A stretch of DNA of 64,000 nt, taken from Planctomycetota bacterium. GTDB taxonomy: Bacteria > Planctomycetota > UBA1135 > GCA-002686595. The first letter of the stretch is position 1. Every line of letters begins with the position of its first letter. The notes beneath the pieces are model-generated. The model searched no databases. It was not told where the DNA came from and saw only the letters and a program-made list of their open reading frames with translations. Location of the stretch: contig PBIX01000085.1 of the NCBI GenBank assembly GCA_002720975.1, forward strand, positions 1 through 64,000, given 5' to 3'. This document shows positions 1 through 64,000 of the stretch, in pieces. A program made the translations under genes and the position numbers.

Positions 1-246
1 GGTCCAGGAGGCCTGGGCGGTCACGTCACTGGCGAGCACCCCTTGCTCAGCCAGCGCGTCTAGGACAGGTGTCGTCTCGCGTGCGTAGCCGTAGGCCGAG
101 ATGCGGTCGGCGCGCAGGGTGTCCACCACGATCAGGAGGACGTTGGGGCGCTTCACCTTCTCCGGTTCGGGCGCCTGATCGGGGGAGCAGGCCGCCAGGG
201 CAGCGAGAAGAAGGGGAGTAAAGGGGCAGCGCATCAGGGTAGCCAT
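1..246 (-). CDS. Sulfatase-family lipoprotein, N-terminal part (runs off the window)
   Basis: The first 82 codons of a minus-strand gene are visible and the frame is open to the window edge. The N-terminus is a lipoprotein signal with lipobox LAAC, so the mature protein should be membrane-anchored outside the cytoplasm. It is followed by PNVLLIVVDTLRADRISAYG, the opening strand of the alkaline phosphatase/sulfatase fold with the first metal-binding Asp (D-T-L-R). The formylglycine site (CxPSR) that would prove a true sulfatase lies outside the window. An internal ATG at 234 is an alternative start, but the first ATG gives a better n-region. The family hydrolyses sulfate esters, often of polysaccharides, and is numerous in Planctomycetota. 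Family is secure; substrate unknown. Confidence 0.85.
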   Translation of the reverse strand, partial: MATLMRCPFTPLLLAALAACSPDQAPEPEKVKRPNVLLIVVDTLRADRISAYGYARETTPVLDALAEQGVLASDVTAQASWT

Positions 247-383
247 CCTGCGTTTCCACCATACCGCGCCTGCCCATGCCGTGCCACGCAGTGCCGGCCT
301 ACGGGTCAGGCATGATTGGGAGTGCCTCAGCCTGGGAGGACACCCTACAATTGGAATCCCCCGCCACACCTCACGATTCATAA

Positions 384-1934
384 ATGCTCTCCACCCTCAT
401 CAGCCTGACCCTCGCCTCGCCCGCCCCCGTTGACGTGGATTTCCTCAAGGACGTCTACCCGATTCTTGAAGCACATTGCATCGAGTGCCATGGCCCGAAG
501 AAGCAGAAAGGCGACCTCCGTCTCGACCAGCGCGCGGGGTTGTTTGAAGGGGATGAGGACTTCATCCCCGTCGTCCCCGGTAAGCCGGACCAGAGCACCG
601 TGATCGAGTTGATCACCTTGGACGCGGACGATCCCGACCTCATGCCCAAGAAGGCGGACAAGCTCAGCGATGAGGACATTGCCATTCTGCGTACCTGGAT
701 CGAAGAGGGGGCCGCTTGGGAGCAGCCGCCCGTCCGCGAGGTCAAGGTCGACCCGCTGGCCCTGCCACCTCTGAGCGAGGAGCAGCTCGCCACCCGGGAC
801 AAGGCCCTTGTCACCCTGAATGGCGCGGGTGTTCGGGTACAGCTGATCGCGGAGAACCATACGGCGCTCGAGGTCAACCTCAGTCTCTCTCGTGATGAGG
901 GAACGGACGGGCAGGTCGCGCTGCTTGCCGGTCTTGAGCCCGTGTTGGTGTGGGCCAACCTCGCGGGGACCAAGCTCACAGATGCCGGCTTGAACAAGCT
1001 GGCTGACTTCGGAGCCCTGCGGCGCCTGAACCTCTCCGGAACCGCGATCACCGATGCCGGCCTGGCCAGCCTCGCCAAGCTGGGAGAGCTGCGCTCGCTC
1101 AATCTGTACGGGACGGGTGTGACCGATGCCGGACTCAAGCATCTGGAGTCGCTACCGTCCCTGGAGCGCCTCTACCTGTGGGGAACGGACGTGACACCGG
1201 AGGCCGCCAAGGTCTTCCAAGCGAGTCATTCGGGCTCCAAGGTCAACACCGGAGCGGAACTTGTCGTGACGGAGATCGCCACCGAGATCTCCATCAACAC
1301 CGAGTGCCCCATAACCAACAAGGCCGTAAGCGCGGCCTTCGTTGTCCTGGTGGAGGACCAGAGAGTGGGCCTGTGTTGCGCCAAGTGCAAGGCTGCCTTC
1401 GAGGCAGATCCCAGCCCCCACCTCGCCAAGTTGGGTCTCAAGGAGGCAGGTCCCGTGAACGAGGTCTGTCCCGTATCCGGCAAGCCCATCGTGGCGGGCT
1501 GCACTTCCGAGGCCGCTGGCACCCTGGTCGGATTCTGTTGTGGCAAGTGCAAGGCAGCGTTCGATGTCGATCCCAACCCCCACCTCGTCAAGTTGGGCCT
1601 CAAGAATGCGGGTCCCGTGAACGAGGTCTGTCCCGTGTCGGGCAAGCCCATCGTGGCGGGCTGCACTTCCGAGGTCGGTGGCACCCTGGTCGGATTCTGT
1701 TGCGGCAAGTGCAAGGCTGCGTTCGACGAGGCCCCAGCGAAGTTCTTGGAGAAGCTGGGGATCGAGGCGGAGAAGCCCAAGCTGAATGCTGAGTGCCCGG
1801 TGTCAGGCAAGGCCGTCGACGCTGCCGTCACCAGCGAGTACGAGGGCCGGTCAGTGGCGTTCTGCTGCGGAAACTGCAAGAAGGCCTTCGATGCCGACCC
1901 CGGTTCCTTCGCAGAGAAGCTCGGCGATATCTAG
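384..1934 (+). CDS. Exported planctomycete-type cytochrome c / leucine-rich repeat / four-fold Cys-module protein
   Basis: 516 aa. A short signal-like N-terminus precedes a planctomycete-type cytochrome c domain (about residues 20-115) with heme motif CIECH at 32-36 and a later LMPKK stretch whose Met may be the axial ligand. Residues about 150-290 hold leucine-rich repeats of the N-L-x-G-T-x-[IV]-T-D-A-G-L type. The C-terminal 210 residues are four copies of a Cys module, consensus E-C-P-[VI]-S-G-K-x-V followed about 20 residues later by G-F-C-C-G-K-C-K-A-A-F, resembling YHS/TRASH metal-binding domains. Copies 2 and 3 are nearly identical. Upstream sequence shows no strong ribosome binding site. 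The last bases CTAG also contain the stop codon of the convergent mqnE gene. Likely a periplasmic redox or metal-handling protein; exact role unknown. Confidence 0.85.
   Translation: MLSTLISLTLASPAPVDVDFLKDVYPILEAHCIECHGPKKQKGDLRLDQRAGLFEGDEDFIPVVPGKPDQSTVIELITLDADDPDLMPKKADKLSDEDIAILRTWIEEGAAWEQPPVREVKVDPLALPPLSEEQLATRDKALVTLNGAGVRVQLIAENHTALEVNLSLSRDEGTDGQVALLAGLEPVLVWANLAGTKLTDAGLNKLADFGALRRLNLSGTAITDAGLASLAKLGELRSLNLYGTGVTDAGLKHLESLPSLERLYLWGTDVTPEAAKVFQASHSGSKVNTGAELVVTEIATEISINTECPITNKAVSAAFVVLVEDQRVGLCCAKCKAAFEADPSPHLAKLGLKEAGPVNEVCPVSGKPIVAGCTSEAAGTLVGFCCGKCKAAFDVDPNPHLVKLGLKNAGPVNEVCPVSGKPIVAGCTSEVGGTLVGFCCGKCKAAFDEAPAKFLEKLGIEAEKPKLNAECPVSGKAVDAAVTSEYEGRSVAFCCGNCKKAFDADPGSFAEKLGDI
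1449..1772 (+). repeat. 162-bp tandem coding repeat (Cys modules 2 and 3)
   Basis: The DNA starting GGTCCCGTGAACGAGGTC at 1449 recurs at 1611, exactly 162 bp (54 codons) later, with only a few mismatches through the FCCGKCKAAF segment. Modules 1 and 4 of the same protein are more diverged, so modules 2 and 3 look like a recent in-frame duplication. Confidence 0.85.
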
Positions 1935-3112
1935 GAGGCCGTCGTGGCTTCGGCGTCCGTAGAACAGGAGGCCTGAGCCTCGGCGTCCTCGGACCAGAGC
2001 ACGTTGTAGAGAGTGTCGCGCTCCACGGGGATGCGGCCCGCGTCGCGGATCCAACGTAAGAGCTCGGCTCTCTCCACAGCTTGGGGCGTAGTGGCGCCCG
2101 CGTCGTGATAGATACGTTCCTCCACCACCGTGCCGTCCACATCGTTGGCGCCGTAGGAGAGGGCCAGCTGGGCCATGGGGATGCCGAGCATGATCCAGTA
2201 AGCCTTGATGTGCGGGACGTTGTCCAGCATCAGGCGGCCCAGGGCAATCTCACGCAGCTCTTCCAAGCCGGTGGGGCCGGGCAGGTGGGTCCATTCCGTG
2301 TTTTCGGGGTGGAACGACAGCGGGATGTAGCACTGCAGGCCACCGGTCTCGTCCTGCAACCGGCGTAGGCGGTCCAGGTGGTCGACGCGTTCCTCGGCGG
2401 TCTCGATGTGTCCATGCAGCATGGTGGCGTTGCTCTTCAGGCCCGCCTCGTGAACCGTGCGCGCCGTCTCGATCCACTCATCTCCGGTGTTCTTCAGGTG
2501 GTAACCCTCCAGGTGCACGCGGTCCGCAAATACCTCTGCGCCGCCACCGGGGCAGGAGCCGAGCCCGGCCTCGATGAGCTCGGGCAGGACTTCCTTGAGG
2601 GGTTTCTTGGCGCGCACCGCGATCTGCATCAACTCGACCATGGTGAAGGCCTTGATGTGGATGCCGGGGCGCGCGTCCTTCGCCGCCCGGAGGATGTCGA
2701 GGTAGTACTCGTAGGACAGCTTGGGATAGACGCCGGCCACCATGTGCACTTCGGTCACCGGTTCATCCAGCTGCTCGCGGATCTTGGCACCGATCTCCTC
2801 GGGGCTCATCACATAGGCATCCTCCTGGCCGGGCAGGCGCTGGAAGGCGCAGAACCGGCACAGCTTGTTGCAGATGTTCGTGTAGTTGATGTGCTGGTTG
2901 ACGTTGAAGAAGGCCTTGTCGCCGTGCATTCGCTCCCGAACGAAGTTGGCGAGCCCGCCGACCAGGTGGATGTCGTCGCAGGCGTACAAGGCCAGGCCGT
3001 CTTCACGGCTGAGGCGTTGACCTGCGAGGACCTTCTCTGCCTGGGCGCCGATGCCAGCGGCGAGGGCGCTGCCCAGCAGGGAGTCTTGGAGTTGCGGAGT
3101 GGGGCTACTCAT
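1931..3112 (-). CDS. mqnE: Aminofutalosine synthase (menaquinone biosynthesis)
   Basis: 393 aa radical-SAM enzyme. The cluster motif is C81-x3-C85-x2-C88 in ICNKLCRFCAF. It is followed by typical MqnE signatures: EVHMVAGVYPKLSYEYY, GSCPGGGAEVF, TMLHGHIETAEERVDHL and PLSFHPENT. MqnE joins 3-[(1-carboxyvinyl)oxy]benzoate to SAM-derived adenosine to give aminofutalosine in the futalosine route to menaquinone. The gene follows mqnC with a 5-base gap, so the two are surely co-transcribed. The last 20 or so residues are Ala/Glu-rich and variable. Its TAG stop overlaps that of the convergent gene in a shared CTAG. Confidence 0.95.
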   Translation of the reverse strand: MSSPTPQLQDSLLGSALAAGIGAQAEKVLAGQRLSREDGLALYACDDIHLVGGLANFVRERMHGDKAFFNVNQHINYTNICNKLCRFCAFQRLPGQEDAYVMSPEEIGAKIREQLDEPVTEVHMVAGVYPKLSYEYYLDILRAAKDARPGIHIKAFTMVELMQIAVRAKKPLKEVLPELIEAGLGSCPGGGAEVFADRVHLEGYHLKNTGDEWIETARTVHEAGLKSNATMLHGHIETAEERVDHLDRLRRLQDETGGLQCYIPLSFHPENTEWTHLPGPTGLEELREIALGRLMLDNVPHIKAYWIMLGIPMAQLALSYGANDVDGTVVEERIYHDAGATTPQAVERAELLRWIRDAGRIPVERDTLYNVLWSEDAEAQASCSTDAEATTAS

Positions 3113-3117
3113 GGGAT

Positions 3118-4275
3118 TCAGCCAAGGCTCGGGGTGTCCTCTTGCCTGTCGTGTAGGGCTGCCTGATGCGTGGCGGCCTCTTCTCGGTTGGCAGGGAACG
3201 GCGGCTTCCCGTGTCGTGCATCCACGATCCCGTACCAGGAGTTGCGTTGTCTGGGCTGGAAGCCCGCGCTCTCAATGAGGTGCTCCACCCGCTGGATGGA
3301 CGAGAGGTGAAAGCAGCCTGCGGCGGAGACCACGTTCTCTTCGAGCATGGTGCCCCCGAAGTCATTGGCTCCGTAGCGCAGGCTGACCTGGGCCAAGCGC
3401 ACCCCCTGGGTCACGTAGCTGGTTTGGATGTTCTCGAAGTTGTCCAGGAAGATGCGCGCGAGAGCTTGCATGCGCAGGTACAGGGCGGGAGTCGTGGCGA
3501 CGGGGTACTTGTGCTCCTCTGGAACGCCCTTGGGCTGGGTGTTCCAGGAGGCGAAGGCCGTGAAGCCCCCCGTCTCGTCCTGGAGATCGCGCAGTCGCGC
3601 GAGGTGCTCCACGCGCTCTGCGGCGGTCTCGACGTTACCGAACATCATGGTTGCAGAGGATCGCAGACCCGCCTCATGGACCTTGCGGTGTATGTCGAGC
3701 CACCGGTCGGTGGAGGTTTTCTTGGGAGCGATGATGGCCCGCACCCGCTCCACAAGGACCTCTGCGCCGGCTCCGGGCAACGAACCCAGTCCCGCCTGGA
3801 CCAGATCGGCGATGACCTCTTCTACGGGTCGTTTCTCCACCTGCGAGAAGTGGTCGATCTCCGGTGCCGAGAGGGCGTGGCAGTTGATGTCGAACTTCGC
3901 TCGTATGTCCTGGATGAGCTCGACCCACCAGTCCGAGAGCACGTAGGGATGGTGGCCACCCTGCATGAGCAGCTGCTGCCCTCCCAGGTTCACCGTCTCC
4001 TCGACCTTCTTGAAGATCTCCTCCCGTGAGAGCACGTAGGACTCGGGGTCCGCCGGGCTACGGTAGAACGCGCAGAACCCGCAGTCGGTGATGCAGACGT
4101 TTGTCGGGTTGATGTTCCGATCGACGATGTAGGTGACGATCGGATCAGGGTGCAGCCTTGAGCGGACGCCATCCGCCATGCGGCCCAGGGTGAGGAGATC
4201 GGCGTGGTCGTGCAGGTACAGCGCTTCCTCAGAGGTGATTCTCCTACCCTCGGCCACCTGCGCCTCAAGCTCCAT
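3118..4275 (-). CDS. mqnC: Cyclic dehypoxanthine futalosine synthase (menaquinone biosynthesis)
   Basis: 385 aa from the ATG at 4275. Radical-SAM motif C61-x3-C65-x2-C68 (VCITDCGFCAF) is followed by the MqnC signatures GGQQLLMQGGHHP, SAPEIDHFSQVEKR, GSLPGAGAEVL, TMMFGNVETAAERVEHL and SWNTQPKGV. MqnC cyclises dehypoxanthine futalosine, a later step of the same pathway as mqnE just downstream. The frame stays open upstream; an in-frame GTG at 4368 would add 31 residues, but these look unconserved and Pro/Ala-rich, and MqnC normally begins close to the chosen start. Divergent from the glycyl-tRNA synthetase gene, so the promoter should lie in 4276-4465. Confidence 0.94.
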   Translation of the reverse strand: MELEAQVAEGRRITSEEALYLHDHADLLTLGRMADGVRSRLHPDPIVTYIVDRNINPTNVCITDCGFCAFYRSPADPESYVLSREEIFKKVEETVNLGGQQLLMQGGHHPYVLSDWWVELIQDIRAKFDINCHALSAPEIDHFSQVEKRPVEEVIADLVQAGLGSLPGAGAEVLVERVRAIIAPKKTSTDRWLDIHRKVHEAGLRSSATMMFGNVETAAERVEHLARLRDLQDETGGFTAFASWNTQPKGVPEEHKYPVATTPALYLRMQALARIFLDNFENIQTSYVTQGVRLAQVSLRYGANDFGGTMLEENVVSAAGCFHLSSIQRVEHLIESAGFQPRQRNSWYGIVDARHGKPPFPANREEAATHQAALHDRQEDTPSLG

Positions 4276-4465
4276 GAGGCGGGAGCGATGGGGGGCACGG
4301 TGGGCACCCGATGCGAGCGGGGCCTTCCACTCAAGGTGGGGCTGGGCAGCGAGAGGGGTCGGATTCACGGGCGTGATTATAGGGGCCCGTGCCGCTGGGA
4401 GGTGCCCCGGCGCGGTGGTAGACTCCCGAACCCAGTCCCCCCCTGCCTCCCTCCCGAACCAGACC

Positions 4466-5827
4466 ATGGCCAAGAAACCCGCCTCCCAAATGGACGTCAT
4501 CGTCTCCCTCTGTAAGCGCAGAGGATTCGTCTTCCAGGCCTCCGAGGTCTACGGGGGCGTGGGCAACACCTACGACTATGGCCCTCTGGGTGTGGAGCTC
4601 CTGAGAAGGGTCAAGGACGCCTGGTGGAACCGCGTCGTGGTTGAGCGGTCCGACGTGGTGGGGCTTGACTCAGCCATCATCCAGCACCCCAAGGTGTGGG
4701 AGACCTCAGGGCACGTGGGCGGCTTCAGCGACCCGATGGTGGACTGCAAGCTGTGCAAAGGCCGCTTCCGCGCCGACAAGCTTGAGGACGCCAGGTGTCC
4801 GGAGAAGCCCAGCAAGCGCCCGGGTGAGTGCGCGGGGGAGCTGACCGAGGCACGCGAGTTCAACCTGATGTTCAAGACTACCCTAGGGCCTGTTGAGGAG
4901 AGTGGTTCCGTGGCCTACCTGAGACCCGAAACGGCCCAGGGGATCTTCCTGAACTTCAAGAACGTCCTCGAGTCCGCGCGCCAGAAGCCGCCCTTTGGGA
5001 TTGCTCAGATCGGCAAGTCGTTCCGCAACGAGATCACGCCCGGGAACTTCGTCTTCCGCACACGCGAGTTTGAGCAGGCCGAGATGGAGTTCTTCGTCCC
5101 CCCGGGCGAGGACCAGCAGTGGTTCGAGTACTGGCGCGAGGCACGCTACCGCTGGTACGTCGACCTGGGGATCGATGAGAGCAAGCTGCGCATTCGCGAT
5201 CACGAGGCCAGCGAGCTTGCACACTATGCGAAGGCCACTTCGGACATTGAGTACGAGTATCCGTTCGGCTGGGGTGAGCTTGAGGGTATCGCCAACCGCG
5301 CCGACTTCGACCTCACCCGCCACTCGGAGGCCTCGGGGACGGACCTCTTGTATTTCGACCCGCAGACCAAGGAGCGCTATACGCCCTTCGTGATCGAGCC
5401 CGCTGGGGGGATCAACCGCATGGCGCTGACCTTCCTGATTGACGCCTACGAAGAGGAGCAGTTGGAGAAGGACACGCGGGTGGTGCTGCACTTCCACCCC
5501 GAGATAGCGCCCATCACAGTGGGCGTATTCCCCCTGGTCAAGAAGGACGGCATGCCGGAGAAGGCCAAGGAGATCGAGGCCGAGCTGCGCCGTGCGCGTC
5601 TCGCCACCTTCTATGACGAGAAGGGAGCCATCGGCCGCCGCTACCGTCGGCAGGATGAGGTGGGGACGCCCTACTGCATCACAGTTGACGGGGACACGCT
5701 CAGCGAAGACGTGGTCACCGTCCGTCACCGCGATTCCATGGAGCAGGAGAAGGTTCCCGTTGCGGACTTGCGGGAGTACCTGGAAGAAGCCTCGCGCCGT
5801 TGGGTGCGACCTGCTCCCAAGGGGTAG
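4466..5827 (+). CDS. glyS: Glycyl-tRNA synthetase, alpha2 dimeric (eukaryote/archaeal-like) type
   Basis: 453 aa class II synthetase. The N-terminus carries GNTYDYGPLGVELLRRVKDAWW. Motif 2 is seen as GIAQIGKSFRNEITPGNFVF after YLRPETAQGIFLNF, and motif 3 as EPAGGINRMALTFLIDAYEE. The C-terminal third is the anticodon-binding domain. This is the single-chain GlyRS, not the alpha2beta2 GlyQ/GlyS pair. A Cys-containing insertion (CKLCKGRF, then a later Cys) could bind zinc. The frame runs open far upstream, but the ATG at 4466 begins the conserved protein. Attaches glycine to tRNA-Gly in the cytoplasm. Followed by a terminator-like structure. Confidence 0.95.
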   Translation: MAKKPASQMDVIVSLCKRRGFVFQASEVYGGVGNTYDYGPLGVELLRRVKDAWWNRVVVERSDVVGLDSAIIQHPKVWETSGHVGGFSDPMVDCKLCKGRFRADKLEDARCPEKPSKRPGECAGELTEAREFNLMFKTTLGPVEESGSVAYLRPETAQGIFLNFKNVLESARQKPPFGIAQIGKSFRNEITPGNFVFRTREFEQAEMEFFVPPGEDQQWFEYWREARYRWYVDLGIDESKLRIRDHEASELAHYAKATSDIEYEYPFGWGELEGIANRADFDLTRHSEASGTDLLYFDPQTKERYTPFVIEPAGGINRMALTFLIDAYEEEQLEKDTRVVLHFHPEIAPITVGVFPLVKKDGMPEKAKEIEAELRRARLATFYDEKGAIGRRYRRQDEVGTPYCITVDGDTLSEDVVTVRHRDSMEQEKVPVADLREYLEEASRRWVRPAPKG

Positions 5828-5831
5828 GCGC

Positions 5832-5880
5832 GCTCGGGGGGAGGGTTCCAGTAGGGAACGGGTAAGAAGCTCCTCCGAGC
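5832..5880 (+). terminator. Branched hairpin after glyS, probable terminator
   Basis: Immediately after the glyS stop, GCTCGGGGGG (5832-5841) can pair with TCCTCCGAGC (5871-5880), including two G-U pairs. The enclosed sequence holds a second small hairpin, GTTCC/GGAAC. There is no clear T-run, so intrinsic termination is plausible but not proven. Confidence 0.45.
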
Positions 5881-5978
5881 CTGATACCGGCCTGTCTTGG
5901 ATTGTCTAGACTGGTCCGCAGGCAGTCTTCCTGCCGCTAACCGTTATTCCCTTTGCACGCAACGCCCGTGCCCGATCC

Positions 5979-6974
5979 ATGAACAAGCTCATCCTCCTTG
6001 CTTCTTCAATCCTCTTGGCGACCACCCTGTTGGGTTACGGGGCGTCGGACAACTACAAGACTCTGAATGCCGAGTATCAGGCCGCTGTGGCGCGCCACCA
6101 GAAGGTACTTGAGAGTGCTCCATTGAAAGAGCGCAGGAGTCTGCGCAAGCAGCACCCCATTGGTGATTTCTGGCCGCGATTTGAAGAGCTTGGCAAGAAC
6201 GATGGACAGGCCACGCTCTGGCTCGTCGAGAATGCCAAGAAGAGTGGCATCAAGAAAGCCGACCTCGCTGACTTCAAGCGCAAGGGCTATGACCGCGTGT
6301 TCAAGATGGAGAATAGCGCCGCATGCCTGAGCACCGCCATCGCGAACTTGGCGGGGGACGCTCGAACGGTAGGTGAAGAATTTGTCGAAGGGCATCTGCA
6401 ACGCGTCCTGGCAGGAACGGCTTCGCGCTCGGCCAAGGGGCTTGCCACGTTCAAGTTGGGCGGGGTGCTCAGGGCTTCAGAAGATGCCGAGCGTGCCGCT
6501 GCGGGCGAGAAGATGCTGGCCGAGTACGAGGCCAGGTTCATTTCTGAAGGAGCTATCGCCATTGACTTTGACGCGACGACTATCGATGGGCATGAGTTCA
6601 AGCTGTCCGACTACCGCGGCAAGGCTGTCCTCGTGGACTTCTACGGCTTTTGGTGAAGCCCCTGCCGCAGTGCGATGCCGCACTTGCGTGAGCTCGTTGA
6701 GCTCTATGACGGCCGCCCCTTCGCCATCGTCGGCGTGAACAGTCTCGATGATGAGAAGACCTACCGAGATGGCGTGAAGCAGTATGGCCTGACTTGGATC
6801 AGTGCCTACCAAGGGGCGAATGCGACTCCCATTTCGGATATGTACCGAGTGCAGGTCTACCCGACCATGCTGATGATCGACCACACGGGCAAGATCCGGT
6901 TCAAGGGCAATGGCATGGACGACGACATGATCGCCCAGCTCGTGGAGGAAGCGGAGAAGGCCGGTCAGCGCTGA
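5979..6974 (+). CDS. Exported TlpA/thioredoxin-like protein with in-frame TGA at the first redox Cys (candidate selenoprotein)
   Basis: 332 codons read as one frame across a TGA at 6654-6656, giving 331 residues with residue 226 encoded by TGA. A signal peptide (about residues 1-22) and an uncharacterised helical region (25-185) precede a redoxin domain: AIDFDATTIDGHEFKLSDY, then VLVDFYGFW-[TGA]-SPCRSAMPHL, then VGVNSLDD, a cis-Pro loop VYPTMLMIDHTGKI and a final helix. In the family this position is W-C-x-P-C, so TGA falls exactly on the first catalytic Cys, giving a U-S-P-C centre. Sequence downstream stays in the same frame and matches the rest of the thioredoxin fold. A hairpin fitting a bacterial SECIS follows. 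Seen: TGA position, frame continuity, hairpin. Inferred: selenocysteine insertion. The alternative is a nonsense mutation of a TGC/TGT codon. Likely periplasmic thiol-disulfide oxidoreductase. Confidence 0.8.
6654..6688 (+). promoter_or_regulatory. Candidate bacterial SECIS element following the TGA codon
   Basis: TGA at 6654-6656 is followed by CGCAGTGCG (6666-6674), loop ATGC (6675-6678), then CGCACT-T-GCG (6679-6688). All nine pairs are Watson-Crick, with a single unpaired T at 6685 forming a bulge in the 3' arm. The loop begins 18 nt after the TGA. Bacterial SECIS elements are hairpins within the coding sequence just after UGA, with a small loop containing G and often a bulged U. Here G is third in the loop, or first if the top G-C pair opens. 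Confidence 0.6.
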
Positions 6975-7020
6975 GCGTATCCAGCCACGACCCAGACCCG
7001 GAAACGCTTGACGGCCTGCC

Positions 7021-9387
7021 CTAGAACGCGCGTCGGATGAGCAATTGCAGGGGGTTGCTGCCTGCCGGCGAGTAGCTCATTTCCGTCAGTTGGCCAGCGG
7101 GGCCCACCTTCAAGACGGTGACCTGTCCACCGTCGCGATCCGCGAGGTACAGGAAGCTGCCCAGGGGGTCAAAGCCCAGATCCACCGGTTCCAAGCCTAT
7201 GGAGGAGGAACCCTGTTGCGAGGGACGGCCGGAGAAGGGGTCCAGGCCATAGTGGCCGACCTCTCCATTGCTCGCCGCATCGACGAGCGGTGCATAGGCC
7301 AGGTCTTTGGAAGGATGGCAAACGAATGCCAGGGACGGGCCGCCGGTGCTCGCGGGTAGTCCCACGGGGGTCAGAATCCCCGTCATGGCATCGATGGTGC
7401 AGGTGAGAACCAGCCCTGACCCATCCAGTACGGCGTACAGAATGTCGGCGCGACGCGAAAAGCTGAGCAGCGCGCCTGTTGTTCCATCCGGGGTGCTCAG
7501 GTTTCCGAGTGGAGCCGTGAACTGGCCGTTGTTGATCCGGAAACCCAGCAGGCGTGATGCACCTTCAGCGGATAGGTACAGAAACTGTCCCGTGGGGTCG
7601 ACGGCGATGGAATCGGGCTGTGCAAGGGTTCCGGTTGTGGCTGCGAACCACAGCTCACCCGTATTGGAATTCACCAAATAGGATTCCAGCATGTTTTTCG
7701 CCGGATAGCTGATGAAGACGTGGTTTCCGAGGGGATCCAGGACAATCTTGGCGGGCGTATCCGGCAGTGAGTGTGGAGGTCCAACGGGGGAGAGCGTTTG
7801 GTTCGTGTGGTTGATCGAGTAGATCTGGAGCGTATTGGAAATAGCGTAGCAGACACACACGTGACGACCGCGCGGGTCGATCGCCATGCAGGAGGCGCCG
7901 AGTTCAGACATCCACTCCGTACTGGTGGGCACCAGGGAGCCGTCGACGGGATCCACATCGAACGTGGTGATGGAGTCGTCACCTTCATTCAGGACGTACA
8001 GACCCTCCGCACGGGGGGCGAGTGGAGCGTCACCATGGACCAGACCCAAGACGCGAGGGGAGCGCCTGCCGCGTCTCCAATCACGTACGGTGGGTTGGCC
8101 TGGCGTGCTCATGTCCAAGACGTACACTTCTTCACTGCCGCTGCAGGTTACGTATGCGCTCTGGTCGGACTCATCAATCGTCAGCCCATTGGGCTGGGAT
8201 CCGATCGCAAGCTCGTACTGGGAAGGCATGATGTCGCCCGTCTTGCGGTCGTAGGCGTACACGCAGATTGAGTCGGACGTGAGGCTGGGGACGTACAGAA
8301 TGGGCTGGGTCGGGTGGACCTCGATGGTTGCCGGTGAGGCGCAGGCCATCTCCGTGTCCACCATTGTCAGGGCTCCGGTGGTGGGATTGATCGCCCAGGC
8401 TGTGAGTTGCTGGCTGTCATCGAGAAGAACGAAGAGGAGCTGGCCCTGGGGATCGGTCTTCAGTTTGGACGGCTTGCCCGCCATGGGGACTGTCACCCCT
8501 GGCTCCATCAACAACCCGGAGCTGGCCTCGATTGTGAACACGCTCACCGTATCGTCCCGGTGGTTGGGCACAAAGGCGAATCGTCCCTCAGGATCCAGGG
8601 TCAGGTCATTGGGACCATCGCCCGTGGGGACGTTGTCCAGGAAAGTGAGCAACCCCGTCGAACTATCGACTCTGAACACGCGCACACTGTCGGATCCGTG
8701 GTTGGCAACGTACGCCGTCCGCCCGTCAGGGTGGATGACCATGAAGTGGGGGGACGGGCCGAGGCTGACCAGGCCCTGTGGGTACAACGCGCCTGTGTCT
8801 TGGTTGACGGTAAACGTTGAAAGATCACTGGGCTTGGAAGCGTTCCACAAGTTGGGGACATAGATGACCGGCAAAGTGGGGTGAGGAATGACGGCTTGGG
8901 GACCCGGGCGGGCCGCGGAGTCCTTGTAGTTGCCGGCGTGGTGCAGGAGCCCGGTCGATGCCTCCACGGCAAAGGCCGAGATCGTATTGTCACTGATGTT
9001 GGCCGTGTATGCCCAATTGGCCGCTCGGACCGTGCGGAAGTCCAGTTGAATCGTGATCGAGCCCCCATCGTTACTGGCCGTGACGCTATAAGTGGTCGCC
9101 GGGCTTGTCGCCGTGGCAGGGCCCTGGATGATCCCTGTCGTGGCATTCAGTTCGACTCCAGCGGGGAGCATCGGTGCGACCCTCCAAAGATCGACCTGGC
9201 CCGTGACGGTGGGTGTGAGAGTGAGATCCTCCCCCCCCAGGAAGTACAGGCCCCGAGCATCGGGGTAGGAGAGGTTCGCCGGTGCATCGGTGGACCCATT
9301 GCCTGGCGCAGGCCCACCCCCGCCACCTGAGCACGCTCCCGCGAAAAGGAGCAGGACGAGGGCCTTGGATGTGGATCGGGTACGCAT
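7021..9387 (-). CDS. Large beta-propeller lipoprotein with Ig-like (He_PIG) N-terminal domain
   Basis: 788 aa from the ATG at 9387, the only start giving a lipoprotein signal (LLLFAGACSGGGGG). Residues about 35-115 form a putative Ig domain (APMLPAGVELNATTGIIQG, then YSVTASNDGGS). The rest is a chain of beta-propeller blades of the lactonase/YVTN type, each with a motif like F-x-V-D-S-S-T-G-L-L followed by D-P-x-G-R-F-x-F-V. The number of blades suggests two seven-bladed propellers. The lactonase name is structural only; no catalytic evidence is visible. Likely anchored on the outer membrane or periplasmic side. Paralogous in layout to the gene at 11305-13728. An A/T-rich stretch upstream holds a plausible promoter. 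Confidence 0.85.
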   Translation of the reverse strand: MRTRSTSKALVLLLFAGACSGGGGGPAPGNGSTDAPANLSYPDARGLYFLGGEDLTLTPTVTGQVDLWRVAPMLPAGVELNATTGIIQGPATATSPATTYSVTASNDGGSITIQLDFRTVRAANWAYTANISDNTISAFAVEASTGLLHHAGNYKDSAARPGPQAVIPHPTLPVIYVPNLWNASKPSDLSTFTVNQDTGALYPQGLVSLGPSPHFMVIHPDGRTAYVANHGSDSVRVFRVDSSTGLLTFLDNVPTGDGPNDLTLDPEGRFAFVPNHRDDTVSVFTIEASSGLLMEPGVTVPMAGKPSKLKTDPQGQLLFVLLDDSQQLTAWAINPTTGALTMVDTEMACASPATIEVHPTQPILYVPSLTSDSICVYAYDRKTGDIMPSQYELAIGSQPNGLTIDESDQSAYVTCSGSEEVYVLDMSTPGQPTVRDWRRGRRSPRVLGLVHGDAPLAPRAEGLYVLNEGDDSITTFDVDPVDGSLVPTSTEWMSELGASCMAIDPRGRHVCVCYAISNTLQIYSINHTNQTLSPVGPPHSLPDTPAKIVLDPLGNHVFISYPAKNMLESYLVNSNTGELWFAATTGTLAQPDSIAVDPTGQFLYLSAEGASRLLGFRINNGQFTAPLGNLSTPDGTTGALLSFSRRADILYAVLDGSGLVLTCTIDAMTGILTPVGLPASTGGPSLAFVCHPSKDLAYAPLVDAASNGEVGHYGLDPFSGRPSQQGSSSIGLEPVDLGFDPLGSFLYLADRDGGQVTVLKVGPAGQLTEMSYSPAGSNPLQLLIRRAF

Positions 9388-9414
9388 GGCGAGGCTGGGA
9401 ACGGGCGAGTCCCT

Positions 9415-9443
9415 ATTATGCAGATTCGTAAGAAATGCCATAA
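9415..9443 (-). promoter_or_regulatory. Possible promoter of the propeller lipoprotein gene
   Basis: On the minus strand CATAAT (9415-9420) resembles a -10 box, with TTATGG 17 bases upstream as a poor -35. It lies in an A/T-rich patch (about 9415-9475) that stands out against the GC-rich background and would place transcription start about 20 bases before the ATG. Weak evidence. Confidence 0.3.
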
Positions 9444-9533
9444 CTATCTCATGAAGACTGGTAAAGTAACTCCGCATCGTCCTGCCGGTGCGTCCAGGAG
9501 TGTCTCTATTTGAGACGGCGCGTCTCGATCCTG

Positions 9534-11228
9534 TCAGTAGCCTGCGGCGTGGCCGTCCTTGCGTGACTCGGAGGCCCCGCAGTAGGTCGTGCAGGCGGAG
9601 TCCCACTCAATGGCCTGGTAGCCTCCATACTGCCCGGAGGCGTCATCCAGATGGTGGCCCCGGCGCACCAACGACTCACTCACTCTGGTTGGAACGCCAC
9701 TCTCAATGGAGACTCGGCCACCCTCAAGGGCGGCTTCCCCGGTCGGGCAACTCGAGCCGCGATGGATGACACGCGGGGCGTCCCCGGCCTCTTGGACGTT
9801 CATCCTGAAATCGAGTTGGTTGGTGAGAACCTGTACGTGCCCTTGTGGTTGGGTCGCGCCGCCCATAACGCCGAAGCACAACCAAGCCTCACTTCCGCAG
9901 GTGGAGAAGCCTGGCATGATCGTATGGAAGGGGCGCTTGCCAGGAGCGAAGACGTTCGCATGGCTGGGATCGAGCGAGAATAGCTCACCGCGGTTCTGTA
10001 GCACAAAGCCCAATCCCGGCGGAGTCACTCCCGATCCCATGCCGCGGTAGTTGCTTTGGATCAGTGAGACCATGTTGCCCTCTTTATCAGCGACGGAGAG
10101 GTAGACCGTATCGCCTGCCTCCAGGGCGGCGGGATCACCCGGGGTAGGGCACCTACGGGCGCGACCCATGTCAATCGCCTGCGCTCGTTCAGCTGCGTAT
10201 TCCTTGGAGGTCAATTGATCGATCGGAATCTGCGCGAATTCAGGGTCTGCGTAGAACTTGGCACGATCTTCGAAAGCCAGCTTCTTGGCCTCGATCAGTA
10301 CGTGCAGGTGATCCGCACTCGCCCAGCCCATGCCCTCCAGATCAAAGTGCTCCAGTACATTCAGCATCTGCAGTGCTGCGATGCCCTGGCCATTGGGGGG
10401 AAGCTCCCAGACGTTTACTCCTCGGTAGCTTGTGGACAAGGGTGTGACCCATTCACCCCTGTGTTCAGAGAGATCCGCCATGCTCAGAAACCCGCCGTTC
10501 TTCTGCATGTGCGTAACCATCTGCTCGGCCAATTGCCCTTCGTAGAACGCGTCCCGTCCCTCCTGGGCCAGGATCTCGAGGGTGCGGGCAAGAGAGGGGT
10601 TGGAGAAGATCTCGCCCGCTCGTGGGGCGTGGCCCGAGAGGGTGAACGTCTCCGCGAAGGTCGGGAATGCTGAGAGCGTCTGGACGTTCCGCTCCCATTC
10701 GTGAGCGATGACATCCGAGACGGGAAAGCCCTCTTTGGCGTAGTCGATGGCGGGAGCCAACAGGTCTGCAAAGGGCACCCGGCCGAAGCGCTCGTGCAGC
10801 AGGGACCACCCGTCCACACAGCCTGGAACGCTCACGCTGAGCGGGCCGCGCGGGGGAATGGACCCCTCCTGCTGTAGGCGGTCAAGAGTCAGAGAGCGTG
10901 GCGAGCGCCCTGAGCCGTTGACGCCATATAGCTTCTTTTCTGTTCCATCCCAGACCATGGCGAACAGGTCGCCCCCTAGTCCTGCCCCCGTGGGCTCCAC
11001 AAGGCACAGGACGGCATTCGCAGCCAAAGCCGCATCGACGGCGTGCCCGCCAGATCTGAGGACCTGCAGGGCTGTGCTCGTCGCCAGCGGCTGGGACGTC
11101 GCAGCCATTCCCTTCCTCGCTCGTACCGGACTACGTGTGGCGAACGACCTCCCTGTGATCCGATCCTGCCCTTGGATCACGAGGGTCCAGAAGACGAGGG
11201 TGATAAGCGTGGCCAGGGCGATGTGCAA
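9534..11228 (-). CDS. Gamma-glutamyltransferase family protein (Ntn hydrolase)
   Basis: 564 aa with an N-terminal hydrophobic export signal (residues 1-20). Family signatures are present in order: MAATSQPLATSTALQVLRSG, GGHAVDAALAANAVLCLVEP, GAGLGGDLFAMVWDG, the nucleophile region AGDTVYLSVADKEGNMVS with Thr374 as expected N-terminal nucleophile of the small subunit, then GSGVTPPGLGFVLQNRG and MGGATQPQGHVQV. The enzyme is made as a precursor that cleaves itself before the Thr; it transfers or hydrolyses gamma-glutamyl groups such as in glutathione. The nucleophile motif is T-V-Y rather than T-T-H of E. coli Ggt, so substrate could differ. Lies between two propeller lipoproteins on the same strand. 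Confidence 0.9.
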   Translation of the reverse strand: MHIALATLITLVFWTLVIQGQDRITGRSFATRSPVRARKGMAATSQPLATSTALQVLRSGGHAVDAALAANAVLCLVEPTGAGLGGDLFAMVWDGTEKKLYGVNGSGRSPRSLTLDRLQQEGSIPPRGPLSVSVPGCVDGWSLLHERFGRVPFADLLAPAIDYAKEGFPVSDVIAHEWERNVQTLSAFPTFAETFTLSGHAPRAGEIFSNPSLARTLEILAQEGRDAFYEGQLAEQMVTHMQKNGGFLSMADLSEHRGEWVTPLSTSYRGVNVWELPPNGQGIAALQMLNVLEHFDLEGMGWASADHLHVLIEAKKLAFEDRAKFYADPEFAQIPIDQLTSKEYAAERAQAIDMGRARRCPTPGDPAALEAGDTVYLSVADKEGNMVSLIQSNYRGMGSGVTPPGLGFVLQNRGELFSLDPSHANVFAPGKRPFHTIMPGFSTCGSEAWLCFGVMGGATQPQGHVQVLTNQLDFRMNVQEAGDAPRVIHRGSSCPTGEAALEGGRVSIESGVPTRVSESLVRRGHHLDDASGQYGGYQAIEWDSACTTYCGASESRKDGHAAGY

Positions 11229-11272
11229 GTTCGTGTGACGGGGAGAACCTCACCCGCCGAAACCCAAGCCTA

Positions 11273-11295
11273 GCGACTCACGCCTTTGGAGTCGC
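11273..11295 (-). terminator. Hairpin between the propeller gene and ggt-like gene
   Basis: GCGACTC (11273-11279) and GAGTCGC (11289-11295) form a perfect 7-bp stem with a 9-base loop, 10 bases after the stop codon of the upstream minus-strand gene. No clear T-run follows, so terminator status is tentative. Confidence 0.4.
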
Positions 11296-11304
11296 CCGCC
11301 TTTC

Positions 11305-13728
11305 CTACCAGCGCCGACTGAGGTCCAAGGCGGACGGATTCATGCCCACCGGATACGTGCCGAGGAGCATCAAGTTGCCCGTGGGCACATCAATGCCGAA
11401 TACGTCCAGGTCATCGCTCGTCCCATTCAAGACGAAGAGGTAGTCCCCTGACGGTCCGCTTCGAAGTGTGATGGGCCCGATTCCGCTGGCTGCTGCTTCG
11501 GCGAAGGTCAAGGCGCCGGCGGAGTCGATTGAGAAGCGTCTGATCTCCCCAACGCCTCCATTTGAAGTGGATGCGGCAGAGTACCCGTAGGTGCCGCTGC
11601 GATGGGGGTCGAACACGTGGGGGCTGCCCTTGGCTGGCGCGGAACCAGAGGCCTCCAGGGACAGGCTTCCGGAGACCGGGTGAATGAGATAAGGGACGAT
11701 CAAGTTGGAGCCGGCAAGAGCCACGTACAGGTGCTCACCGGAAGTGGAGAAGCGAACCGGTCCGGGCGTACCAGGGGCTGGAACGAACTGAGGGCCCGAT
11801 ACGAACTGTCCACCCTCGAAGCGGTAGGAGCTGAGGGTGTCACTCGCTCCTCCGGTGTTGGAGACGTAGACGAAGTGGCCCGTCGGGTCTGAGTTGACAG
11901 CGCTCGGTCCGGGGCCCGTGGACTCTGCCGCGATCAGGTTCAGTTCCCCAGTGGATGTGTGGATCGAGTAGGCCAAGACCTGTGCGCTCTGAGGAAGGGT
12001 GACGAACAGGTACCGTCCTCCTGCATCCACGCCAAGGGCTGTTGGAGGCTCGGAGAGGGACGTACGCGCCAGACTTTCAAAGAGGCTGCCAGATCCCGGG
12101 GAGATCTGGAAAACGGACAGCTCTGAGGTCACCTGGTGTGCCACAAACACAAAGCGGCCCAGGGGGTCGACGACCAGGTCCGTTGGTCCTGTGCCAGCGA
12201 GCGAGTCCACGGAAATCGGTACGAGCTGGCCGGTGGTTGAATCAAACCTGAACCCGCTCAGATCTTCGGCGCTCTCCCCGAGGATGTAGAGGAACTCTGT
12301 TCGCGGCTGGGCAGGCGCTTCACCCTGGTACACGCTGATGTCAGTGGCCAATGGGCGGGCCCGAACGGTAGCCCCTGCCGACACAACGTGGCTCGAGGGA
12401 TCAACAATGAACGTGCGTATCGTGTGCGCTTCCGCGTGCAGGACGAACGCGAACAAACCCGTCGCATCCAGCGTTACCCGGATCGGGGCATCGTCCGTAG
12501 GAGTTGAACTGGACTGGGTTACATACCCGGTGTCTGCGTCCAGCTTGAGGATCTCAAGCACGTCGTTCCCTTCGCACGCCACGTAGAGGAAATCGTCGTA
12601 GGGGGAGAGAGCCAAGGATCGGGGCCCGTCCGGGAGCGTGACTACCGTGAAGGGGCTCAGTGACCCATCGATCGGATCCACTTGGAAGCCCTGCAGCGTG
12701 TTATCGCCTGCAAAGGCGATGTAGACGATGGTCCCCGTACTGTTGATGGCAATATCCGAGGGTGGGGTGACCCAGAAGTTGATGGCCTGTGTCATGGGTC
12801 CAGCTGCCCCCGTGACCGGGTCGATCGGGTGGACCGTAATATCGGCCGATTGATCGTGAAGCACATAGGCGAAGCGATCGAGCGGGTCCACCGCTACCTG
12901 CGTGGGCCCTGTGTTGGTGAGGGTGTCACCCAAATAGGTCAGTTGGCCGGAGAGTGAATCAACCGCATAGCTGTAGAGGCGATTGTCTTCATGGGTAACC
13001 ACGAGCGCAGTACTCCCGCCGGCATTCAGAGTGAGCTGGCGCGGTCCCTCTCCGCAGGGGACCTCGCCAAGGTGGCTCATACGACCCGTTGAAGATTGGA
13101 CCGAGTAGCTTGAGACGCTTCCATTCATCCCCGGCAGCCCGCGATTGGGAGTGAATGCGAAGTTGTTCCCGGGATGAAAGACAATCTGCTCCGGGCCGGG
13201 GGTGAATGCCCCGGTTCCTTGTATGGGTCCGAACCCCAGGTCGCCCTCGGTTGCACCCACCGCATAGGCGGACAGCTCCGTGTCCTGGGGGCCTGTGCTG
13301 TACAAGAAACGAGGCGCGTCATGAACTCTGAGCTCGAGCGTGACCTGGGTTGATCCACCCGGGCCAGTCGCGGTGACAAGGAAGGGTGTTTCTGGAATCG
13401 AGGCCGTGGGAGTGCCCGCGAGCATTCCGTTCAGGCTGTCCAGTGTCAGTCCCTGGGGCAAGCTCGGAGTGATGGCCCAAGAGTCCACTGTCCCCGAGTA
13501 GGTGGGCATGGACGGGTCCATGGGCAGGTTGATGAACTGACGCTCTTCATGGTCCGGGTAGCTGAGCCCCGTGGGGCCTGAGTCGTCTTCGGAGTTTGAT
13601 CCCGAGGTGGAGGAGCCACCGGAGTTGCAGCCAGCGAGGAAGGCGAGAGCGATCCAGATCGCGGGCCTTGCAATGCCGGACGGCGCCGGACGCGTAAGGC
13701 GTGATCGGGTGGTCGGGAGTGTGATCAT
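11305..13728 (-). CDS. Large beta-propeller lipoprotein with Ig-like N-terminal domain (paralogue)
   Basis: 807 aa from the ATG at 13728, chosen because it gives a lipoprotein signal ending LAFLAGCNSGG. A Ser/Gly/Asp-rich linker leads to a He_PIG-type Ig domain (SLPQGLTLDSLNGMLAGTP) and then many propeller blades with repeated S-x-S-x-G-x-L and D-P-x-G-R-F-x-F-V motifs, probably two propellers. Same architecture as the protein at 7021-9387 and likely an ancient duplicate. Cytochrome D1/lactonase folds of this kind bind ligands or partners; no enzymatic motif is evident. The open frame extends well upstream of 13728 without sense. Confidence 0.85.
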   Translation of the reverse strand: MITLPTTRSRLTRPAPSGIARPAIWIALAFLAGCNSGGSSTSGSNSEDDSGPTGLSYPDHEERQFINLPMDPSMPTYSGTVDSWAITPSLPQGLTLDSLNGMLAGTPTASIPETPFLVTATGPGGSTQVTLELRVHDAPRFLYSTGPQDTELSAYAVGATEGDLGFGPIQGTGAFTPGPEQIVFHPGNNFAFTPNRGLPGMNGSVSSYSVQSSTGRMSHLGEVPCGEGPRQLTLNAGGSTALVVTHEDNRLYSYAVDSLSGQLTYLGDTLTNTGPTQVAVDPLDRFAYVLHDQSADITVHPIDPVTGAAGPMTQAINFWVTPPSDIAINSTGTIVYIAFAGDNTLQGFQVDPIDGSLSPFTVVTLPDGPRSLALSPYDDFLYVACEGNDVLEILKLDADTGYVTQSSSTPTDDAPIRVTLDATGLFAFVLHAEAHTIRTFIVDPSSHVVSAGATVRARPLATDISVYQGEAPAQPRTEFLYILGESAEDLSGFRFDSTTGQLVPISVDSLAGTGPTDLVVDPLGRFVFVAHQVTSELSVFQISPGSGSLFESLARTSLSEPPTALGVDAGGRYLFVTLPQSAQVLAYSIHTSTGELNLIAAESTGPGPSAVNSDPTGHFVYVSNTGGASDTLSSYRFEGGQFVSGPQFVPAPGTPGPVRFSTSGEHLYVALAGSNLIVPYLIHPVSGSLSLEASGSAPAKGSPHVFDPHRSGTYGYSAASTSNGGVGEIRRFSIDSAGALTFAEAAASGIGPITLRSGPSGDYLFVLNGTSDDLDVFGIDVPTGNLMLLGTYPVGMNPSALDLSRRW

Positions 13729-13941
13729 GAGACCGCCGGGAGAAAGTGAGGCGAAGAACTCGGGCATCAGGAAGTCGCCGTTAGGGTCGTTTACTGTGCG
13801 GGAACTCGGGAGTTGAGTCCTCATGAAGATAGCCCTCACGAACCCCCATTCCAATGCAGTTAATTGGACGCCCGTGTGTCCGTGGATGTTTCTTCTATTC
13901 TCCCTTGGCGTCCATGTCCCATCTTGCACAAGCTCTTGCGG

Positions 13942-14316
13942 ATGTCGGAACGAGTCGATCCAACGGTCATCGAAGTCGAAGTTGAACGTCCAGAGCCGGA
14001 CGCGGAGCCCCGATCCAATTTGCACACTTCTGGGGATGGAGCCTTCCGGGGATCGATGGGTCCCATCCTCGCCGGCCTTTTGGTCGATCTTGCAGACTTC
14101 ATCACACCCCTGGGTCTTGGAAAACTAGGTATTCCCATCGGTGCCGGTGTGGGCTGGTGGATCGGCGGCCAGCTCGGCCTAAGAGGTAGTCGGCGCGCGT
14201 GGCTGATTGTGCTGGGCGCCGTCTACTGCGGTTTGCCGTGGACCAGCCGCTTGCCACTGGGCACCTTGGTTGGCCTGATCAGCGGGGTTCGCAAAACGGG
14301 TAACTCTTCCCGTTGA
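13942..14316 (+). CDS. Small hypothetical membrane protein
   Basis: 124 aa from the ATG at 13942. The first 40 residues are acidic/charged (VIEVEVERPEPDAEP) and presumably cytoplasmic. Hydrophobic segments follow: PILAGLLVDLADFITPLG, IGAGVGWWIGGQLGL and AWLIVLGAVYCGLP. A longer reading from 13864 exists, but the extra residues look unlike protein. Family not recognised. Divergent from the propeller lipoprotein, convergent with the amine-oxidase gene. Confidence 0.55.
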   Translation: MSERVDPTVIEVEVERPEPDAEPRSNLHTSGDGAFRGSMGPILAGLLVDLADFITPLGLGKLGIPIGAGVGWWIGGQLGLRGSRRAWLIVLGAVYCGLPWTSRLPLGTLVGLISGVRKTGNSSR

Positions 14317-14337
14317 AATGAGTCGACCTGGACGCTT

Positions 14338-15663
14338 CTAGCCCCGTGCCGCGCGCGCCAGAAGTCCCGCGGCGAGTGCGCGGGCCTTGCTCACACACAG
14401 ATCCGAGTTGTCGTACTCGTACCGACCGAAGCGCCCCAGCGGGATCAGGTCGACCTCGTCCATCCAGCGAAAAATGGCCTCGCGACGGGCGTTGTAGCCA
14501 TGGTCAAAGACCACGTAGGCGTGGGATACCTCGGCGCGGTCGGCGAAGAGGACCTCGGAGCGTGAGATCAGGCCCGCGGACTCCAAGCCCTTCAGCGTTT
14601 CCCCTTCCAGGGATTGAGCTGGAACCGGAGCGCCGCCGCGGTAGGTGATCTCGACCAGCAGGGAGCTCTTTCCTTCTGGTGCATTATTGGGTGAGTAGTT
14701 GGACATGTAAGTCACGCGGTTGGCGGGCCCTTGGGACTCGTGGGGCAGGTAGATCCAGGAGAGATCCGATTGCTCGGGGCGATCCAACGCAACGAGGTAG
14801 GTCACCAGCCCGTTAAACTCCAGGGTCTGCATGGCTTCGGTGATGTCAGCAGGAACCTCCGCCATCAAGGAGTGCAGACCGTCGAGGGGCAACGTGGAAA
14901 CCACCAGGTCGAAAGACTCTCCATTGACGTTCCACCCAGAAGGTGTGCGCTGCAGGGACTCAACGAGCGTGTTGAGCCGGATGCGGTCAGCGACGCGTCC
15001 AGCCATCCCATCGGTGATGGCCTGAAACCCACCGTTGAGCGGATAGAAGAACGAGGACTGGTGTGTGTAGCCCTCCGTGCGGATTCCCACCGCGGATCGT
15101 ATGACGTCCTCTACTGGGGCATCGGGCACTCGCCCCGCTACCCAGTCGCTGCTGACTTCGGTAAGGGGGCGCTTCCAGATCTTCTCGTTGTAGGGATTCA
15201 TGAAGTGCTCGGCGATGCCCTTGCCGAAACGCCATTGAATCCAGGTGCCAAAATCATCCGGAGCCGTGGAGTTGGAGACCGAGCGCTCATGCCAGGCCTG
15301 CACGTAGCCCGAGAGGCAATCGAAGTTGGCCTGTGGTGGAAGGTCGCCGAGGCCATTCTCGAAGGGGTAATGAACCCACCGGTCCTCGAAGCGGATCTTG
15401 GTGTTGCGCTCGCACGAGGTGAAGGCGGAGGGGCCACCCGCTTCTGCCTTCATCCAGTCCATGACCTCCGCATCCTTACTGTAGAGGATGTGTCCACCGG
15501 CAACGTCGTAGGTGAAGCCCTCCACCGTGCGGGAACGGCACAGGCCACCGGGTACGGGGGCGGCCTCGAAGAGGGTGAGGTCGTCGGGATCGAAGCCCCC
15601 CTCGGCAAGAGTGCGTGCCAGGGTCAGGCCCGAGACGCCAGCCCCCAAGATGGCGAGCTTCAT
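14338..15663 (-). CDS. FAD-dependent amine oxidase / UDP-galactopyranose mutase-like protein
   Basis: 441 aa from the ATG at 15663, which starts directly at the Rossmann strand MKLAILGAGVSGLTLARTL (GxGxxG). It is followed by LFEAAPVPGGLCRS, the ribose-binding acid and second dinucleotide contact, and GGHILYSKD typical of the protoporphyrinogen oxidase / UDP-galactopyranose mutase-like group. The motif FMNPYNEKIWKRPL is typical of sugar-related members of this group. A C-terminal FAD contact LIPLGRFGRYEYDNSD is present. Soluble, cytoplasmic. Reaction not assignable; polysaccharide or cofactor-related oxidation is a guess. Confidence 0.8.
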   Translation of the reverse strand: MKLAILGAGVSGLTLARTLAEGGFDPDDLTLFEAAPVPGGLCRSRTVEGFTYDVAGGHILYSKDAEVMDWMKAEAGGPSAFTSCERNTKIRFEDRWVHYPFENGLGDLPPQANFDCLSGYVQAWHERSVSNSTAPDDFGTWIQWRFGKGIAEHFMNPYNEKIWKRPLTEVSSDWVAGRVPDAPVEDVIRSAVGIRTEGYTHQSSFFYPLNGGFQAITDGMAGRVADRIRLNTLVESLQRTPSGWNVNGESFDLVVSTLPLDGLHSLMAEVPADITEAMQTLEFNGLVTYLVALDRPEQSDLSWIYLPHESQGPANRVTYMSNYSPNNAPEGKSSLLVEITYRGGAPVPAQSLEGETLKGLESAGLISRSEVLFADRAEVSHAYVVFDHGYNARREAIFRWMDEVDLIPLGRFGRYEYDNSDLCVSKARALAAGLLARAARG

Positions 15664-15802
15664 GTGCGCACCTCCGCTGTGGGGGAGGGCAGGGCGCGCA
15701 GAGGATCGTGGGTGAGCACCATCCCTAACCCCCACCCACCCAGGGGAGAGCTCCTGAGACGCCCTAGTTCACTATTCGGTTTCACACTCATTGTCCCTTT
15801 TC

Positions 15803-16804
15803 CTATCGGTCCCGAATGAGCACACCTTGCGGTACACCTGCCAAGGACAGTGCTGGTTCAGCATCTTTCAGCCAGCGACGTCCGTCCGTGGTGTACCCCG
15901 CTGTGGGTTTCAGTCCTGGCTGGAGTCCACCGAAGTAGCTGTTGAAGGCTTTCATTCCCAACTCCCGGCCATATTTGGCGAAGCACGATGCCAGGGCCAC
16001 CGAGAAGGAGCGCTCCTCACAGCGTTCAGCAAAAACCACCCGCATGCGTCGCTCCACCCCGCCGACCTCCTGAGTCAGGACGTATTCGCTCAAGGAGCTG
16101 CACTCCTCCCGCACCTGGAGGCGCGCCGCCGGAAACTGCTTCGAGAGCCAGCGACCGTAGTGACTCCTCCCACCCATTCGATCCACGAAGACCGAGAGGC
16201 TCTCTTCTCCAAACGACTCCCACATGTGCTCAAGCAAGCTGCCAGATACCTGCCACTGGGAGAGGGACTTGTTGCCCGTGGTCTGCCAGGAGTCGTTCAG
16301 TTCTCCAGCGGGGAGTACGCAGCATCCACCGTCCAAGAAATTGACAGCGGATCGGTTCATTTCCCGCGCCAACTTGCCAGAGCGTATGGAGAGAACGCCT
16401 TCATCCACCGCATGCGGAAGAGACTCCGGGAGCTTGCTGTACCAGGGATGGCGGGCCAGGGCGCCACTGGACAATTGAAGGCCTGCTGGGGGCAACTTGA
16501 GAAGCTCGCTCGGAGTTCGCGGTCCACACCCTTCAGCGTCGAGCTGGTCCAAGAACGCCAAGACCGTCAGCTCCAATCGGCGGGCCCCACGCGGGTTGCG
16601 GGAGAAGACGCGTTTAGAGTCAGCAACCACAAGGTGTCCACTGTCCTGGCGAGGGGAGTCCGTCACGACTTCGCTCAACACATCCCACAGATTGACCTCT
16701 CCCCGGGGCACACGAAACGCCGACCAGCCCACGGTCATCGGCCCCAGTAACGGCCCCAGCCCGGCCTCATCGATGCCTGCGATAACCCGAGTAGGGTGGC
16801 TCAT
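15803..16804 (-). CDS. RNase HII-like protein, diverged
   Basis: 333 aa. The N-terminus VIAGIDEAGLGPLLGPMTVG mirrors RNase HII (I-A-G-x-D-E-A-G-R-G-P), with candidate metal ligands D12 and E13. VADSKRVF resembles its DSK motif, VFVDRMGGRSHY could supply a third Asp, and the C-terminal CFAKYGRELGMKAFNSYF and GLKPTAGYTTDGRRW resemble the substrate-binding end. At 333 aa it is longer than the usual 200-250 because of a central insertion (about residues 85-195). The Arg after DEAG is Leu, so catalysis may differ. It starts inside the stop codon of lgt (ATGA overlap), so the two are co-translated. Could be a true RNase H or a related nuclease with altered specificity. Confidence 0.6.
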   Translation of the reverse strand: MSHPTRVIAGIDEAGLGPLLGPMTVGWSAFRVPRGEVNLWDVLSEVVTDSPRQDSGHLVVADSKRVFSRNPRGARRLELTVLAFLDQLDAEGCGPRTPSELLKLPPAGLQLSSGALARHPWYSKLPESLPHAVDEGVLSIRSGKLAREMNRSAVNFLDGGCCVLPAGELNDSWQTTGNKSLSQWQVSGSLLEHMWESFGEESLSVFVDRMGGRSHYGRWLSKQFPAARLQVREECSSLSEYVLTQEVGGVERRMRVVFAERCEERSFSVALASCFAKYGRELGMKAFNSYFGGLQPGLKPTAGYTTDGRRWLKDAEPALSLAGVPQGVLIRDR

Positions 16805-17694
16805 GCCGTCTCGTTGGCCCCAGCCGGGGTTGGTGCAGGGGGCTGAGCGCCAGCGTCCGTGCGGCCACGGTTACGCAACAAGAGTCCGACGCAGATGACG
16901 AACACCACGCACGAAATGAGTTGGGACGTGGAGATGGAGCCATCAAACCAGAGGCCCCGGATCGAATCGCCTCTGAAGTTCTCGATGGTGTAGCGGCTGA
17001 CGGCGTACAGGCTCAGCAGCTGAAGGCTCAACTGGCCCACGTAACGCCGACGACGTAGGAGCCAGTTGCCGATTCCAAACAGTACCAAGCCGTTGATGCT
17101 CATCCAGGGCTGGGTGGCCCAGAGAACCTGGCCAGCATTGTCCGCCCCGAACAGGCTGCCCTCACGGAGGACCTCGGGGATCTGGAGAGTGATGGGGAAG
17201 GGTAGGTGCGCTAGATGCTCGGGAACGATACTCCCGAAGTCGTCTCCCACGAGGAGGCATCCGACTCGGCCGATGGCCAATCCCAAGAACCCGCACAACA
17301 GACCGATGTCCAGACACTGCGTGAACGGCAGCCCATACTTGCGTGTACCAAACCACCCGGCAAGGATCGCGCCAAAGGCTCCGCCGTACATGACCAGTCC
17401 TCCCTCGTGAACGAACAGGACGCGCAGAGGATTGTCCACGAAGCGTTGGCCCACTGCCGAACCCTGGCCTACTTCCACAATCACGTACATGAACCGCGCC
17501 CCCAAGATGACGCCGGCCAAGACCCACATGGGCACGGCGTCCAAGCGGGGATGCCACTCCTGCGGGTTGGTGGTGTAGCGCAGGTTGATCTTCACGAATT
17601 GGTGTGAAGCCGTGATGAACCCCAGCACGACCATCAGGCCGAACGTCGTGATCGGGAAGTCGAAGTAGGGGACCTTGAAGAGGATGGGGTACAT
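16801..17694 (-). CDS. lgt: Prolipoprotein diacylglyceryl transferase
   Basis: 297 aa, seven or so membrane segments. Contains the Lgt landmarks VHEGGLVMYGGAFGAI (catalytic His region) and AIGRVGCLLVGDDFG. The latter departs from the usual GRxGNFxNxExxG: Asn is replaced by Cys and Glu by Asp, a pattern seen in the broader family. The late Arg region ENFRGDSIRG is present. Lgt moves diacylglyceryl from phosphatidylglycerol to the lipobox Cys of pre-lipoproteins at the inner membrane; several lipoproteins in this window would be substrates. Followed by the RNase HII-like gene with a 4-base overlap. Confidence 0.88.
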   Translation of the reverse strand: MYPILFKVPYFDFPITTFGLMVVLGFITASHQFVKINLRYTTNPQEWHPRLDAVPMWVLAGVILGARFMYVIVEVGQGSAVGQRFVDNPLRVLFVHEGGLVMYGGAFGAILAGWFGTRKYGLPFTQCLDIGLLCGFLGLAIGRVGCLLVGDDFGSIVPEHLAHLPFPITLQIPEVLREGSLFGADNAGQVLWATQPWMSINGLVLFGIGNWLLRRRRYVGQLSLQLLSLYAVSRYTIENFRGDSIRGLWFDGSISTSQLISCVVFVICVGLLLRNRGRTDAGAQPPAPTPAGANETA

Positions 17695-17872
17695 GGTGGG
17701 GCTGGACGGAGGGTGCCGGTGGGCGAGGATTGTAGTCCCCTGTGGCCTCAGGTACCCAGAGATCCCTGGCCTAGTACTTCCTTCTCAGAGAGGTTGATGC
17801 TCCTCGCCGGATTGATATCCTTCTCGCCTACCCATCGTGGGCACCTGATCCACGAGAACGTTCCAGTCGTTC

Positions 17873-17888
17873 GGGGCCTGACAGCCCC
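17873..17888 (+). other. Small hairpin just before the Pus10-like gene's ribosome binding site
   Basis: GGGGC (17873-17877) pairs with GCCCC (17884-17888) across a 6-base loop. It ends about 9 bases before the Shine-Dalgarno-like GGAAGG (17898-17903) of the next gene. Could affect translation; chance pairing is possible in GC-rich DNA. Confidence 0.25.
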
Positions 17889-17907
17889 CTCGCCCGAAGG
17901 AAGGGCC

Positions 17908-18795
17908 ATGCGTCACCGCGAGCAGAATCAACCCCGGGTCAAGGTCTACCTCGAAGGACGCTATCGCAAGCTGGTGCGCGATCTGCCGCAGACCGTGTTC
18001 TGGTGTCCCGAATGCAAGGGACATCCCCGGCGCCGCCGCAAGTGCTCCTACTGTGAGGGCTTTGGGAAATTGACCCGCGATTCAGTCCAGGAATTGGTGG
18101 GGTGGGTCTTGGGCAAGGCCTTCGGTACTCGCAAGCACAAGTTTCATGGTGCGGGTCGCGAGGACATGGATGTACGCATGCTCGGCAGCGGGCGCCCCTT
18201 CATCCTGGAGCTGATCAACCCCAAGACCCAGGACGTGGACCTGGCTGAGGCCGAACAGGTGATCAATCAACGCAACGAGGGGCGTATCGAAATCGAGGGC
18301 CTGCACTGGTCTGAGAAGCCTCGTGTGCGAGTCCTCAAGGAGGGCAAACACGCCAAGCGCTACGGAGCCCTGGTCGAGGTCGAGGGTCAGGTGGATCCCC
18401 AGACGATTGCGGACCTTGTGGGCCAGCGCATTCCCCTGGCGCAGCGTACCCCATCCCGCGTGGCCCACCGCCGGGCGGACCTGATCCGCGAGCGCTGGAT
18501 CGAAGTCCAGGAGCTGAAGCCTGGGGACGACGGGTCCTGGGATCTGGTTGTGCTCGCTCAGCATGGCACCTACGTCAAGGAGGCCATCTCCGGAGAGGGC
18601 GAGAAAACGAAGCCCTCATTGGGAGAGTTGCTGGGTGGTCTGACCTGCAAGTGCCTGCAGTTGGACGTGCTCGGTATTTTGGACGAAGAAGGCGAGAATG
18701 AGTGGGTGGCCCCCAGCCGTCCCTTGCCCGTATCCTTCGGAAGCGGCTTGGATGCCGCCGAGGCTCCGGCCTGTTCCGATCAGCCTTCGGACTAG
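17908..18795 (+). CDS. Pus10-type tRNA pseudouridine synthase (short form)
   Basis: 295 aa from the ATG at 17908, preceded at good spacing by GGAAGG. The central motif HGAGREDMDVRMLGSGRPF followed by ELINP is the hallmark of Pus10, the archaeal/eukaryotic synthase for tRNA positions 54/55. D86 of GRED corresponds to the catalytic Asp of the family. Later Pus10 features QRTPSRVAHRRADLIRER and QHGTYVKEAISGEGEKTKPS are also present. Near the N-terminus C33-x2-C36 and C46-x2-C49 should bind zinc. The THUMP-containing N-terminal part of archaeal Pus10 is mostly missing: only about 30 residues precede the zinc motif. In bacteria TruB normally makes pseudouridine 55, so target and role need testing. 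Shares a CTAG end overlap with the convergent dehydratase-like gene. Confidence 0.85.
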   Translation: MRHREQNQPRVKVYLEGRYRKLVRDLPQTVFWCPECKGHPRRRRKCSYCEGFGKLTRDSVQELVGWVLGKAFGTRKHKFHGAGREDMDVRMLGSGRPFILELINPKTQDVDLAEAEQVINQRNEGRIEIEGLHWSEKPRVRVLKEGKHAKRYGALVEVEGQVDPQTIADLVGQRIPLAQRTPSRVAHRRADLIRERWIEVQELKPGDDGSWDLVVLAQHGTYVKEAISGEGEKTKPSLGELLGGLTCKCLQLDVLGILDEEGENEWVAPSRPLPVSFGSGLDAAEAPACSDQPSD

Positions 18796-19289
18796 ACCAG
18801 CACCCCGAGGATCTCGCCCTCGAAGACCATGGTCCGGTCCACGAAGCCCTGAGCCTGGTAGCGGAACATGCGCCGGGAGCACTTCAGGAGGTGTACGCAG
18901 AGCATGAGCCGACAGTCGGGTTCTACGAGTCCCCGGAAACGGGCCTTGTCCACCCCGCCGAAGCCGACGAAGTTGCCCGGTTGGGTTCCATCCCCCGCCT
19001 GATCCACCCGATGGGCGGAGTAGTCGAAGGCCGACAGCTGTGCGGCCGCTTCGATTTGAAGGGCTCCAGGGAACATGGGGCGTCCAGGGATGTGGTCCTT
19101 GGCCCACCAGTCATCGCTGGCGATGTCCTTGTAGCCGACCATGAGCCGGCCCTCCACGTCCTCATGCAGAACGCCATCCAGCATGGCGAAGCGACCGCTC
19201 TGGCGTAGATACTGATCCAGTTCCGTTCGGGAGACCACGGTCTGGGAGAGGTCCAGGGTCTCGAAATCGATGAGGGGTTGGCTTGCCAT
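18792..19289 (-). CDS. FabZ/FabA-like 3-hydroxyacyl-ACP dehydratase (hot-dog fold)
   Basis: 165 aa. The motif KDHIPGRPMFPGALQIEAAAQL matches the FabZ active-site helix, with the catalytic His and Glu both present, and FVGFGGVDKARFRGLVEPDC matches the following strands. FabZ dehydrates 3-hydroxyacyl-ACP in fatty-acid elongation. The N-terminus (VVSRTELDQYLRQSGRFAMLDG) fits FabZ-like proteins with the substrate loop. With no fab or lpx neighbours it may serve an accessory pathway rather than housekeeping synthesis. Confidence 0.82.
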   Translation of the reverse strand: MASQPLIDFETLDLSQTVVSRTELDQYLRQSGRFAMLDGVLHEDVEGRLMVGYKDIASDDWWAKDHIPGRPMFPGALQIEAAAQLSAFDYSAHRVDQAGDGTQPGNFVGFGGVDKARFRGLVEPDCRLMLCVHLLKCSRRMFRYQAQGFVDRTMVFEGEILGVLV

Positions 19290-19336
19290 GGGCTGTGGAG
19301 TGTACGTAGCCAGGGGAGGGCATCCAACACTCTCCC

Positions 19337-20725
19337 TCAGCCTCCAGCGCCCACCTCATCGGGACGAAATTGGAGCCAGCGGCCCCTCTGGACGATCCCA
19401 GCCATGACAGCGGACTTGAGAATTGTGGTCAGGTTGATGGCCCACCAGACACCTGCGGCTCCCATTCCCAGGTGAGTGGCCAGGAACCACGCCAGAGGCA
19501 GGCGCAAGATATTGCCGGGCACACTCACGAGGAAGAGCGGTGCGGTGTACCCCGCTCCCAGGAGGGTCTTCTCGTGCATGACCTCATAGGCCACGAAGAG
19601 TTGTGAGGCGGCCAGGATCTGGACGTACCTGATGGCCTCCCGCGCGACGCCCGGGTCATCGGTAAAGAGGGGCACGATGATCGGTCCCGCCAACCAGAAA
19701 ACCAGGGTGAACAAGGTCCCCGTTCCGAGAGCCAGGATGCGCAAGCTGCGTACGGCCTGCCGCGCACCTTGCGGAGACTCGGCTCCCAGGTTCCGGCCCA
19801 CAAGAGAGGAGCCAGCCACCGCGATTCCCAGGAAGAAGGGGAAGGCCACCCCCTCGAAGGCGTTGAAGCCGATGCTCAGCCCACCCAGCACAGCGTCCCC
19901 CAGGGGGCTCAAGGTGGTGCGCAGCAGGGCGAAGTAGACCCCGGCATAGACCACAATGGAGAGGCAAGAGGGTATTCCGATGCGGACAATCTGGCTCAGT
20001 CGCCGGAGCGAGAGGCCCTGGAATGAGAAGAGTCGAACGGAGTAGAGGCGCACCAGGAAGAACAGGCCCAGGCCGGCGCTAACCGCACGTGAGAGCCCCG
20101 TGGCCAGGGCTGCGCCCGCGATTCCCATACCCTCGATCGGTCCCCAGCCGTAGATGAGAACCGGGTTCAGGACGAAGTTGCAGCCCACGGCTACGAGCTG
20201 CAGCATCAGGGGTAGGCGGGTGTTTCCCATGGCGACGAAGGTCGTGCTCACCACCGGCGCGAGGGCCATGGGGATCGTTACGGCGTAGATCGTGCCGAGA
20301 TAGGTCTGGGAGAACTCTGAGGTCTTGCCGACCAGACCAAGCCCCCCGGTCAGGGCCTCGATGCTGGATGTGCCCACCAACCCGACCAGGATGGCGACGA
20401 ACGTGGCCAGCAGGAGGGCATGGCGGATCACCGCATCGCGTCCTGCCCGGTCGCCGGCCCCCGTGCAACGCGCAACCAGGGTCAGGGAACCGCCCACCGC
20501 CAGGAAGTAGAAAGCGAAGTTGAGGGTCAGGAGAAACGTGCAGGGGCCCAGTGCCGCATGGGCCTCTGCGCCAAGATCCTGGACCCAGAACTGATCGTTG
20601 ACCCGATAGGCGCTGTTGCAGACAAACGAGAGGACCGATGGCCAGGCCAGCAGCAGCACGTCCCGGACACGGGCGGGTGCGGCACCCGCAGTGGGCTGTG
20701 GGTCGTCTGGATTGGGGGTCCCCAA
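19337..20725 (-). CDS. MATE-family multidrug/metabolite efflux transporter
   Basis: 462 aa with about twelve membrane segments in two homologous halves. Typical MATE features include a first helix with LAWPSVLSFVCNSAYRVNDQFWV, the repeat-end region MALAPVVSTTFVAMGNTRLPL with the following GCNFVLNPVLIYG, and the equivalent GLSIGFNAFEGVAFPFF in the second half. Such proteins export organic cations or drugs with H+ or Na+. Substrate unknown. Its start lies 42 bases after the stop of the next gene upstream on the same strand. Confidence 0.9.
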   Translation of the reverse strand: MGTPNPDDPQPTAGAAPARVRDVLLLAWPSVLSFVCNSAYRVNDQFWVQDLGAEAHAALGPCTFLLTLNFAFYFLAVGGSLTLVARCTGAGDRAGRDAVIRHALLLATFVAILVGLVGTSSIEALTGGLGLVGKTSEFSQTYLGTIYAVTIPMALAPVVSTTFVAMGNTRLPLMLQLVAVGCNFVLNPVLIYGWGPIEGMGIAGAALATGLSRAVSAGLGLFFLVRLYSVRLFSFQGLSLRRLSQIVRIGIPSCLSIVVYAGVYFALLRTTLSPLGDAVLGGLSIGFNAFEGVAFPFFLGIAVAGSSLVGRNLGAESPQGARQAVRSLRILALGTGTLFTLVFWLAGPIIVPLFTDDPGVAREAIRYVQILAASQLFVAYEVMHEKTLLGAGYTAPLFLVSVPGNILRLPLAWFLATHLGMGAAGVWWAINLTTILKSAVMAGIVQRGRWLQFRPDEVGAGG

Positions 20726-20767
20726 GTGTATTCGTCTTCAGGGGCCGGCCTGCGCGGCTCTTGGGCT

Positions 20768-21982
20768 CTAGTGGCGCCGGGTGAGTTGAAGGGTGACGGC
20801 TCGGCCTGGCGAATCCCCGTCCACCTCAAAGACGGTAACGCCCAGCAGTTCCCCGCGCGCTTCGCCGCGTAGCGTGTACTCTCCGTCTGGCAGGAAGGGA
20901 ATCTGAGCCGTTCCATCGGCCTCGCTGGAGACATCGATGACCCCCGCCGGCTGGCCTTGTCCGCGCAGGCGTGCCGTCGCTACGGGTATGCCTTCCTCAT
21001 CCACCACGCGTACCGTGACAGTGCGTGTGCGTGGGATGGTCAGGTCGGGATGCGTATAGCGTGGGCCCACCATTCCAAAGGGCTGAGCCTCGATGAGTGG
21101 ACGATCAATATTGCCCAGAGACAGCAAATAGGCGTCTTCGATGACCTCTTCGATGCGCCAGTAGCCGGATCCGTCGGTCCGAGTACTCTGTCGGCCGCGG
21201 TCACGCTGGTTCTCGATGAACACCGGCAGGTTGCCTACGCCCACACCATCAGAGTCTCGCACGATCCCCTCCGCCATTCCGGCCGGAATCAACTTGAGCA
21301 AGAGGTGCGCATGGTTCTTGCCGGGGAGGTTCTCAAACCCCTTCAGCTTGAAGAGCATCACCTCCTGCCCACGGCAACTCATCCCAGCGGCCTCCACGTG
21401 CACGCGGTAGCCACCCATGGGGAGGTCGAATTCTTCAAACGTCCGTTCGGCGCCTTGGTATTCCACGATGCGTTCGATGGCCCGGTTGCGACCGAGCGCC
21501 AGCTGGGAGGGTTTGATCACCAGGCGCCACTCGGGGGGGAACTCGACGCCCGGGTCCACTTCGATCATGCCGCTGATCGTGCAGGACCCGTCAAAGGTCT
21601 TCTCGTAGTTCTTCCACTCCATGGGGAGGCCTACCTGAATGCCCCCTCCGGAAACGGGGGTCAGGTCTCCATTGGCGTTGGGGGGGGCTGACATCACGTC
21701 GCCTCCTCCGTTCATCGGGGTCGAACCCGGGCCTGACCCGTCCGTCAGTCCACCCGCTTGTCTACCGAACAGCACGAGACCGATCACCAGGCCTCCGCAG
21801 ATCAGGAGGCACAGGCCCATCAGCAGGCCCGTGCTGCTGGAACCACACGCCTTCCCACGAGCGGGAGGACGGGTTCCCATCGCTTGGCGGCTTGTGGGCC
21901 CCCGGTCGGTGGAGAGGAGAGATGCCTTGCGGAAAAAGGCACTCACCGGTGCATGGTGTGGCTCGTATCGGTCGATTGACAT
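20768..21982 (-). CDS. Membrane-anchored protein with carboxypeptidase-regulatory-like repeats
   Basis: 404 aa. One membrane helix (about residues 50-73, GLLMGLCLLICGGLVIGLVL) is followed by a Gly/Pro/Asn-rich linker and an extracytoplasmic part with three or so beta-sandwich units. Among these are GIVRDSDGVGVGNLPVFIEN and VRVVDEEGIPVATARLRGQG, typical of the carboxypeptidase regulatory-like fold. The N-terminal 45 residues are basic and lack a signal peptide, suggesting a type II topology. No catalytic motif; likely a structural or adhesion-related protein. Confidence 0.7.
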   Translation of the reverse strand: MSIDRYEPHHAPVSAFFRKASLLSTDRGPTSRQAMGTRPPARGKACGSSSTGLLMGLCLLICGGLVIGLVLFGRQAGGLTDGSGPGSTPMNGGGDVMSAPPNANGDLTPVSGGGIQVGLPMEWKNYEKTFDGSCTISGMIEVDPGVEFPPEWRLVIKPSQLALGRNRAIERIVEYQGAERTFEEFDLPMGGYRVHVEAAGMSCRGQEVMLFKLKGFENLPGKNHAHLLLKLIPAGMAEGIVRDSDGVGVGNLPVFIENQRDRGRQSTRTDGSGYWRIEEVIEDAYLLSLGNIDRPLIEAQPFGMVGPRYTHPDLTIPRTRTVTVRVVDEEGIPVATARLRGQGQPAGVIDVSSEADGTAQIPFLPDGEYTLRGEARGELLGVTVFEVDGDSPGRAVTLQLTRRH

Positions 21983-22167
21983 GGTTCGTTGTCCTTACCT
22001 AGGCTTACTACCCCTTGGGTAGACCCCTTGGGACGGCTTGGCCGCTGCTCCACAAGGAGGGGCGCCGGGATGCAACGCCTTCCACCCGGTCGGACTGCTC
22101 TTACGGGCAGCGCGAGCCGGGCCCGACATCATAGCCCCACGACCTCTCGTAGGGGATTGCCAGACCC

Positions 22168-24693
22168 ATGACCCAACACCTTTTCATCCCCCGCCAGCGT
22201 CCGCTTCGATTCCTCCTCGCGCTCGGTGCCTTTGTCGCCCTCAGTGCTCTGATCCCGGTCTCCCCCGGGAGTGAGGCGACGGAGGTCTCCGCCCAGGATG
22301 GCCGTGTGATTCTGGTCGGGTTTGACGGCGCCGATTCACGCACGACAAAGCGCATGATCGATGAGGGCCGCCTGCCCAATCTGACGAAGCTGGCTCAGAC
22401 CGGGACCTTTGCTCCCCTCATCTCCACCAACCCCGCCGAGTCGGCTGCGGGTTGGGCGGCCCTGAACACGGGCACCAACCCGGTCAAGAACGGCGTACCC
22501 AGCTTCATCAAGCGGAACACCGGAGGCACCCAGATGCCCGCCTTCGGACACATCTATCAGGAAGATGTGGTGATCGAGGTTCCCTCCAGCGCAGTGGTCT
22601 CCGGTCTCGTGAGTGTCGTTGAGACCCTCCCCCTCGAGCCCAGCATGGCCATGGGCTTCTTGGTCACCCTGGTGTCACTTGTGGGGTTTCTGGTTGTGCT
22701 CCGCGGCCTACTCAAGGTCAAGTCGACCTTGGCGGTGGTGCTGTCGTTGTTGCTCAGCGTGGCCGGTGGCTACGCGGGTCTGACCTGGATGGCAGGCCAG
22801 GAAACCGGCGGGTCGGCGAGCGCTTCGGGCAGCGACACCTACGAGGTTCCCCAGGTGTTCAAGAACGCGGTCACGCAGCCGGGTTTCTGGGACATCGCCG
22901 CTCGGGGCGGCAAGCGCGCGATCGTGCTCGACGCGGCCCTGGCCTTTGATCAGGAGACGGTTCCCGGAGCGCGCGTCCTCGCTGGCTTGGGTCTGCCGGA
23001 CGTGCGCGGGGCGGGCAACGGCAACTGGTTCATCTACACCACTGAGGATACCGAGGTGCACCGCGCGCCCAAGGGGTGGGTGGACTCCAAGGGTTCGGGT
23101 ACGGGCACGACCTTCCGAGTGGACGAGCGGGGCGGCAAGATCGTGACGGCCGTCTACGGGCCGGTCAACTTCACGAAGAAGGCACCCCTCGAGGCACAGA
23201 TTGCCGAGATCAACGAGTCCCTGAAGAGCCCGGATCTGGGCTGGAAGACGGGCGGGGAGCTGCGCGACAAGCGCAAGGCCTTGGAGGCGGAGCTCAAGGG
23301 ACTCAAGAGCTCTCCCCATGAACATCGCGTCAGCTTGCCCATGGCTCTGGAGCGCAAAGGCGAGAGGCTGGCGATAACGATCAACGGGGACACGCAGACT
23401 GCTGGGGAGGGTGAGTGGACCGAGTGGTTCCGCCTGCCCTTCGAGTTGGCTCCCGGCCTTGTGGCGGGCGGCCTGACACGTGTGCGCGTCATGGAGCTGG
23501 GGGAGGTCATCACCGTCTACCTGCACACCTTCGACATCGACCCCGAGAATCCTCCCATCTGGCAGCAGGTCAGCCAGCCCGCAGAATTCGCCGGCGAGCT
23601 CGCCGGTTGGGCCGGAGGCCCCTACGAGACCCTGGGATGGTCCTGCATGACCAACCAGCTCAAGGACAAGAAGCTGCCCGTGGACGTTTTTCTGGAGGAC
23701 GTCGAGTTCACCATGAAGTGGCGCAGGCGGCTGACCCACTCCGTGCTTGATCGCGATGACTGGGAGGTGCTCTTCAGCGTGTTCAGCACCACCGACCGGG
23801 TGCAGCACATGATGTACAAGTACCACGACCCCTCGCACCCCTTCCACGACCCCGAGGAGTCGGCACGCGTGGTGGATTTCTTTGGCAAGCCGACGGCCCT
23901 GAAGGACATCGTCCCCGCCATCTACGAGCAGATGGACGTGACGGTGGGTGAGATCCTGGCCAAGCTCACTCCCGCCGACACCCTGATGCTCTGCGCGGAC
24001 CACGGGTTCACCAGCTACCGGCGCGGCCTGGAGGTGAACAACTGGCTCGAGTCGGAGGGCTACCTGACCCTCAAGCCGGGCAACACCAAGACCAGCAACA
24101 GCATGGCGCTGCTCGCGGCGGATTGGAGCAAGACCAAGGCCTACTCCCTGGGCCTGGGCATGATCTACGTGAACATGACAGGGCGTGAGAAGGGTGGGAT
24201 TGTTCCCAAGGACGAGGCCAAGGCTCTCCTGGCTGAGATCGGAGACAAACTTGTAGCCCTGCGCGATGCGGGATCCGAGGAGGCGCCCTTCGACGAACCC
24301 CAGCAGGTGGTCCTCGACTACGCGATCATGGACGATCTCTACCAGGGGCCGCAGGAGTGGGGCAGGGCGGACTACCCCTGCGCGGACATGCAGGTGGGAT
24401 TCGCCGAGTACTACCGCGCCTCCTGGGGCACGGTCTCCGGCAAGCTCAAGCTGGTGAAGAACGAGGCGGGCGCGGTCGTGCCGGGTCCCATGTATAGGGA
24501 CAACAGCAACAACTGGTCGGGGGACCACGCGTCCAACTCCCCGCATCTGGTTACCGGGATCTTCTTCAGCAGCAAGCCGATTCAGGTTCCAGAGGACGGT
24601 GTCAGCGTGATGCATATCGCACCCACCGTGTTGGAGTCCCTCGGTGTGGCCATCCCGGAGAACTTCGATCTGCCGGCCCTGGCGCGGAAGTAG
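22168..24693 (+). CDS. Alkaline-phosphatase-superfamily phosphodiesterase, membrane-associated
   Basis: 841 aa with an N-terminal export/membrane signal (about residues 10-32). The catalytic domain starts VILVGFDGADSRTTKRMIDE (first metal Asp) and continues with STNPAESAAGWAALNTGTNP, the nucleophile-bearing loop, then later metal-site motifs DRVQHMMYKYHDP and CADHGFTSYRRGLEVNNWL. An unusual feature is a pair of membrane helices inserted at about residues 152-212 (MGFLVTLVSLVGFLVVL and LAVVLSLLLSVAGGYAGL), between the first catalytic loop and the rest. Members of this family cleave phosphodiesters or phosphomonoesters, including phospholipid head groups; substrate unknown. Its last base is shared with the start codon of the rhodanese gene. 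Confidence 0.85.
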   Translation: MTQHLFIPRQRPLRFLLALGAFVALSALIPVSPGSEATEVSAQDGRVILVGFDGADSRTTKRMIDEGRLPNLTKLAQTGTFAPLISTNPAESAAGWAALNTGTNPVKNGVPSFIKRNTGGTQMPAFGHIYQEDVVIEVPSSAVVSGLVSVVETLPLEPSMAMGFLVTLVSLVGFLVVLRGLLKVKSTLAVVLSLLLSVAGGYAGLTWMAGQETGGSASASGSDTYEVPQVFKNAVTQPGFWDIAARGGKRAIVLDAALAFDQETVPGARVLAGLGLPDVRGAGNGNWFIYTTEDTEVHRAPKGWVDSKGSGTGTTFRVDERGGKIVTAVYGPVNFTKKAPLEAQIAEINESLKSPDLGWKTGGELRDKRKALEAELKGLKSSPHEHRVSLPMALERKGERLAITINGDTQTAGEGEWTEWFRLPFELAPGLVAGGLTRVRVMELGEVITVYLHTFDIDPENPPIWQQVSQPAEFAGELAGWAGGPYETLGWSCMTNQLKDKKLPVDVFLEDVEFTMKWRRRLTHSVLDRDDWEVLFSVFSTTDRVQHMMYKYHDPSHPFHDPEESARVVDFFGKPTALKDIVPAIYEQMDVTVGEILAKLTPADTLMLCADHGFTSYRRGLEVNNWLESEGYLTLKPGNTKTSNSMALLAADWSKTKAYSLGLGMIYVNMTGREKGGIVPKDEAKALLAEIGDKLVALRDAGSEEAPFDEPQQVVLDYAIMDDLYQGPQEWGRADYPCADMQVGFAEYYRASWGTVSGKLKLVKNEAGAVVPGPMYRDNSNNWSGDHASNSPHLVTGIFFSSKPIQVPEDGVSVMHIAPTVLESLGVAIPENFDLPALARK

Positions 24694-25010
24694 TGCAGCA
24701 CATCACGCCGAGCGGGTTGCAAGAGCGCCTGGACTCCGGCGAGCAGATCACCATCGTGGACGTACGCGAGGGTGCGGAGTTGGAGATCTGCAGCCTGCCT
24801 GAGGTGGTTCACATTCCCCTCAGCGCGATTGCCAGTGACTACACGGAGCTGGACCCGGATGCGCCCTACGCCATCCTCTGTCACCACGGCATCCGCAGTG
24901 CTCAGGCTGCGGGATTTCTGATCCAGGCCGGCTTCCAGGACGTGATCAACATCGAGGGGGGAATCGAGCGCTGGGCCCAAGAGGTCGATTCGACCCTGCA
25001 GCGCTATTGA
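24693..25010 (+). CDS. Single-domain rhodanese
   Basis: 105 aa starting at a GTG that overlaps the previous stop (TAGTG), so translation is probably coupled. Contains IVDVREGAELEICSLPEVVHIPL and the active loop C63-H-H-G-I-R-S, with the catalytic Cys and basic loop of sulfurtransferases, then GFQDVINIEGGIERW. Transfers sulfane sulfur to thiols or other acceptors in the cytoplasm. Similar single-domain rhodaneses often accompany molybdopterin or thiazole sulfur chemistry, but the immediate neighbours do not show that. Confidence 0.9.
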   Translation: MQHITPSGLQERLDSGEQITIVDVREGAELEICSLPEVVHIPLSAIASDYTELDPDAPYAILCHHGIRSAQAAGFLIQAGFQDVINIEGGIERWAQEVDSTLQRY

Positions 25011-25067
25011 GCGAGGCTGCAGGGCCCTCTCTGGCATCGTGAGAGTGCCTCCTGCTACCCTGCGACG

Positions 25068-26651
25068 ATGAGTGATCATTGGAAGGTACTTGTGTGGATG
25101 GTGGCCGGCGTCCTGGTGGGTCTTGTCATGCAGTGGACCCTTCCCGCGCCCGCCTGGGCGGGTGCTGAATTCGCCGCCCATCCGGGCGGCGTGCAGGTCC
25201 GGGCCGTGACCGGTGGGGGGCCCGCAGCCAGGGCGGGAATGGCTGTCGGCGATGTGTACCGCGCGGTGGCCCTCGGGCGTGGGGGCTCCGAGGAGGAGGT
25301 CGTCACCTTCGCCTCGCTGGAGAACGCTGCACAGACTCCGGCCAGCGTCCTCGAGCGCAGCTCGAACGGTGAGGTGATCTGGTTCCTGCCCGCTCTCGTG
25401 GCTGGCGAGAGCGAACCTGAAGGGGAGCTGCGATTCAAGGGCGGGAAGGCTCTGGCTCTGAGCATGAATCCCGACTGCGCGCGCGCGACCTGGCTTGCAC
25501 CTTTCAAGTTCGCCGCGGACATCTTTCTCGCCCTGCTCAAGATGCTCATCGTCCCCCTGGTGCTCTCCTCGATCGTGGCTGGCGTGGCTGGCGTGGGCAC
25601 CATGAAAGACCTGAAGCGCTTGGGGGGTAAGACCTTCGCGTACTACCTGGCGACCAGCCTGCTGGCGATCCTCGTGGGCCAGTTCCTGGTGAACACCATC
25701 CGGCCCGGAGATGGGGCGGCCTTGGGTCTGTCGGCTCTGACCGAGGCCGGGATGGGGACCGACGACAGCTTCGTGGAGGTGATCAAGCGGGCCATCCCGA
25801 CCAACATCTTCTCGGCATTGCAGAGCAACGGCGCCATGCTCTCGATCATCTTCTTCGCGCTGCTCCTCGGCTACTTCATCACACAGACCGCTGAGCCCCA
25901 CGGCTCGCGTATCCGGGAGCTCTTCGAGAGTTTCTTCGAGGTGATGATGAAGATGGCGGAGGGCGTCCTGAAGCTGCTGCCCTACGGTGTCTTCGCGTTG
26001 CTGGTCAAGGTCACGGCGGCGACGGGCTTTGCGCCCTTCAAGGCGCTCCTGCTCTACATGTTCACCGTTGCACTGGCCCTGTTGATACATTCGGCCCTGA
26101 CCCTGCCCATGCTCCTGAAGTTCGTGGGCAAGATGCACCCCGGGTTGTGGTTCAAGGCCATGTCTCCGGCCATCATGACGGCCTTCAGCACGAGCTCGTC
26201 GAGCATGACGCTGCCGGTGACCATGCGTACGGTCGAGCAGCGAGGGCGCGTCAGCAACAAGGTGACTTCGTTCACCCTGCCCCTGGGCGCGACCATCAAC
26301 ATGGACGGAACGGCGCTGTACGAGTGCATCGGGGTGATCTTCCTCTCCCAGTACTACGCATCGATCAGTGAATTCACGCTGACCTTTGGCGATCAGGCCT
26401 TCATCGTGCTTCTGGCCCTCCTGGCCAGCGTGGGCGCGGCAGGGATTCCCTCCGCGGGACTGGTCATGATGCTCACCATCCTCTCGGCCCTGGGCCTGCC
26501 CATTGAGGGGGCAGCCCTGTTGCTGGCGGTCGATCGCCCGCTGGACATGCTGCGCACCTGCGTCAACGTCTGGTCGGATTCCTGCGGAGCGGCCATCATC
26601 TCCCGCACGGAAGGGGAAACCGGGCCCTTGGAGCCCATCACCTCCGGGTAG
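25068..26651 (+). CDS. Dicarboxylate/amino acid:cation symporter (DAACS) with a PDZ-like insert
   Basis: 527 aa, about 100 longer than typical family members. Helix 1 (residues 5-30) is followed by a 110-residue extracytoplasmic insert in which GVQVRAVTGGGPAARAGMAV-G-D-V-Y-R-A-V looks like a PDZ domain (about residues 38-95). The transporter resumes at LAPFKFAADIFLALLKMLIVPLVLSSIV. Substrate/Na+ motifs are intact: the Ser-rich loop TAFSTSSSSMTLPVTM, the TINMDGTALYECIGVIF motif, the hairpin GAAGIPSAG and the conserved Asp/Arg-bearing helix VDRPLDMLRTCVNVWSDS. Takes up glutamate, aspartate or C4-dicarboxylates with Na+ or H+. Stands alone as a single-gene unit after the rhodanese. Confidence 0.92.
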   Translation: MSDHWKVLVWMVAGVLVGLVMQWTLPAPAWAGAEFAAHPGGVQVRAVTGGGPAARAGMAVGDVYRAVALGRGGSEEEVVTFASLENAAQTPASVLERSSNGEVIWFLPALVAGESEPEGELRFKGGKALALSMNPDCARATWLAPFKFAADIFLALLKMLIVPLVLSSIVAGVAGVGTMKDLKRLGGKTFAYYLATSLLAILVGQFLVNTIRPGDGAALGLSALTEAGMGTDDSFVEVIKRAIPTNIFSALQSNGAMLSIIFFALLLGYFITQTAEPHGSRIRELFESFFEVMMKMAEGVLKLLPYGVFALLVKVTAATGFAPFKALLLYMFTVALALLIHSALTLPMLLKFVGKMHPGLWFKAMSPAIMTAFSTSSSSMTLPVTMRTVEQRGRVSNKVTSFTLPLGATINMDGTALYECIGVIFLSQYYASISEFTLTFGDQAFIVLLALLASVGAAGIPSAGLVMMLTILSALGLPIEGAALLLAVDRPLDMLRTCVNVWSDSCGAAIISRTEGETGPLEPITSG

Positions 26652-26722
26652 CGTGGCGGCTTGGCTCGGTGCCGAGTAGAATCCCCACCCTGGCCCCTCC
26701 CCAATGACCCTCAGAGGCCCGC

Positions 26723-27694
26723 GTGGCCCCGACCACACCCATGACCCAAGGTACCCTGACCGAAAGAATCACCCGTTCCCTGGCCTACATGCTTCGGCAT
26801 CGTCCCGAGGAATTCGATCTGGACCTGGACGGCCGTGGGGCTGGAGATCTGGGCGAGGTCGTCAATGCCCTGTGTGATCGTCTGGGTGAGGATATCGAGG
26901 AGTCGAACGTTCACGAGGCCCTCGACGCCGGAGGACGCAGCCGCTACGCCATCGAGGACGGGCGCATTCGCGCCCTCTATGGACACTCCTTCCCTGTAGA
27001 CCCTGGCGAGAGCACCGAACCGCCCGAGTTCTTGTATGTGGGTGTCGGTAGTCGGGACGCACGTCGTGCCGAAGAGGATGGACTTCGCGGCGGTCGTCGC
27101 GCGTTCTTGCACCTGGCGCTTACCTACGAAGAAGCGCAGGAAATGGGCCGGCGCGCAGCACCCCAATACGCCGTCATCAAGGTTCACGCGGCCAAGGCGG
27201 TGGAGGGCGGTTCCAAGTTCTACGACCGGGAGGCCTTGTTCCTGGCAGAGGACATCGGCGTGGACTTCATCGAGGTGGGCGAGATCCATGAGGACGGCAT
27301 CCGCCGCGAGGGACGCGGACGCGGGCCCCGCCGTGGCGGTTCTGGACGCGGTGATCGTGGACCGAGGCAGCGAGGCGGCGGAACACGCGTTGGTGGGGGA
27401 GGGAATCGTTCTGAGCGGGCGGAACAGGCGGTCGAGCCAGAAGAAGAGCAGCCAAGAGAAGAGCAGCCAAGAGAAGAGCAGCCAAGAGAAGAGCAGGCTG
27501 TGGAGGAAGCTCCCCCGGCCCCTGCTTCTGCCTCGGGCTTTGGAACGGGCATGGAAAGCCCGGAACCGGAACCGGAACCGGAACCGGAACCGGAGCCGGA
27601 GCCGGAGCCCGAGCCGGAGCCCGAGCCGGAGCCCGAGCCAGCGAGCGATGAGTCTTCCGACAGTGGAGCCGGTTTCGGGGCGGGCATCCTCTAG
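26723..27694 (+). CDS. kptA: RNA 2'-phosphotransferase (Tpt1/KptA family) with long low-complexity tail
   Basis: 323 aa; KptA is normally about 180-200. Residues 12-195 are the enzyme: ITRSLAYMLRHRPEEFDLDL (catalytic Arg/His), the winged N-lobe, RIRALYGHSFPV, then the ADP-ribosylation-type fold with LYVGVGSRDARRAEEDGL and VIKVHAAKAVEGGSKFY. Tpt1 removes a 2'-phosphate from RNA using NAD+. Residues 196-323 are disordered: Arg/Gly-rich (RGG-like), then EEQPR repeats, then about 13 Pro-Glu pairs. GTG at 26723 has a weak AGAGG upstream; ATG at 26741 is an alternative. Acts in the cytoplasm; the bacterial substrate is generally unclear. Confidence 0.9.
   Translation: MAPTTPMTQGTLTERITRSLAYMLRHRPEEFDLDLDGRGAGDLGEVVNALCDRLGEDIEESNVHEALDAGGRSRYAIEDGRIRALYGHSFPVDPGESTEPPEFLYVGVGSRDARRAEEDGLRGGRRAFLHLALTYEEAQEMGRRAAPQYAVIKVHAAKAVEGGSKFYDREALFLAEDIGVDFIEVGEIHEDGIRREGRGRGPRRGGSGRGDRGPRQRGGGTRVGGGGNRSERAEQAVEPEEEQPREEQPREEQPREEQAVEEAPPAPASASGFGTGMESPEPEPEPEPEPEPEPEPEPEPEPEPEPASDESSDSGAGFGAGIL
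27443..27496 (+). repeat. Perfect 15-bp tandem repeat in the kptA tail
   Basis: GAAGAGCAGCCAAGA is repeated 3.6 times without mismatch, encoding EEQPR units. Perfect identity suggests recent slippage expansion. Confidence 0.9.
27560..27637 (+). repeat. Hexanucleotide repeat encoding about 13 Pro-Glu pairs
   Basis: CCGGAA units change to CCGGAG and then CCCGAG variants, always coding Pro-Glu. Periodicity is an exact 6 bp and keeps the frame. Confidence 0.9.
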
Positions 27695-27715
27695 GTCCTC
27701 TCCCTTTTCCTGCCC

Positions 27716-28657
27716 ATGAGTTCCCTGGCGGTCCTGGAGGATTTGCCCTCGGGTTACTTCGTGGAGGAGACTCCGCGCGGGATTCTGGCCGTCCATGCCG
27801 ACTCGGCCCGTGCCTTGCACGAGGCCGGCTACGGTCCGGACCAGGATGGCGACCTGGTGGCCTCCGAGCTTGCCGGCAGACGCCCGCTCTATCAATTCGG
27901 GCCGGCGGCCCCGCCGGAGGCACAGAACTTCCTCATACGTCGTTTCAGCCATGGAGGGCTTCTGCGTTGGCTCACAGGCGACCGTTTCCTGAGAGCGGAC
28001 CGCCCTTTCCGTGAGTTGATTCTCTCGGACGCCCTCCTGCGCATGGGGATCCAGACGCCGCGGGTCGTGGCGGCCAGGGCCATCAGGGATCGCGGTGGCT
28101 GGCAACTGGATGTGATGACACGCCGGGTGGAGGATAGTGTTGATCTGGGTTGGGTCCTGGGTGCCATGCGCCGCGGAGAGCTTGCCGTGCCTGCGCGGCA
28201 CAGGATGATGGAGCGGCTGGGGTCCTTGGTGCGCGAGCTGCACCTGCACGGTTGCCCCCACGCAGACCTCCAGCCCGGGAACATCCTCGTCAACCTGAGC
28301 GCGTTGGAGGACGAGCCTCCCTCCTATTGGATCATCGACCTGGACCGTTCATCCCGGAGGTCCGAGCTGAGTGAAGGTGAACGTCAGACCAATCTGGCGC
28401 GCCTCTATCGCCACGTGGCGAGGCGCGATGAGCAGCACGGACCATCGCTGTCCCGGTCCGATGCGGCGCGCTTCTTCCGGGGCTACGATCCCGACGGTGA
28501 GTCGTGGCGTAAAGACTGGCGGGCTGTTCGCGAGCGCCATGTCACCGCACTCTCCTGGCACCGGATGGGCTGGCTATTGGAGAGGGTATTTGGCGGGCGC
28601 CGCCCCGACCCGCGTAGTACGGGAACGGTGGAGGCGCCTGCTCCCGAAACGCGCTAG
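27716..28657 (+). CDS. Kdo kinase / WaaP-like lipopolysaccharide kinase
   Basis: 313 aa. The kinase-like core has H182-A-D184-L-x-P-G-N189 (catalytic loop of the KdkA/WaaP group) and WIIDLDRS (the DxD metal site, DLD 208-210). The N-terminal half contains FLIRRFSHGGLLRWLTGD, resembling Kdo kinases, where the RFxHGGxxR stretch is typical. These cytoplasmic-face enzymes phosphorylate Kdo or heptose in the LPS core, which fits a Gram-negative type envelope. Its stop overlaps the convergent membrane-protein gene in CTAG. Confidence 0.85.
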   Translation: MSSLAVLEDLPSGYFVEETPRGILAVHADSARALHEAGYGPDQDGDLVASELAGRRPLYQFGPAAPPEAQNFLIRRFSHGGLLRWLTGDRFLRADRPFRELILSDALLRMGIQTPRVVAARAIRDRGGWQLDVMTRRVEDSVDLGWVLGAMRRGELAVPARHRMMERLGSLVRELHLHGCPHADLQPGNILVNLSALEDEPPSYWIIDLDRSSRRSELSEGERQTNLARLYRHVARRDEQHGPSLSRSDAARFFRGYDPDGESWRKDWRAVRERHVTALSWHRMGWLLERVFGGRRPDPRSTGTVEAPAPETR

Positions 28658-29067
28658 GTACGCGTGAGTTGGTGGATGGCGTAGAACGGCAGCCAGATGA
28701 GGGAGGAGACCAGGTGCGACACGAGCCAGATCTGGCGCCACGCGGGATCGCCGCTGATCTGTAGCAGGTATCCTGAGAGCACCATTGGTGCGAACAGGGC
28801 CGCCAAGATCAGGCCTGTCCGCCGCCGGGGCCTTGTACCTGAGTGCCACTTGGCCCAGATGTGGTCGCGGAATACCAAGCCAAAGGCCACCAGCAGCAGG
28901 GGCACCAGCAGGATGTGCAGGCCCTTCCATAGCGGCTCGGTGGGATGGTTGACCAGGGCGAACTCGTCAATGGGTTCCACAAAGTAGCGCAGCCACCCGT
29001 AGATCAGGCCCGTAATGCCTGCTGTGGCCGTGGCCAAGTGGGTGAAGCGGGCCTCAGCACGACTCAT
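28654..29067 (-). CDS. Four-helix membrane protein, heme-b-like, last gene of the flavinylation operon
   Basis: 137 aa with four predicted membrane segments: LATATAGITGLIYGWLRYF, LHILLVPLLLVAFGLVF, LILAALFAPMVLSGYLL and WLVSHLVSSLIWLPFYAIH. Histidines within or at the ends of helices 2 and 4 (GLHILL, SHLVSS, AIHQL) could bind heme b, as in small cytochrome b-like/DUF4405-type proteins that partner FMN-binding proteins. Starts within the stop of the FMN-binding gene (ATGA overlap). It could pass electrons from the quinone pool to the flavin protein. Heme binding is inference. Confidence 0.7.
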   Translation of the reverse strand: MSRAEARFTHLATATAGITGLIYGWLRYFVEPIDEFALVNHPTEPLWKGLHILLVPLLLVAFGLVFRDHIWAKWHSGTRPRRRTGLILAALFAPMVLSGYLLQISGDPAWRQIWLVSHLVSSLIWLPFYAIHQLTRT

Positions 29068-29741
29068 GAGGTGCCGCCGGGTTTGGCTTTGAGCTTCGTT
29101 TCAGTGGGATTTTTTCTTGCGGGTGGGGTGGTCAGGACCAAGTGGGTTGCCAGCATGCGCCGCACGGATTGAAGGGTTGCTCGTGCGGTCAATGTTGCAC
29201 CAGTCACGCCTTTGATGTCGTGCTTGAGGGACAGAGCATCATTCAGTGTTTTGCCCAGGAACTGCCCATACCAACGGAGATTAGGGATGTACTCCCGCGG
29301 CTCCGCAAAGGCCAATAATTCCACCCGCTTGATTTTGCACTCAGGCCCAACAACGACCATCAGAACTTGGCGCATTGTACGTACACGATTCACGTCGAAG
29401 TACGCTGTCCCAACCAATGTCCCCTTCTTGAATGCCCTGTAAGCGTAAGTGGTACGCGTGGCTGGCGGGTAACCAGATAACTTTTCAACACGCTTGCTCA
29501 TTGCGTCTGTCAGCGGGACAACGGTGCGTTTGATTTCACAGTCTTCAAACGCCAGCTTGAGCGCCTCATCCTTGGTCAGAAAGGTATTCTCCTCAGCGAA
29601 GGCGGATGGTGAAAGGGACAAGATGAAGCCCAGGGCAGCAAGGGAAATGACCAAGCGCCGTAACGCCCAGATTTGCTGCCCTAGACTCCATCTAGGAGTG
29701 GGACCCAAGTCCCACGGCAAGTTTTTTGCCTTAGAAGGCAT
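29064..29741 (-). CDS. Exported FMN-binding domain protein, predicted ApbE flavinylation substrate
   Basis: 225 aa. A long basic leader and hydrophobic stretch (LVISLAALGFILSLSPSAFA) form the signal peptide, cleaved near residue 49. The C-terminal half is an FMN_bind domain with D-I-K-G-V-T-G-A-T183-L-T, the site at which ApbE attaches FMN by a phosphoester bond to Thr (T183 by analogy). The N-terminal part (LTKDEALKLAFEDCEI) resembles the pre-domain of FMN-binding proteins. Start ATG overlaps the upstream porin end by 11 bases; a TTG further in would shorten the leader. Neighbours apbE and a heme-b-like membrane protein support a redox role in the periplasm. Confidence 0.88.
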   Translation of the reverse strand: MPSKAKNLPWDLGPTPRWSLGQQIWALRRLVISLAALGFILSLSPSAFAEENTFLTKDEALKLAFEDCEIKRTVVPLTDAMSKRVEKLSGYPPATRTTYAYRAFKKGTLVGTAYFDVNRVRTMRQVLMVVVGPECKIKRVELLAFAEPREYIPNLRWYGQFLGKTLNDALSLKHDIKGVTGATLTARATLQSVRRMLATHLVLTTPPARKNPTETKLKAKPGGTS

Positions 29742-30921
29742 ACCCTACGAGAAACGTTGTCACGTCTGATTGGGTGCCATCTTGGTAGCTGCTTCGATCA
29801 AGCTTGAACACTACTTGCGATGTGGGTTGGTAGTGCAAGCCGTAAGTCATCACATGATCTTTGAAACCGGGAAAATAATTATCTTCACTGTCGAAACGGC
29901 CGGAGCTGACGTCTGTGTCAATGGTCTCCCATCGTACAAATGGGTACAGCGCTTCGTCCTCTCGATCAGCGAACAGGTCATAACCGGCTTCGACGTAGCT
30001 GCCGCCCAGGCTCATGTTGCCTCCAGCAGACGGTGCGCGGTCGGTCACTTTGGCGTCGGCGATCAGGGCGCGCCCCCAGAATGGGCCTGATCGGTAGTCG
30101 GCGTGGATTTCAGTGATTGAAGTATTCATGTCCCCATCTGCACCTCCTTGGCCCGCCGCTCCTTCGTAGGAGGAGAGACCAAGTCGGAGGCCAGGCATGC
30201 CAGTCCACTCAATCGATCCGACTACCGCAAAATCTTCAGCTGCGGCCTTGGCACCTTTTTGGCGTCCAGAGCGTAGGCCTTTGGTGCCTCCGTATCCTGA
30301 GCCGTCCATGCCATTGATTGCGTACACCTTGTAGTTCAGGTCACCACTGCTGCCGAATATACCCAAGCCGTTTTCACGCCACGTGCTAGGTATGACATAG
30401 CTTTCGGTCAGCGACCGCGTAGAGGTCAGAAACGTGGTCGGTTCGTGCATTTCGTTGACCAACCCCATGGGTGTCAGCATGAGCCCGACCCGCATATTGA
30501 GTCCTTCACTGTGCAGGTGGTCCAGGTAGGCGAACTCGAGGAAAACCTCATTCACGTGCTCGATTTCAATTTCGGTGTTCAGAATCCAGTTGTCATTGAA
30601 CTTGTTGCCGAAATAGAGGACTCCGCGATGGAAGTCAAATTCGTCCGTGCCGGAATCGAAGTTACGGTAGCGGCCTTCGCCGTAACCGCCAATCGACAAC
30701 CCGGACTTTGAGTTGTAGACCTTTGACGCGGCTGGACCGAGGCCATAGGCGCTTTCACCAAGGGCCGGCATCACGTCGACCAAGAGAGCGTTTTCAAGAT
30801 CCGAGGCGAGGGCTTCGATTTCGGCTTGTAGGTCGCTAAGGCTCTTGGGATCTTGTGCTGAAGCCGTGGTACAGATAGATGCGGCCAGACTTGCGAAGAA
30901 AAAATGCTGTGCGTTAAACAT
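29731..30921 (-). CDS. Outer-membrane beta-barrel (porin-like) protein
   Basis: 396 aa with a signal peptide ending TASAQ. A short coiled segment (SLSDLQAEIEALASDLENAL) precedes a barrel of alternating hydrophobic strands: GGYGEGRYRNF, FHRGVLYFGNKFNDNWILNT, LNMRVGLMLTPMGLVNEMHE and the C-terminal strand VTTFLVGYAF ending in Phe, the usual barrel-assembly signal. The PMGLVNEMHEPTTF motif is common in a group of bacterial porin-like proteins. Codon use is A/T-richer than neighbours. Lies 6 bases after apbE and overlaps the FMN-binding gene, so it belongs to the same operon and may let a redox substrate or electron acceptor into the periplasm. Confidence 0.85.
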   Translation of the reverse strand: MFNAQHFFFASLAASICTTASAQDPKSLSDLQAEIEALASDLENALLVDVMPALGESAYGLGPAASKVYNSKSGLSIGGYGEGRYRNFDSGTDEFDFHRGVLYFGNKFNDNWILNTEIEIEHVNEVFLEFAYLDHLHSEGLNMRVGLMLTPMGLVNEMHEPTTFLTSTRSLTESYVIPSTWRENGLGIFGSSGDLNYKVYAINGMDGSGYGGTKGLRSGRQKGAKAAAEDFAVVGSIEWTGMPGLRLGLSSYEGAAGQGGADGDMNTSITEIHADYRSGPFWGRALIADAKVTDRAPSAGGNMSLGGSYVEAGYDLFADREDEALYPFVRWETIDTDVSSGRFDSEDNYFPGFKDHVMTYGLHYQPTSQVVFKLDRSSYQDGTQSDVTTFLVGYAF

Positions 30922-30927
30922 GCGGTA

Positions 30928-32064
30928 CTAGTGCGTTGGGGCAGTGAAAACGGGGAAGGTGATTTGAAGGCTTTGAATACAGGATTTCAGACGGCCTTTT
31001 AGACCGGGGCTGGCCAGGGCCACTAATCCGTTCGGGGTGACCAGCAGGGCTATCGCATCGATGCCTTCTTGGCTGGAACACCACTCGACGGCCTTCTCGG
31101 GTCCCATGACGTACAGGCCGGTAGAGAGGGCGTCGGCGGCCAAGGCGGTGGGGGCAAGTACGGTGAGGCTGCCGAAGTCGCGCGTCGGTCGGCCGGTGGT
31201 TGGATCGAGCAGGTGACCGAGAGGCTGCCCCTGCACCACGATGCCACGCTCCGAGTTGCCCGAGGTGGCGACCGAGCCGCTGGTCATCGTGAGATGCAGC
31301 ACAGACTGGCCGCGGTGGGTGGGATGGGCCACGGCGAAGCGGGTGGGGGCGGGGGCGTGCGAGGTGGAAGCGCTGGCGATCAGCCACTGGCCTCCCAGGT
31401 CCAAGCGCACCGCCGTCATGGAGGTTTCCTGGAGGGCGGCCAGGGCCGCGTCGAGGCCCGCCCCCTTGCCAAAGCCTCCCTCTTCCAGGAGCAGGCCGGG
31501 TGAGGTCCGTATGGCGAGGGTCCCCTGAAGCTTGAACCCCGCCGGGGACGAGTGGGCCAAGGCTGCTTGTAGCTCAGGCCCGGTGGGCAGTCGGCCTTCT
31601 CCGCGCAGATCCCAGGCGGCGACCAGGGAACCCACGGCCGGGTTGAAGCAGCCGCTGGTCTTCCGATTCCAGGCAAGCGCCTGGTTGAGCTCCTGGGCCA
31701 GGGGGGCACTGAGGGTCACCACCTGTCCCACGGGGGCGCGATTCAGCCGTGCCAGCTCCCCGTCGGGATTACCATCCCAGGTGCTGAGACGTCGCTCACA
31801 GCTCTCTACGGCCCGCAGAGCCACCTCGCTGGCGCGCAGAGCCTGTGCCCGGGTGGGGGCCGCGATCTCGATGCGAAAGCCAGTACCCATCGCACTGCAG
31901 CGGCGCTCAATCCAGTGGTCTTGATCTTGGCCCTCCGGCGAGACGACCGACAAGGGGGCAGCAGATCCAGTGCAAACGGCTGTCTGCAGAAGGAGGATGC
32001 AGTAGGAAAGGGGAGACACTTGGAGGCGGTGGAGAGGGGAATTGAAGCCTGGGGGGAAGGACAC
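30928..32064 (-). CDS. apbE: FAD:protein FMN transferase
   Basis: 378 aa with an N-terminal export signal. ApbE signatures are SAMGTGFRIEIAA, CERRLSTWDGNPDGELARLN, the central EEGGFGKGAGLDAAL, LDLGGQWLIAS, then GHLLDPTTGRPTRDF and APTALAADALSTGLYVMG (metal-binding Asp/Thr region). It moves FMN from FAD onto Thr of target proteins, here almost certainly the FMN-binding protein two genes downstream. First gene of a four-gene minus-strand operon (apbE, barrel, FMN-binding, membrane). Confidence 0.93.
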   Translation of the reverse strand: MSFPPGFNSPLHRLQVSPLSYCILLLQTAVCTGSAAPLSVVSPEGQDQDHWIERRCSAMGTGFRIEIAAPTRAQALRASEVALRAVESCERRLSTWDGNPDGELARLNRAPVGQVVTLSAPLAQELNQALAWNRKTSGCFNPAVGSLVAAWDLRGEGRLPTGPELQAALAHSSPAGFKLQGTLAIRTSPGLLLEEGGFGKGAGLDAALAALQETSMTAVRLDLGGQWLIASASTSHAPAPTRFAVAHPTHRGQSVLHLTMTSGSVATSGNSERGIVVQGQPLGHLLDPTTGRPTRDFGSLTVLAPTALAADALSTGLYVMGPEKAVEWCSSQEGIDAIALLVTPNGLVALASPGLKGRLKSCIQSLQITFPVFTAPTH

Positions 32065-32140
32065 TATTGCGAGTGGGTCTCATTAGCAATAGGAGGCTCG
32101 AGAATATTTGGGCCCGCTCGCTGGCCGAAGCGGGGCATGC

Positions 32141-35100
32141 TTAGCCCATGGGCTTGGATCGAACCCGGGGGTAGATGGATCCGTCCGGGGAGGAGGCCGT
32201 GGCGAGAAGCTCTCGGCTGCTCCGCCGCTGGCGGCGGCGCAAGAGGGGGTCGGCAATGAGGGCATTGACCCGATCCATGTGAGTCTTCAGATCGGATATC
32301 AGGCGCTTGCCTTCAGGTTCCCGTCCCATCTCGTTCAGGACGAGCGCACGCGTGGCCACAATGACGATGCGGTCCGGGAGCTCCACACCGCGCTTCATGC
32401 ACTTGAGGCCCATGGAACTGTGTCGGTCGGCTTCCCCTGAGGCAGCCGTCGTTTTCAACTGCCTCTGGACCCGAGCCAGCAGGGCGTGGCTCAAGGCTTG
32501 GAAACGGTGCTGCCCGATCTCTGTGCTGGATTGGGCGACTTGTTCAAGTAGGGGGCCGGCCTCGGGAGAGTTCTGCTCCAGGAGTAAGACGCCGAGATGC
32601 AAGTTGGCTTTCAACTCGGCGGGGTGATTGCCGCTCTCCTGGCAGGACAGGCGCGCTTCACGCAGGGCCATCTCCGCTTCGCGCAGCTGATTGTTCCAGA
32701 GTGACAAGGCGCCATGCAGTTCGTTTACCGTTGCCGTGAGGTGATGATCGCCCAGGTGTTGGGCACCTCGACGAGCGAGGGTGAGGGCTGCCTGGGCACG
32801 CCGATGGCGGCCAGCTACAGAGTAGATGCGAGCCCGGGCAATGTATCCACGAACCAATACCGCACGTAGCTTGGGCTCCCGTGCGTGGGGGCGTACGGTG
32901 GCGATGGCGTGGTTGACGAGGGCCAGGGCCTCCTCGATCCTGTCCTGCAGCAGCGCCAATCGGGCGGAGCAAAGGGTGCTTCTGGCCTGAATGGCTGGCG
33001 TATCACTGAGCTTTGCGGCCCGTCGCGCAAGCTGGCGGGAGGCCTTCAACTCGCCCACCTCGAACTGGGTCTCGGACAGCAGCACCAGAGCTTCCGCCTC
33101 GCGTGGACGGTCATCAGCCTCCTCAAAGAGCATCTGTGCGTTGCGCAGCATCCCGCGCGCCAGACCGAAGCGGCCCGTGTGCATTGCGTGTCTCGCGTGG
33201 AGCACGTAGATGCGTCCCACCCCACCGGGATCTCTCGCCGGGTCAAGGTCCAGTTCAGTCAATTGATCGAGCCACCGCTCCAGGTCTTGGCGGCGCCCCA
33301 ACCTGTGTGCAGCATCAGAGGCGGCCTGCAGCAACTCGCGGCGGAGTGAGGTCGAATCGCCATCGCCCGTCGGCTGCCCCAGCGCCTCGAGCGCCCAGCG
33401 CGCCAGCGTGTGCTCTTGGGAAGCGCGGCCCGCCTTGTTGGCTGCTCGCAGCAAGGAAGGAGCCAGCTCCAGCAGGGAGTCGTACTCGCCGGCAGCATGC
33501 AGGTGAAAGGCCCGTTGAATGCCCAAGCCACCCCGGGGAGACTCTTCCTCAAGCCGCGCCAGGGCCCTGGCGGCCTCGGCGTGGAGACCCCTGCGTCGAT
33601 CCGGGCTCAATGTTCGGTAGATCGTCTCGCGGAGCACGGGCCGAGCGAACCGGTAGCGCGACCCCGAGGGGGTCAGCCATTCACTACGCGCGAACCTACC
33701 CAGGATGGCATCAATCTCAGCGGCGCTGCTCTCGGGGAAAGCCAGCAGTAGGAAATGGCGCTCAATGGTGCCGCCCACCACAGCCAGGCGTTGGAGCCAG
33801 TCCTGCTCGTGGGCGTCGAGGGCCTCGAAGCGCTCGGCAATCAGCTGGCGAATGCCCTTGGAGCGTGGGATTTCAGCGGGGGGCACGAGGAGTTCGAGCC
33901 CCTCCCCCGAGGCGTGCTCGCGGGTTTGCCCCGCCTGCCGCATGGCTCTGAGGATCTCCCGCAGGGCCCCGGGCGATCCTCCACTGCGCTCACAGAGCAC
34001 TTGCGTGAGCCGTTGACGGGGTGCGGAGGGGTGGAACACGGCCTCCACCCAGTCGCCCACGTGATCTTCATCCATGGGACCCAGCCGAATGCGTGGCACG
34101 GGTTCCTGCAGGTCCAGGCGCGTGCGCAACGACTCCAGCGCTGCTGGACAGCTGGGCTCGATCCCCTGGCGCAAGCCGCAGATGAAGGTCAGGGCCGCTC
34201 CTTCAAGACGCTCAGCCACCAGGCTGATGACGCGCAGAGATTCTTCCCCGGCAAAGGTGACGTCATCGAGGAACACGACCAGGGGCCGCCGACGGGCCAA
34301 CTGCAGGAGCCACTCAGCAAGGGCCAGAGCCTCCGTGCTGGGTGCTTGTTCGTTGAACTTCTGGTCCAGGACCAGGATCAGGGTCTCCGCCGTGGACGGA
34401 TCCACCCATTCGTGCAATAGCGCCCGCTCACGCTCTCCTGTGGCCCTGGGACTGGGCAGGTGCAACCATCGGCGCAGGAGTGAACGTACCGGGTGCCCCG
34501 GCCGTCCTGAGCCGAAGGGCGAGCAGCGGCCATAGAGATAGAGCGGTGGATCCTGTCCTGCCCGTTGCTCTGCAGCAAAGTTGCTCACCAGGCGCGTCTT
34601 GCCCGAACCGGGTTCGCCGCTCAGCCAGAGCATGCTGCCCCAAGCTCCTGTTCGGACGTCGTTGTGGAGGGCGCTCAACTGCTCGAGCTCATCCACGCGC
34701 CCGACGAATGGCAGACGGTTGCGTTGTGAGGGTAGCTGCCGACGGGTGAGACCATAGGTGAGCCGCCCCTTCCACCACGTACTGGACTCGCCCTCCTCCA
34801 GAACGGCCCTGAGGGCACCGGCACCCGAACGCTCCTCGGGAGTCGCGCACAGCATAGATGTGAGGGCGGCATCCAGTAGGGGAGAGAGGGTGGGCACCTC
34901 GTCAGAGGCCAGCACTTCTCCGGCAGAGGCCAGCGCGTCCAGCCATGCCGTGGGCTCCTCTTGCACCTGGGCAGCGGGGGGGAATGGGTGTTTCCCGGTG
35001 GCCAACTGGTACAGCACGATCCCCAGGGCAAACACATCGGCCGCAAAGGAAGGGCCCGCGCCACGGATCCGTTCAGGGGCCAGGAAGGGGAGGGTACCGG

Positions 35101-35608
35101 TTTGTGAGCGGGAGGTTCCCTCCCGCTGAGCTCCACCCAGGTCAAGCAACACTGGAGACCCACTCTCGGTCATGCGGACGTTGGCCGGTTTTACGTCTCC
35201 ATGGGCCCACCCTGCTTGGTGCAGCTTGTCCAGAGCAGCCGCCAGTCGGGCACCGATTTGACGCACCTGGGGTTCGGGGAGCGACCCTTGGTCAGTCAGA
35301 ACCTGATCGAGTGCTGGCCCTTCGACTAACTCAAAGAACAGGCGCGGCCCATCATCACAGGTATCCAGGTGGATGAGTTTGGGCAGGCCCTTGCCGGAGA
35401 CCTGCTGCGCCACCTCTGCTTCCCAAAGCAGCGCATCTCGCGTCCCCGGAGCGGCATCTTCATTCCGGGGTTCCTTGAGGGCCAGCAGCGATCCGGCCGC
35501 GAGTCCTGCGACGGACTCGCCTATCTCCACAAGCCAAACACGACCTGTGGATCCTGCACCCAGCTCACGGATGCGCTCAAATGAAAGGCCCCCGGGTTTT
35601 GTGTCCAT
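32141..35608 (-). CDS. Ser/Thr protein kinase fused to AAA ATPase and TPR repeats
   Basis: 1155 aa. Residues 10-270 are a Hanks-type kinase: Gly loop ELGAGSTGRV, K45, catalytic H136-G-D-V-K-P-A-N143, DLG (156-158) in place of DFG, and APERI. Residues about 300-620 are a STAND-like AAA module with Walker A GEPGSGKT (331-338) and Walker B LVVFLDDV. The remaining 500 residues are helical TPR-type repeats. The layout resembles PknK and the kinase-coupled MalT-like regulators, but no DNA-binding domain is visible at the end. Probably a cytoplasmic signalling hub. It starts 13 bases after rbfA and may be read through from the translation-factor operon. Confidence 0.88.
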   Translation of the reverse strand: MDTKPGGLSFERIRELGAGSTGRVWLVEIGESVAGLAAGSLLALKEPRNEDAAPGTRDALLWEAEVAQQVSGKGLPKLIHLDTCDDGPRLFFELVEGPALDQVLTDQGSLPEPQVRQIGARLAAALDKLHQAGWAHGDVKPANVRMTESGSPVLLDLGGAQREGTSRSQTGTLPFLAPERIRGAGPSFAADVFALGIVLYQLATGKHPFPPAAQVQEEPTAWLDALASAGEVLASDEVPTLSPLLDAALTSMLCATPEERSGAGALRAVLEEGESSTWWKGRLTYGLTRRQLPSQRNRLPFVGRVDELEQLSALHNDVRTGAWGSMLWLSGEPGSGKTRLVSNFAAEQRAGQDPPLYLYGRCSPFGSGRPGHPVRSLLRRWLHLPSPRATGERERALLHEWVDPSTAETLILVLDQKFNEQAPSTEALALAEWLLQLARRRPLVVFLDDVTFAGEESLRVISLVAERLEGAALTFICGLRQGIEPSCPAALESLRTRLDLQEPVPRIRLGPMDEDHVGDWVEAVFHPSAPRQRLTQVLCERSGGSPGALREILRAMRQAGQTREHASGEGLELLVPPAEIPRSKGIRQLIAERFEALDAHEQDWLQRLAVVGGTIERHFLLLAFPESSAAEIDAILGRFARSEWLTPSGSRYRFARPVLRETIYRTLSPDRRRGLHAEAARALARLEEESPRGGLGIQRAFHLHAAGEYDSLLELAPSLLRAANKAGRASQEHTLARWALEALGQPTGDGDSTSLRRELLQAASDAAHRLGRRQDLERWLDQLTELDLDPARDPGGVGRIYVLHARHAMHTGRFGLARGMLRNAQMLFEEADDRPREAEALVLLSETQFEVGELKASRQLARRAAKLSDTPAIQARSTLCSARLALLQDRIEEALALVNHAIATVRPHAREPKLRAVLVRGYIARARIYSVAGRHRRAQAALTLARRGAQHLGDHHLTATVNELHGALSLWNNQLREAEMALREARLSCQESGNHPAELKANLHLGVLLLEQNSPEAGPLLEQVAQSSTEIGQHRFQALSHALLARVQRQLKTTAASGEADRHSSMGLKCMKRGVELPDRIVIVATRALVLNEMGREPEGKRLISDLKTHMDRVNALIADPLLRRRQRRSSRELLATASSPDGSIYPRVRSKPMG

Positions 35609-35621
35609 GGGCTAGGCACCC

Positions 35622-36035
35622 TCAGTCTGCGGCGTCCGCCTCATTGGGCGGGCTCTCTGGCCCGTCGTTCGTTGACCGGATCTGGTCGTCTCTGGTCCGC
35701 GCGTCCTGGATGATCTGGTCCATTTGCGCAGCTGCGGCGATGGTCGGGTCGTACTCCCAGCGCAGGGTGGGTGTCGTACGCGTGTGCAGGATGGAGGCCA
35801 CCTGGCGCTGAACGAATCCGCGTGCCTGCTCCAGCATGTGGTTGGTCTTCGAGCACTCGGCATCATCCCCGAGGACGGAGTACCGGATCGTGGCATGAGC
35901 CATGTCACTGGAGAGCTCGACACCCGTGAGGGTCACGAATCCCATGCGCGGGTCGGACACCTCGAACTGCAAGCAGTGGGCGGCGCGCCTGAGGATCTGG
36001 GCCTCGAGCCGGGCGATCGTCTTCTTGCTGGGCAT
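35622..36035 (-). CDS. rbfA: Ribosome-binding factor A
   Basis: 137 aa. KH-like fold with RLEAQILRRAAHCLQFEVSDPR, MGFVTLTGVELSSDMAHATIRYSV and LRWEYDPTIAAAAQMDQII, the usual RbfA progression. It binds the 30S subunit and helps 16S rRNA 5'-end maturation. Lies 32 bases after infB, in the common nusA-infB-rbfA order. The C-terminal 25 residues are acidic and variable. Confidence 0.93.
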   Translation of the reverse strand: MPSKKTIARLEAQILRRAAHCLQFEVSDPRMGFVTLTGVELSSDMAHATIRYSVLGDDAECSKTNHMLEQARGFVQRQVASILHTRTTPTLRWEYDPTIAAAAQMDQIIQDARTRDDQIRSTNDGPESPPNEADAAD

Positions 36036-36067
36036 GATGGCGAGGTCGAGCTCACCGGAGGGTGCGC

Positions 36068-38740
36068 CTAGGCGCGGGATCCCTCAAGCGTGCGCTTGAC
36101 TTCCTTCAGGGTGAAAGCCTCGACGATGTCTCCCTCGTGGATGTCACCGTAGTTCTTGATCACGATGCCGCAATCGAAGCCCTCGCGGACTTCCTTGGCA
36201 TCGTCCGATTCCCGGCGGAGGGACGCCAGGCTGCCGGAGTGCACCACCGTGCCATCGCGCAGGAGGCGGATTGAGCTGTTGCGAGTGATTCGTCCGTCGG
36301 TTACGTGGCTGCCGGCGATGAGGCCAATCTTGGAGGACTTGAACAGGCGTCGGATCTCCACGTGTCCAATGATCTCCTCGTGGTACTCGGGGGAGAGGGC
36401 ACCCTCCATCAGAGCATGCAGGTCGTCGAGCAGCTCGTAGATCACCTCGTAGCGCCGGATCTCCAGGCCCTGGCGTTCTGCCTGCTGGCGGGCCTTGCCG
36501 TTCACGCCCACGTGGAAGGCGACCATCATCGCACCCGACGTTGTGGCCAAATCCACATCACTCTCAGTGATGGGCCCGACGCCAGAGTGCAGCAGCTGCA
36601 CTTCAACTTCTTCGTGCTTGAGCTTCTCGACTTCGTGGCGGATCACTTCGGCCGAGCCCTGCACGTCCGCGCGCACGATCAGGTTGATGGCCTCCACTTC
36701 CTGCACGGGGGAGGAGCCCAGGATGGCGTCCAGGTCCTTGCGGGATCCGCCGCTGGCGGCCAAGGCCACCGCGCGGTTCTTGCGCTCGCGCTCGCCGGCA
36801 ATCTCCTTGGCCTTGGCGAGGGTCTCGATCACGTAGAACGGATCACCCACGCCCGGGAGAGCTGCGAGACCCGTCACCTCAACAGGTACGGCCGGCCCGG
36901 CAGACTGGATGGTCTTGCCTCTGTCGTCGTGCACGGACTTGACCTTGCCGTAGCCCTCGCCCGCCAAGACGATGTCGCCCTGGTTCAAGGTTCCGTCCTG
37001 GACCAGAAGGTGCGCGACGATTCCCCGGCCTTGCTGAATCTCGGCCTCCAGTACCACTCCGGCTGCGGGTCCGGTCGGGTGCGCACGCAGGTCCAGCTCA
37101 GCCTCGGCCATGAGGAAGATGTGCTCCAGCATCTCATCGATGCCCTCGCCGGTTATGGCCGACGTCTCGAACATGGCTGTGGTGCCGCCGTACTGCTCGG
37201 GAATGAGCTCGTGCCCCATGAGCTGTTGGATGGAGGCGTTGGCGTTGAAGCCCGGCTTGTCCATCTTGTTGAGGGCCACCACGATGGGCGTCCCGGCCGC
37301 CTTGGCGTGGTTGATGGCCTCTTCGGTGCTGGGCTTTACGCCGTCGTCACCAGCCACCACGAGGACGACGATGTCCACGGCCTTGGCACCCCGTGCTCGC
37401 ATGGAGGTGAATGCCTGGTGGCCCGGGGTGTCCACGATCGTTAGAGAGTGGCCCTGCGAAGTCTGGACGCGATAAGCACCGATGTGCTGGGTGATGCCTC
37501 CCGACTCGTGGTCGGCGACTTTGGTCTCGCGGATCTTGTCGATCAGGGTCGTCTTGCCGTGGTCCACGTGGCCCAGGAAGGCCACGGTGGGAGAGCGTTT
37601 CTCCAGGCTGTCGTCCTCGATGTCGCTGCGCTTTTGGTGCATCGTGGCCAGATGCTCCTCCTCGGCCGTGATCTCCTGGCGGATGTCCAACTCCACCTCG
37701 AACTCGTGCGCCAGTAGGGCAGCCGTGTCATCGTCCAAGAGGGTGTTCAGGGTGAACATGCCCAGTTTCTGCTCGAGGGCGCGTTTTTGGACGAGAGAGG
37801 ACTTGAGCTTGATGGCTTCCGCCAGCTTCATGATCGTCACCGGAGCGGCGATGGCTACTGTCTCGCCGGCGTGGGGTGACTCGGTGGTGAGCTTGTCGGG
37901 GCCGGCACTCCCTGTGCGGCCGCGTCCCCGGCGTGATCCGCCGCGTCCCCCCGTCTGAGGTCGACCCGAGCGGCGCAGGAAGCGTCCCTGTTCCCGCTGG
38001 CGAAGCTCGGCGGCGGTCAGGTCACCCCGGGGGCCGGCAGCGGCTCGGGCGCCTTTTGCTCCGTGGGTGAACGTCGGGTGAACGTCCGGCGTGAAGTCAT
38101 CTCTCGACTTGAGGCGTCGGGACTCGGGCCGCGCCCGTTCGCTGGCCTGGAACTTGGTGGGGTCGATGAAGCCGACGACCTTGCCCCGCGGGCCGGCACT
38201 CGATTCACCGCCCTCTTCTTCCGGCTCCTGTACGTCATCGGACTCCTGCTCCTCGGCGGCGGCTTCGGCTGCATCGCCCTCTTGCTCTGCAGGGGCTGGC
38301 GAGGGGTCTCCGGTCGCCGGGTCGTCTCCTATCTCTCCGGGTGTGCTCGGAGCAGCCTCGTCTTCGTCCGGCAGACTCTCAGGTGCATCCTCCGCCTCGT
38401 CGGTGGGGCTCACTTCATCTTGGACGCCTTCGGGCTCATCCGTCGGTGCCGGAGGAGTGGGCTCGTCAGGCTCCACCGTCTCCGATTTCTTCTTCTTCGT
38501 CTTGCGCTTGATCTTCAGTCCGCCCACGGACCCGCCTCCCTCAAGCTCCTCTTCAGTCACTGAAGGCGTGATTCCATTGGCTGCCAGAATGCCCTCCGCT
38601 TGCATGAGCTCGAAGGGATCGAGGGAGGACATGTGGCTCTTGGCCTGACTGAATCCACAATCACGCAGTCGGGCCGCCAGGTCCTTGCCCGGCATGCCAT
38701 ACCTCTTGGCCAAGTCGTGGATTCTTACCTTGTCGCTCAC
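36068..38740 (-). CDS. infB: Translation initiation factor IF-2
   Basis: 890 aa. IF2_N-type start (VRIHDLAKRYGMPGKDLAARL), then a long acidic and Arg/Gly-rich linker (about residues 60-290), a second IF2_N-like segment, and the GTPase domain with G1 GHVDHGKT (390-397), G3 DTPGHQAF and G4 NKMDKP. The C-terminal domains carry LVQDGTLNQGDIVLAGEGYG and ISSW-like ends. Delivers fMet-tRNA to the 30S subunit. 42 bases after nusA in the same operon. Confidence 0.96.
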   Translation of the reverse strand: MSDKVRIHDLAKRYGMPGKDLAARLRDCGFSQAKSHMSSLDPFELMQAEGILAANGITPSVTEEELEGGGSVGGLKIKRKTKKKKSETVEPDEPTPPAPTDEPEGVQDEVSPTDEAEDAPESLPDEDEAAPSTPGEIGDDPATGDPSPAPAEQEGDAAEAAAEEQESDDVQEPEEEGGESSAGPRGKVVGFIDPTKFQASERARPESRRLKSRDDFTPDVHPTFTHGAKGARAAAGPRGDLTAAELRQREQGRFLRRSGRPQTGGRGGSRRGRGRTGSAGPDKLTTESPHAGETVAIAAPVTIMKLAEAIKLKSSLVQKRALEQKLGMFTLNTLLDDDTAALLAHEFEVELDIRQEITAEEEHLATMHQKRSDIEDDSLEKRSPTVAFLGHVDHGKTTLIDKIRETKVADHESGGITQHIGAYRVQTSQGHSLTIVDTPGHQAFTSMRARGAKAVDIVVLVVAGDDGVKPSTEEAINHAKAAGTPIVVALNKMDKPGFNANASIQQLMGHELIPEQYGGTTAMFETSAITGEGIDEMLEHIFLMAEAELDLRAHPTGPAAGVVLEAEIQQGRGIVAHLLVQDGTLNQGDIVLAGEGYGKVKSVHDDRGKTIQSAGPAVPVEVTGLAALPGVGDPFYVIETLAKAKEIAGERERKNRAVALAASGGSRKDLDAILGSSPVQEVEAINLIVRADVQGSAEVIRHEVEKLKHEEVEVQLLHSGVGPITESDVDLATTSGAMMVAFHVGVNGKARQQAERQGLEIRRYEVIYELLDDLHALMEGALSPEYHEEIIGHVEIRRLFKSSKIGLIAGSHVTDGRITRNSSIRLLRDGTVVHSGSLASLRRESDDAKEVREGFDCGIVIKNYGDIHEGDIVEAFTLKEVKRTLEGSRA

Positions 38741-38782
38741 GGTGTGCTTTATAGGGGAGGGTCTCTGGTCAGAGAGTCTGGG

Positions 38783-39895
38783 TTACGCTTCGACCTCCCC
38801 GTTGTCCACGGGGGCGGCAGCGTCCGTCATTTCTGGTTCTGCGGTCTCGGCAGTCTCAACCGTCTCGGCTTCTTGAGCGGTCTCCTCGGCAGGGGCGTTC
38901 GCTTCATCAGCGGAATCAACCGGAGGGGAGCCATCCTCCTTGCCGAAGTACTCATCGCGTGTCTTGATGTTGATTTCCCAACCGCACAGGCGGCTGGCGA
39001 GGCGCACGTTCTGGCCGCGTTTTCCAATAGCGAGGGATTGTTCGTCTTCGTCCACCAGAACAGTCGCGGAGTGGGCGGCCTCGTCAGGGTAGATGTTGTC
39101 GATGTGGATCACGGCGGGTTTCAGGCCGTTCATGATGAGAGTCTCGAGGGAGTCACTCCAGCGGATGATGTCGATGCGCTCACCGCGCAACTCGTCAATG
39201 ACCGCCTTGATGCGCGAGCCCCGCACCCCCACGCATGCTCCGATACCGTCGATCTTGGGGTCCGTGGACACCACGGCCATCTTCGTGCGATAGCCGGGCT
39301 CTCGGACGACGCGCCTGATCTCGATGATGTCGTCTGCGATCTCGGGCACTTCCAACTCAAACAGGCGGCGTACCAGGTCGGGATGCGTGCGGGAGACCAG
39401 GATCTTTATGCGACTCCCGTCCTTGCGCACTTCGACTACGATGGCTCGGATGCGATCTCCGGGGGCATACGTCTCACCACGCACCCGGTCGTCCTTGGGT
39501 AGGTGGGCTTCCACCTTGCCGAGGTTGATCACCAGATCATTGCCCTCGTAGCGCTGGACAACGCCGTTGACCAGGCCACCCACGCGCGTCTCGTACTCGT
39601 CAAACAGAACGTCGCGCTCGGCCTCGCGCACTTTCTGGCTGAAGCCCTGCTTGACCGCTTGGGCCGCAATGCGTCCCAGCTCCGAGAGTTCAAACTCGTA
39701 CACCTCTTCATCGTCCTCGATCGTGACCTCGCCGCTCTCGCGATCGATGGTTACCACCAGGTCTTCGTCCAGGCCCAGGCGCTTGCGTACGCCACCGGCC
39801 AAAGCGTCTTCCAGACCGAGGAAGACGACTTCCCGGGGGATGTCTTTTGTTGCGTGGATCAGGTCGATCAAGCGCAGGAGTTCTTGGCCATTCAT
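38783..39895 (-). CDS. nusA: Transcription termination/antitermination factor NusA
   Basis: 370 aa. N-terminal domain (ELLRLIDLIHATKDIPREVVFLGLEDAL), S1 domain (VNGVVQRYEGNDLVINLGKVEAHLP), and KH1/KH2 (ACVGVRGSRIKAVIDELRGERIDII; AIGKRGQNVRLASRL). An acidic Glu/Ala-rich tail replaces the C-terminal repeats of E. coli NusA. First gene of nusA-infB-rbfA. In most bacteria rimP precedes nusA; here the upstream neighbour is a divergent AAA+ gene, so rimP is not in this operon. Confidence 0.95.
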   Translation of the reverse strand: MNGQELLRLIDLIHATKDIPREVVFLGLEDALAGGVRKRLGLDEDLVVTIDRESGEVTIEDDEEVYEFELSELGRIAAQAVKQGFSQKVREAERDVLFDEYETRVGGLVNGVVQRYEGNDLVINLGKVEAHLPKDDRVRGETYAPGDRIRAIVVEVRKDGSRIKILVSRTHPDLVRRLFELEVPEIADDIIEIRRVVREPGYRTKMAVVSTDPKIDGIGACVGVRGSRIKAVIDELRGERIDIIRWSDSLETLIMNGLKPAVIHIDNIYPDEAAHSATVLVDEDEQSLAIGKRGQNVRLASRLCGWEINIKTRDEYFGKEDGSPPVDSADEANAPAEETAQEAETVETAETAEPEMTDAAAPVDNGEVEA

Positions 39896-39997
39896 GTCTG
39901 GGGAGGGAGGCTGGGGCAGGGCGGTGGGCGAAACGGGGTACGGCTTGGGTGTGGGCAGGGTCCGTTTCGTGGGTATTGAATGGGGCTGTTGTCTGTG

Positions 39998-40006
39998 TGC
40001 TAATAT
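39998..40006 (+). promoter_or_regulatory. Extended -10 promoter-like element upstream of the AAA+ gene
   Basis: TGCTAATAT combines the TGn extension with a -10-like TAATAT at 40001-40006. TTGAAT at 39976-39981 would be a -35 at a long 19-base spacing. It lies in the nusA/AAA+ divergent gap, 175 bases before the chosen start. Confidence 0.35.
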
Positions 40007-40011
40007 GCGAA

Positions 40012-40034
40012 GAAGTGGGGACCGACCCCACTTC
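40012..40034 (+). other. Perfect 9-bp inverted repeat in the divergent leader
   Basis: GAAGTGGGG (40012-40020), loop ACCGA, CCCCACTTC (40026-40034). It begins 6 bases after the -10-like element, so it would overlap the expected transcription start. Could be an operator or a 5'-leader hairpin; no T-run follows, so it is not a typical terminator. Confidence 0.5.
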
Positions 40035-40180
40035 CCTGCGTCTTCCAGCCCGGGTTGGGAGCTGACGGACTTGTACGGCGGCTTGGCGACCGGACAGTCT
40101 GGGCTTTCCCCCCCCGGGCGTCAACCGCTCCCGGGCTGCTGGATCCCCTCTCACGACCCCCAGAGTGCCCCTCCCTAAGC

Positions 40181-41170
40181 ATGACTCGCACTCCTCCCGA
40201 CGCCCCCTCAAGTCCCGCCCAGCAGGAGTTCCTGGGGGAACTCGAGCGCCTGGCCTCCAGCCCGGTCAGTGTTCTCATCCGAGGTGAGCATGGGGTCGGC
40301 AAGAGCCGGGCCGCGGGGCTATTGCACAGCTCGGGTGAGCGCGCTTCCGGTCCCCTGGTTGTCGTCGATCTGGGGGCCCTGGCGCCCAGCCTGATGGAGG
40401 CCGAACTCTTCGGCCACGAAGAGGGTTCGTTCACCGGTGCCCACCGGGCTCGACTGGGCCGGGTCCGTCGGGCGGATGGCGGCACCTTGCTGTTGGACGG
40501 TATTGAGGATCTGGCCCTTGAGGCCCAGGGCAAGCTGTTGCGAGTCCTCCAGGAGCGGGTGGTCGAACCCCTGGGATCCGCGGAGCCCGTGCCGGTCGAC
40601 GTGCGTATCGTGGCGACAGCAGGTCCAGAACTGGATGAGGCCTTGGATCAGGGCCGCTTTCGCGAGGACCTCTATTTCCGGTTGGCCGTCGTGGTGGTTC
40701 AGGCTCCTGCCCTGCGTGCACGCAGGGAGGATCTGCCAGGGCTGTGTGATGCGATCCTGAAGCAGATTTCAGAGCGTGCGGGCGTGGCGACCCGAACTCT
40801 GGGTCCGGACTCGATGGAGCGCTTGCTCGCCCATCCCTGGCCGGGCAATGTGCGCGAACTCGAAAACGCCCTGGAGCGTGTGCTTGTCTTGGGCGCAGAA
40901 TCCACGGGGCCTGTCGCCGCGGGCGAATTCGATTTCTTGGAGGAGGGTCTGGCCGACGCCGACCTGCGCCTGGCCCGTCAGGTCCTCTCCCATGGCATCG
41001 CGCTCGATGCCATGGACCTGGCCTTGATGGAGGAGGCTCTGGTGCAGGGGAGGGACAATCACTCCGCCGCGGCGCGTGCTCTGGGGCTCTCGCGCAAGGC
41101 TTTCAACTACCGCCTGCGAAAACTGCGCGAGGAGCGCTCCCCGGATGGTGCACAAGAGGGTGAGGCGTGA
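40181..41170 (+). CDS. Sigma-54-type AAA+ activator without receiver domain
   Basis: 329 aa from the ATG at 40181. AAA+ domain with Walker A GEHGVGKS (35-42), the sigma-54 contact loop as GSFTGA (82-87, usually GAFTGA), and the Arg-finger region FREDLYFRLAV. The C-terminus is a Fis-type helix-turn-helix (NHSAAARALGLSRKAFNYRLRKL). No sensory domain precedes the ATPase. Walker B reads LLLDGIED (D106, G107) instead of LFLDEI, so the catalytic Glu is missing. Either ATP hydrolysis is weakened or a nearby Glu substitutes. The next gene begins within its stop (GTGA), which points to a shared function. Confidence 0.85.
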   Translation: MTRTPPDAPSSPAQQEFLGELERLASSPVSVLIRGEHGVGKSRAAGLLHSSGERASGPLVVVDLGALAPSLMEAELFGHEEGSFTGAHRARLGRVRRADGGTLLLDGIEDLALEAQGKLLRVLQERVVEPLGSAEPVPVDVRIVATAGPELDEALDQGRFREDLYFRLAVVVVQAPALRARREDLPGLCDAILKQISERAGVATRTLGPDSMERLLAHPWPGNVRELENALERVLVLGAESTGPVAAGEFDFLEEGLADADLRLARQVLSHGIALDAMDLALMEEALVQGRDNHSAAARALGLSRKAFNYRLRKLREERSPDGAQEGEA

Positions 41171-43611
41171 GAGCTTCAGTCGGCCTTCTCCTCGCCGTCA
41201 CCTGGGCGCTGCCCGCCCCGGCCCAGGAACCGGGGCCTGAAGAGGCGCAGCGCATCCTCGAGTCCTTCGCCGGGGGCGACACCCTCGCACGCCGAGCGGG
41301 GGCCCGCTCCCTCCTCACCGTGGTCGGTCGAGAGGATCTCCGGGCCTGCGTGCTTCTGGCCGCCGACCCGGACGTGCGGGTGCGCCGGACCCTGATCGAG
41401 ATCTGTCAGCGCCCCGACCTCGGATCCCACGAGGTCGATTGGCGAGCTTCAATCCTGACCGATCTGGCCCAAGCGGACCCCGCCCAGATCGTCAGGACCG
41501 AGTCCTTGGCCGCGCTGGGCGTCCTGGAGGGCGTCGAGTCCACTTCGGCCTTGGCGCGCCTGGCACGAACCCTCCCCGCGCCAGATCGGGCCAGCGCCGC
41601 CCGCGCACTGGCCGTCTCCCGCAGCGGCAGGGAGGCCGTGGCCGCTCTGGTACAGGCGGGGCTGGGATCCGCCTCCCCGTCCGAGCGTACGGCGTCGGAC
41701 GTCCTGGCTGAGTTGCTTGACGCCTATGGTCTGGGGCTCGTGGACCGGGAGTCACGCCCGCTGGCGTGGGAGTTCGAGCCGATGGTCGGAGCGCTCAACC
41801 ACCCGGACCCGGAGGTCGGGCAGGCAGCGGTCGCTGCACTGGGACGCATGGTCGCGCGTCTCGTTGAGAAAGGGGACGGGCCGCGCGCTCTGCACACCAT
41901 GGAGGCGCTGCTGAGAGCGGGGCTCGATCCGGTACTCGTGCACTACCACCGGGCGCGGCTGGCGTTCTATCCCGCTGGAGATCCGGAGACGGCCGTGGCA
42001 GCGGCGCGCGCGCTGGCTGCTCAGGCAGAGGAGGTCGAGGGTGTGGGGGCGAGGGAGCTCCCTACGGGTGCTGCCCGCATGGAGCAGGCCCACGAGGGCG
42101 TGGTCCGGCGCGGGAAAGCCTGGCTGATGCGTGCTCGCTACCTGGAAGGCCTCGGACAATTGGCTCTCGGCGACCTCGACGCCTCAGAGGCCCGCCTGAC
42201 GGAGGCACGGTCTCTGGCCAACGGCCTGCGTGCGGATCGTTGGGATCAGGGTGGCACGGAGCTGCAGGAGCTCTTTGCGGACGACCTGTTCCACTGCGCC
42301 CTGGTCGAGGTGGCGCTTGTGATCGTGCAATTGGAGCGCGGTGTTTCGCCCTCCGACGCCGACCTGCTGCGGGGCCTCTGGCGGGCCTATCGCAATCAAC
42401 TGGGCACCCAGCTCCTGCGGGCCGGGCTGCCGGTGAACCGTGCGATGGGGACGCCTCAGGGCGCATGGGATTCGCTGCTCGACTCTGAACTCTCCCCCTA
42501 TCGTCTGCTGTTTACGCGCCGCGAGATGCCTGGCCTCGGTATCGAGGAGGCGCTGGACCTGCAGGCCCGCCTGGGTCGGGCCCTGGCAACTCTGACCCCC
42601 GATGAGCAGCCCGGCTTTGAGCCCCTGCCGGGACTCGATCGTGAGGCCGCGGCCATTGTGGCGGATCCCTTTCCCCGGCCGTGGTTGATGGCCATCCTCG
42701 AGCGCCAGCTCGATCAGATCGAGGATGAGCAGTACCGCCTTCAGGGCGTGATGGCCCGTGGGGGTGGGTCGGGCTGGGAGGTTCAGGAGTCCAACCTGGA
42801 GTATCTTGAGAATCTGGCCCGCCAGCGTCAGGGGGTACTCACCCAGCAGGCCCTCCTGCTCTCCGATCCCGATGCCCTACGACGGGAGCTGCGCTTGCCC
42901 GCGACCCAGGCCCTGTGGCTGGCGCGTGACCTGCGGGAGGAAGGCCACGCAGCCCAGGGCAGGATCTTGGCCCTACGCGCTCGCGATGACCTGGATCGTG
43001 TGGGGATCTCCAATGCCTGGTATTTCGTGGGGGTTGAGCGCTTGGTGCGTACGGATCTTGTGATCGGCAGTTGCTACACCGACGAGGATGAACCGCTTCT
43101 GGCCGAGGAGGCCCTGCTCGGTGCGGTGGAGCGATTGGATGGCGTGCTGAGCAGGTTGGAATCGAGGGGAGTGAGTCCCGGCGCCTTGGCTCCCTTTCAG
43201 GCCCTACAGTCCAACGCCCTGGTGAGCCTGGCGGTCAACGCCAACGTGCGACTGGGCCAGCCCGATCGGGCGCTGGAGTACTACGAGCGCGCCTATGCTC
43301 TGCGCCAGGACGAGTTCATGCACGTGCTGCTGGCTTGCTACCGCGCACGCTCGGGGCAGTCGGTGGAGGCCCGCCGCGTCTTACGTCGGGTACGACCCGG
43401 TCCGCGCACCTGGTACAACATGGCTTGTACCTATGCCTTGCTGGGCGAATCGACCTCGGCTCTCGATATGCTCGAGCATGAACTGAAGGAGAACCACGCC
43501 AGCGAGGCCTCGCGCAATCGCCAGCGCGCGTGGGCAGCGGGGGATCCCGACCTGGCTTCGTTGCGGGAGGATCCGCGCTTCCAAGCCCTGACCCGCAAGA
43601 CGGATCGCTAG
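41167..43611 (+). CDS. Exported HEAT/TPR repeat protein
   Basis: 814 aa, GTG start overlapping the previous stop (GTGA). A signal peptide (LLLAVTWALPAPAQ) directs export. Residues about 25-240 are HEAT-like helical repeats (LLAADPDVRVRRTLIEIC; LNHPDPEVGQAAVAALGRMV); the second half has TPR-like repeats (LVHYHRARLAFYPAGDPETA; RALEYYERAYALRQDEF). No enzymatic motif. Coupled to the AAA+ regulator upstream. Such proteins usually act as scaffolds in the periplasm. Confidence 0.75.
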   Translation: MRASVGLLLAVTWALPAPAQEPGPEEAQRILESFAGGDTLARRAGARSLLTVVGREDLRACVLLAADPDVRVRRTLIEICQRPDLGSHEVDWRASILTDLAQADPAQIVRTESLAALGVLEGVESTSALARLARTLPAPDRASAARALAVSRSGREAVAALVQAGLGSASPSERTASDVLAELLDAYGLGLVDRESRPLAWEFEPMVGALNHPDPEVGQAAVAALGRMVARLVEKGDGPRALHTMEALLRAGLDPVLVHYHRARLAFYPAGDPETAVAAARALAAQAEEVEGVGARELPTGAARMEQAHEGVVRRGKAWLMRARYLEGLGQLALGDLDASEARLTEARSLANGLRADRWDQGGTELQELFADDLFHCALVEVALVIVQLERGVSPSDADLLRGLWRAYRNQLGTQLLRAGLPVNRAMGTPQGAWDSLLDSELSPYRLLFTRREMPGLGIEEALDLQARLGRALATLTPDEQPGFEPLPGLDREAAAIVADPFPRPWLMAILERQLDQIEDEQYRLQGVMARGGGSGWEVQESNLEYLENLARQRQGVLTQQALLLSDPDALRRELRLPATQALWLARDLREEGHAAQGRILALRARDDLDRVGISNAWYFVGVERLVRTDLVIGSCYTDEDEPLLAEEALLGAVERLDGVLSRLESRGVSPGALAPFQALQSNALVSLAVNANVRLGQPDRALEYYERAYALRQDEFMHVLLACYRARSGQSVEARRVLRRVRPGPRTWYNMACTYALLGESTSALDMLEHELKENHASEASRNRQRAWAAGDPDLASLREDPRFQALTRKTDR

Positions 43612-43613
43612 GG

Positions 43614-43647
43614 GAGGGTGCGCGCCGCAGGACCTGCGGCTACCCTC
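43614..43647 (+). terminator. Two-tier hairpin after the HEAT/TPR gene
   Basis: GAGGGT (43614-43619) pairs with ACCCTC (43642-43647), enclosing GCCGCAG (43624-43630) paired with CTGCGGC (43634-43640). It begins three bases past the stop codon. Strong stem, no clear T-run. Confidence 0.5.
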
Positions 43648-43710
43648 TGCGGCCCTGTTCCGCCGTATTTCCGCGGCCAACCCCACCGGTATCCACACAG
43701 AGCAATCACC

Positions 43711-44889
43711 ATGGCGAGCATGAAACTGACGGGCAAGGGTCGGCGCTGGGTCATGGGTGGGCACCCGTGGATCTATCGCGACGACATCGCGGCGGGCACG
43801 GCCCAAGCAGGGGATTTGGTGCAGGTGATCGCTCCGACCGGCGAGTCCATTGGCTGGGCGCTGTACAGCGACGCCTCTCGCATCGCCCTGCGCCTGGTCA
43901 CCCGTGGCGAGGAGCAGCCTACCCGCGAGTTCTGGATGCAGCAGGTTCAGCGGGCTGTGGATACCCGCGCCCGTGCCGGGATGCTGGAGCCCGATGGAGC
44001 TTGTCGCCTGATTGCCGGGGACTCCGAAGGTCTGCCCGGCATGGTCGTGGATCGCTACGGCAAGGTGGCCGTCCTGCAATTGGGCACCCAGGGTGCCGAC
44101 CGCATGGGCGAGTTCCTCGTGGAGCTGATTCGAGAGGCCCTGCCCTTTGAGTTGGACGCTGTCGTGAACCGTTCCGACACGGCTGTGCGCAAGCTCGAGA
44201 ACCTGCCCAAGCAGACGGAGGTGATGCAAGGCAGCGTGACGGGGCCCATCGACGTGCGGGATGGGGACCTGCTCTACGCGGTGGACGTCTTCCAAGGACA
44301 CAAGACGGGGCACTACCTCGATCAGGTGGACAATCGTCGGCGGGCGGCGCGGCTGGCTGAAGGGGAGCGTGTGCTGGATGCCTTCGCCTACGATGGACTG
44401 TTCGGCATTCGGGCCGCGCTGGCCGGAGCCAGTGACGTGCTCTGCCTGGAGCAGAACAAGGCAGCCTGCGAGCGGCTCGTCGTGTGTGCCGAGCGCAACG
44501 GCGTAGCCGACCGCGTGCGCGTGGAGCGCGTCAACTGCATGAAGGACCTCCGAGCTCGGGCTGAGGAGGGCGAGGAGTATGGACTCGTGATCCTCGACCC
44601 CCCAGCGTTTGCCCGCAGCAAGCGTGAGCGTGCCGGTGCCGAGCGTGGCTACGTGGAGCTGGCCCGCCGCGGTCTGGCCCTGACCCGCTCCGGTGGTGCC
44701 CTCGTCAGCGCCAGCTGCTCGTTCAACATCAAGGCCTCCGACTTCAGGGGCTTCTTGGCCTCGGCGGCCCAGCTGGCGGGGCGTGATGTCTGGCTGGAGC
44801 GGATGACCGGGGCCGCCCCGGATCACCCTGAGCTCCTGACCCTGCCCGAGAGCAGCTACCTGAAGTGCGCCTTCCTACGGGCCGACTGA
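43711..44889 (+). CDS. Class I SAM-dependent RNA methyltransferase, RlmI-like (23S rRNA m5C)
   Basis: 392 aa from the ATG at 43711. N-terminal PUA-like domain (RRWVMGGHPWIYRDDI), then GLPGMVVDRYG, the RlmI signature GHKTGHYLDQVDNRR, SAM-binding VLDAFAYDGLFGIRAALAGA, and active-site LVILDPPAFARSK followed by the catalytic Cys region VSASCSFNI. RlmI methylates C1962 of 23S rRNA in E. coli; this protein belongs to that group, though the exact target position is unproven. Independent transcription is likely, as a hairpin separates it from the gene before. Confidence 0.88.
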   Translation: MASMKLTGKGRRWVMGGHPWIYRDDIAAGTAQAGDLVQVIAPTGESIGWALYSDASRIALRLVTRGEEQPTREFWMQQVQRAVDTRARAGMLEPDGACRLIAGDSEGLPGMVVDRYGKVAVLQLGTQGADRMGEFLVELIREALPFELDAVVNRSDTAVRKLENLPKQTEVMQGSVTGPIDVRDGDLLYAVDVFQGHKTGHYLDQVDNRRRAARLAEGERVLDAFAYDGLFGIRAALAGASDVLCLEQNKAACERLVVCAERNGVADRVRVERVNCMKDLRARAEEGEEYGLVILDPPAFARSKRERAGAERGYVELARRGLALTRSGGALVSASCSFNIKASDFRGFLASAAQLAGRDVWLERMTGAAPDHPELLTLPESSYLKCAFLRAD

Positions 44890-44962
44890 TTCCTGACGAG
44901 GACTCCGTGTTCCACCCGGCGGCCCCGAGCCATCGGGCCACGTACTCGCTATCCTGATCACC

Positions 44963-45175
44963 ATGTCCGGGTTCATCGGGATTCATCTCAACGGCGAGGC
45001 TGTCCAGGTCCAGCAGGGGCTGTGTCTGGAAGAGCTGGTGCGCGAACGTGGACACGCCAGCAACGAAGTGGCCGTGGAGGTGAACCGCGAGCTCATTCCG
45101 CGCCCGGCGCGTGCCGAGTATTCACTGCAGGACGAGGACCGGGTCGAATTCGTGACTCTGGTCGGAGGGGGCTGA
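44963..45175 (+). CDS. thiS: Thiamine biosynthesis sulfur carrier ThiS
   Basis: 70 aa ubiquitin-like protein: [22 protein letters not shown], then a terminal TLVGGG whose Gly-Gly end is adenylated and thiocarboxylated. Donates sulfur to ThiG, encoded 13 bases downstream. A GG-rich GAGGAG lies between the two genes as the thiG ribosome binding site. Confidence 0.93.
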
Positions 45176-45188
45176 GGAGATTCAAATC

Positions 45189-46034
45189 ATGGAACAATGG
45201 ACGGACGAACCGCTGCGCGTGGCGGGTATCGAGTTGCAGTCACGGCTGCTGGTGGGAACGGGCAAGTACGCCTCTTTGGAACAAACGGAACAGGCCCTCA
45301 AGTTGAGTGGCACCCAGATGGTGACCGTCGCCATTCGGCGCCTCGACGCAGGTGCCACCGAGGAGCGTTGCCTGATGGACGTCGTGCGGGAAGGCGGCTA
45401 CCACGTCCTGCCCAACACGGCGGGCTGCTTCGATGCGGAGAGCGCTGTGCGCACCGCACGTCTGGCCCGGGATCTCCTGGAGACGGACCTGATCAAGCTC
45501 GAGGTGCTGGGGGATCCGCGCACGCTACTGCCCGATCCCGTGGGAACCTTGGCGGCCACCGAGCAACTCGTGGGTGAGGGTTTCAAGGTCATGGTCTACA
45601 CCTCAGACGACCCGCGCCTGGCCGTGCATCTGGCGGACCTGGGTGCTGCCAGCGTGATGCCCGCCGGTTCGCCCATTGGCTCGGGCCGGGGCGTCCTCAA
45701 CCCCACAAACGTGCAGCTGATCATGGAGTTGGTGGACGTGCCGGTGATCGTGGACGCCGGCGTGGGCACGGCCTCGGATGTGGCCGTGGCCATGGAGCTT
45801 GGAGCGGCAGGCGTACTTCTGAATACGGGTATTGCTGGAGCCCGAGATCCGCTGCTGATGGCGAGGGCCATGCGCGCAGGTTGCGAAGCAGGGCGCCAGG
45901 CCTACCTCGCTGGCCGCATTGAGCGACGCCTGTACGCCAATGCCTCGTCCCCTGAGGAGGGGCTGATTGAGGAGGCGGGCCCCTCGAGCCCCACGGGTGA
46001 AGACCTGGGCAAGGCTCCCGTCGGCGCTTCTTGA
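45189..46034 (+). CDS. thiG: Thiazole synthase ThiG
   Basis: 281 aa TIM barrel. [19 protein letters not shown] at the N-terminus, K103 in LIKLEVLGD forms the Schiff base with 1-deoxyxylulose 5-phosphate, and [35 protein letters not shown] and [12 protein letters not shown] bind phosphate and close the barrel. Makes the thiamine thiazole with ThiS thiocarboxylate. The extra 25 C-terminal residues are Pro/Ser/Glu-rich. The next gene starts in its stop codon (ATGA). Confidence 0.95.
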
Positions 46035-46873
46035 TGATGGCCACGTGCCTTCTCCAGGTGGCCCTGGAGTCCGGCTCCGGGCCGGATGAGGCTTCTCTTG
46101 GGTTCCTGTTCGGGGGCCTGGGACTATGCACCATAGGCGTGGGGCTGGGCTTTTTGGCCTGGCAGCCCTTTCGGAGGCACTGGCCGCAATACGAGCCCTC
46201 CGGTTCGGTCCCCATCGTGTACCTGGTGGGAGTCGTTGTGGCTCATGGGCTCGGCTCCATGGTCGGGAGAGCCTGGTTGCTGAGCCCCGGGGGGGGACCC
46301 TGGATGCTGCCGGCCTTGCTTGGGATCTCCGCGCTGTCGGGGCTGGCCACCGGGGCAGTGGCCTGGGCGTGGGCCCGGGGCAATCCTGGGACCTTGGGCC
46401 TCGGACGGCGCGGCTTGTCGGGGGCCTGGGCCACGGGCTCCGGCCTCTGGCTCCTGTGCCTGCCGCTCTTCTATGGTCTGGCCATGGTCTGGCAGTGGAC
46501 CCTGCTCCACTGGCCTGATGTTGTTCCGACCCAGGCCTGGGTCGGGTACTTCGGAGACGCCGGCGGAGCGCCCCTGGCCGTGGCGGCACTGCTTGGCATC
46601 GTGGTGGTTCCGTTCCTGGAGGAGGTCCTCTTCCGTGGCTTGCTGCAGCCCGCCCTGGTGAGCCGGTTGGGGGCCAGGCCCGGGATCCTCCTCGGCGCGT
46701 TGCTGTTCGCACTCCTGCATGGGCTGGCCAGCTTCGTGCCCGTGCTGGCTTTGGCCTTGTTGTTGGGGGAGCTCCGACAGCGCACGGGCAGTCTCTGGGC
46801 CAGCTATGCGGCCCACCTGTTCCACAACGGTCTGCAGATCGCCATCCTGGCTTCCGGCCTCGTGTCCAACTAG
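46031..46873 (+). CDS. CPBP-family intramembrane metalloprotease
   Basis: 280 aa, mostly membrane helices. The protease motifs are in the last third: [13 protein letters not shown] (catalytic Glu-Glu and Arg), [13 protein letters not shown] (metal His) and [11 protein letters not shown] (His/Asn). These Abi/CAAX-type enzymes cleave within membranes. Overlaps thiG by 4 bases, but no functional link to thiamine is known. Confidence 0.85.
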
Positions 46874-46882
46874 CTTGTGCCC

Positions 46883-47398
46883 ATGACCTTCTTCCCGCGC
46901 AACGATCTGTTCGTTCCGGTTGAGGGTGGCGCCTGGGCCGCAACCAATGCCGTCCTGACCGGAGAGCTGACCCTCGGAGAGGATGCCACCATCTGGTTTG
47001 GCTGCGTTCTGCGTGGCGATGATGCACCGCTGGTGGTTGGACGGCGCACCAATATCCAGGACCTGACCATGATGCACGCCGATCCCGGCGTCTCCAACCT
47101 GCTCGGGGAGGAGGTGACCGTCGGGCACGGATGCGTGCTCCATGGAGCGGAGGTAGGAGATCGCTGCCTTATCGGGATGGGTGCCGTGCTCTTGGGCGGC
47201 TCGCGCATCGGGGAGGAGAGCATCATCGCCGCTGGGGCAGTCGTGCTTGAGGGTGCTGAGATTCCGCCGCGCTCCCTGGTGGCTGGGGTACCAGGCAAGA
47301 TCCTGCGTCAGGTCCGTGACGAGGAGGTGGCCTCGATCCTGGAGAGCGCCGAGGGCTACGTGCAGAAGGCGCGGCTGTACCTGCCGGAGGGGGCTTGA
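46883..47398 (+). CDS. Gamma-class carbonic anhydrase-like protein (left-handed beta-helix)
   Basis: 171 aa from the ATG at 46883 (a GTG 6 bases earlier is possible). Hexapeptide repeats form a left-handed beta helix. IWFGCVLRGDDAPLVVGRRTNIQDLTMMHADPG and VTVGHGCVLHGAEVGDRCLIGMGAVLL carry the three zinc His residues (MMHAD, VGHGCVLHG) and the typical Arg/Asp pair. VAGVPGKILRQV ends the domain. YrdA/PaaY-like members often show weak or no CO2 hydration, so activity is uncertain. Overlaps the next gene (TTGA). Confidence 0.88.
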   Translation: MTFFPRNDLFVPVEGGAWAATNAVLTGELTLGEDATIWFGCVLRGDDAPLVVGRRTNIQDLTMMHADPGVSNLLGEEVTVGHGCVLHGAEVGDRCLIGMGAVLLGGSRIGEESIIAAGAVVLEGAEIPPRSLVAGVPGKILRQVRDEEVASILESAEGYVQKARLYLPEGA

Positions 47399-48189
47399 GT
47401 TACGAACGGCGTTGGGCTGACCTGCGGAGTCAGCTTGGAGGGCTCGACGGGCTGCTGGTGGCCTTTTCGGGGGGGGTAGACTCGGCTGTGTTGCTCCAGG
47501 CGGCGGTTGAGGTCCTTGGCGTTCGGGCCGTGGGGGTGATTGCGGATTCGCCGTCCCTCCCCCGTGCAGAGCTCAACCAGGCGCGCGAGCTGGCCGTTGC
47601 CATGGGCGCGCGATTGAGGGTGGTCCGCACCCAAGAGCTTGAGCAGGAGGGCTATCTGGCCAATGACGGCGACCGATGTTTCCATTGCAAGAATGCTCTC
47701 TTTGAAGCCATGGTGCGTGTCGGTCAAGAGGAGGGGATCGCCCACCTCGCCTTCGGGGAGATCGTCGAGGATCGTCTGGACGATCGGCCCGGTGCACGGG
47801 CAGCGACGCGGTGGCAGGTCCTCGCGCCTCTGTCCGGCGCGGGCTTGGGAAAGGAGGACGTGCGCCGGCGGGCTCGGGAGTTGGGGCTGGAGGTCTGGGA
47901 CAAGCCAGCCAGTGCCTGTCTGGCTTCGCGCATTCCGGTTGGGACGCGGGTGACAGCGGATCTACTGGCCCAGGTCGAGCGCGCAGAGGCGGGGCTTCGA
48001 GAGCTGGGATTGAGGGAGTTGAGGGTGCGACACAAGGGGACGCAGGCGCGCCTCGAGTTGGGCGAGGAGGATTGGAAGCGAGGCCGGGGCATGCAGTCCC
48101 AGATCGAGGCGCGGTTGGCGAGCAGCGGGTTCGAGCGCGTGGAGTGGGCGCGCTACGTGCCGGGGCACCTGCGCGCTGCGAAGGTCTGA
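47395..48189 (+). CDS. larE: LarE-type ATP-dependent sacrificial sulfur insertase (PP-loop)
   Basis: 264 aa starting at TTG overlapping the previous stop. PP-loop SGGVDS (25-30) binds ATP, DRCFHCKNALF is family typical, and C175 in KPASACLASRIP matches the Cys that gives up its sulfur to the nickel-pincer cofactor in LarE. LarB and LarC, which complete that cofactor, are not in this window; the cofactor serves lactate racemase and related enzymes. TTG is the only start giving the conserved N-terminus. Confidence 0.9.
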   Translation: MSYERRWADLRSQLGGLDGLLVAFSGGVDSAVLLQAAVEVLGVRAVGVIADSPSLPRAELNQARELAVAMGARLRVVRTQELEQEGYLANDGDRCFHCKNALFEAMVRVGQEEGIAHLAFGEIVEDRLDDRPGARAATRWQVLAPLSGAGLGKEDVRRRARELGLEVWDKPASACLASRIPVGTRVTADLLAQVERAEAGLRELGLRELRVRHKGTQARLELGEEDWKRGRGMQSQIEARLASSGFERVEWARYVPGHLRAAKV

Positions 48190-48286
48190 GCGCTCTCCTT
48201 TCGGGACCCTTTCGCACCAATCCTGCAGGATTCTCACACCTGGGCAACGGCTTGAGGAGTAGGTGGTCGACACATTGGGAGATCCT

Positions 48287-48730
48287 ATGAAGAACCCCCA
48301 TATGAGTGATTATCCGCCGAGGCGTAGGCGCCACCAGGCCGGATTCAGCATGGTCGAGGTCATGCTGGCCCTGAGCGTGTTGCTTGTGGCCGTCCTGGGG
48401 GCCTTCAGCAGCCAGGCTGCCTCATCCAACCTCATCCGCATCAGCCGTGAGACGGACCTGGCCCTGGCGGACCTGCAGGCCTGCATGGAGCAGGCCCTCA
48501 CCCTGACCACCGACGATCTGCCCATTGTGGGCAGCCTCTTTGAGGATGGCCAGCCCGTGGCCTTGTATGAGGATCTGAACCTGGAGGGGGAGAGCATCGT
48601 GGCGACCTACCCCGGCTACGTTGCGGGGCTGACGATCCCCGACCCTTTGGAGATCGTTCTGACCCTGACCTGGAATGATTATGGCACCAGGCCGCGAACG
48701 GTGACCTTACGCTCGGTGAAGGTGCGATGA
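48287..48730 (+). CDS. Type II/IV pseudopilin-like protein
   Basis: 147 aa from the ATG at 48287, which has GGGAG at suitable spacing. The basic leader ends at G19, then F20-S-M-V-E24-V, a classical prepilin peptidase site with Glu at +5, followed by the hydrophobic helix VMLALSVLLVAVLGAF. The C-terminal domain is a small beta-rich head. First of three overlapping or adjacent pilin-like genes. Would be assembled into a pseudopilus or minor-pilin tip in the periplasm. Confidence 0.85.
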   Translation: MKNPHMSDYPPRRRRHQAGFSMVEVMLALSVLLVAVLGAFSSQAASSNLIRISRETDLALADLQACMEQALTLTTDDLPIVGSLFEDGQPVALYEDLNLEGESIVATYPGYVAGLTIPDPLEIVLTLTWNDYGTRPRTVTLRSVKVR

Positions 48731-49524
48731 AAACGTCGCGCTCCCTACACTCCTCGCGCGCTGGCGTGAGTCTGATCGAGGTCGTGCTCGCCGCGAGCCT
48801 CTTGACCCTTCTGGCCAAGACGCTTGTAGAGAGCGCCAACTCCATGAGCCTGGTGACCAGTCGCGGCAGCATCCGCGCCCTGTTGCAGGTTGAAGGCCAG
48901 AAAGCTGTAAACGCAGTGATCTCAGATCTTGGATCCTCTGCCATACGAACCGTCGACGGCAAGGACTATCCGTACACCTTCGACGATGCCGAGGCAGATT
49001 CCGAATACGCAGCTCACACGCATGACCTGCCCACAATGGAGGCTGTCACGGGAGATTCTGACTTCGGCACCCTCCGAGAGATCGTCTTCGTACGCACGGC
49101 TGACCTTGACACCGATGGTCGGCCTGACATGGACACAGATCTGAACGGTGTTCCCGAGTTGGACGGCGACGGCGATGGCGCGCGCAGCGAGAGCTTTGCA
49201 GACCTGGATGGAATCTGGGTTGCCGGAGAGAACACTGTGGACTCTGCCTCGGGTGTTGTCTGGCCGCATACGGAGTGGAGCTACGTGCTGACCACCCGCG
49301 CCGATGGCATCAACTGTCTCCAGCGCCGCATGGATGCTGATCCATCCACCGACCTGACTATCGCTACTCACGTAGAACGCATCCAGGTCGATACGGCGGC
49401 TACCTGTCAGTGGACCATCCCCTTGAACTCCGTACGCGTGCAGATCTTCTTCAGGCGGCACGACAAACGTGGAGTCCTCTTCCGTTACACGACCCAGGTG
49501 GTCGTGGCCCTCAAGAACGCCTGA
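48727..49524 (+). CDS. Pseudopilin-like protein with acidic Asp/Gly-rich loop
   Basis: 265 aa, ATGA overlap with the gene before. Prepilin site G13-V-S-L-I-E18-V with Glu at +5 and helix VVLAASLLTLLAKTLV. Residues 120-155 contain several D-x-D-x-D-x stretches (ADLDTDGRPDMDTDL; LDGDGDGARSE) that could bind calcium. The head ends in beta strands. GspJ/PilW-like size. Part of the same pilin cluster. Confidence 0.8.
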   Translation: MKTSRSLHSSRAGVSLIEVVLAASLLTLLAKTLVESANSMSLVTSRGSIRALLQVEGQKAVNAVISDLGSSAIRTVDGKDYPYTFDDAEADSEYAAHTHDLPTMEAVTGDSDFGTLREIVFVRTADLDTDGRPDMDTDLNGVPELDGDGDGARSESFADLDGIWVAGENTVDSASGVVWPHTEWSYVLTTRADGINCLQRRMDADPSTDLTIATHVERIQVDTAATCQWTIPLNSVRVQIFFRRHDKRGVLFRYTTQVVVALKNA

Positions 49525-49527
49525 ACC

Positions 49528-51333
49528 ATGAAGACTATGAAGACAATGAAGACCCGGGGAGCCAGTGGAAGTCCAAGCCGCCAAGCAGGCGTAGCGCTCG
49601 TTTATGCCGTATTCGGGGCTTTTGTGGCTGCTACCATGGTGGCAGTCATGTTCACCATGGCGGGAGTCACCCGTACCCGATCCCAACTGAACAGCACGCA
49701 GGTGCGGGCCGACTACATGGCCCAGGGAGCGGTCGAAGTGGCCAAGAAATCGATCCAGACGGCCATCGCCAACTGGTCCCCCCCGCCCACCAGCGGGACG
49801 GCTGTCATCAATGGCGTCAGCGTGCCCTATACGATCACAGCCACCGGCGGTGGGTCCACAGTGACGGACTCGGCCGGCATACAGACCCTTATTACGGGCT
49901 ATGAGATTGAAGCGCTCACGCAGCTCGACCGCGTGCAGACCACCGCACACCGTGTGATCAACTCCGAGTCCACACCCATCTTTCAATTCGCCGTCTTCTA
50001 CGAGGGCGACCTGGAGGCCCAACCGGGCCCCTCGATGACCTTGGGCGGTCGCGTTCACAGCAACGGTGACATGTACCTGGGCTGCGGTAGCACGCTCACC
50101 ATGGATACCAACTATGTCCATGCCCTGGGTAGCATCTACCGAAGCCGCAAGAACAACACCAACTCGAACGGAACCGTCGAAGTCAGGCAGTGGGTCGAGA
50201 ACCCCTTTGATCCCCTGGAGCCGGTCAGCTACCTGGACATGAACAGCAAGTCCCAGATGGACCCCGTCACGACCGAGTCGGGTTATGACTCGAACTTCAC
50301 CGACGGCTACGACATCAATGGCGATGGAGACTTCACCGACGAGGATGAATGGCTCCCCTTTGTCGCTGGAGCCCTCGAGATGTGGGACGCGCCCGACGGC
50401 TACGCACTGACCGGAAACACCATGCTTACAGGTGACCACGGAGTGAGTGAGGCTGTCACGCCCAATATCGGATCGATCCAGATGTTCGAACCCTCCAGCG
50501 TTGGGGACTACTATTTCGATTCGAGTCTGAACGAATACTCGTACCGTGGGCCGGGTGCGGGAACCCACGCGAAGGGCTACTACCACCAGAGCGCAGGCTT
50601 GTCGGTGATCATCTCTGAGGATACCAGTGAGATCCGCGTCTATGATGAGCTGGGCGGCACCGTTCCTGTGATCGATTTGAACGGTGCCCTCTCCATGACG
50701 ACGATCTACGACGCCCGCCAGGGCGGGGACGTGGATCTTCTGAGTGTTGACATGGACTTGCTCAGCGAAGCGGACGCCTGGCCCGATAACGGCCTTCTGT
50801 ACGTGGCGCACTATGGCATGGGAACCGGGACCAGCGCACGCGGGGTCGAGCTGACCAACGGCAGTGAAATCTCAGCGGGACTGACTGTGGTGGCAGAGGG
50901 TTCTCTGTACATCAACGGGGACTACAACACGGTCAACAAGAAGGGGGCCGCTGTGATTGCCGATGCCGTGAACCTGCTCTCCAACAGCTGGGATGGGACC
51001 AAGTCAGCGGGCAACCTGCCCGTGGCTTCGAACACGACCTACAACACGGCCATCGTGACCGGAAACACGACCACCAGCGTGGGCTCCTACAACGGCGGCC
51101 TCGAAAACCTCCCGCGCTTCCATGAAAAGTGGACCACCAAGAAGTGCACCATCAATGGTTCCTTCGTCAATGCGTGGGAGAGCCAGTACGCCAACGCGGA
51201 TTGGGGCTATGGCGGGGACCTCTACAAGGCGCCCAAGCGCAAGTGGTACTACGACGAGATGTTCAACGACGTGGAGAACCTGCCGCCCTACACGCCCATG
51301 GTGGTCTCGGCATCCGACATCGTGCGCTGGTAG
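49528..51333 (+). CDS. PilX-like pilus-assembly/minor pilin protein
   Basis: 601 aa. The start codes MKTMKTMKT, from an exact 9-bp near-repeat (ATGAAGACT/A/C), so three in-frame ATGs compete; the first lies 3 bases past the upstream stop. After a basic stretch, RQAGVALVYAVFGAFVAATMVAVMF is a pilin-like membrane helix without a clear Glu+5. The large extracellular part has an EF-hand-like loop DINGDGDFTDED (about residues 252-263) and many Gly/Asn/Thr-rich beta strands. Similar large PilX/PilC-associated proteins cap type IV pili or secretion pseudopili. Third gene of the cluster. Confidence 0.75.
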   Translation: MKTMKTMKTRGASGSPSRQAGVALVYAVFGAFVAATMVAVMFTMAGVTRTRSQLNSTQVRADYMAQGAVEVAKKSIQTAIANWSPPPTSGTAVINGVSVPYTITATGGGSTVTDSAGIQTLITGYEIEALTQLDRVQTTAHRVINSESTPIFQFAVFYEGDLEAQPGPSMTLGGRVHSNGDMYLGCGSTLTMDTNYVHALGSIYRSRKNNTNSNGTVEVRQWVENPFDPLEPVSYLDMNSKSQMDPVTTESGYDSNFTDGYDINGDGDFTDEDEWLPFVAGALEMWDAPDGYALTGNTMLTGDHGVSEAVTPNIGSIQMFEPSSVGDYYFDSSLNEYSYRGPGAGTHAKGYYHQSAGLSVIISEDTSEIRVYDELGGTVPVIDLNGALSMTTIYDARQGGDVDLLSVDMDLLSEADAWPDNGLLYVAHYGMGTGTSARGVELTNGSEISAGLTVVAEGSLYINGDYNTVNKKGAAVIADAVNLLSNSWDGTKSAGNLPVASNTTYNTAIVTGNTTTSVGSYNGGLENLPRFHEKWTTKKCTINGSFVNAWESQYANADWGYGGDLYKAPKRKWYYDEMFNDVENLPPYTPMVVSASDIVRW

Positions 51334-51346
51334 CGCAGCGGCTCGG

Positions 51347-53896
51347 CTACTGGAACAGGATGGACAGGCCGTCAGTGAAGTTGGAGGTCGGAGTGGGGTT
51401 GTTGTCGCGGAACCATGCGGTGTAGTTCCAGGTCTCACCGGGCTGCACCGCACCTTGGCCGTTGGGGAGATTGTTGAGGTCCAAGGCCAGGCTGAAGGTG
51501 CCCGTGCCTCCGGAGTTCAGGATGAACTTGCCGTAGCGCAGAATGGAGCCACCCAGGCACAGGTTGCCCTGACTGCCTCCGGGATTGAAGACGAGACCTT
51601 GGGTCTGGGAGGTCAGGAAGAACCCGAACTGCATGGCGGGCATTTGGTTGGCGATCAGGGTCAGGTCCTGATCGGCCACGACGTCGGAACCCGAGGCGCT
51701 GATGGATGCCGCTCCCCCCGAAGAGTTGGGATTGGCGAAGCAGTAGTTCGACCCCGGTCCCACGGTGCAGACGATGTCCAGAGCTTGGAAGTCGTCGATG
51801 GCGGCTTCGACAATCGAGCCGCTGCCGGCATCGTCTGCGACGAAGCGCATCTGCACTTGGGAGCTGGGCGCAATGAAATCCGCTACACGGAACTCGTGGT
51901 AGATCCAGCCACCGGTGGTCCCGGCTCCATTGGGACCGACCTGCTCCACCTGAGTCCAGGAGGACCCACCGTTGGCGGAGATGGCGATGCGGAACGTGTC
52001 CGCCCCCGGTGATCCGCCCTGGTTGTTGGAGTACCAGCGCCAGTAGCTGATGTGGGGATCGGGATAGGAGGTGAGGTCCATCATGGGTGTGAGCAAGGTC
52101 GTCGTGCCGTTGTCCACGTCGTTGTCGCCCACCGAGCCTCCAACGGATCCCTGTCCGGTTACCCAGCACTTCACGCCGCTGGGTGTGTGATCATCCTCAG
52201 GTTGGGCCGCGGTCCCGACCGGATTGACTCGCGTCCAGAGCCCCGTCGTCGCTGTGTCTCCACTCGCACCCGAGCTCCAGCCCTGGTTGGTTTCCATGTC
52301 GTGGTCGACGGCAACGTTGATTTGCTCGGCGGAGATGCTGACGTGTGTCGAGGTGGGCGCGGTAACCGGGTCGCGATAGATGGCACCGTCCTTGTCCAGG
52401 ACCTCAAGGTACCACTGAACCTGATCTCCACATGTCGTGGGGGGGAAGACCGCGTCGTAACTACCGCCACCGAGATCGGTCAACGGCACTGTGGTGAAGC
52501 CAGTTCCCGTGTCAAAGTGAAGCGTCTCGGTTCCCGCCATTACATCGCCGGGCGATGTTTCGGTGATAGTGACAGGGACGCTGTCTCCGTCGGGATCCAA
52601 GGTCGTGGGCGCGTCGCCCACCACGGAGATATCCAGCAGGTTGCCCGAGATGGTCCAGATGAACAGTCCGCCCTCGAGGTCACTACCGATAACGGTTCCG
52701 CTCGGGAAGTAGGGGTACAGACTCCAGAGGCCGTTGAAGGTGGCCCCATCGCCCCCATTGGACGTGTCGAAATAGCCGAACTCCGTCATGTTGAGCGGAT
52801 CGCTGGCGTCGTAGATCCGCATACCGCTGGTGTAGTTCGCTGCGAACACCATGTCGCCCACGGTGTAGAGGTTATGTGTGACGGCCGTGTTGCCATTGGT
52901 ATACGTGCCCACAGCAGATGCATTGGCCGGATCGCTCACGTCAATGATGTGAGTTGTCGAGGGGTACGTCCCATCCTCGTCGAGCTCGTCACCGAGATAG
53001 AAGTAGTTCAGGTCGCTGCTCAGCCAGCCCTGGTGGGAGTACCCGGGGTTGGAGTAGTAGACCTGATCAAGGGTCTGCATGTTGCCCTTGTTCGTCACGT
53101 CCACGATTGTCAGTCCCGTTGAGGACCATCCATTGTTAAAGCCGCCGCAAGCGAACATCACTTCTCGGCCCGCGTAGGGACCGCTTGCATAGGTGATGAT
53201 CTGCGCGTCGTGGATATAGCGCGAGTTCCAGGAACCCACGTATTGCGGGTTGGCAGGATTGGCATTCAGGTTGTAGATGCGTGCTCCATTGCTGTCGCCT
53301 CCGAGGCGATAGAGGTAGCCGCTGTCCGTGTTGATGGCCACGTTGTGGGTGGCGCTTGTTCCCACGTCGTCAATGGTGTTCACCAAGGTCACGTTGCCGT
53401 TGTCGATGTTGGTCATCTTCATGACCTGTATTCCGCTTCCGCCTTCACTTACGGCGTAGGCGAAGTCCTGATAGGTCTTCACGTCCCGCCACAGGCTGTT
53501 GGGGCCAGAGATGTGCTTGACCAGTACGGGGTTCGTGGGATCGGTGATCTCGATGAAGTTGGTGCCGGAAGACGTGCACATGAGCGCGTACTCGCGTCCC
53601 GAGGGTGAGGTGTACCCCCAGCAGTCATTTCCATTGGCTGCGTTGTCGATCTGGTTCAGGGGCATCCAAGCCTGGAGGGTGACGTTCTGGGAGTTGAAGG
53701 CCGAGTAGGCCGTGCCGCCCGGCTGTCCCGGACCCACGGCTTGGTTGCGATAGCCACGGCCTGTGATCGCCGGTCTGAGATCGCGGATCTTGGGGTCGTC
53801 GTCATGGGCTCGCAGGGGCGCGATGGCGGTGACGGCCAGACCCAGGGTCAGGACTAGGGTGTTCAGGTGGGGGCGAGAGACTTGGGCCTTGGTCAC
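51347..53896 (-). CDS. Exported choice-of-anchor B family protein with propeller and C-terminal module
   Basis: 849 aa with signal peptide (LGLAVTAIAPLRA). Residues about 45-420 are LVIVD-type propeller repeats of the choice-of-anchor B family (TNFIEITDPTNPVLVKHISG; HIIDVSDPANASAVGTY). Residues about 530-700 form a beta-sandwich with a jelly-roll appearance, and the last 135 residues form a module also found in the protein at 56124: a Cys-rich NYCFANPNSSGG entry, then LCLGGSILRYGKF, GTFSLALDLNNLP and TWNYTAWFRDNNP. Exported, surface or secreted; function unknown. The gene is convergent with the PilX-like gene. Confidence 0.82.
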   Translation of the reverse strand: MTKAQVSRPHLNTLVLTLGLAVTAIAPLRAHDDDPKIRDLRPAITGRGYRNQAVGPGQPGGTAYSAFNSQNVTLQAWMPLNQIDNAANGNDCWGYTSPSGREYALMCTSSGTNFIEITDPTNPVLVKHISGPNSLWRDVKTYQDFAYAVSEGGSGIQVMKMTNIDNGNVTLVNTIDDVGTSATHNVAINTDSGYLYRLGGDSNGARIYNLNANPANPQYVGSWNSRYIHDAQIITYASGPYAGREVMFACGGFNNGWSSTGLTIVDVTNKGNMQTLDQVYYSNPGYSHQGWLSSDLNYFYLGDELDEDGTYPSTTHIIDVSDPANASAVGTYTNGNTAVTHNLYTVGDMVFAANYTSGMRIYDASDPLNMTEFGYFDTSNGGDGATFNGLWSLYPYFPSGTVIGSDLEGGLFIWTISGNLLDISVVGDAPTTLDPDGDSVPVTITETSPGDVMAGTETLHFDTGTGFTTVPLTDLGGGSYDAVFPPTTCGDQVQWYLEVLDKDGAIYRDPVTAPTSTHVSISAEQINVAVDHDMETNQGWSSGASGDTATTGLWTRVNPVGTAAQPEDDHTPSGVKCWVTGQGSVGGSVGDNDVDNGTTTLLTPMMDLTSYPDPHISYWRWYSNNQGGSPGADTFRIAISANGGSSWTQVEQVGPNGAGTTGGWIYHEFRVADFIAPSSQVQMRFVADDAGSGSIVEAAIDDFQALDIVCTVGPGSNYCFANPNSSGGAASISASGSDVVADQDLTLIANQMPAMQFGFFLTSQTQGLVFNPGGSQGNLCLGGSILRYGKFILNSGGTGTFSLALDLNNLPNGQGAVQPGETWNYTAWFRDNNPTPTSNFTDGLSILFQ

Positions 53897-53924
53897 GGGA
53901 GACTCCTGTATGGGGGGAGGCAGC

Positions 53925-53962
53925 GTAGCAGTTGAGGTGCGCCGGGCCGACGCACCTGCTAC
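53925..53962 (-). other. Bulged hairpin upstream of the choice-of-anchor B gene
   Basis: GTAGCA (53925-53930) pairs with TGCTAC (53957-53962), and GGTGCG (53936-53941) with CGCACC (53951-53956). Five unpaired bases lie on one side. It sits between the diheme peroxidase stop (54062) and this start (53896), so it could terminate the former or be part of the latter's leader. No T-run. Confidence 0.4.
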
Positions 53963-54061
53963 CCGTCTAGGGTACCCCCGTAGGAGGGTTTGGTAGACAG
54001 GGATGTTCCGGGTCGATTGTAGCCTTTGCTGGAATCGCCCGTAGGGGACGACGCAGGCGGC

Positions 54062-55348
54062 TCAGGGGTGCTGCTTGAGTCCCGGCCCGGGTGGTGCCGC
54101 GCCCCACCGGGGGTCCAGGGCCTGGCCCTCGAGGCTCTCAAGCAATGCGAGCAGATCAGCGGATTCCCTTGGGCTGAGGTCGAGAGGCTTGAGCACGTTC
54201 TCCTGATGATGGCTCTGGCCGCTGGCTCCCTCGAGGGTCGAGTAGAAGTGCAGCACTGCCTCCAGGTCGGGCATCTGCCCAGCATGGAAGTAGGGAGCGC
54301 GGCCTTCCAGATTCCGCAGGCTGGGCGTTTTGAACTCGCCCCAGCCCACGGAGCCCGTCTTCAATCTACGCACTCGTGCCGCAGCGGCCCCCTGATCCTC
54401 GTCGCTGAACCGTCCCGCAGCATTGAAGGGGTTGGCCTTCACAAGCCGTGTCCCCTCAAACCTCCCGGGGTCCGAAGGGGGGCGGCCATCCGCCGTGGGC
54501 ACCTGGTTGTTGTGGAACTCGAGATCGGAGAACGTGGGCCCGTTGTGGCACGTGGTGCAGTTGCCGCGCCCAAGAAACAGATCCAGGCCGCGCACTGCGG
54601 AATCTGACAGATGCCCGCCTCCATCCGGATCACCTGCCGAGAGGGCTGCCACGTAGCGATCAAAGGGTGCATTCGCTCGCACAAGTTGGCGCTCGTAGGC
54701 AGCCAGGGCCTTGCCCAGATTGGAGTAGAAGCGGTTGATGGACTCACGGTCCTGCTCGCTCATCTCATCCCAGGCCACCGCATGAGCATGCTCGGGGTCC
54801 TCCGGCACGGGGCGAGCATGAGCGGGAAACCGATCACCCGAGCGCAGCTGAGGCAGCGGGCCGAAGAGGGTCTCATAGGCCTCCTTCAGATCCCCCTCGG
54901 CATACATGCGATGGGCGAGAGCCACTCGGTCCATGCCCATCTCGAGTGGATTCTCAATCGGCTCGGTGGCTTGGGCCCACAGGGAGTCGGCTCGTCCGTC
55001 CCAGAAGAACCAGCGGGAATGGGCCGTGTTCAAGATTGTCGGGGTCTTGCGCGTTCCCACCCCCAGGGTCTCCGCCAAGGGCTTGCCATCCGTGAAGGCC
55101 AGGGACGGATCGTGGCAGGTGGCGCAGGACACCGATCGATCCGAGGAGAGGCTTGGGTCGAAGAACAGCCAGTGACCGAGGCGAACCGCTCGCGCATCGT
55201 CGGCCCAGCGGTTGGTGGGATCAAGGGGAGTGGGGGGCAGGGGCGAGAGGCGTGCCAGGGCCGGGCTCATCGGATCCGTGCGCTTCATGAGGAGCACGAG
55301 GCCGGCTCCGACCAGCAACAAGGCTGCGATCCCTTGGATGGGCTTCAT
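54062..55348 (-). CDS. Di-heme cytochrome c peroxidase / MauG-family protein
   Basis: 428 aa. An N-terminal membrane anchor (IAALLLVGAGLVLLM) precedes two c-type hemes: CATCH (75-79) in RSVSCATCHDPSLAFTDG and CTTCH (264-268) in GRGNCTTCHNGPTFSD. PTILNTAHSRWFFWDGRADSL and KTPSLRNLEGRAPYFHAGQM are family landmarks. Reduces peroxide or oxidises a protein partner in the periplasm. Gene overlaps the YtkA-like lipoprotein upstream by 4 bases, a frequent pairing in this family. Confidence 0.92.
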   Translation of the reverse strand: MKPIQGIAALLLVGAGLVLLMKRTDPMSPALARLSPLPPTPLDPTNRWADDARAVRLGHWLFFDPSLSSDRSVSCATCHDPSLAFTDGKPLAETLGVGTRKTPTILNTAHSRWFFWDGRADSLWAQATEPIENPLEMGMDRVALAHRMYAEGDLKEAYETLFGPLPQLRSGDRFPAHARPVPEDPEHAHAVAWDEMSEQDRESINRFYSNLGKALAAYERQLVRANAPFDRYVAALSAGDPDGGGHLSDSAVRGLDLFLGRGNCTTCHNGPTFSDLEFHNNQVPTADGRPPSDPGRFEGTRLVKANPFNAAGRFSDEDQGAAAARVRRLKTGSVGWGEFKTPSLRNLEGRAPYFHAGQMPDLEAVLHFYSTLEGASGQSHHQENVLKPLDLSPRESADLLALLESLEGQALDPRWGAAPPGPGLKQHP

Positions 55349-55764
55349 TCGACGATCAGGTCAAACTGGGCGCGCTCGGTCACGGCACCCCGGGTGAGAT
55401 CCACGTGCAGAACCCAATGGCCCACCATGTGACACAGCAGTCCGAGTACTCGATAGCGACCTTGTCCTTCGTCCGTGACCTCCACTTCTTGCAGCATGCC
55501 GTGCCTGTGTGCGGGCATGCGGCAATCGATGGACAGGCGGGCCCCTTCGATGGGGGTACCGTCCGCGCTTGTCTTCAGCCACAGGGTCGCATCAAAGGAC
55601 TCGTTCAGGGGGAGGGGCGCCACGGACGGCTGCCATTGCACGTGGAATCCTCCTGCTTGGCTTGTGACCGCCTGGGGTTCGGGCATCGGACGCGCCTCTT
55701 CTGCCGAGCAACCCACAAGCGAAGTTGCAACTGCGAGGGTCAGCATCAGCGTGCGATCACTCAT
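55345..55764 (-). CDS. YtkA/FixH-like lipoprotein
   Basis: 139 aa. Lipobox LVGCS after a short signal; a single beta-sandwich follows with LDPNESFDATLWLK-like strands, MPAHRHGM and LCHMVGHWVLHV, whose Met/His residues could bind copper. Start preceded by a perfect AAGGAGG ribosome binding site. First gene of the pair with the diheme peroxidase. Role possibly metal delivery; unproven. Confidence 0.75.
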   Translation of the reverse strand: MSDRTLMLTLAVATSLVGCSAEEARPMPEPQAVTSQAGGFHVQWQPSVAPLPLNESFDATLWLKTSADGTPIEGARLSIDCRMPAHRHGMLQEVEVTDEGQGRYRVLGLLCHMVGHWVLHVDLTRGAVTERAQFDLIVE

Positions 55765-55770
55765 TGGAGT

Positions 55771-55777
55771 CCTCCTT
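55771..55777 (-). promoter_or_regulatory. Strong Shine-Dalgarno for the YtkA-like gene
   Basis: AAGGAGG on the minus strand ends 6 bases before the ATG at 55764. Most genes in this window lack such a strong site, so this pair may be well translated. Confidence 0.7.
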
Positions 55778-56123
55778 GCGGTAGCTCTTGGGATGGGGTG
55801 CCGATGGTCGTGAGAGAGTGGAGCTTGCGGGCCACAGGAGCGAACACCCTAATCGTCTAGCACCGCCTTGTGCCATATGCAGCAGAGTATGGGAGTCAAG
55901 CGCCGCCCCTGTGGGGAAACCCGGCTCATGAATCGAGCGCTCCGGGAGGCGGGCCTGGAGCCATCCAGGAACGCTCAGGAGGTTCCTTGAGGCACGCGGG
56001 CCGCTGGGTTGGGCGCAAGACGGCACCTTGGACTTCCTAACCTCAGCTCGGCATGGGCTACACCCTGCCCGTGACGTCCAGGGCTGCGGAAGCTCCGGTG
56101 GAGCAGGTACCGTCAGGCGAGTA
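55778..56123. other. Gene-free interval between YtkA-like and DUF1566 genes
   Basis: About 350 bases without a convincing coding frame; frames here have random-looking composition. It should hold the promoter of the YtkA/peroxidase pair. No clear promoter boxes or terminator seen. Confidence 0.5.
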
Positions 56124-57740
56124 TCAGTTGATCATGCCCGCGATCCCCTTCGAGAAACGCGACGGGTCCATCCCATTACGGTGCCAGTACTGGAATCGCC
56201 AGGTATTGCCGTTGCACAGGGTACCACCGATGCTGGGGACGCCGCCGCCCGGGGCGGAAGCCGCGTTCAGGAGGTCGATGCTGTAGGTCCCTGCGGCGCT
56301 GATGGCGCCCGCATCCTTGGTGTAGCGGCCGATCGTCGAACCTGCGAGACACAGCTCAGAGACACCTGTCGGGCTCACGGCCGTCGTCCCCAGCCCCACG
56401 AGGGGGTAGGTGAACTGACCAGGAAAGCTCGTGCTCAGATCGAGGGTGATCGATCCATCCGAGCAGTCGCAACCACTCAGGCTCACGTCGCCGATGTTGT
56501 TGATGTCGGTATCACAGAAGACGTAGCTGCCGCCCGAGCAATCCCCTGCGTCCCGCACGAGGCGCACCGAATTGAAGATCCGGATCACGTCTCCCTGCGG
56601 TCCTTGACCATAGGGGTAGTCGTTTGGGTCCCCATCCTTGGGGTCGCTGCGCTGGGCGCCCGCTCCATGCACGTTGAGCAGGTTGTAGTTGCCGGAGCCC
56701 GGCGGTTGCTCCATCCACCCCGTGGCTCGGCCGAAGCAGAAGTACACCCCCCAGCTCAGTTTGCCGAGCGGAGGGTCGAGGTGCGTGGTGCTGCTCCAGG
56801 CCCAGGACTCCGGGTCGATGATGTCGAAGATCGGGTCGATCGCCGGGCCGACGTTCGCCGGGTCCGTGGCGTCGGGAGCACGCGTGTAGTCGACGATGCT
56901 CTGCAGCTCCTTCGCGTTCGGGAGGCGCCAATCCGAGGCACCGGCCAGGGTCGAGGTCTCGGCAAAGGCCAGCGCGGCCTCCCAGTTCACGGGGATCATG
57001 CTGTCAGACTTGGCCCACACCAGGTTCGTGGCGTGATCGGTGATCGTGCCGTCGCCGTTGTCGGCGAAGTTGTTGATGCCATAGGCCGTGGTCCCGCGCA
57101 CGCAGCGCACGTAGCGTTCGAAGAGGGAGCCGTTCGGCAGGGTCGCGCTCGGGTAGCCCTTGATCCTGCCGTCGGCGAAGTTGACACCGAACGCGGTGGG
57201 GTTGCCATTCATCGTGGTGCCGACGTAGGCTGTGCTCGACCAGAACTGCACGTCGATCGGACGGTCCCCCGAGGCTGGGTCGGGGTACTCGAAGTCGAAG
57301 TAGGTCGTGTCGATGTAGGGCTTGCGCGGAGTGGCCGTGCTGCTGCCTCGAAAGTCCATCAGGGAGTACAGCTCCTTGACGGTTGGCAATCGCCAGTCAT
57401 TGTGCCCGGCCAGGGAGAGGCCGTTGGCGTACGTCGCGGCCGCACTCCATGAACGCTTGGTGTCGAAGTCGGGCGACTTCTGCCACATCAGACCGGTGTT
57501 CAGGTCACTGATCGTGCCGTCACCGTTGTCCAGGTATGAGGGCTGCAGGCCCTGGTACTGGGCATCCTGGCCATAGAACGCTCCACCCTGCGCAGGCGGA
57601 GCGATGAGGTCCTTGTCGTCGTAGCACTGGTCCTGGCCCGTGTCGACGATCGGGTAGCCATTCTGGGGAGCAGCGACGGCGCCTGTGGGAACGAGCATGC
57701 ACCAGACGGCGGTTTGGAGGATGGAAAGTGCCTTGTTCAT
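56124..57740 (-). CDS. Exported DUF1566 (Lcl-type) repeat protein with C-terminal module
   Basis: 538 aa from the ATG at 57740, giving a signal peptide ending GAVAAPQ. Two DUF1566 domains: the first at about residues 70-220 (DLNTGLMWQKSPDF, HNDWRLPTVKELYSLMDF, QFWSSTAY, RYVRCVRG), the second at about 225-390 (DHATNLVWAKSDS, SDWRLPNAKELQSIVDY, WAWSSTTH). This C-type-lectin-like fold is typical of secreted or surface proteins. The last 130 residues resemble the C-terminal module of the choice-of-anchor B protein (LCLAGSTIGRYTKDAG; TWRFQYWHRNGMDPSRFSKG). Function unknown, probably surface-associated. Preceded by a direct repeat that may be an operator. Confidence 0.82.
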   Translation of the reverse strand: MNKALSILQTAVWCMLVPTGAVAAPQNGYPIVDTGQDQCYDDKDLIAPPAQGGAFYGQDAQYQGLQPSYLDNGDGTISDLNTGLMWQKSPDFDTKRSWSAAATYANGLSLAGHNDWRLPTVKELYSLMDFRGSSTATPRKPYIDTTYFDFEYPDPASGDRPIDVQFWSSTAYVGTTMNGNPTAFGVNFADGRIKGYPSATLPNGSLFERYVRCVRGTTAYGINNFADNGDGTITDHATNLVWAKSDSMIPVNWEAALAFAETSTLAGASDWRLPNAKELQSIVDYTRAPDATDPANVGPAIDPIFDIIDPESWAWSSTTHLDPPLGKLSWGVYFCFGRATGWMEQPPGSGNYNLLNVHGAGAQRSDPKDGDPNDYPYGQGPQGDVIRIFNSVRLVRDAGDCSGGSYVFCDTDINNIGDVSLSGCDCSDGSITLDLSTSFPGQFTYPLVGLGTTAVSPTGVSELCLAGSTIGRYTKDAGAISAAGTYSIDLLNAASAPGGGVPSIGGTLCNGNTWRFQYWHRNGMDPSRFSKGIAGMIN

Positions 57741-57805
57741 TTGGGTCACCTTGGGGTTCTGCGGTTCATGTGTGGGTTGAACAAGGGGTGGCACTTCCTC
57801 TGATC

Positions 57806-57855
57806 TACCAGCGAGCGGATCGGTCCGTTTCTAATTTACCAGTAAGAGGATCGGT
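57806..57855. repeat. Two 19-bp imperfect direct repeats, 31 bp apart
   Basis: TACCAGCGAGCGGATCGGT (57806-57824) recurs as TACCAGTAAGAGGATCGGT (57837-57855) with three mismatches. The 31-bp spacing is close to three helical turns, so a regulator could bind both on one face. Lies 66 bases upstream of the DUF1566 start. Confidence 0.6.
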
Positions 57856-58085
57856 TCATGAGTGAATGCGCAGAGTGGGTTGGGAATGGAGATCCAGACG
57901 TTGCGGTCGGCAATCGCCTTGCCTTGGGCCGCCCCGAACCGCTCGTCTTCGACGTCCCAGCGTTCGGGAGTCTTTACGGGTAGTCCTTCCGGATCATTCG
58001 TTCGTCGTGGATCTCCGTGCGCGGTCCGGAGCTGCCGGGCCGAGTTCTCGAACGGTTCCGGGGCCCCGGTGGGCTGGTCAGGGAC
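57831..58085 (-). pseudogene. Possible decayed gene fragment without start codon
   Basis: On the minus strand an 84-codon frame runs from just after a TGA (58086-58088) to a TAG (57831-57833) with no ATG, GTG or TTG. Its composition looks protein-like (GLPVKTPERWDVEDERFGAA, then NVWISIPNPLCAFTHEP), with mainly G/C third bases. The same frame before the TGA also reads plausibly for about 30 codons. It may be a remnant of a lost gene; chance opening in GC-rich DNA is equally possible. No family recognised. The rest of the 57741-58307 interval shows no gene. Confidence 0.25.
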
Positions 58086-58307
58086 TCAGTCGGGGTTTTT
58101 GGGGTGGCCGTAGCTGTCTTGAACTGGGAGCAGGCCGGTAGGAGTGACGCACAGGCAGTTCACAGTAAACGGACCCTATCTGGAGGAGGAGATCGCGGTT
58201 GGGGGGTGTGCTCGGGGATGGTCCTAGTTTGAGACAAAGAGTGCAGAATTCTTCCAATTCAATGTGCAAAGGCGGGGGTTCCCAAGGGCTAGATTGGAGC
58301 CTCTCAC

Positions 58308-59111
58308 ATGGAGCCTTCACTTAACGATCCGGTCACCGAGACCCTGCGCCGCTGGTCCCGCCAGACCACTCCGGATGAGCTCAAGGAGCGCGGGGTGTCC
58401 AATCTGCGCTCGGTCAGTCTGTCGCGCGTGTCGATGCTGATCGAGAAGGCCGTCAACCGCGCGCTCTTGGCGCGCACCCTGCACAATGATGGGGACGAGG
58501 ACGAGGAGAGCGCCCAGTTCGAGAGTGTTTCAGTGACGGCACGGAAAGAGTTCATGGCAATGGCCACGTCCGATGTGCCGGTTGAGGATGAAGTCTCCGA
58601 TGTCCAGGAGCACGCGGTCAGTGCACTTGATCAACTGAAGGCGGAGCTCGCCGGGCGCCGCCGTGAGGTTGCGGAACAAGAGCGTGCCCTGCGCAGCATT
58701 GGCGGTCTTGCGAAGGACGCAGACGAGGAGTTGGCCACCAAGCTGCGAGCGCTCTTTGTTTCCTGGGGTGGCAAGGCCGACGCCCCTTCGGCGCTGGAGC
58801 GCGAGGTCATCGAGTTGACCGTTCAGGAGCTACGTCGCGAGCGTGGCAATTCGGAACGGGAACGATTGCGCCACCACCAGGATGAGATCAGTGTGCTGGA
58901 ACGTCGGATCGGGAAGCTCACCAACTTGCTATCAGAGACCGAGGGCAACTTGGTCCGTGCACAGCGAGTGGGGGCTTCCGTGAATGGAATTGCCTCTGAG
59001 TATGATTGCGTTCAGGGCTTGTCCGAAGACGATGAGTTCCACGAGAAGAAATCAGAGCTCATGACCGCGATCTTTGAGGCGAACATGGAGATGAGGGAAA
59101 TCGCCGGGTAG
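58308..59111 (+). CDS. Coiled-coil protein of unknown function
   Basis: 267 aa, no signal peptide. Residues 10-60 contain helical basic segments (LRSVSLSRVSMLIEKAVNRAL); residues 95-225 are heptad-rich coiled coil (SALDQLKAELAGRRREVAEQ; LRRERGNSERERLRHHQDEI; ISVLERRIGKLTNLL). Acidic stretches (HNDGDEDEESAQ) lie between. Probably cytoplasmic and oligomeric. Family not recognised. Single gene in its orientation, convergent with the squalene-cyclase-fold gene. Confidence 0.7.
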   Translation: MEPSLNDPVTETLRRWSRQTTPDELKERGVSNLRSVSLSRVSMLIEKAVNRALLARTLHNDGDEDEESAQFESVSVTARKEFMAMATSDVPVEDEVSDVQEHAVSALDQLKAELAGRRREVAEQERALRSIGGLAKDADEELATKLRALFVSWGGKADAPSALEREVIELTVQELRRERGNSERERLRHHQDEISVLERRIGKLTNLLSETEGNLVRAQRVGASVNGIASEYDCVQGLSEDDEFHEKKSELMTAIFEANMEMREIAG

Positions 59112-59167
59112 CGCCGCGCTCGGGAGTATCCAAGCGCGTCGAGCGCCTTGCGGGTCGAACCCGGAGC

Positions 59168-60409
59168 TCATCTCTGGAAGAACGGTAGGATGCCTTCGGG
59201 GACGGACAGGTACAGGACGTTCATCGCGGTGGCGTAGGCCCTTCCATAGCGTCCCACCGACCCTCTTCCCGCCGCATCGAAGCGCTTGTCCCGCCAGGCG
59301 CCGTCCTCGTCCTGGCTTACGAGCACTCTACGGCTCTCCTGCTCAGCCCAGGTCCGGAACACCTTCTCATCCCTGTGCTGCCATAGAGCCTGAGCCAGAT
59401 ACAGGCGCTCGTAGAAGGGAAAGCGCGCATCCTCCACGTGTCCGCCTTGTTTCTGGTCCTGCTCCCGCAGGGCCAGCTTGCGCCACACGTAGAGGTAGCC
59501 GTCCTCGACCTCCTTGCCCTCATAGATACCCGTGGCGTGCAAGGTCGATAGGCACGCCCCGGTCAGGGCCACAGAGCTCTGCGGTTGCTGGTGGGAGTAC
59601 ATGAAGCCGCCCTGCTCGTCCTGCAGGGAGCGAACGTAGACCAGGGCCCGTTCAATCACCGTTCCGTCCACCTGAAACCCGATGTTGCGAGCGCCGCGCA
59701 GGGCCTGGAGGAGGCACACGGTCACCGAGCCCTCGTGCAGGTCCATGGGTTCAGGGTCGTAGTACCAGCCACCCTGGGAGCTCTGGGCTTTTTCAATGCA
59801 CTCCACCCCACGGCGGATAGCAGCGGCCACGCGCTTGCCACGCTGGCTTCCGGGGGAGAGCGAGTAGGCCTGCGTCAGGGCCAGGATGGCAAGACCATGG
59901 CCGTGGGTGCGTGATTTCTCATCGCCACGGGCGGTGATGAAGCCGGGGTGGGGCTCGTCATCGCCCGCCGAATGATCGAGCAGGAAGTCGATGGCCTTGG
60001 TCAGGGCAGCCTGGTGTGGCCCGCGGTTCGTACTGCTCCCGCCCGCCATGAAGGCCAACGCCACGAGCGAGGTGACGCCCACCGGGGCGCTGTGTTCCGT
60101 GTCCCCCAGGGAGACCCGGCCTCCAGCCAGGATGTCCTTGGCCAGCCAGTTCAGGCCGCGCTCGCGGCAGAGCCGCAGGGGATCCTGGGGACCGGCCGGA
60201 CGCTCCCGAGGGCGTTCGATGGGGGACTCCTTGCCCCTGTCGTCCTGGGGGCCGAGGGGTGCTCCCACCCGCTCACGAATCCCCACCCGAGCTCCATCCC
60301 GGTGATCGGTGAAGGAGTGTCCCGCGGCCGAACCAGAGGGGGCGAGGGACAGTAGCGCGACCAGGGCCGCGCTCAGTGCCCGCGCCGAATCAGTCTGAAT
60401 CGCGCTCAT
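59168..60409 (-). CDS. Exported squalene-cyclase/prenyltransferase-fold protein
   Basis: 413 aa with signal peptide. Repeated alpha-toroid motifs with QW-like turns: SSQGGWYYDPE, DEQGGFMYSH, DEDGAWRDKRFD, each after a helix such as RRGVECIEKAQ or RALVYVRSLQ. HGHGLAILALTQAYSL and GACLSTLHATGIYEG fit the same barrel. No DxDD or DxxD cyclase motif stands out, so it is unlikely to be a terpene cyclase. In Planctomycetota such genes sit with coiled-coil and BatA/MoxR-type clusters, as here. Starts 20 bases inside the end of the preceding gene. Confidence 0.8.
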   Translation of the reverse strand: MSAIQTDSARALSAALVALLSLAPSGSAAGHSFTDHRDGARVGIRERVGAPLGPQDDRGKESPIERPRERPAGPQDPLRLCRERGLNWLAKDILAGGRVSLGDTEHSAPVGVTSLVALAFMAGGSSTNRGPHQAALTKAIDFLLDHSAGDDEPHPGFITARGDEKSRTHGHGLAILALTQAYSLSPGSQRGKRVAAAIRRGVECIEKAQSSQGGWYYDPEPMDLHEGSVTVCLLQALRGARNIGFQVDGTVIERALVYVRSLQDEQGGFMYSHQQPQSSVALTGACLSTLHATGIYEGKEVEDGYLYVWRKLALREQDQKQGGHVEDARFPFYERLYLAQALWQHRDEKVFRTWAEQESRRVLVSQDEDGAWRDKRFDAAGRGSVGRYGRAYATAMNVLYLSVPEGILPFFQR

Positions 60410-60779
60410 TCAAGCGCCGGTAGTAGGAGTCAATCCAATCCCTGTAGCGCGGCGGCAGGTCGGTGCCGCCCTCGGCTCGGAAGAGGTCGCGCAGGTGGAC
60501 GGGCAGGTTGCCCCACTGGTCCTTGCCATTCACGGCCATGAGGGGCGCACCCACGGCGTCCTCAGACGGCCCCCCTGTCTGACTGCTTTCGGGCGGGCCG
60601 TTCTTGTTGCTGTCGGGCTGTCCACTCATCCCCGGCTCCTTGTCTTGGCCTTGGGGTTGGGGTTGGCTGGGGTTCTGTTGAGGTCCGTCCGGGGTCTGTT
60701 CCTTTCGGCCGCTCTCGTTGTTCGCCTGCTGGCTGTCCTTTGGCTCACCTTTTCCGGACGACTGACCGTCGCCCGACAT
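60390..60779 (-). CDS. Small disordered protein with conserved C-terminal motif
   Basis: 129 aa. Residues 1-75 are Gln/Pro/Gly/Ser-rich and disordered, perhaps a linker. The C-terminal 45 residues are compact: WGNLPVHLRDLFRAEGGTDL then PPRYRDWIDSYYRRLN, a motif I associate with small proteins of planctomycete coiled-coil/cyclase-fold clusters. No signal peptide. Overlaps the cyclase-fold gene by 20 bases, so the two are translated together. Function unknown. Confidence 0.65.
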   Translation of the reverse strand: MSGDGQSSGKGEPKDSQQANNESGRKEQTPDGPQQNPSQPQPQGQDKEPGMSGQPDSNKNGPPESSQTGGPSEDAVGAPLMAVNGKDQWGNLPVHLRDLFRAEGGTDLPPRYRDWIDSYYRRLNERDSD

Positions 60780-60788
60780 GGTGCTGCT

Positions 60789-61229
60789 TCATGTCCCGCC
60801 TTGTTCTGCGGCGATCTCAAGAATGCGATCGATGTCCTCCAGCACGCGACTGCCTTCGCCGCGGGTTGCCGAGAGCAGATCCGCGATCCCGCCGGCGGCC
60901 AGCCGCTGGGGTCTGGCGGCAGCGATCAGATCGCCCAGGCCGCTCTCCTGCATGTCGCCCAGGCGCGAGGTGTCCCCCGCGGAGGCGTCCAGGAGGTAGG
61001 AGCCCATGTCCTGCATGCGGCGCTCCACCGCGTGGAACAACTCGAGCATTTCATCCTGGGGTGAGCGCTCGGCCTCTACCACATCCCGTAGCTGGGGCTG
61101 AATGGGCTTGGGCTCCTGGGCGAGACCCAGGTTAAAGGATGTCGCGCACAGAACTCCGCATGCGAGTCCCGACGTGGTTGCGATCAGGGAGAGGCGGCGG
61201 TTGGGTGCTGAGTGCTGCGAGTGTTTCAT
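60789..61229 (-). CDS. Small exported hypothetical protein
   Basis: 146 aa from the ATG at 61229, which gives a signal peptide (LSLIATTSGLACGVLCATSF, cleaved before QEP). AAAGGA lies 11 bases upstream. The mature part is helical and acidic: DEMLELFHAVERRMQDMGSY and LEDIDRILEIAAEQ. An earlier ATG at 61268 would overlap the coiled-coil gene by 11 bases. Third gene of a four-gene minus-strand cluster. Family not recognised. Confidence 0.65.
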   Translation of the reverse strand: MKHSQHSAPNRRLSLIATTSGLACGVLCATSFNLGLAQEPKPIQPQLRDVVEAERSPQDEMLELFHAVERRMQDMGSYLLDASAGDTSRLGDMQESGLGDLIAAARPQRLAAGGIADLLSATRGEGSRVLEDIDRILEIAAEQGGT

Positions 61230-61257
61230 GGTCGTGGTTGTCCTTTGTCCGAATTCA

Positions 61258-64000
61258 TCATCGCCCATCATCGGCCTCTTCGCCAGGATTTGTGCCCTGC
61301 ACGTCCGGTTTGTCCGCCTCGGAGCCATCCGGGGCCCCTTCAGGGTCCCGCCCGGGGGGGGCGGGGATTTCCAGCCGCTCTCTGAAGAGAGTGAACAGCT
61401 CGCTGATCCGGTTGTGCTGATAGGCCAGGCGGGAGATGTCTTCAAGTAGCAAGGGGTCCAGATCCTCGGTGGGACCAGCCAGTTCGGGGTGCAGCTGCAG
61501 CTGCTGCTCCAGCTTGGCGATCACCTCGACCTCCATCATGCGCAGGAGCTTCAGCTCGGCCACGTCCGGCACCAGGGGGGGAGGAGGCTGGGGACCGCTG
61601 CCTCCTGGAGAGGGAGGCTCCTGCTCCTGCTGCCGGTCGCCGAGCTCCTTCTCAAGGGCGTCCTTCAACCAGATCAGGTTGCGGTGCACGTCTTCCTGCA
61701 GAGCCTGGATTCGCTCGCCACTCTGGTAGCCGCCGCCTTCACCCATGTCTCTTGCGATACGCACCAGGTCAGCCTCGACGTTGCGGACGATCTCTGCGAA
61801 TACCGCGACCCCCTCTTTGGCAATCGCTCCGCGCACCTGGCTGGCACGCTGGGCGATGGCTTCAAACTCACGGCTCGTATTGCGCAGGCGCACCCTGTCG
61901 GAGCGGCTGACGCGCGTGCGGCCCTCGCGGGAGGCGTCGATCTCCTGGGTGGCACGCATCTGCTCCTCCAGCATTTCAAGCATGGCCTGAACTTCTTCGG
62001 CCACGCGGAAGAGCAGCTCTTCCTGGCGCAGGCGTTGGTACTGCTCCTCCTCTTCTTCGAGGTCGTCCAGCGCTTCACGAATCTGCTGTTCGGTCTGCTC
62101 TTCCTGCTGCTGAGCCTGGCTGAGGTCGCCTTCTTCCAGGGACTCAGAAGCCTCGCTTGCGCTGGAGGCCGCCTTTTCCAGGTTGGGTTGTGGGAGAGGT
62201 GAGTCGCGTTCTTCGTTGAGCTTCGCGAGCTCCAGGAGCATCTCCTTGATGGCTTCCTGCCGCTCCGCCTGTTCCTGAGCGCGCTCTTTCTGTTCCGGGG
62301 TTTGGGGTTCGATGCCCTCCTCAGCCGCACGCCGGGCCTGCTCCAACTGGTCGATGGCCTCGCGCTGGGATTTCTGGGCATCCGACTGACTCCCTTTGGA
62401 TCCCATCTGGCTCGAAGCTTGCTGCATCGACTCTTGGGCTTCGGAGAGGGAACCCTGCACCTCTCCCTGGGCGGAGGGGGTCATGGATCCCTGAGGGGCT
62501 TGCTCGCCCAGTTGACCGATCTTCTCAGCCAGCTGATCCTGACGTTCTTGCAGTTGTGCACGTTCGGCGCCATCCGCGCGGTCGTTGGCCTCCTCCAGTG
62601 CCTGGTTGATCTCGGCCAACGCACGTTGAAGTGCTTCCTGGCCCTGCTCGGCCGACTCACGGCCGGCCTCTGCCTGGCCCTGGCGCGCCGCTTCAGCCGC
62701 CGCCTCAAGAGACACCTGAGCCTCACTCAAGGCAGAGGCCAGCGCCTCGGCGTTCTCGACCTGATTGCGCTCGGCCGCGCTCGCCGCTTCACGTTCGAGG
62801 GCACGGGTCTCCGTGGCCGCTTGATCCTGGGAGGCCTCAAGGGCCTGGGCCGTCTGGCTCTGGGCGGCCGTGCCCCGGTCCAGCTCATCGAGGGCCTCCT
62901 GGATGTTCTCGGGTTCTTCGAGAGCGTCCTGAACCCGTTCTGCCGTGCGGCCTGCGGCGTTGTTCTTCTCTGCGAGCGGCTTGGCGAGGGAGCGGACCTG
63001 CTCGCGAGCCGCTGCGCTCTCCTGGGCGGCGCTGCTCGCCTGGCGGGCGAGGTCGTCGGCGGCCTTGCGAGCTTGCGCTGCCGCCGCTTGACGCTGCTCC
63101 TCATTGCTTGCGGATTGGGAGCTCGCTGCGGCCTGCGCCAAGGCCTGGGCAACCGCCTGGGCTGCTTCCCGGCCCGAGGCCCGCGCTTCCCGTTCGGCGC
63201 GCTCGGCCGCTGCGTTCAATTCCTCCGACGGTTCTCCGTCCTCGAGAGCTTCTGCCGCAGCTCGCAGTTCCGATTCGCCCTGCTCCAGTCGTGCCTGGTC
63301 TGCTTCAGCAGAGCGTGCGCTCTCCAGGGGGGTGCGCAGGTGGCGTAGCTGCTCTTGGGCGAGGGGGTCCCAGCCTGCGAAGACCTCCTCGCTGACGGCC
63401 TGGGCGGCGATCAACTCCTCCAGGCGCGACCGGAATGCCTCCAGGTCAAAGACCCCGCTTGCCCGTGCCTGCTGCTCGCTGGCCGCCAGGATCGAGCGCT
63501 GCTCGGCCAGAGCCTCGTCCAGCCCCTGCTCCAATGCGCGCTGGGCATCGTTGGCCGAGTCGGCGCGCAGTTGTTCGGTGTCCTTGCGCAGCTTGGCTTC
63601 CTCGTCAGCCATCTGGTCCAAGGCTGCGCGCACCTGCTTGAGCTTCTCCAGCTCCTCTTCAAGATTCTCCAGCCCCTGTCGGTCCATCAGGATGTCGAGC
63701 AGGCTGGCCAGGTTCGTCAGGATGCGTTCCTGGTTTTCCAGCGCCGTATGCGTGCGGCCGGCGCGGATGTCCTCGCGGGTGCGCTCCATCCACTCTTCCA
63801 GAGTGTATGCCTCCGTGTCTCCGCCGCGTGAGTCCAGGTGCGCGATGCCGGCACGCAGCAGCTCGGCAGCGTGCACCCGGCCCTCGGCTTCCAGTCGCGC
63901 AGCGAGGGTCACCATGGTCTCCCGCAGGCGGATCAGCTGGCGGTGCAACAGCAGCTGCTCTTCCGCCAGGGCCGCCTGCTCCCGGGTCAGGTCATCCTGC
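61258..64000 (-). CDS. Giant coiled-coil protein (5' end beyond window)
   Basis: At least 914 codons, open to the window edge, with the C-terminus at 61258. Almost entirely heptad-rich helix, dominated by Glu, Ala, Gln and Arg (ELEKLKQVRAALDQMADEEA; EEERQAQ-type stretches). Later segments (GMEVEVIAKLEQQLQLHPEL-like, LEDISRLAYQHNRISELF) are more ordered, and the end is acidic and Gly/Pro-rich. No enzymatic motif seen. An in-frame TTG at 63948 is a possible start but the frame continues with protein-like sequence upstream, so a truncated gene is more likely. Resembles the DUF4175-type membrane coiled-coil proteins of Planctomycetota by context; any membrane part would lie outside the window. 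Confidence 0.7.
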   Translation of the reverse strand, partial: QDDLTREQAALAEEQLLLHRQLIRLRETMVTLAARLEAEGRVHAAELLRAGIAHLDSRGGDTEAYTLEEWMERTREDIRAGRTHTALENQERILTNLASLLDILMDRQGLENLEEELEKLKQVRAALDQMADEEAKLRKDTEQLRADSANDAQRALEQGLDEALAEQRSILAASEQQARASGVFDLEAFRSRLEELIAAQAVSEEVFAGWDPLAQEQLRHLRTPLESARSAEADQARLEQGESELRAAAEALEDGEPSEELNAAAERAEREARASGREAAQAVAQALAQAAASSQSASNEEQRQAAAAQARKAADDLARQASSAAQESAAAREQVRSLAKPLAEKNNAAGRTAERVQDALEEPENIQEALDELDRGTAAQSQTAQALEASQDQAATETRALEREAASAAERNQVENAEALASALSEAQVSLEAAAEAARQGQAEAGRESAEQGQEALQRALAEINQALEEANDRADGAERAQLQERQDQLAEKIGQLGEQAPQGSMTPSAQGEVQGSLSEAQESMQQASSQMGSKGSQSDAQKSQREAIDQLEQARRAAEEGIEPQTPEQKERAQEQAERQEAIKEMLLELAKLNEERDSPLPQPNLEKAASSASEASESLEEGDLSQAQQQEEQTEQQIREALDDLEEEEEQYQRLRQEELLFRVAEEVQAMLEMLEEQMRATQEIDASREGRTRVSRSDRVRLRNTSREFEAIAQRASQVRGAIAKEGVAVFAEIVRNVEADLVRIARDMGEGGGYQSGERIQALQEDVHRNLIWLKDALEKELGDRQQEQEPPSPGGSGPQPPPPLVPDVAELKLLRMMEVEVIAKLEQQLQLHPELAGPTEDLDPLLLEDISRLAYQHNRISELFTLFRERLEIPAPPGRDPEGAPDGSEADKPDVQGTNPGEEADDGR

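Follow-up and report, generated by a model that had tools for sequence, protein, structure and literature searches.

No tRNA modification is more conserved than pseudouridine at position 55 (Psi55), which is near-universal there. Bacteria make it with the synthase TruB, and Pus10 is described in review as not being bacterial (PMC7912444). A gene for a Pus10-like protein in the 64,000-nucleotide stretch of planctomycetotal DNA analysed here (the window) raises the question of what such an enzyme does in a bacterium, for which an earlier note on this DNA had offered three answers: a second enzyme beside TruB, a replacement for TruB, or an enzyme with another RNA target. The gene, the features that identify its product and the neighbour that bounds its leader are located as follows:

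16801 to 17694, minus strand: lgt, divergent from pus10 and marking the limit of its leader (PF01790, 138 bits)
17896 to 17905, plus strand: purine-rich Shine-Dalgarno stretch of pus10, GAAGGAAGGG, just 5' of the ATG at 17908
17908 to 18795, plus strand: pus10 coding sequence, a short Pus10 of 295 aa (TIGR01213, PF21238, AlphaFold model)
18004 to 18054, plus strand: codons of C33-x2-C36 ... C46-x2-C49, which presumably form a zinc site next to the catalytic domain
18154 to 18171, plus strand: GREDMD catalytic motif, with D86 at 18163-18165

The open reading frame, its strand and its end agree with the earlier note, and a profile search of the bacterium's own genome found the gene in a single copy. 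The note's description of the product as Pus10-like is borne out by profiles and structure, which place the protein inside Pus10 rather than outside it, the latter being an outcome that the note had named as telling against its reading. Against TIGR01213, the curated equivalog model of Pus10 (cut-off 200 bits), the protein scores 255.2 bits and matches profile positions 160-401 of 402; against PF21238, Pus10_C (cut-off 27 bits), it scores 197 bits. An AlphaFold model built from an 83-row alignment (pLDDT 90.8, pTM 0.83) finds its best match among solved structures in human PUS10 (2v9k; TM 0.73, rmsd 2.2 A, E 2.8e-21), with E. coli TruA second and far behind (E 1.3e-08). Apart from this second rank by fold, nothing places the protein in TruA/Pus1, for which it gave no profile match, and a Pfam search found no TruB_N domain in it. 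All 148 homologues counted retain the GRED-D motif, whose residues G83, R84, E85, D86 and D88 are invariant in the 83-row alignment, so the loss of the catalytic Asp among homologues that the note had also envisaged is not seen; D86 is presumed to be the catalytic residue because it lines up with the GRTD motif of TruA. The catalytic domain of the window protein thus belongs to Pus10.

Several trivial origins of the gene were considered and rejected. Contamination or mis-binning does not account for a gene that all but one of the 61 family genomes share, the one-contig G030 and the two-contig G016 among them. Misassembly or a misplaced start as the cause of a truncation is countered by relatives that share the start site and by the RNA leader and promoter that precede it. 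Nor is a phage or plasmid origin indicated, as phage records and viral contigs held no match and the plasmid set yielded one haloarchaeal plasmid. The Pus10 gene of Natronococcus sp. AD-5 plasmid unnamed1 (L064, 1 Mb) has its catalytic motif altered to GQEADD.

The protein is reduced at its N-terminus, and the earlier note was right that the THUMP region is nearly absent: profile positions 1-159 of TIGR01213 are unmatched, and Pfam gives no THUMP match in the window protein, whereas an archaeal Pus10 does match PF22023, Pus10_THUMP_arc. Because the THUMP accessory domain of characterised Pus10 was looked for and not found, the protein is filed as a THUMP-less variant and not as a standard Pus10. 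To our knowledge, no characterised Pus10 is without this accessory domain. From the N-terminus, archaeal sequences have a module that contains two CxxC pairs, then THUMP, a second CxxC/CxxC site (which follows GRYRK) and the catalytic domain; Pus10 in the window's order retains only the last two of these parts. The two CxxC pairs singled out by the earlier note (C33, C36, C46 and C49) are therefore real but belong to this second zinc site, not to the N-terminal module. C36, C46 and C49 are invariant and C33 is kept in at least 90% of the 83-row alignment, and the site as a whole is present in 143 of 148 homologues. The N-terminal module was found in 66 of 67 archaeal and 28 of 28 Bipolaricaulota proteins, the latter carrying the second cysteine site as well, and in none of 53 from the window's phylum, where other families carry mid-length forms that begin at about profile position 66-78 (N-terminal cysteines in 0 of 20). 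Relatives begin at the same place as the window protein, and since the short forms make one clade (support 100/99), the N-terminal loss is old and inherited. The AU test does not reject a single origin for the Pus10 proteins of the window's phylum (p 0.38) and is borderline for one that covers every bacterial Pus10 (p 0.07). An enzyme without THUMP may still be active, because the Pus10 of M. jannaschii acts on a T-arm microhelix (PMC9957541, citing Joardar 2013), and the window enzyme amounts to a natural experiment on the purpose of the THUMP domain.

The choice between the three answers turns on TruB, which is absent from the genome and from the family. In the window's own genome (G000, 90% complete), TruB_N (PF01509) gave no match, with 14 of 14 control genomes positive, and a second profile, which takes in divergent TruB as well as Cbf5-type sequences, likewise brought no hidden divergent TruB to light. 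Over the family, comprising this genome and 60 others, Pus10 occurs in 60 of the 61 genomes and TruB in none, a result that answers the check on truB proposed by the earlier note and favours replacement among its three options. The two genes are also close to mutually exclusive in the phylum. Among 294 genomes, a full Pus10 was counted in 44 and TruB in 147, and a single genome has both; TruB is thus present in 1 of 44 genomes with full Pus10 versus 146 of 250 without (p 7e-14, from a two-by-two count that takes in 293 of the 294 genomes). Related genomes are not independent, and the comparison was for this reason also counted by family, with TruB in 1 of 18 Pus10 families (p 5e-7). The sole sampled genome with both genes (G094) is in 1010 contigs with 3% contamination, and its overlap is possibly the result of mis-binning.

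The gene order of the window bears on the same point through the following features:

32141 to 35608: protein kinase gene of 1155 aa, following nusA-infB-rbfA where no truB stands
35622 to 39895, minus strand: nusA-infB-rbfA (NusA and RbfA Pfam matches, IF-2 at 690 bits, ORF order)

In many bacteria truB stands behind nusA-infB-rbfA. Its absence from that place is mild evidence and not diagnostic, as inspection of the open reading frames of four TruB-positive relatives likewise showed no rbfA-like frame beside truB.

About 103 of the 294 genomes have neither TruB nor Pus10, and the second TruB/Cbf5 profile found nothing in the 60 of these that were re-searched, complete genomes included. Genomes without TruB, Cbf5 and Pus10 include G185, G147, families f46 and f27 and others, some of them complete single contigs. 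In such genomes Psi55 may have been lost, or may be made by an enzyme other than these three. Their existence means that loss of TruB is tolerated in the phylum and does not alone force a replacement; on this reading, Pus10 marks the lineages which kept Psi55. Archaeal Cbf5-type proteins also occur in bacteria of the phylum, scoring 311 bits (G333, L145) and 301 bits (G335, L146) against NF003280 (cut-off 242 bits), with a weaker match of 209 bits in G089 (L147).

A second bacterial lineage repeats the pattern. A scan of named genomes for Pus10 returned archaea and four Candidatus Bipolaricaulota records, and of 100 Bipolaricaulota genomes, one-contig genomes included, 85 have Pus10 and none has TruB. 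This independent repeat of the swap between TruB and Pus10 supports replacement, and in Bipolaricaulota it is phylum-wide and accompanied by TrmY, which methylates Psi54 to m1Psi54 and has been described as restricted to archaea (PMC5372735). TrmY (PF04013) was found in 13 of 14 Bipolaricaulota genomes tested (among them L192-L194, G344, G346, G347, G354, G355 and G362) beside a full-length, archaeal-type Pus10, and the two genes share contig C1 in G354 and G355, as also in G423. Their combination predicts archaeal-type m1Psi54 in a bacterium. As the Bipolaricaulota Pus10 clade is joined to sequences of Methanosarcina and Methanophagales (support 96/92), it was probably acquired separately from the Pus10 of the window's phylum, or from another donor. 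In the literature that could be searched, which takes in few subscription journals, one paper joins Bipolaricaulota with pseudouridine, without mention of TruB, and none joins Pus10 with Planctomycetes or with the loss of TruB there.

Taken with the retained catalytic residues, these distributions make it probable, and in our judgement strongly so, that the gene encodes a reduced Pus10 doing the job of TruB. Such an enzyme would bind the T-arm of tRNA, flip out U55 and isomerise it to pseudouridine by means of the Asp of GRED, so that its predicted product is Psi55. With the N-terminal zinc module and THUMP lost, it would probably recognise little beyond the T-arm and acceptor stem. The neighbouring residue was followed through the enzymes that act on it. 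TrmFO was not found above its cut-off in 26 genomes of the family, the profile giving no more than partial matches, scoring 20-58 bits, in 24 genomes and one contig-end fragment in G008; most of these partial matches, in frames of 600-900 residues, are presumably MnmG. Genomes of the family typically hold one PF05958 protein each, and that of the window's genome is RlmD (289 bits, versus 76 bits for TrmA with its cut-off of 335), leaving this genome without TrmA. TrmY is likewise missing from all 28 Pus10-positive genomes of the window's phylum that were searched. U54 is probably methylated by neither TrmFO nor TrmA and left as U, and since a U54 methylase, TrmY and the N-terminal cysteines are all absent, Psi55 beside an unmodified U54 is predicted. 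In some archaea, however, U54 is methylated by proteins resembling RlmD (PMC7912444), for which reason m5U54 is improbable here rather than strictly excluded.

The leader of the gene contains three further features:

17794 to 17821, plus strand: candidate sigma-70 promoter, TTGATG at 17794-17799, a 16-nt spacer and TATCCT at 17816-17821
17856 to 17872, plus strand: T-arm mimic GAACG-UUCCAGU-CGUUC, a 5-bp stem with a 7-nt loop
17873 to 17888, plus strand: second hairpin GGGGC-CUGACA-GCCCC, which abuts the T-arm mimic

Upstream of the short pus10 genes the pattern GAACG-TTC[C/G]A[G/T]T-CGTTC recurs, and the mimic is found in 38 of 59 family leaders; its strict form (5 bp, TTCNANY) is present in 28 of 55 leaders versus 0.18 expected from dinucleotide shuffles. 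In the aligned stems 98% of cells pair, three of the five pairs have both partners altered in one sequence or another, and the covariation is greater than in any of 500 shuffles. Within the window the exact motif has a single copy, and 400 kb of G016 hold one more, each of them at pus10 (464 kb sampled). The loop fits GUUYRANYC, quoted as the T-loop recognition sequence of TruB (PMC7912444), but position 57 is often C. U54, C56 and A58 do not vary, though these three were fixed by the search pattern; position 55, which was free in it, is U in 35 of 39 matches and C or G in the other four. Leaders of other pus10 genes carry the mimic in 0 of 29 Bipolaricaulota, 1 of 75 archaea and 1 of 38 other members of the window's phylum, none above chance, and no Rfam leader or riboswitch family matched over its gathering score in the 64-kb window. 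A recurring TFxSFR peptide might have pointed to an upstream coding extension; this was rejected, the element lying in all three frames (16, 13 and 10).

In 27 of 38 leaders a stem of at least 5 bp starts 0-3 nt past the mimic, against an average of 14.2 and a highest count of 22 over 200 shuffles, its sequence varying among relatives, and in several leaders the Shine-Dalgarno stretch lies only a few bases past this second hairpin. The promoter candidate scores below the strict consensus of the scanning tool; a CTATCCT-type -10 is nevertheless recognised upstream of the element, by pattern in 30 of 38 relatives and by eye in the remainder, the conserved box being TATCCT or TATGCT with the mimic downstream of it. 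A T-arm whose 3' strand enters a second helix resembles, in permuted order, the way T-arm and acceptor stem lie coaxially in tRNA, and the second hairpin could stack on the mimic like an acceptor stem to give a permuted top half of tRNA. When its tRNA substrate is short, free Pus10 would bind, and perhaps pseudouridylate, the element beside the Shine-Dalgarno sequence and so shut off its own translation through the mRNA mimic. The occurrence of the mimic in these 38 leaders, the covariation of its stem and its lack of any other copy in the sampled 464 kb suggest that Pus10 regulates its own mRNA, and the replacement of U55 in a few leaders makes binding likelier than obligatory modification. 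The full reading, in which an archaeal-type synthase replaced TruB in the family and also governs its own production by way of a tRNA mimic, we regard as evenly balanced between right and wrong. If it is true, this would be an instance of a tRNA-modifying enzyme regulated through imitation of its substrate; a T-arm mimic in such a leader is unreported in the searchable literature, few subscription journals being covered.

Other readings account for parts of these observations. The reduced Pus10 might have moved to another substrate (rRNA, mRNA or a subset of tRNAs) or act as a non-catalytic RNA chaperone in a cell without Psi55. The many genomes of the phylum without TruB and Pus10 imply that Psi55 may be dispensable, the window protein has lost its accessory RNA-binding domain, and human PUS10 has non-catalytic roles (PMC9957541); yet all catalytic residues are kept, the near exclusion with TruB and its repeat in Bipolaricaulota point to the same job, and the leader mimics a T-arm, the known target of Pus10, which together render this reading very unlikely. 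It is less improbable, though still doubtful, that the enzyme makes both Psi54 and Psi55 as the Pus10 of M. jannaschii does. Without TrmFO and TrmA there would be no competitor for U54, but the N-terminal cysteine module, whose cysteines matter for Psi54 in M. jannaschii (PMC9957541, citing Joardar 2013), is absent, and TrmY, which acts on Psi54, does not accompany Pus10 in the 28 genomes of this phylum that were searched.

The leader element could alternatively work at the DNA level, as an operator to which a dedicated transcription factor binds. Its stem, nearly invariant as GAACG/CGTTC, is also an inverted repeat in DNA, and with C or G at loop position 55 in four matches the element cannot in every case be a substrate for Psi55 formation. 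An operator sits less well with the position of the element downstream of the -10 box, with the covarying stem pairs, with an asymmetric spacer that retains the T-loop residues U54, C56, A58 and Y60, with a sequence-variable hairpin directly 3' of the element, and with the want of a second copy in the sampled DNA; we consider it rather unlikely. Imitation of the T-arm in RNA, bound by Pus10, is the reading preferred here.

Compared with known systems, the window enzyme shares with TruB (COG0130) the Psi55 job it is proposed to do and the T-arm substrate; TruB belongs to another pseudouridine synthase family and is absent from the window's genome. Human PUS10 is the top structural match of the model and differs in its large accessory domain and, by alignment, in the absence of the cysteines before the catalytic domain. 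It coexists with TRUB1. The Bipolaricaulota enzyme is likewise found in a bacterial host whose phylum lacks TruB; it is full length with the N-terminal module, reaches best scores of 480-526 bits and has TrmY alongside. Archaeal Pus10 (COG1258, TIGR01213; M. jannaschii, P. furiosus) is alike in its catalytic domain, GRED-D motif, preceding CxxC/CxxC site and fold, and presumably catalyses the same reaction at U55. Unlike it, the window protein has neither the N-terminal CxxC module nor THUMP nor a TrmY partner, is found in a bacterium devoid of TruB and Cbf5, and is encoded behind a leader that carries a T-arm mimic.
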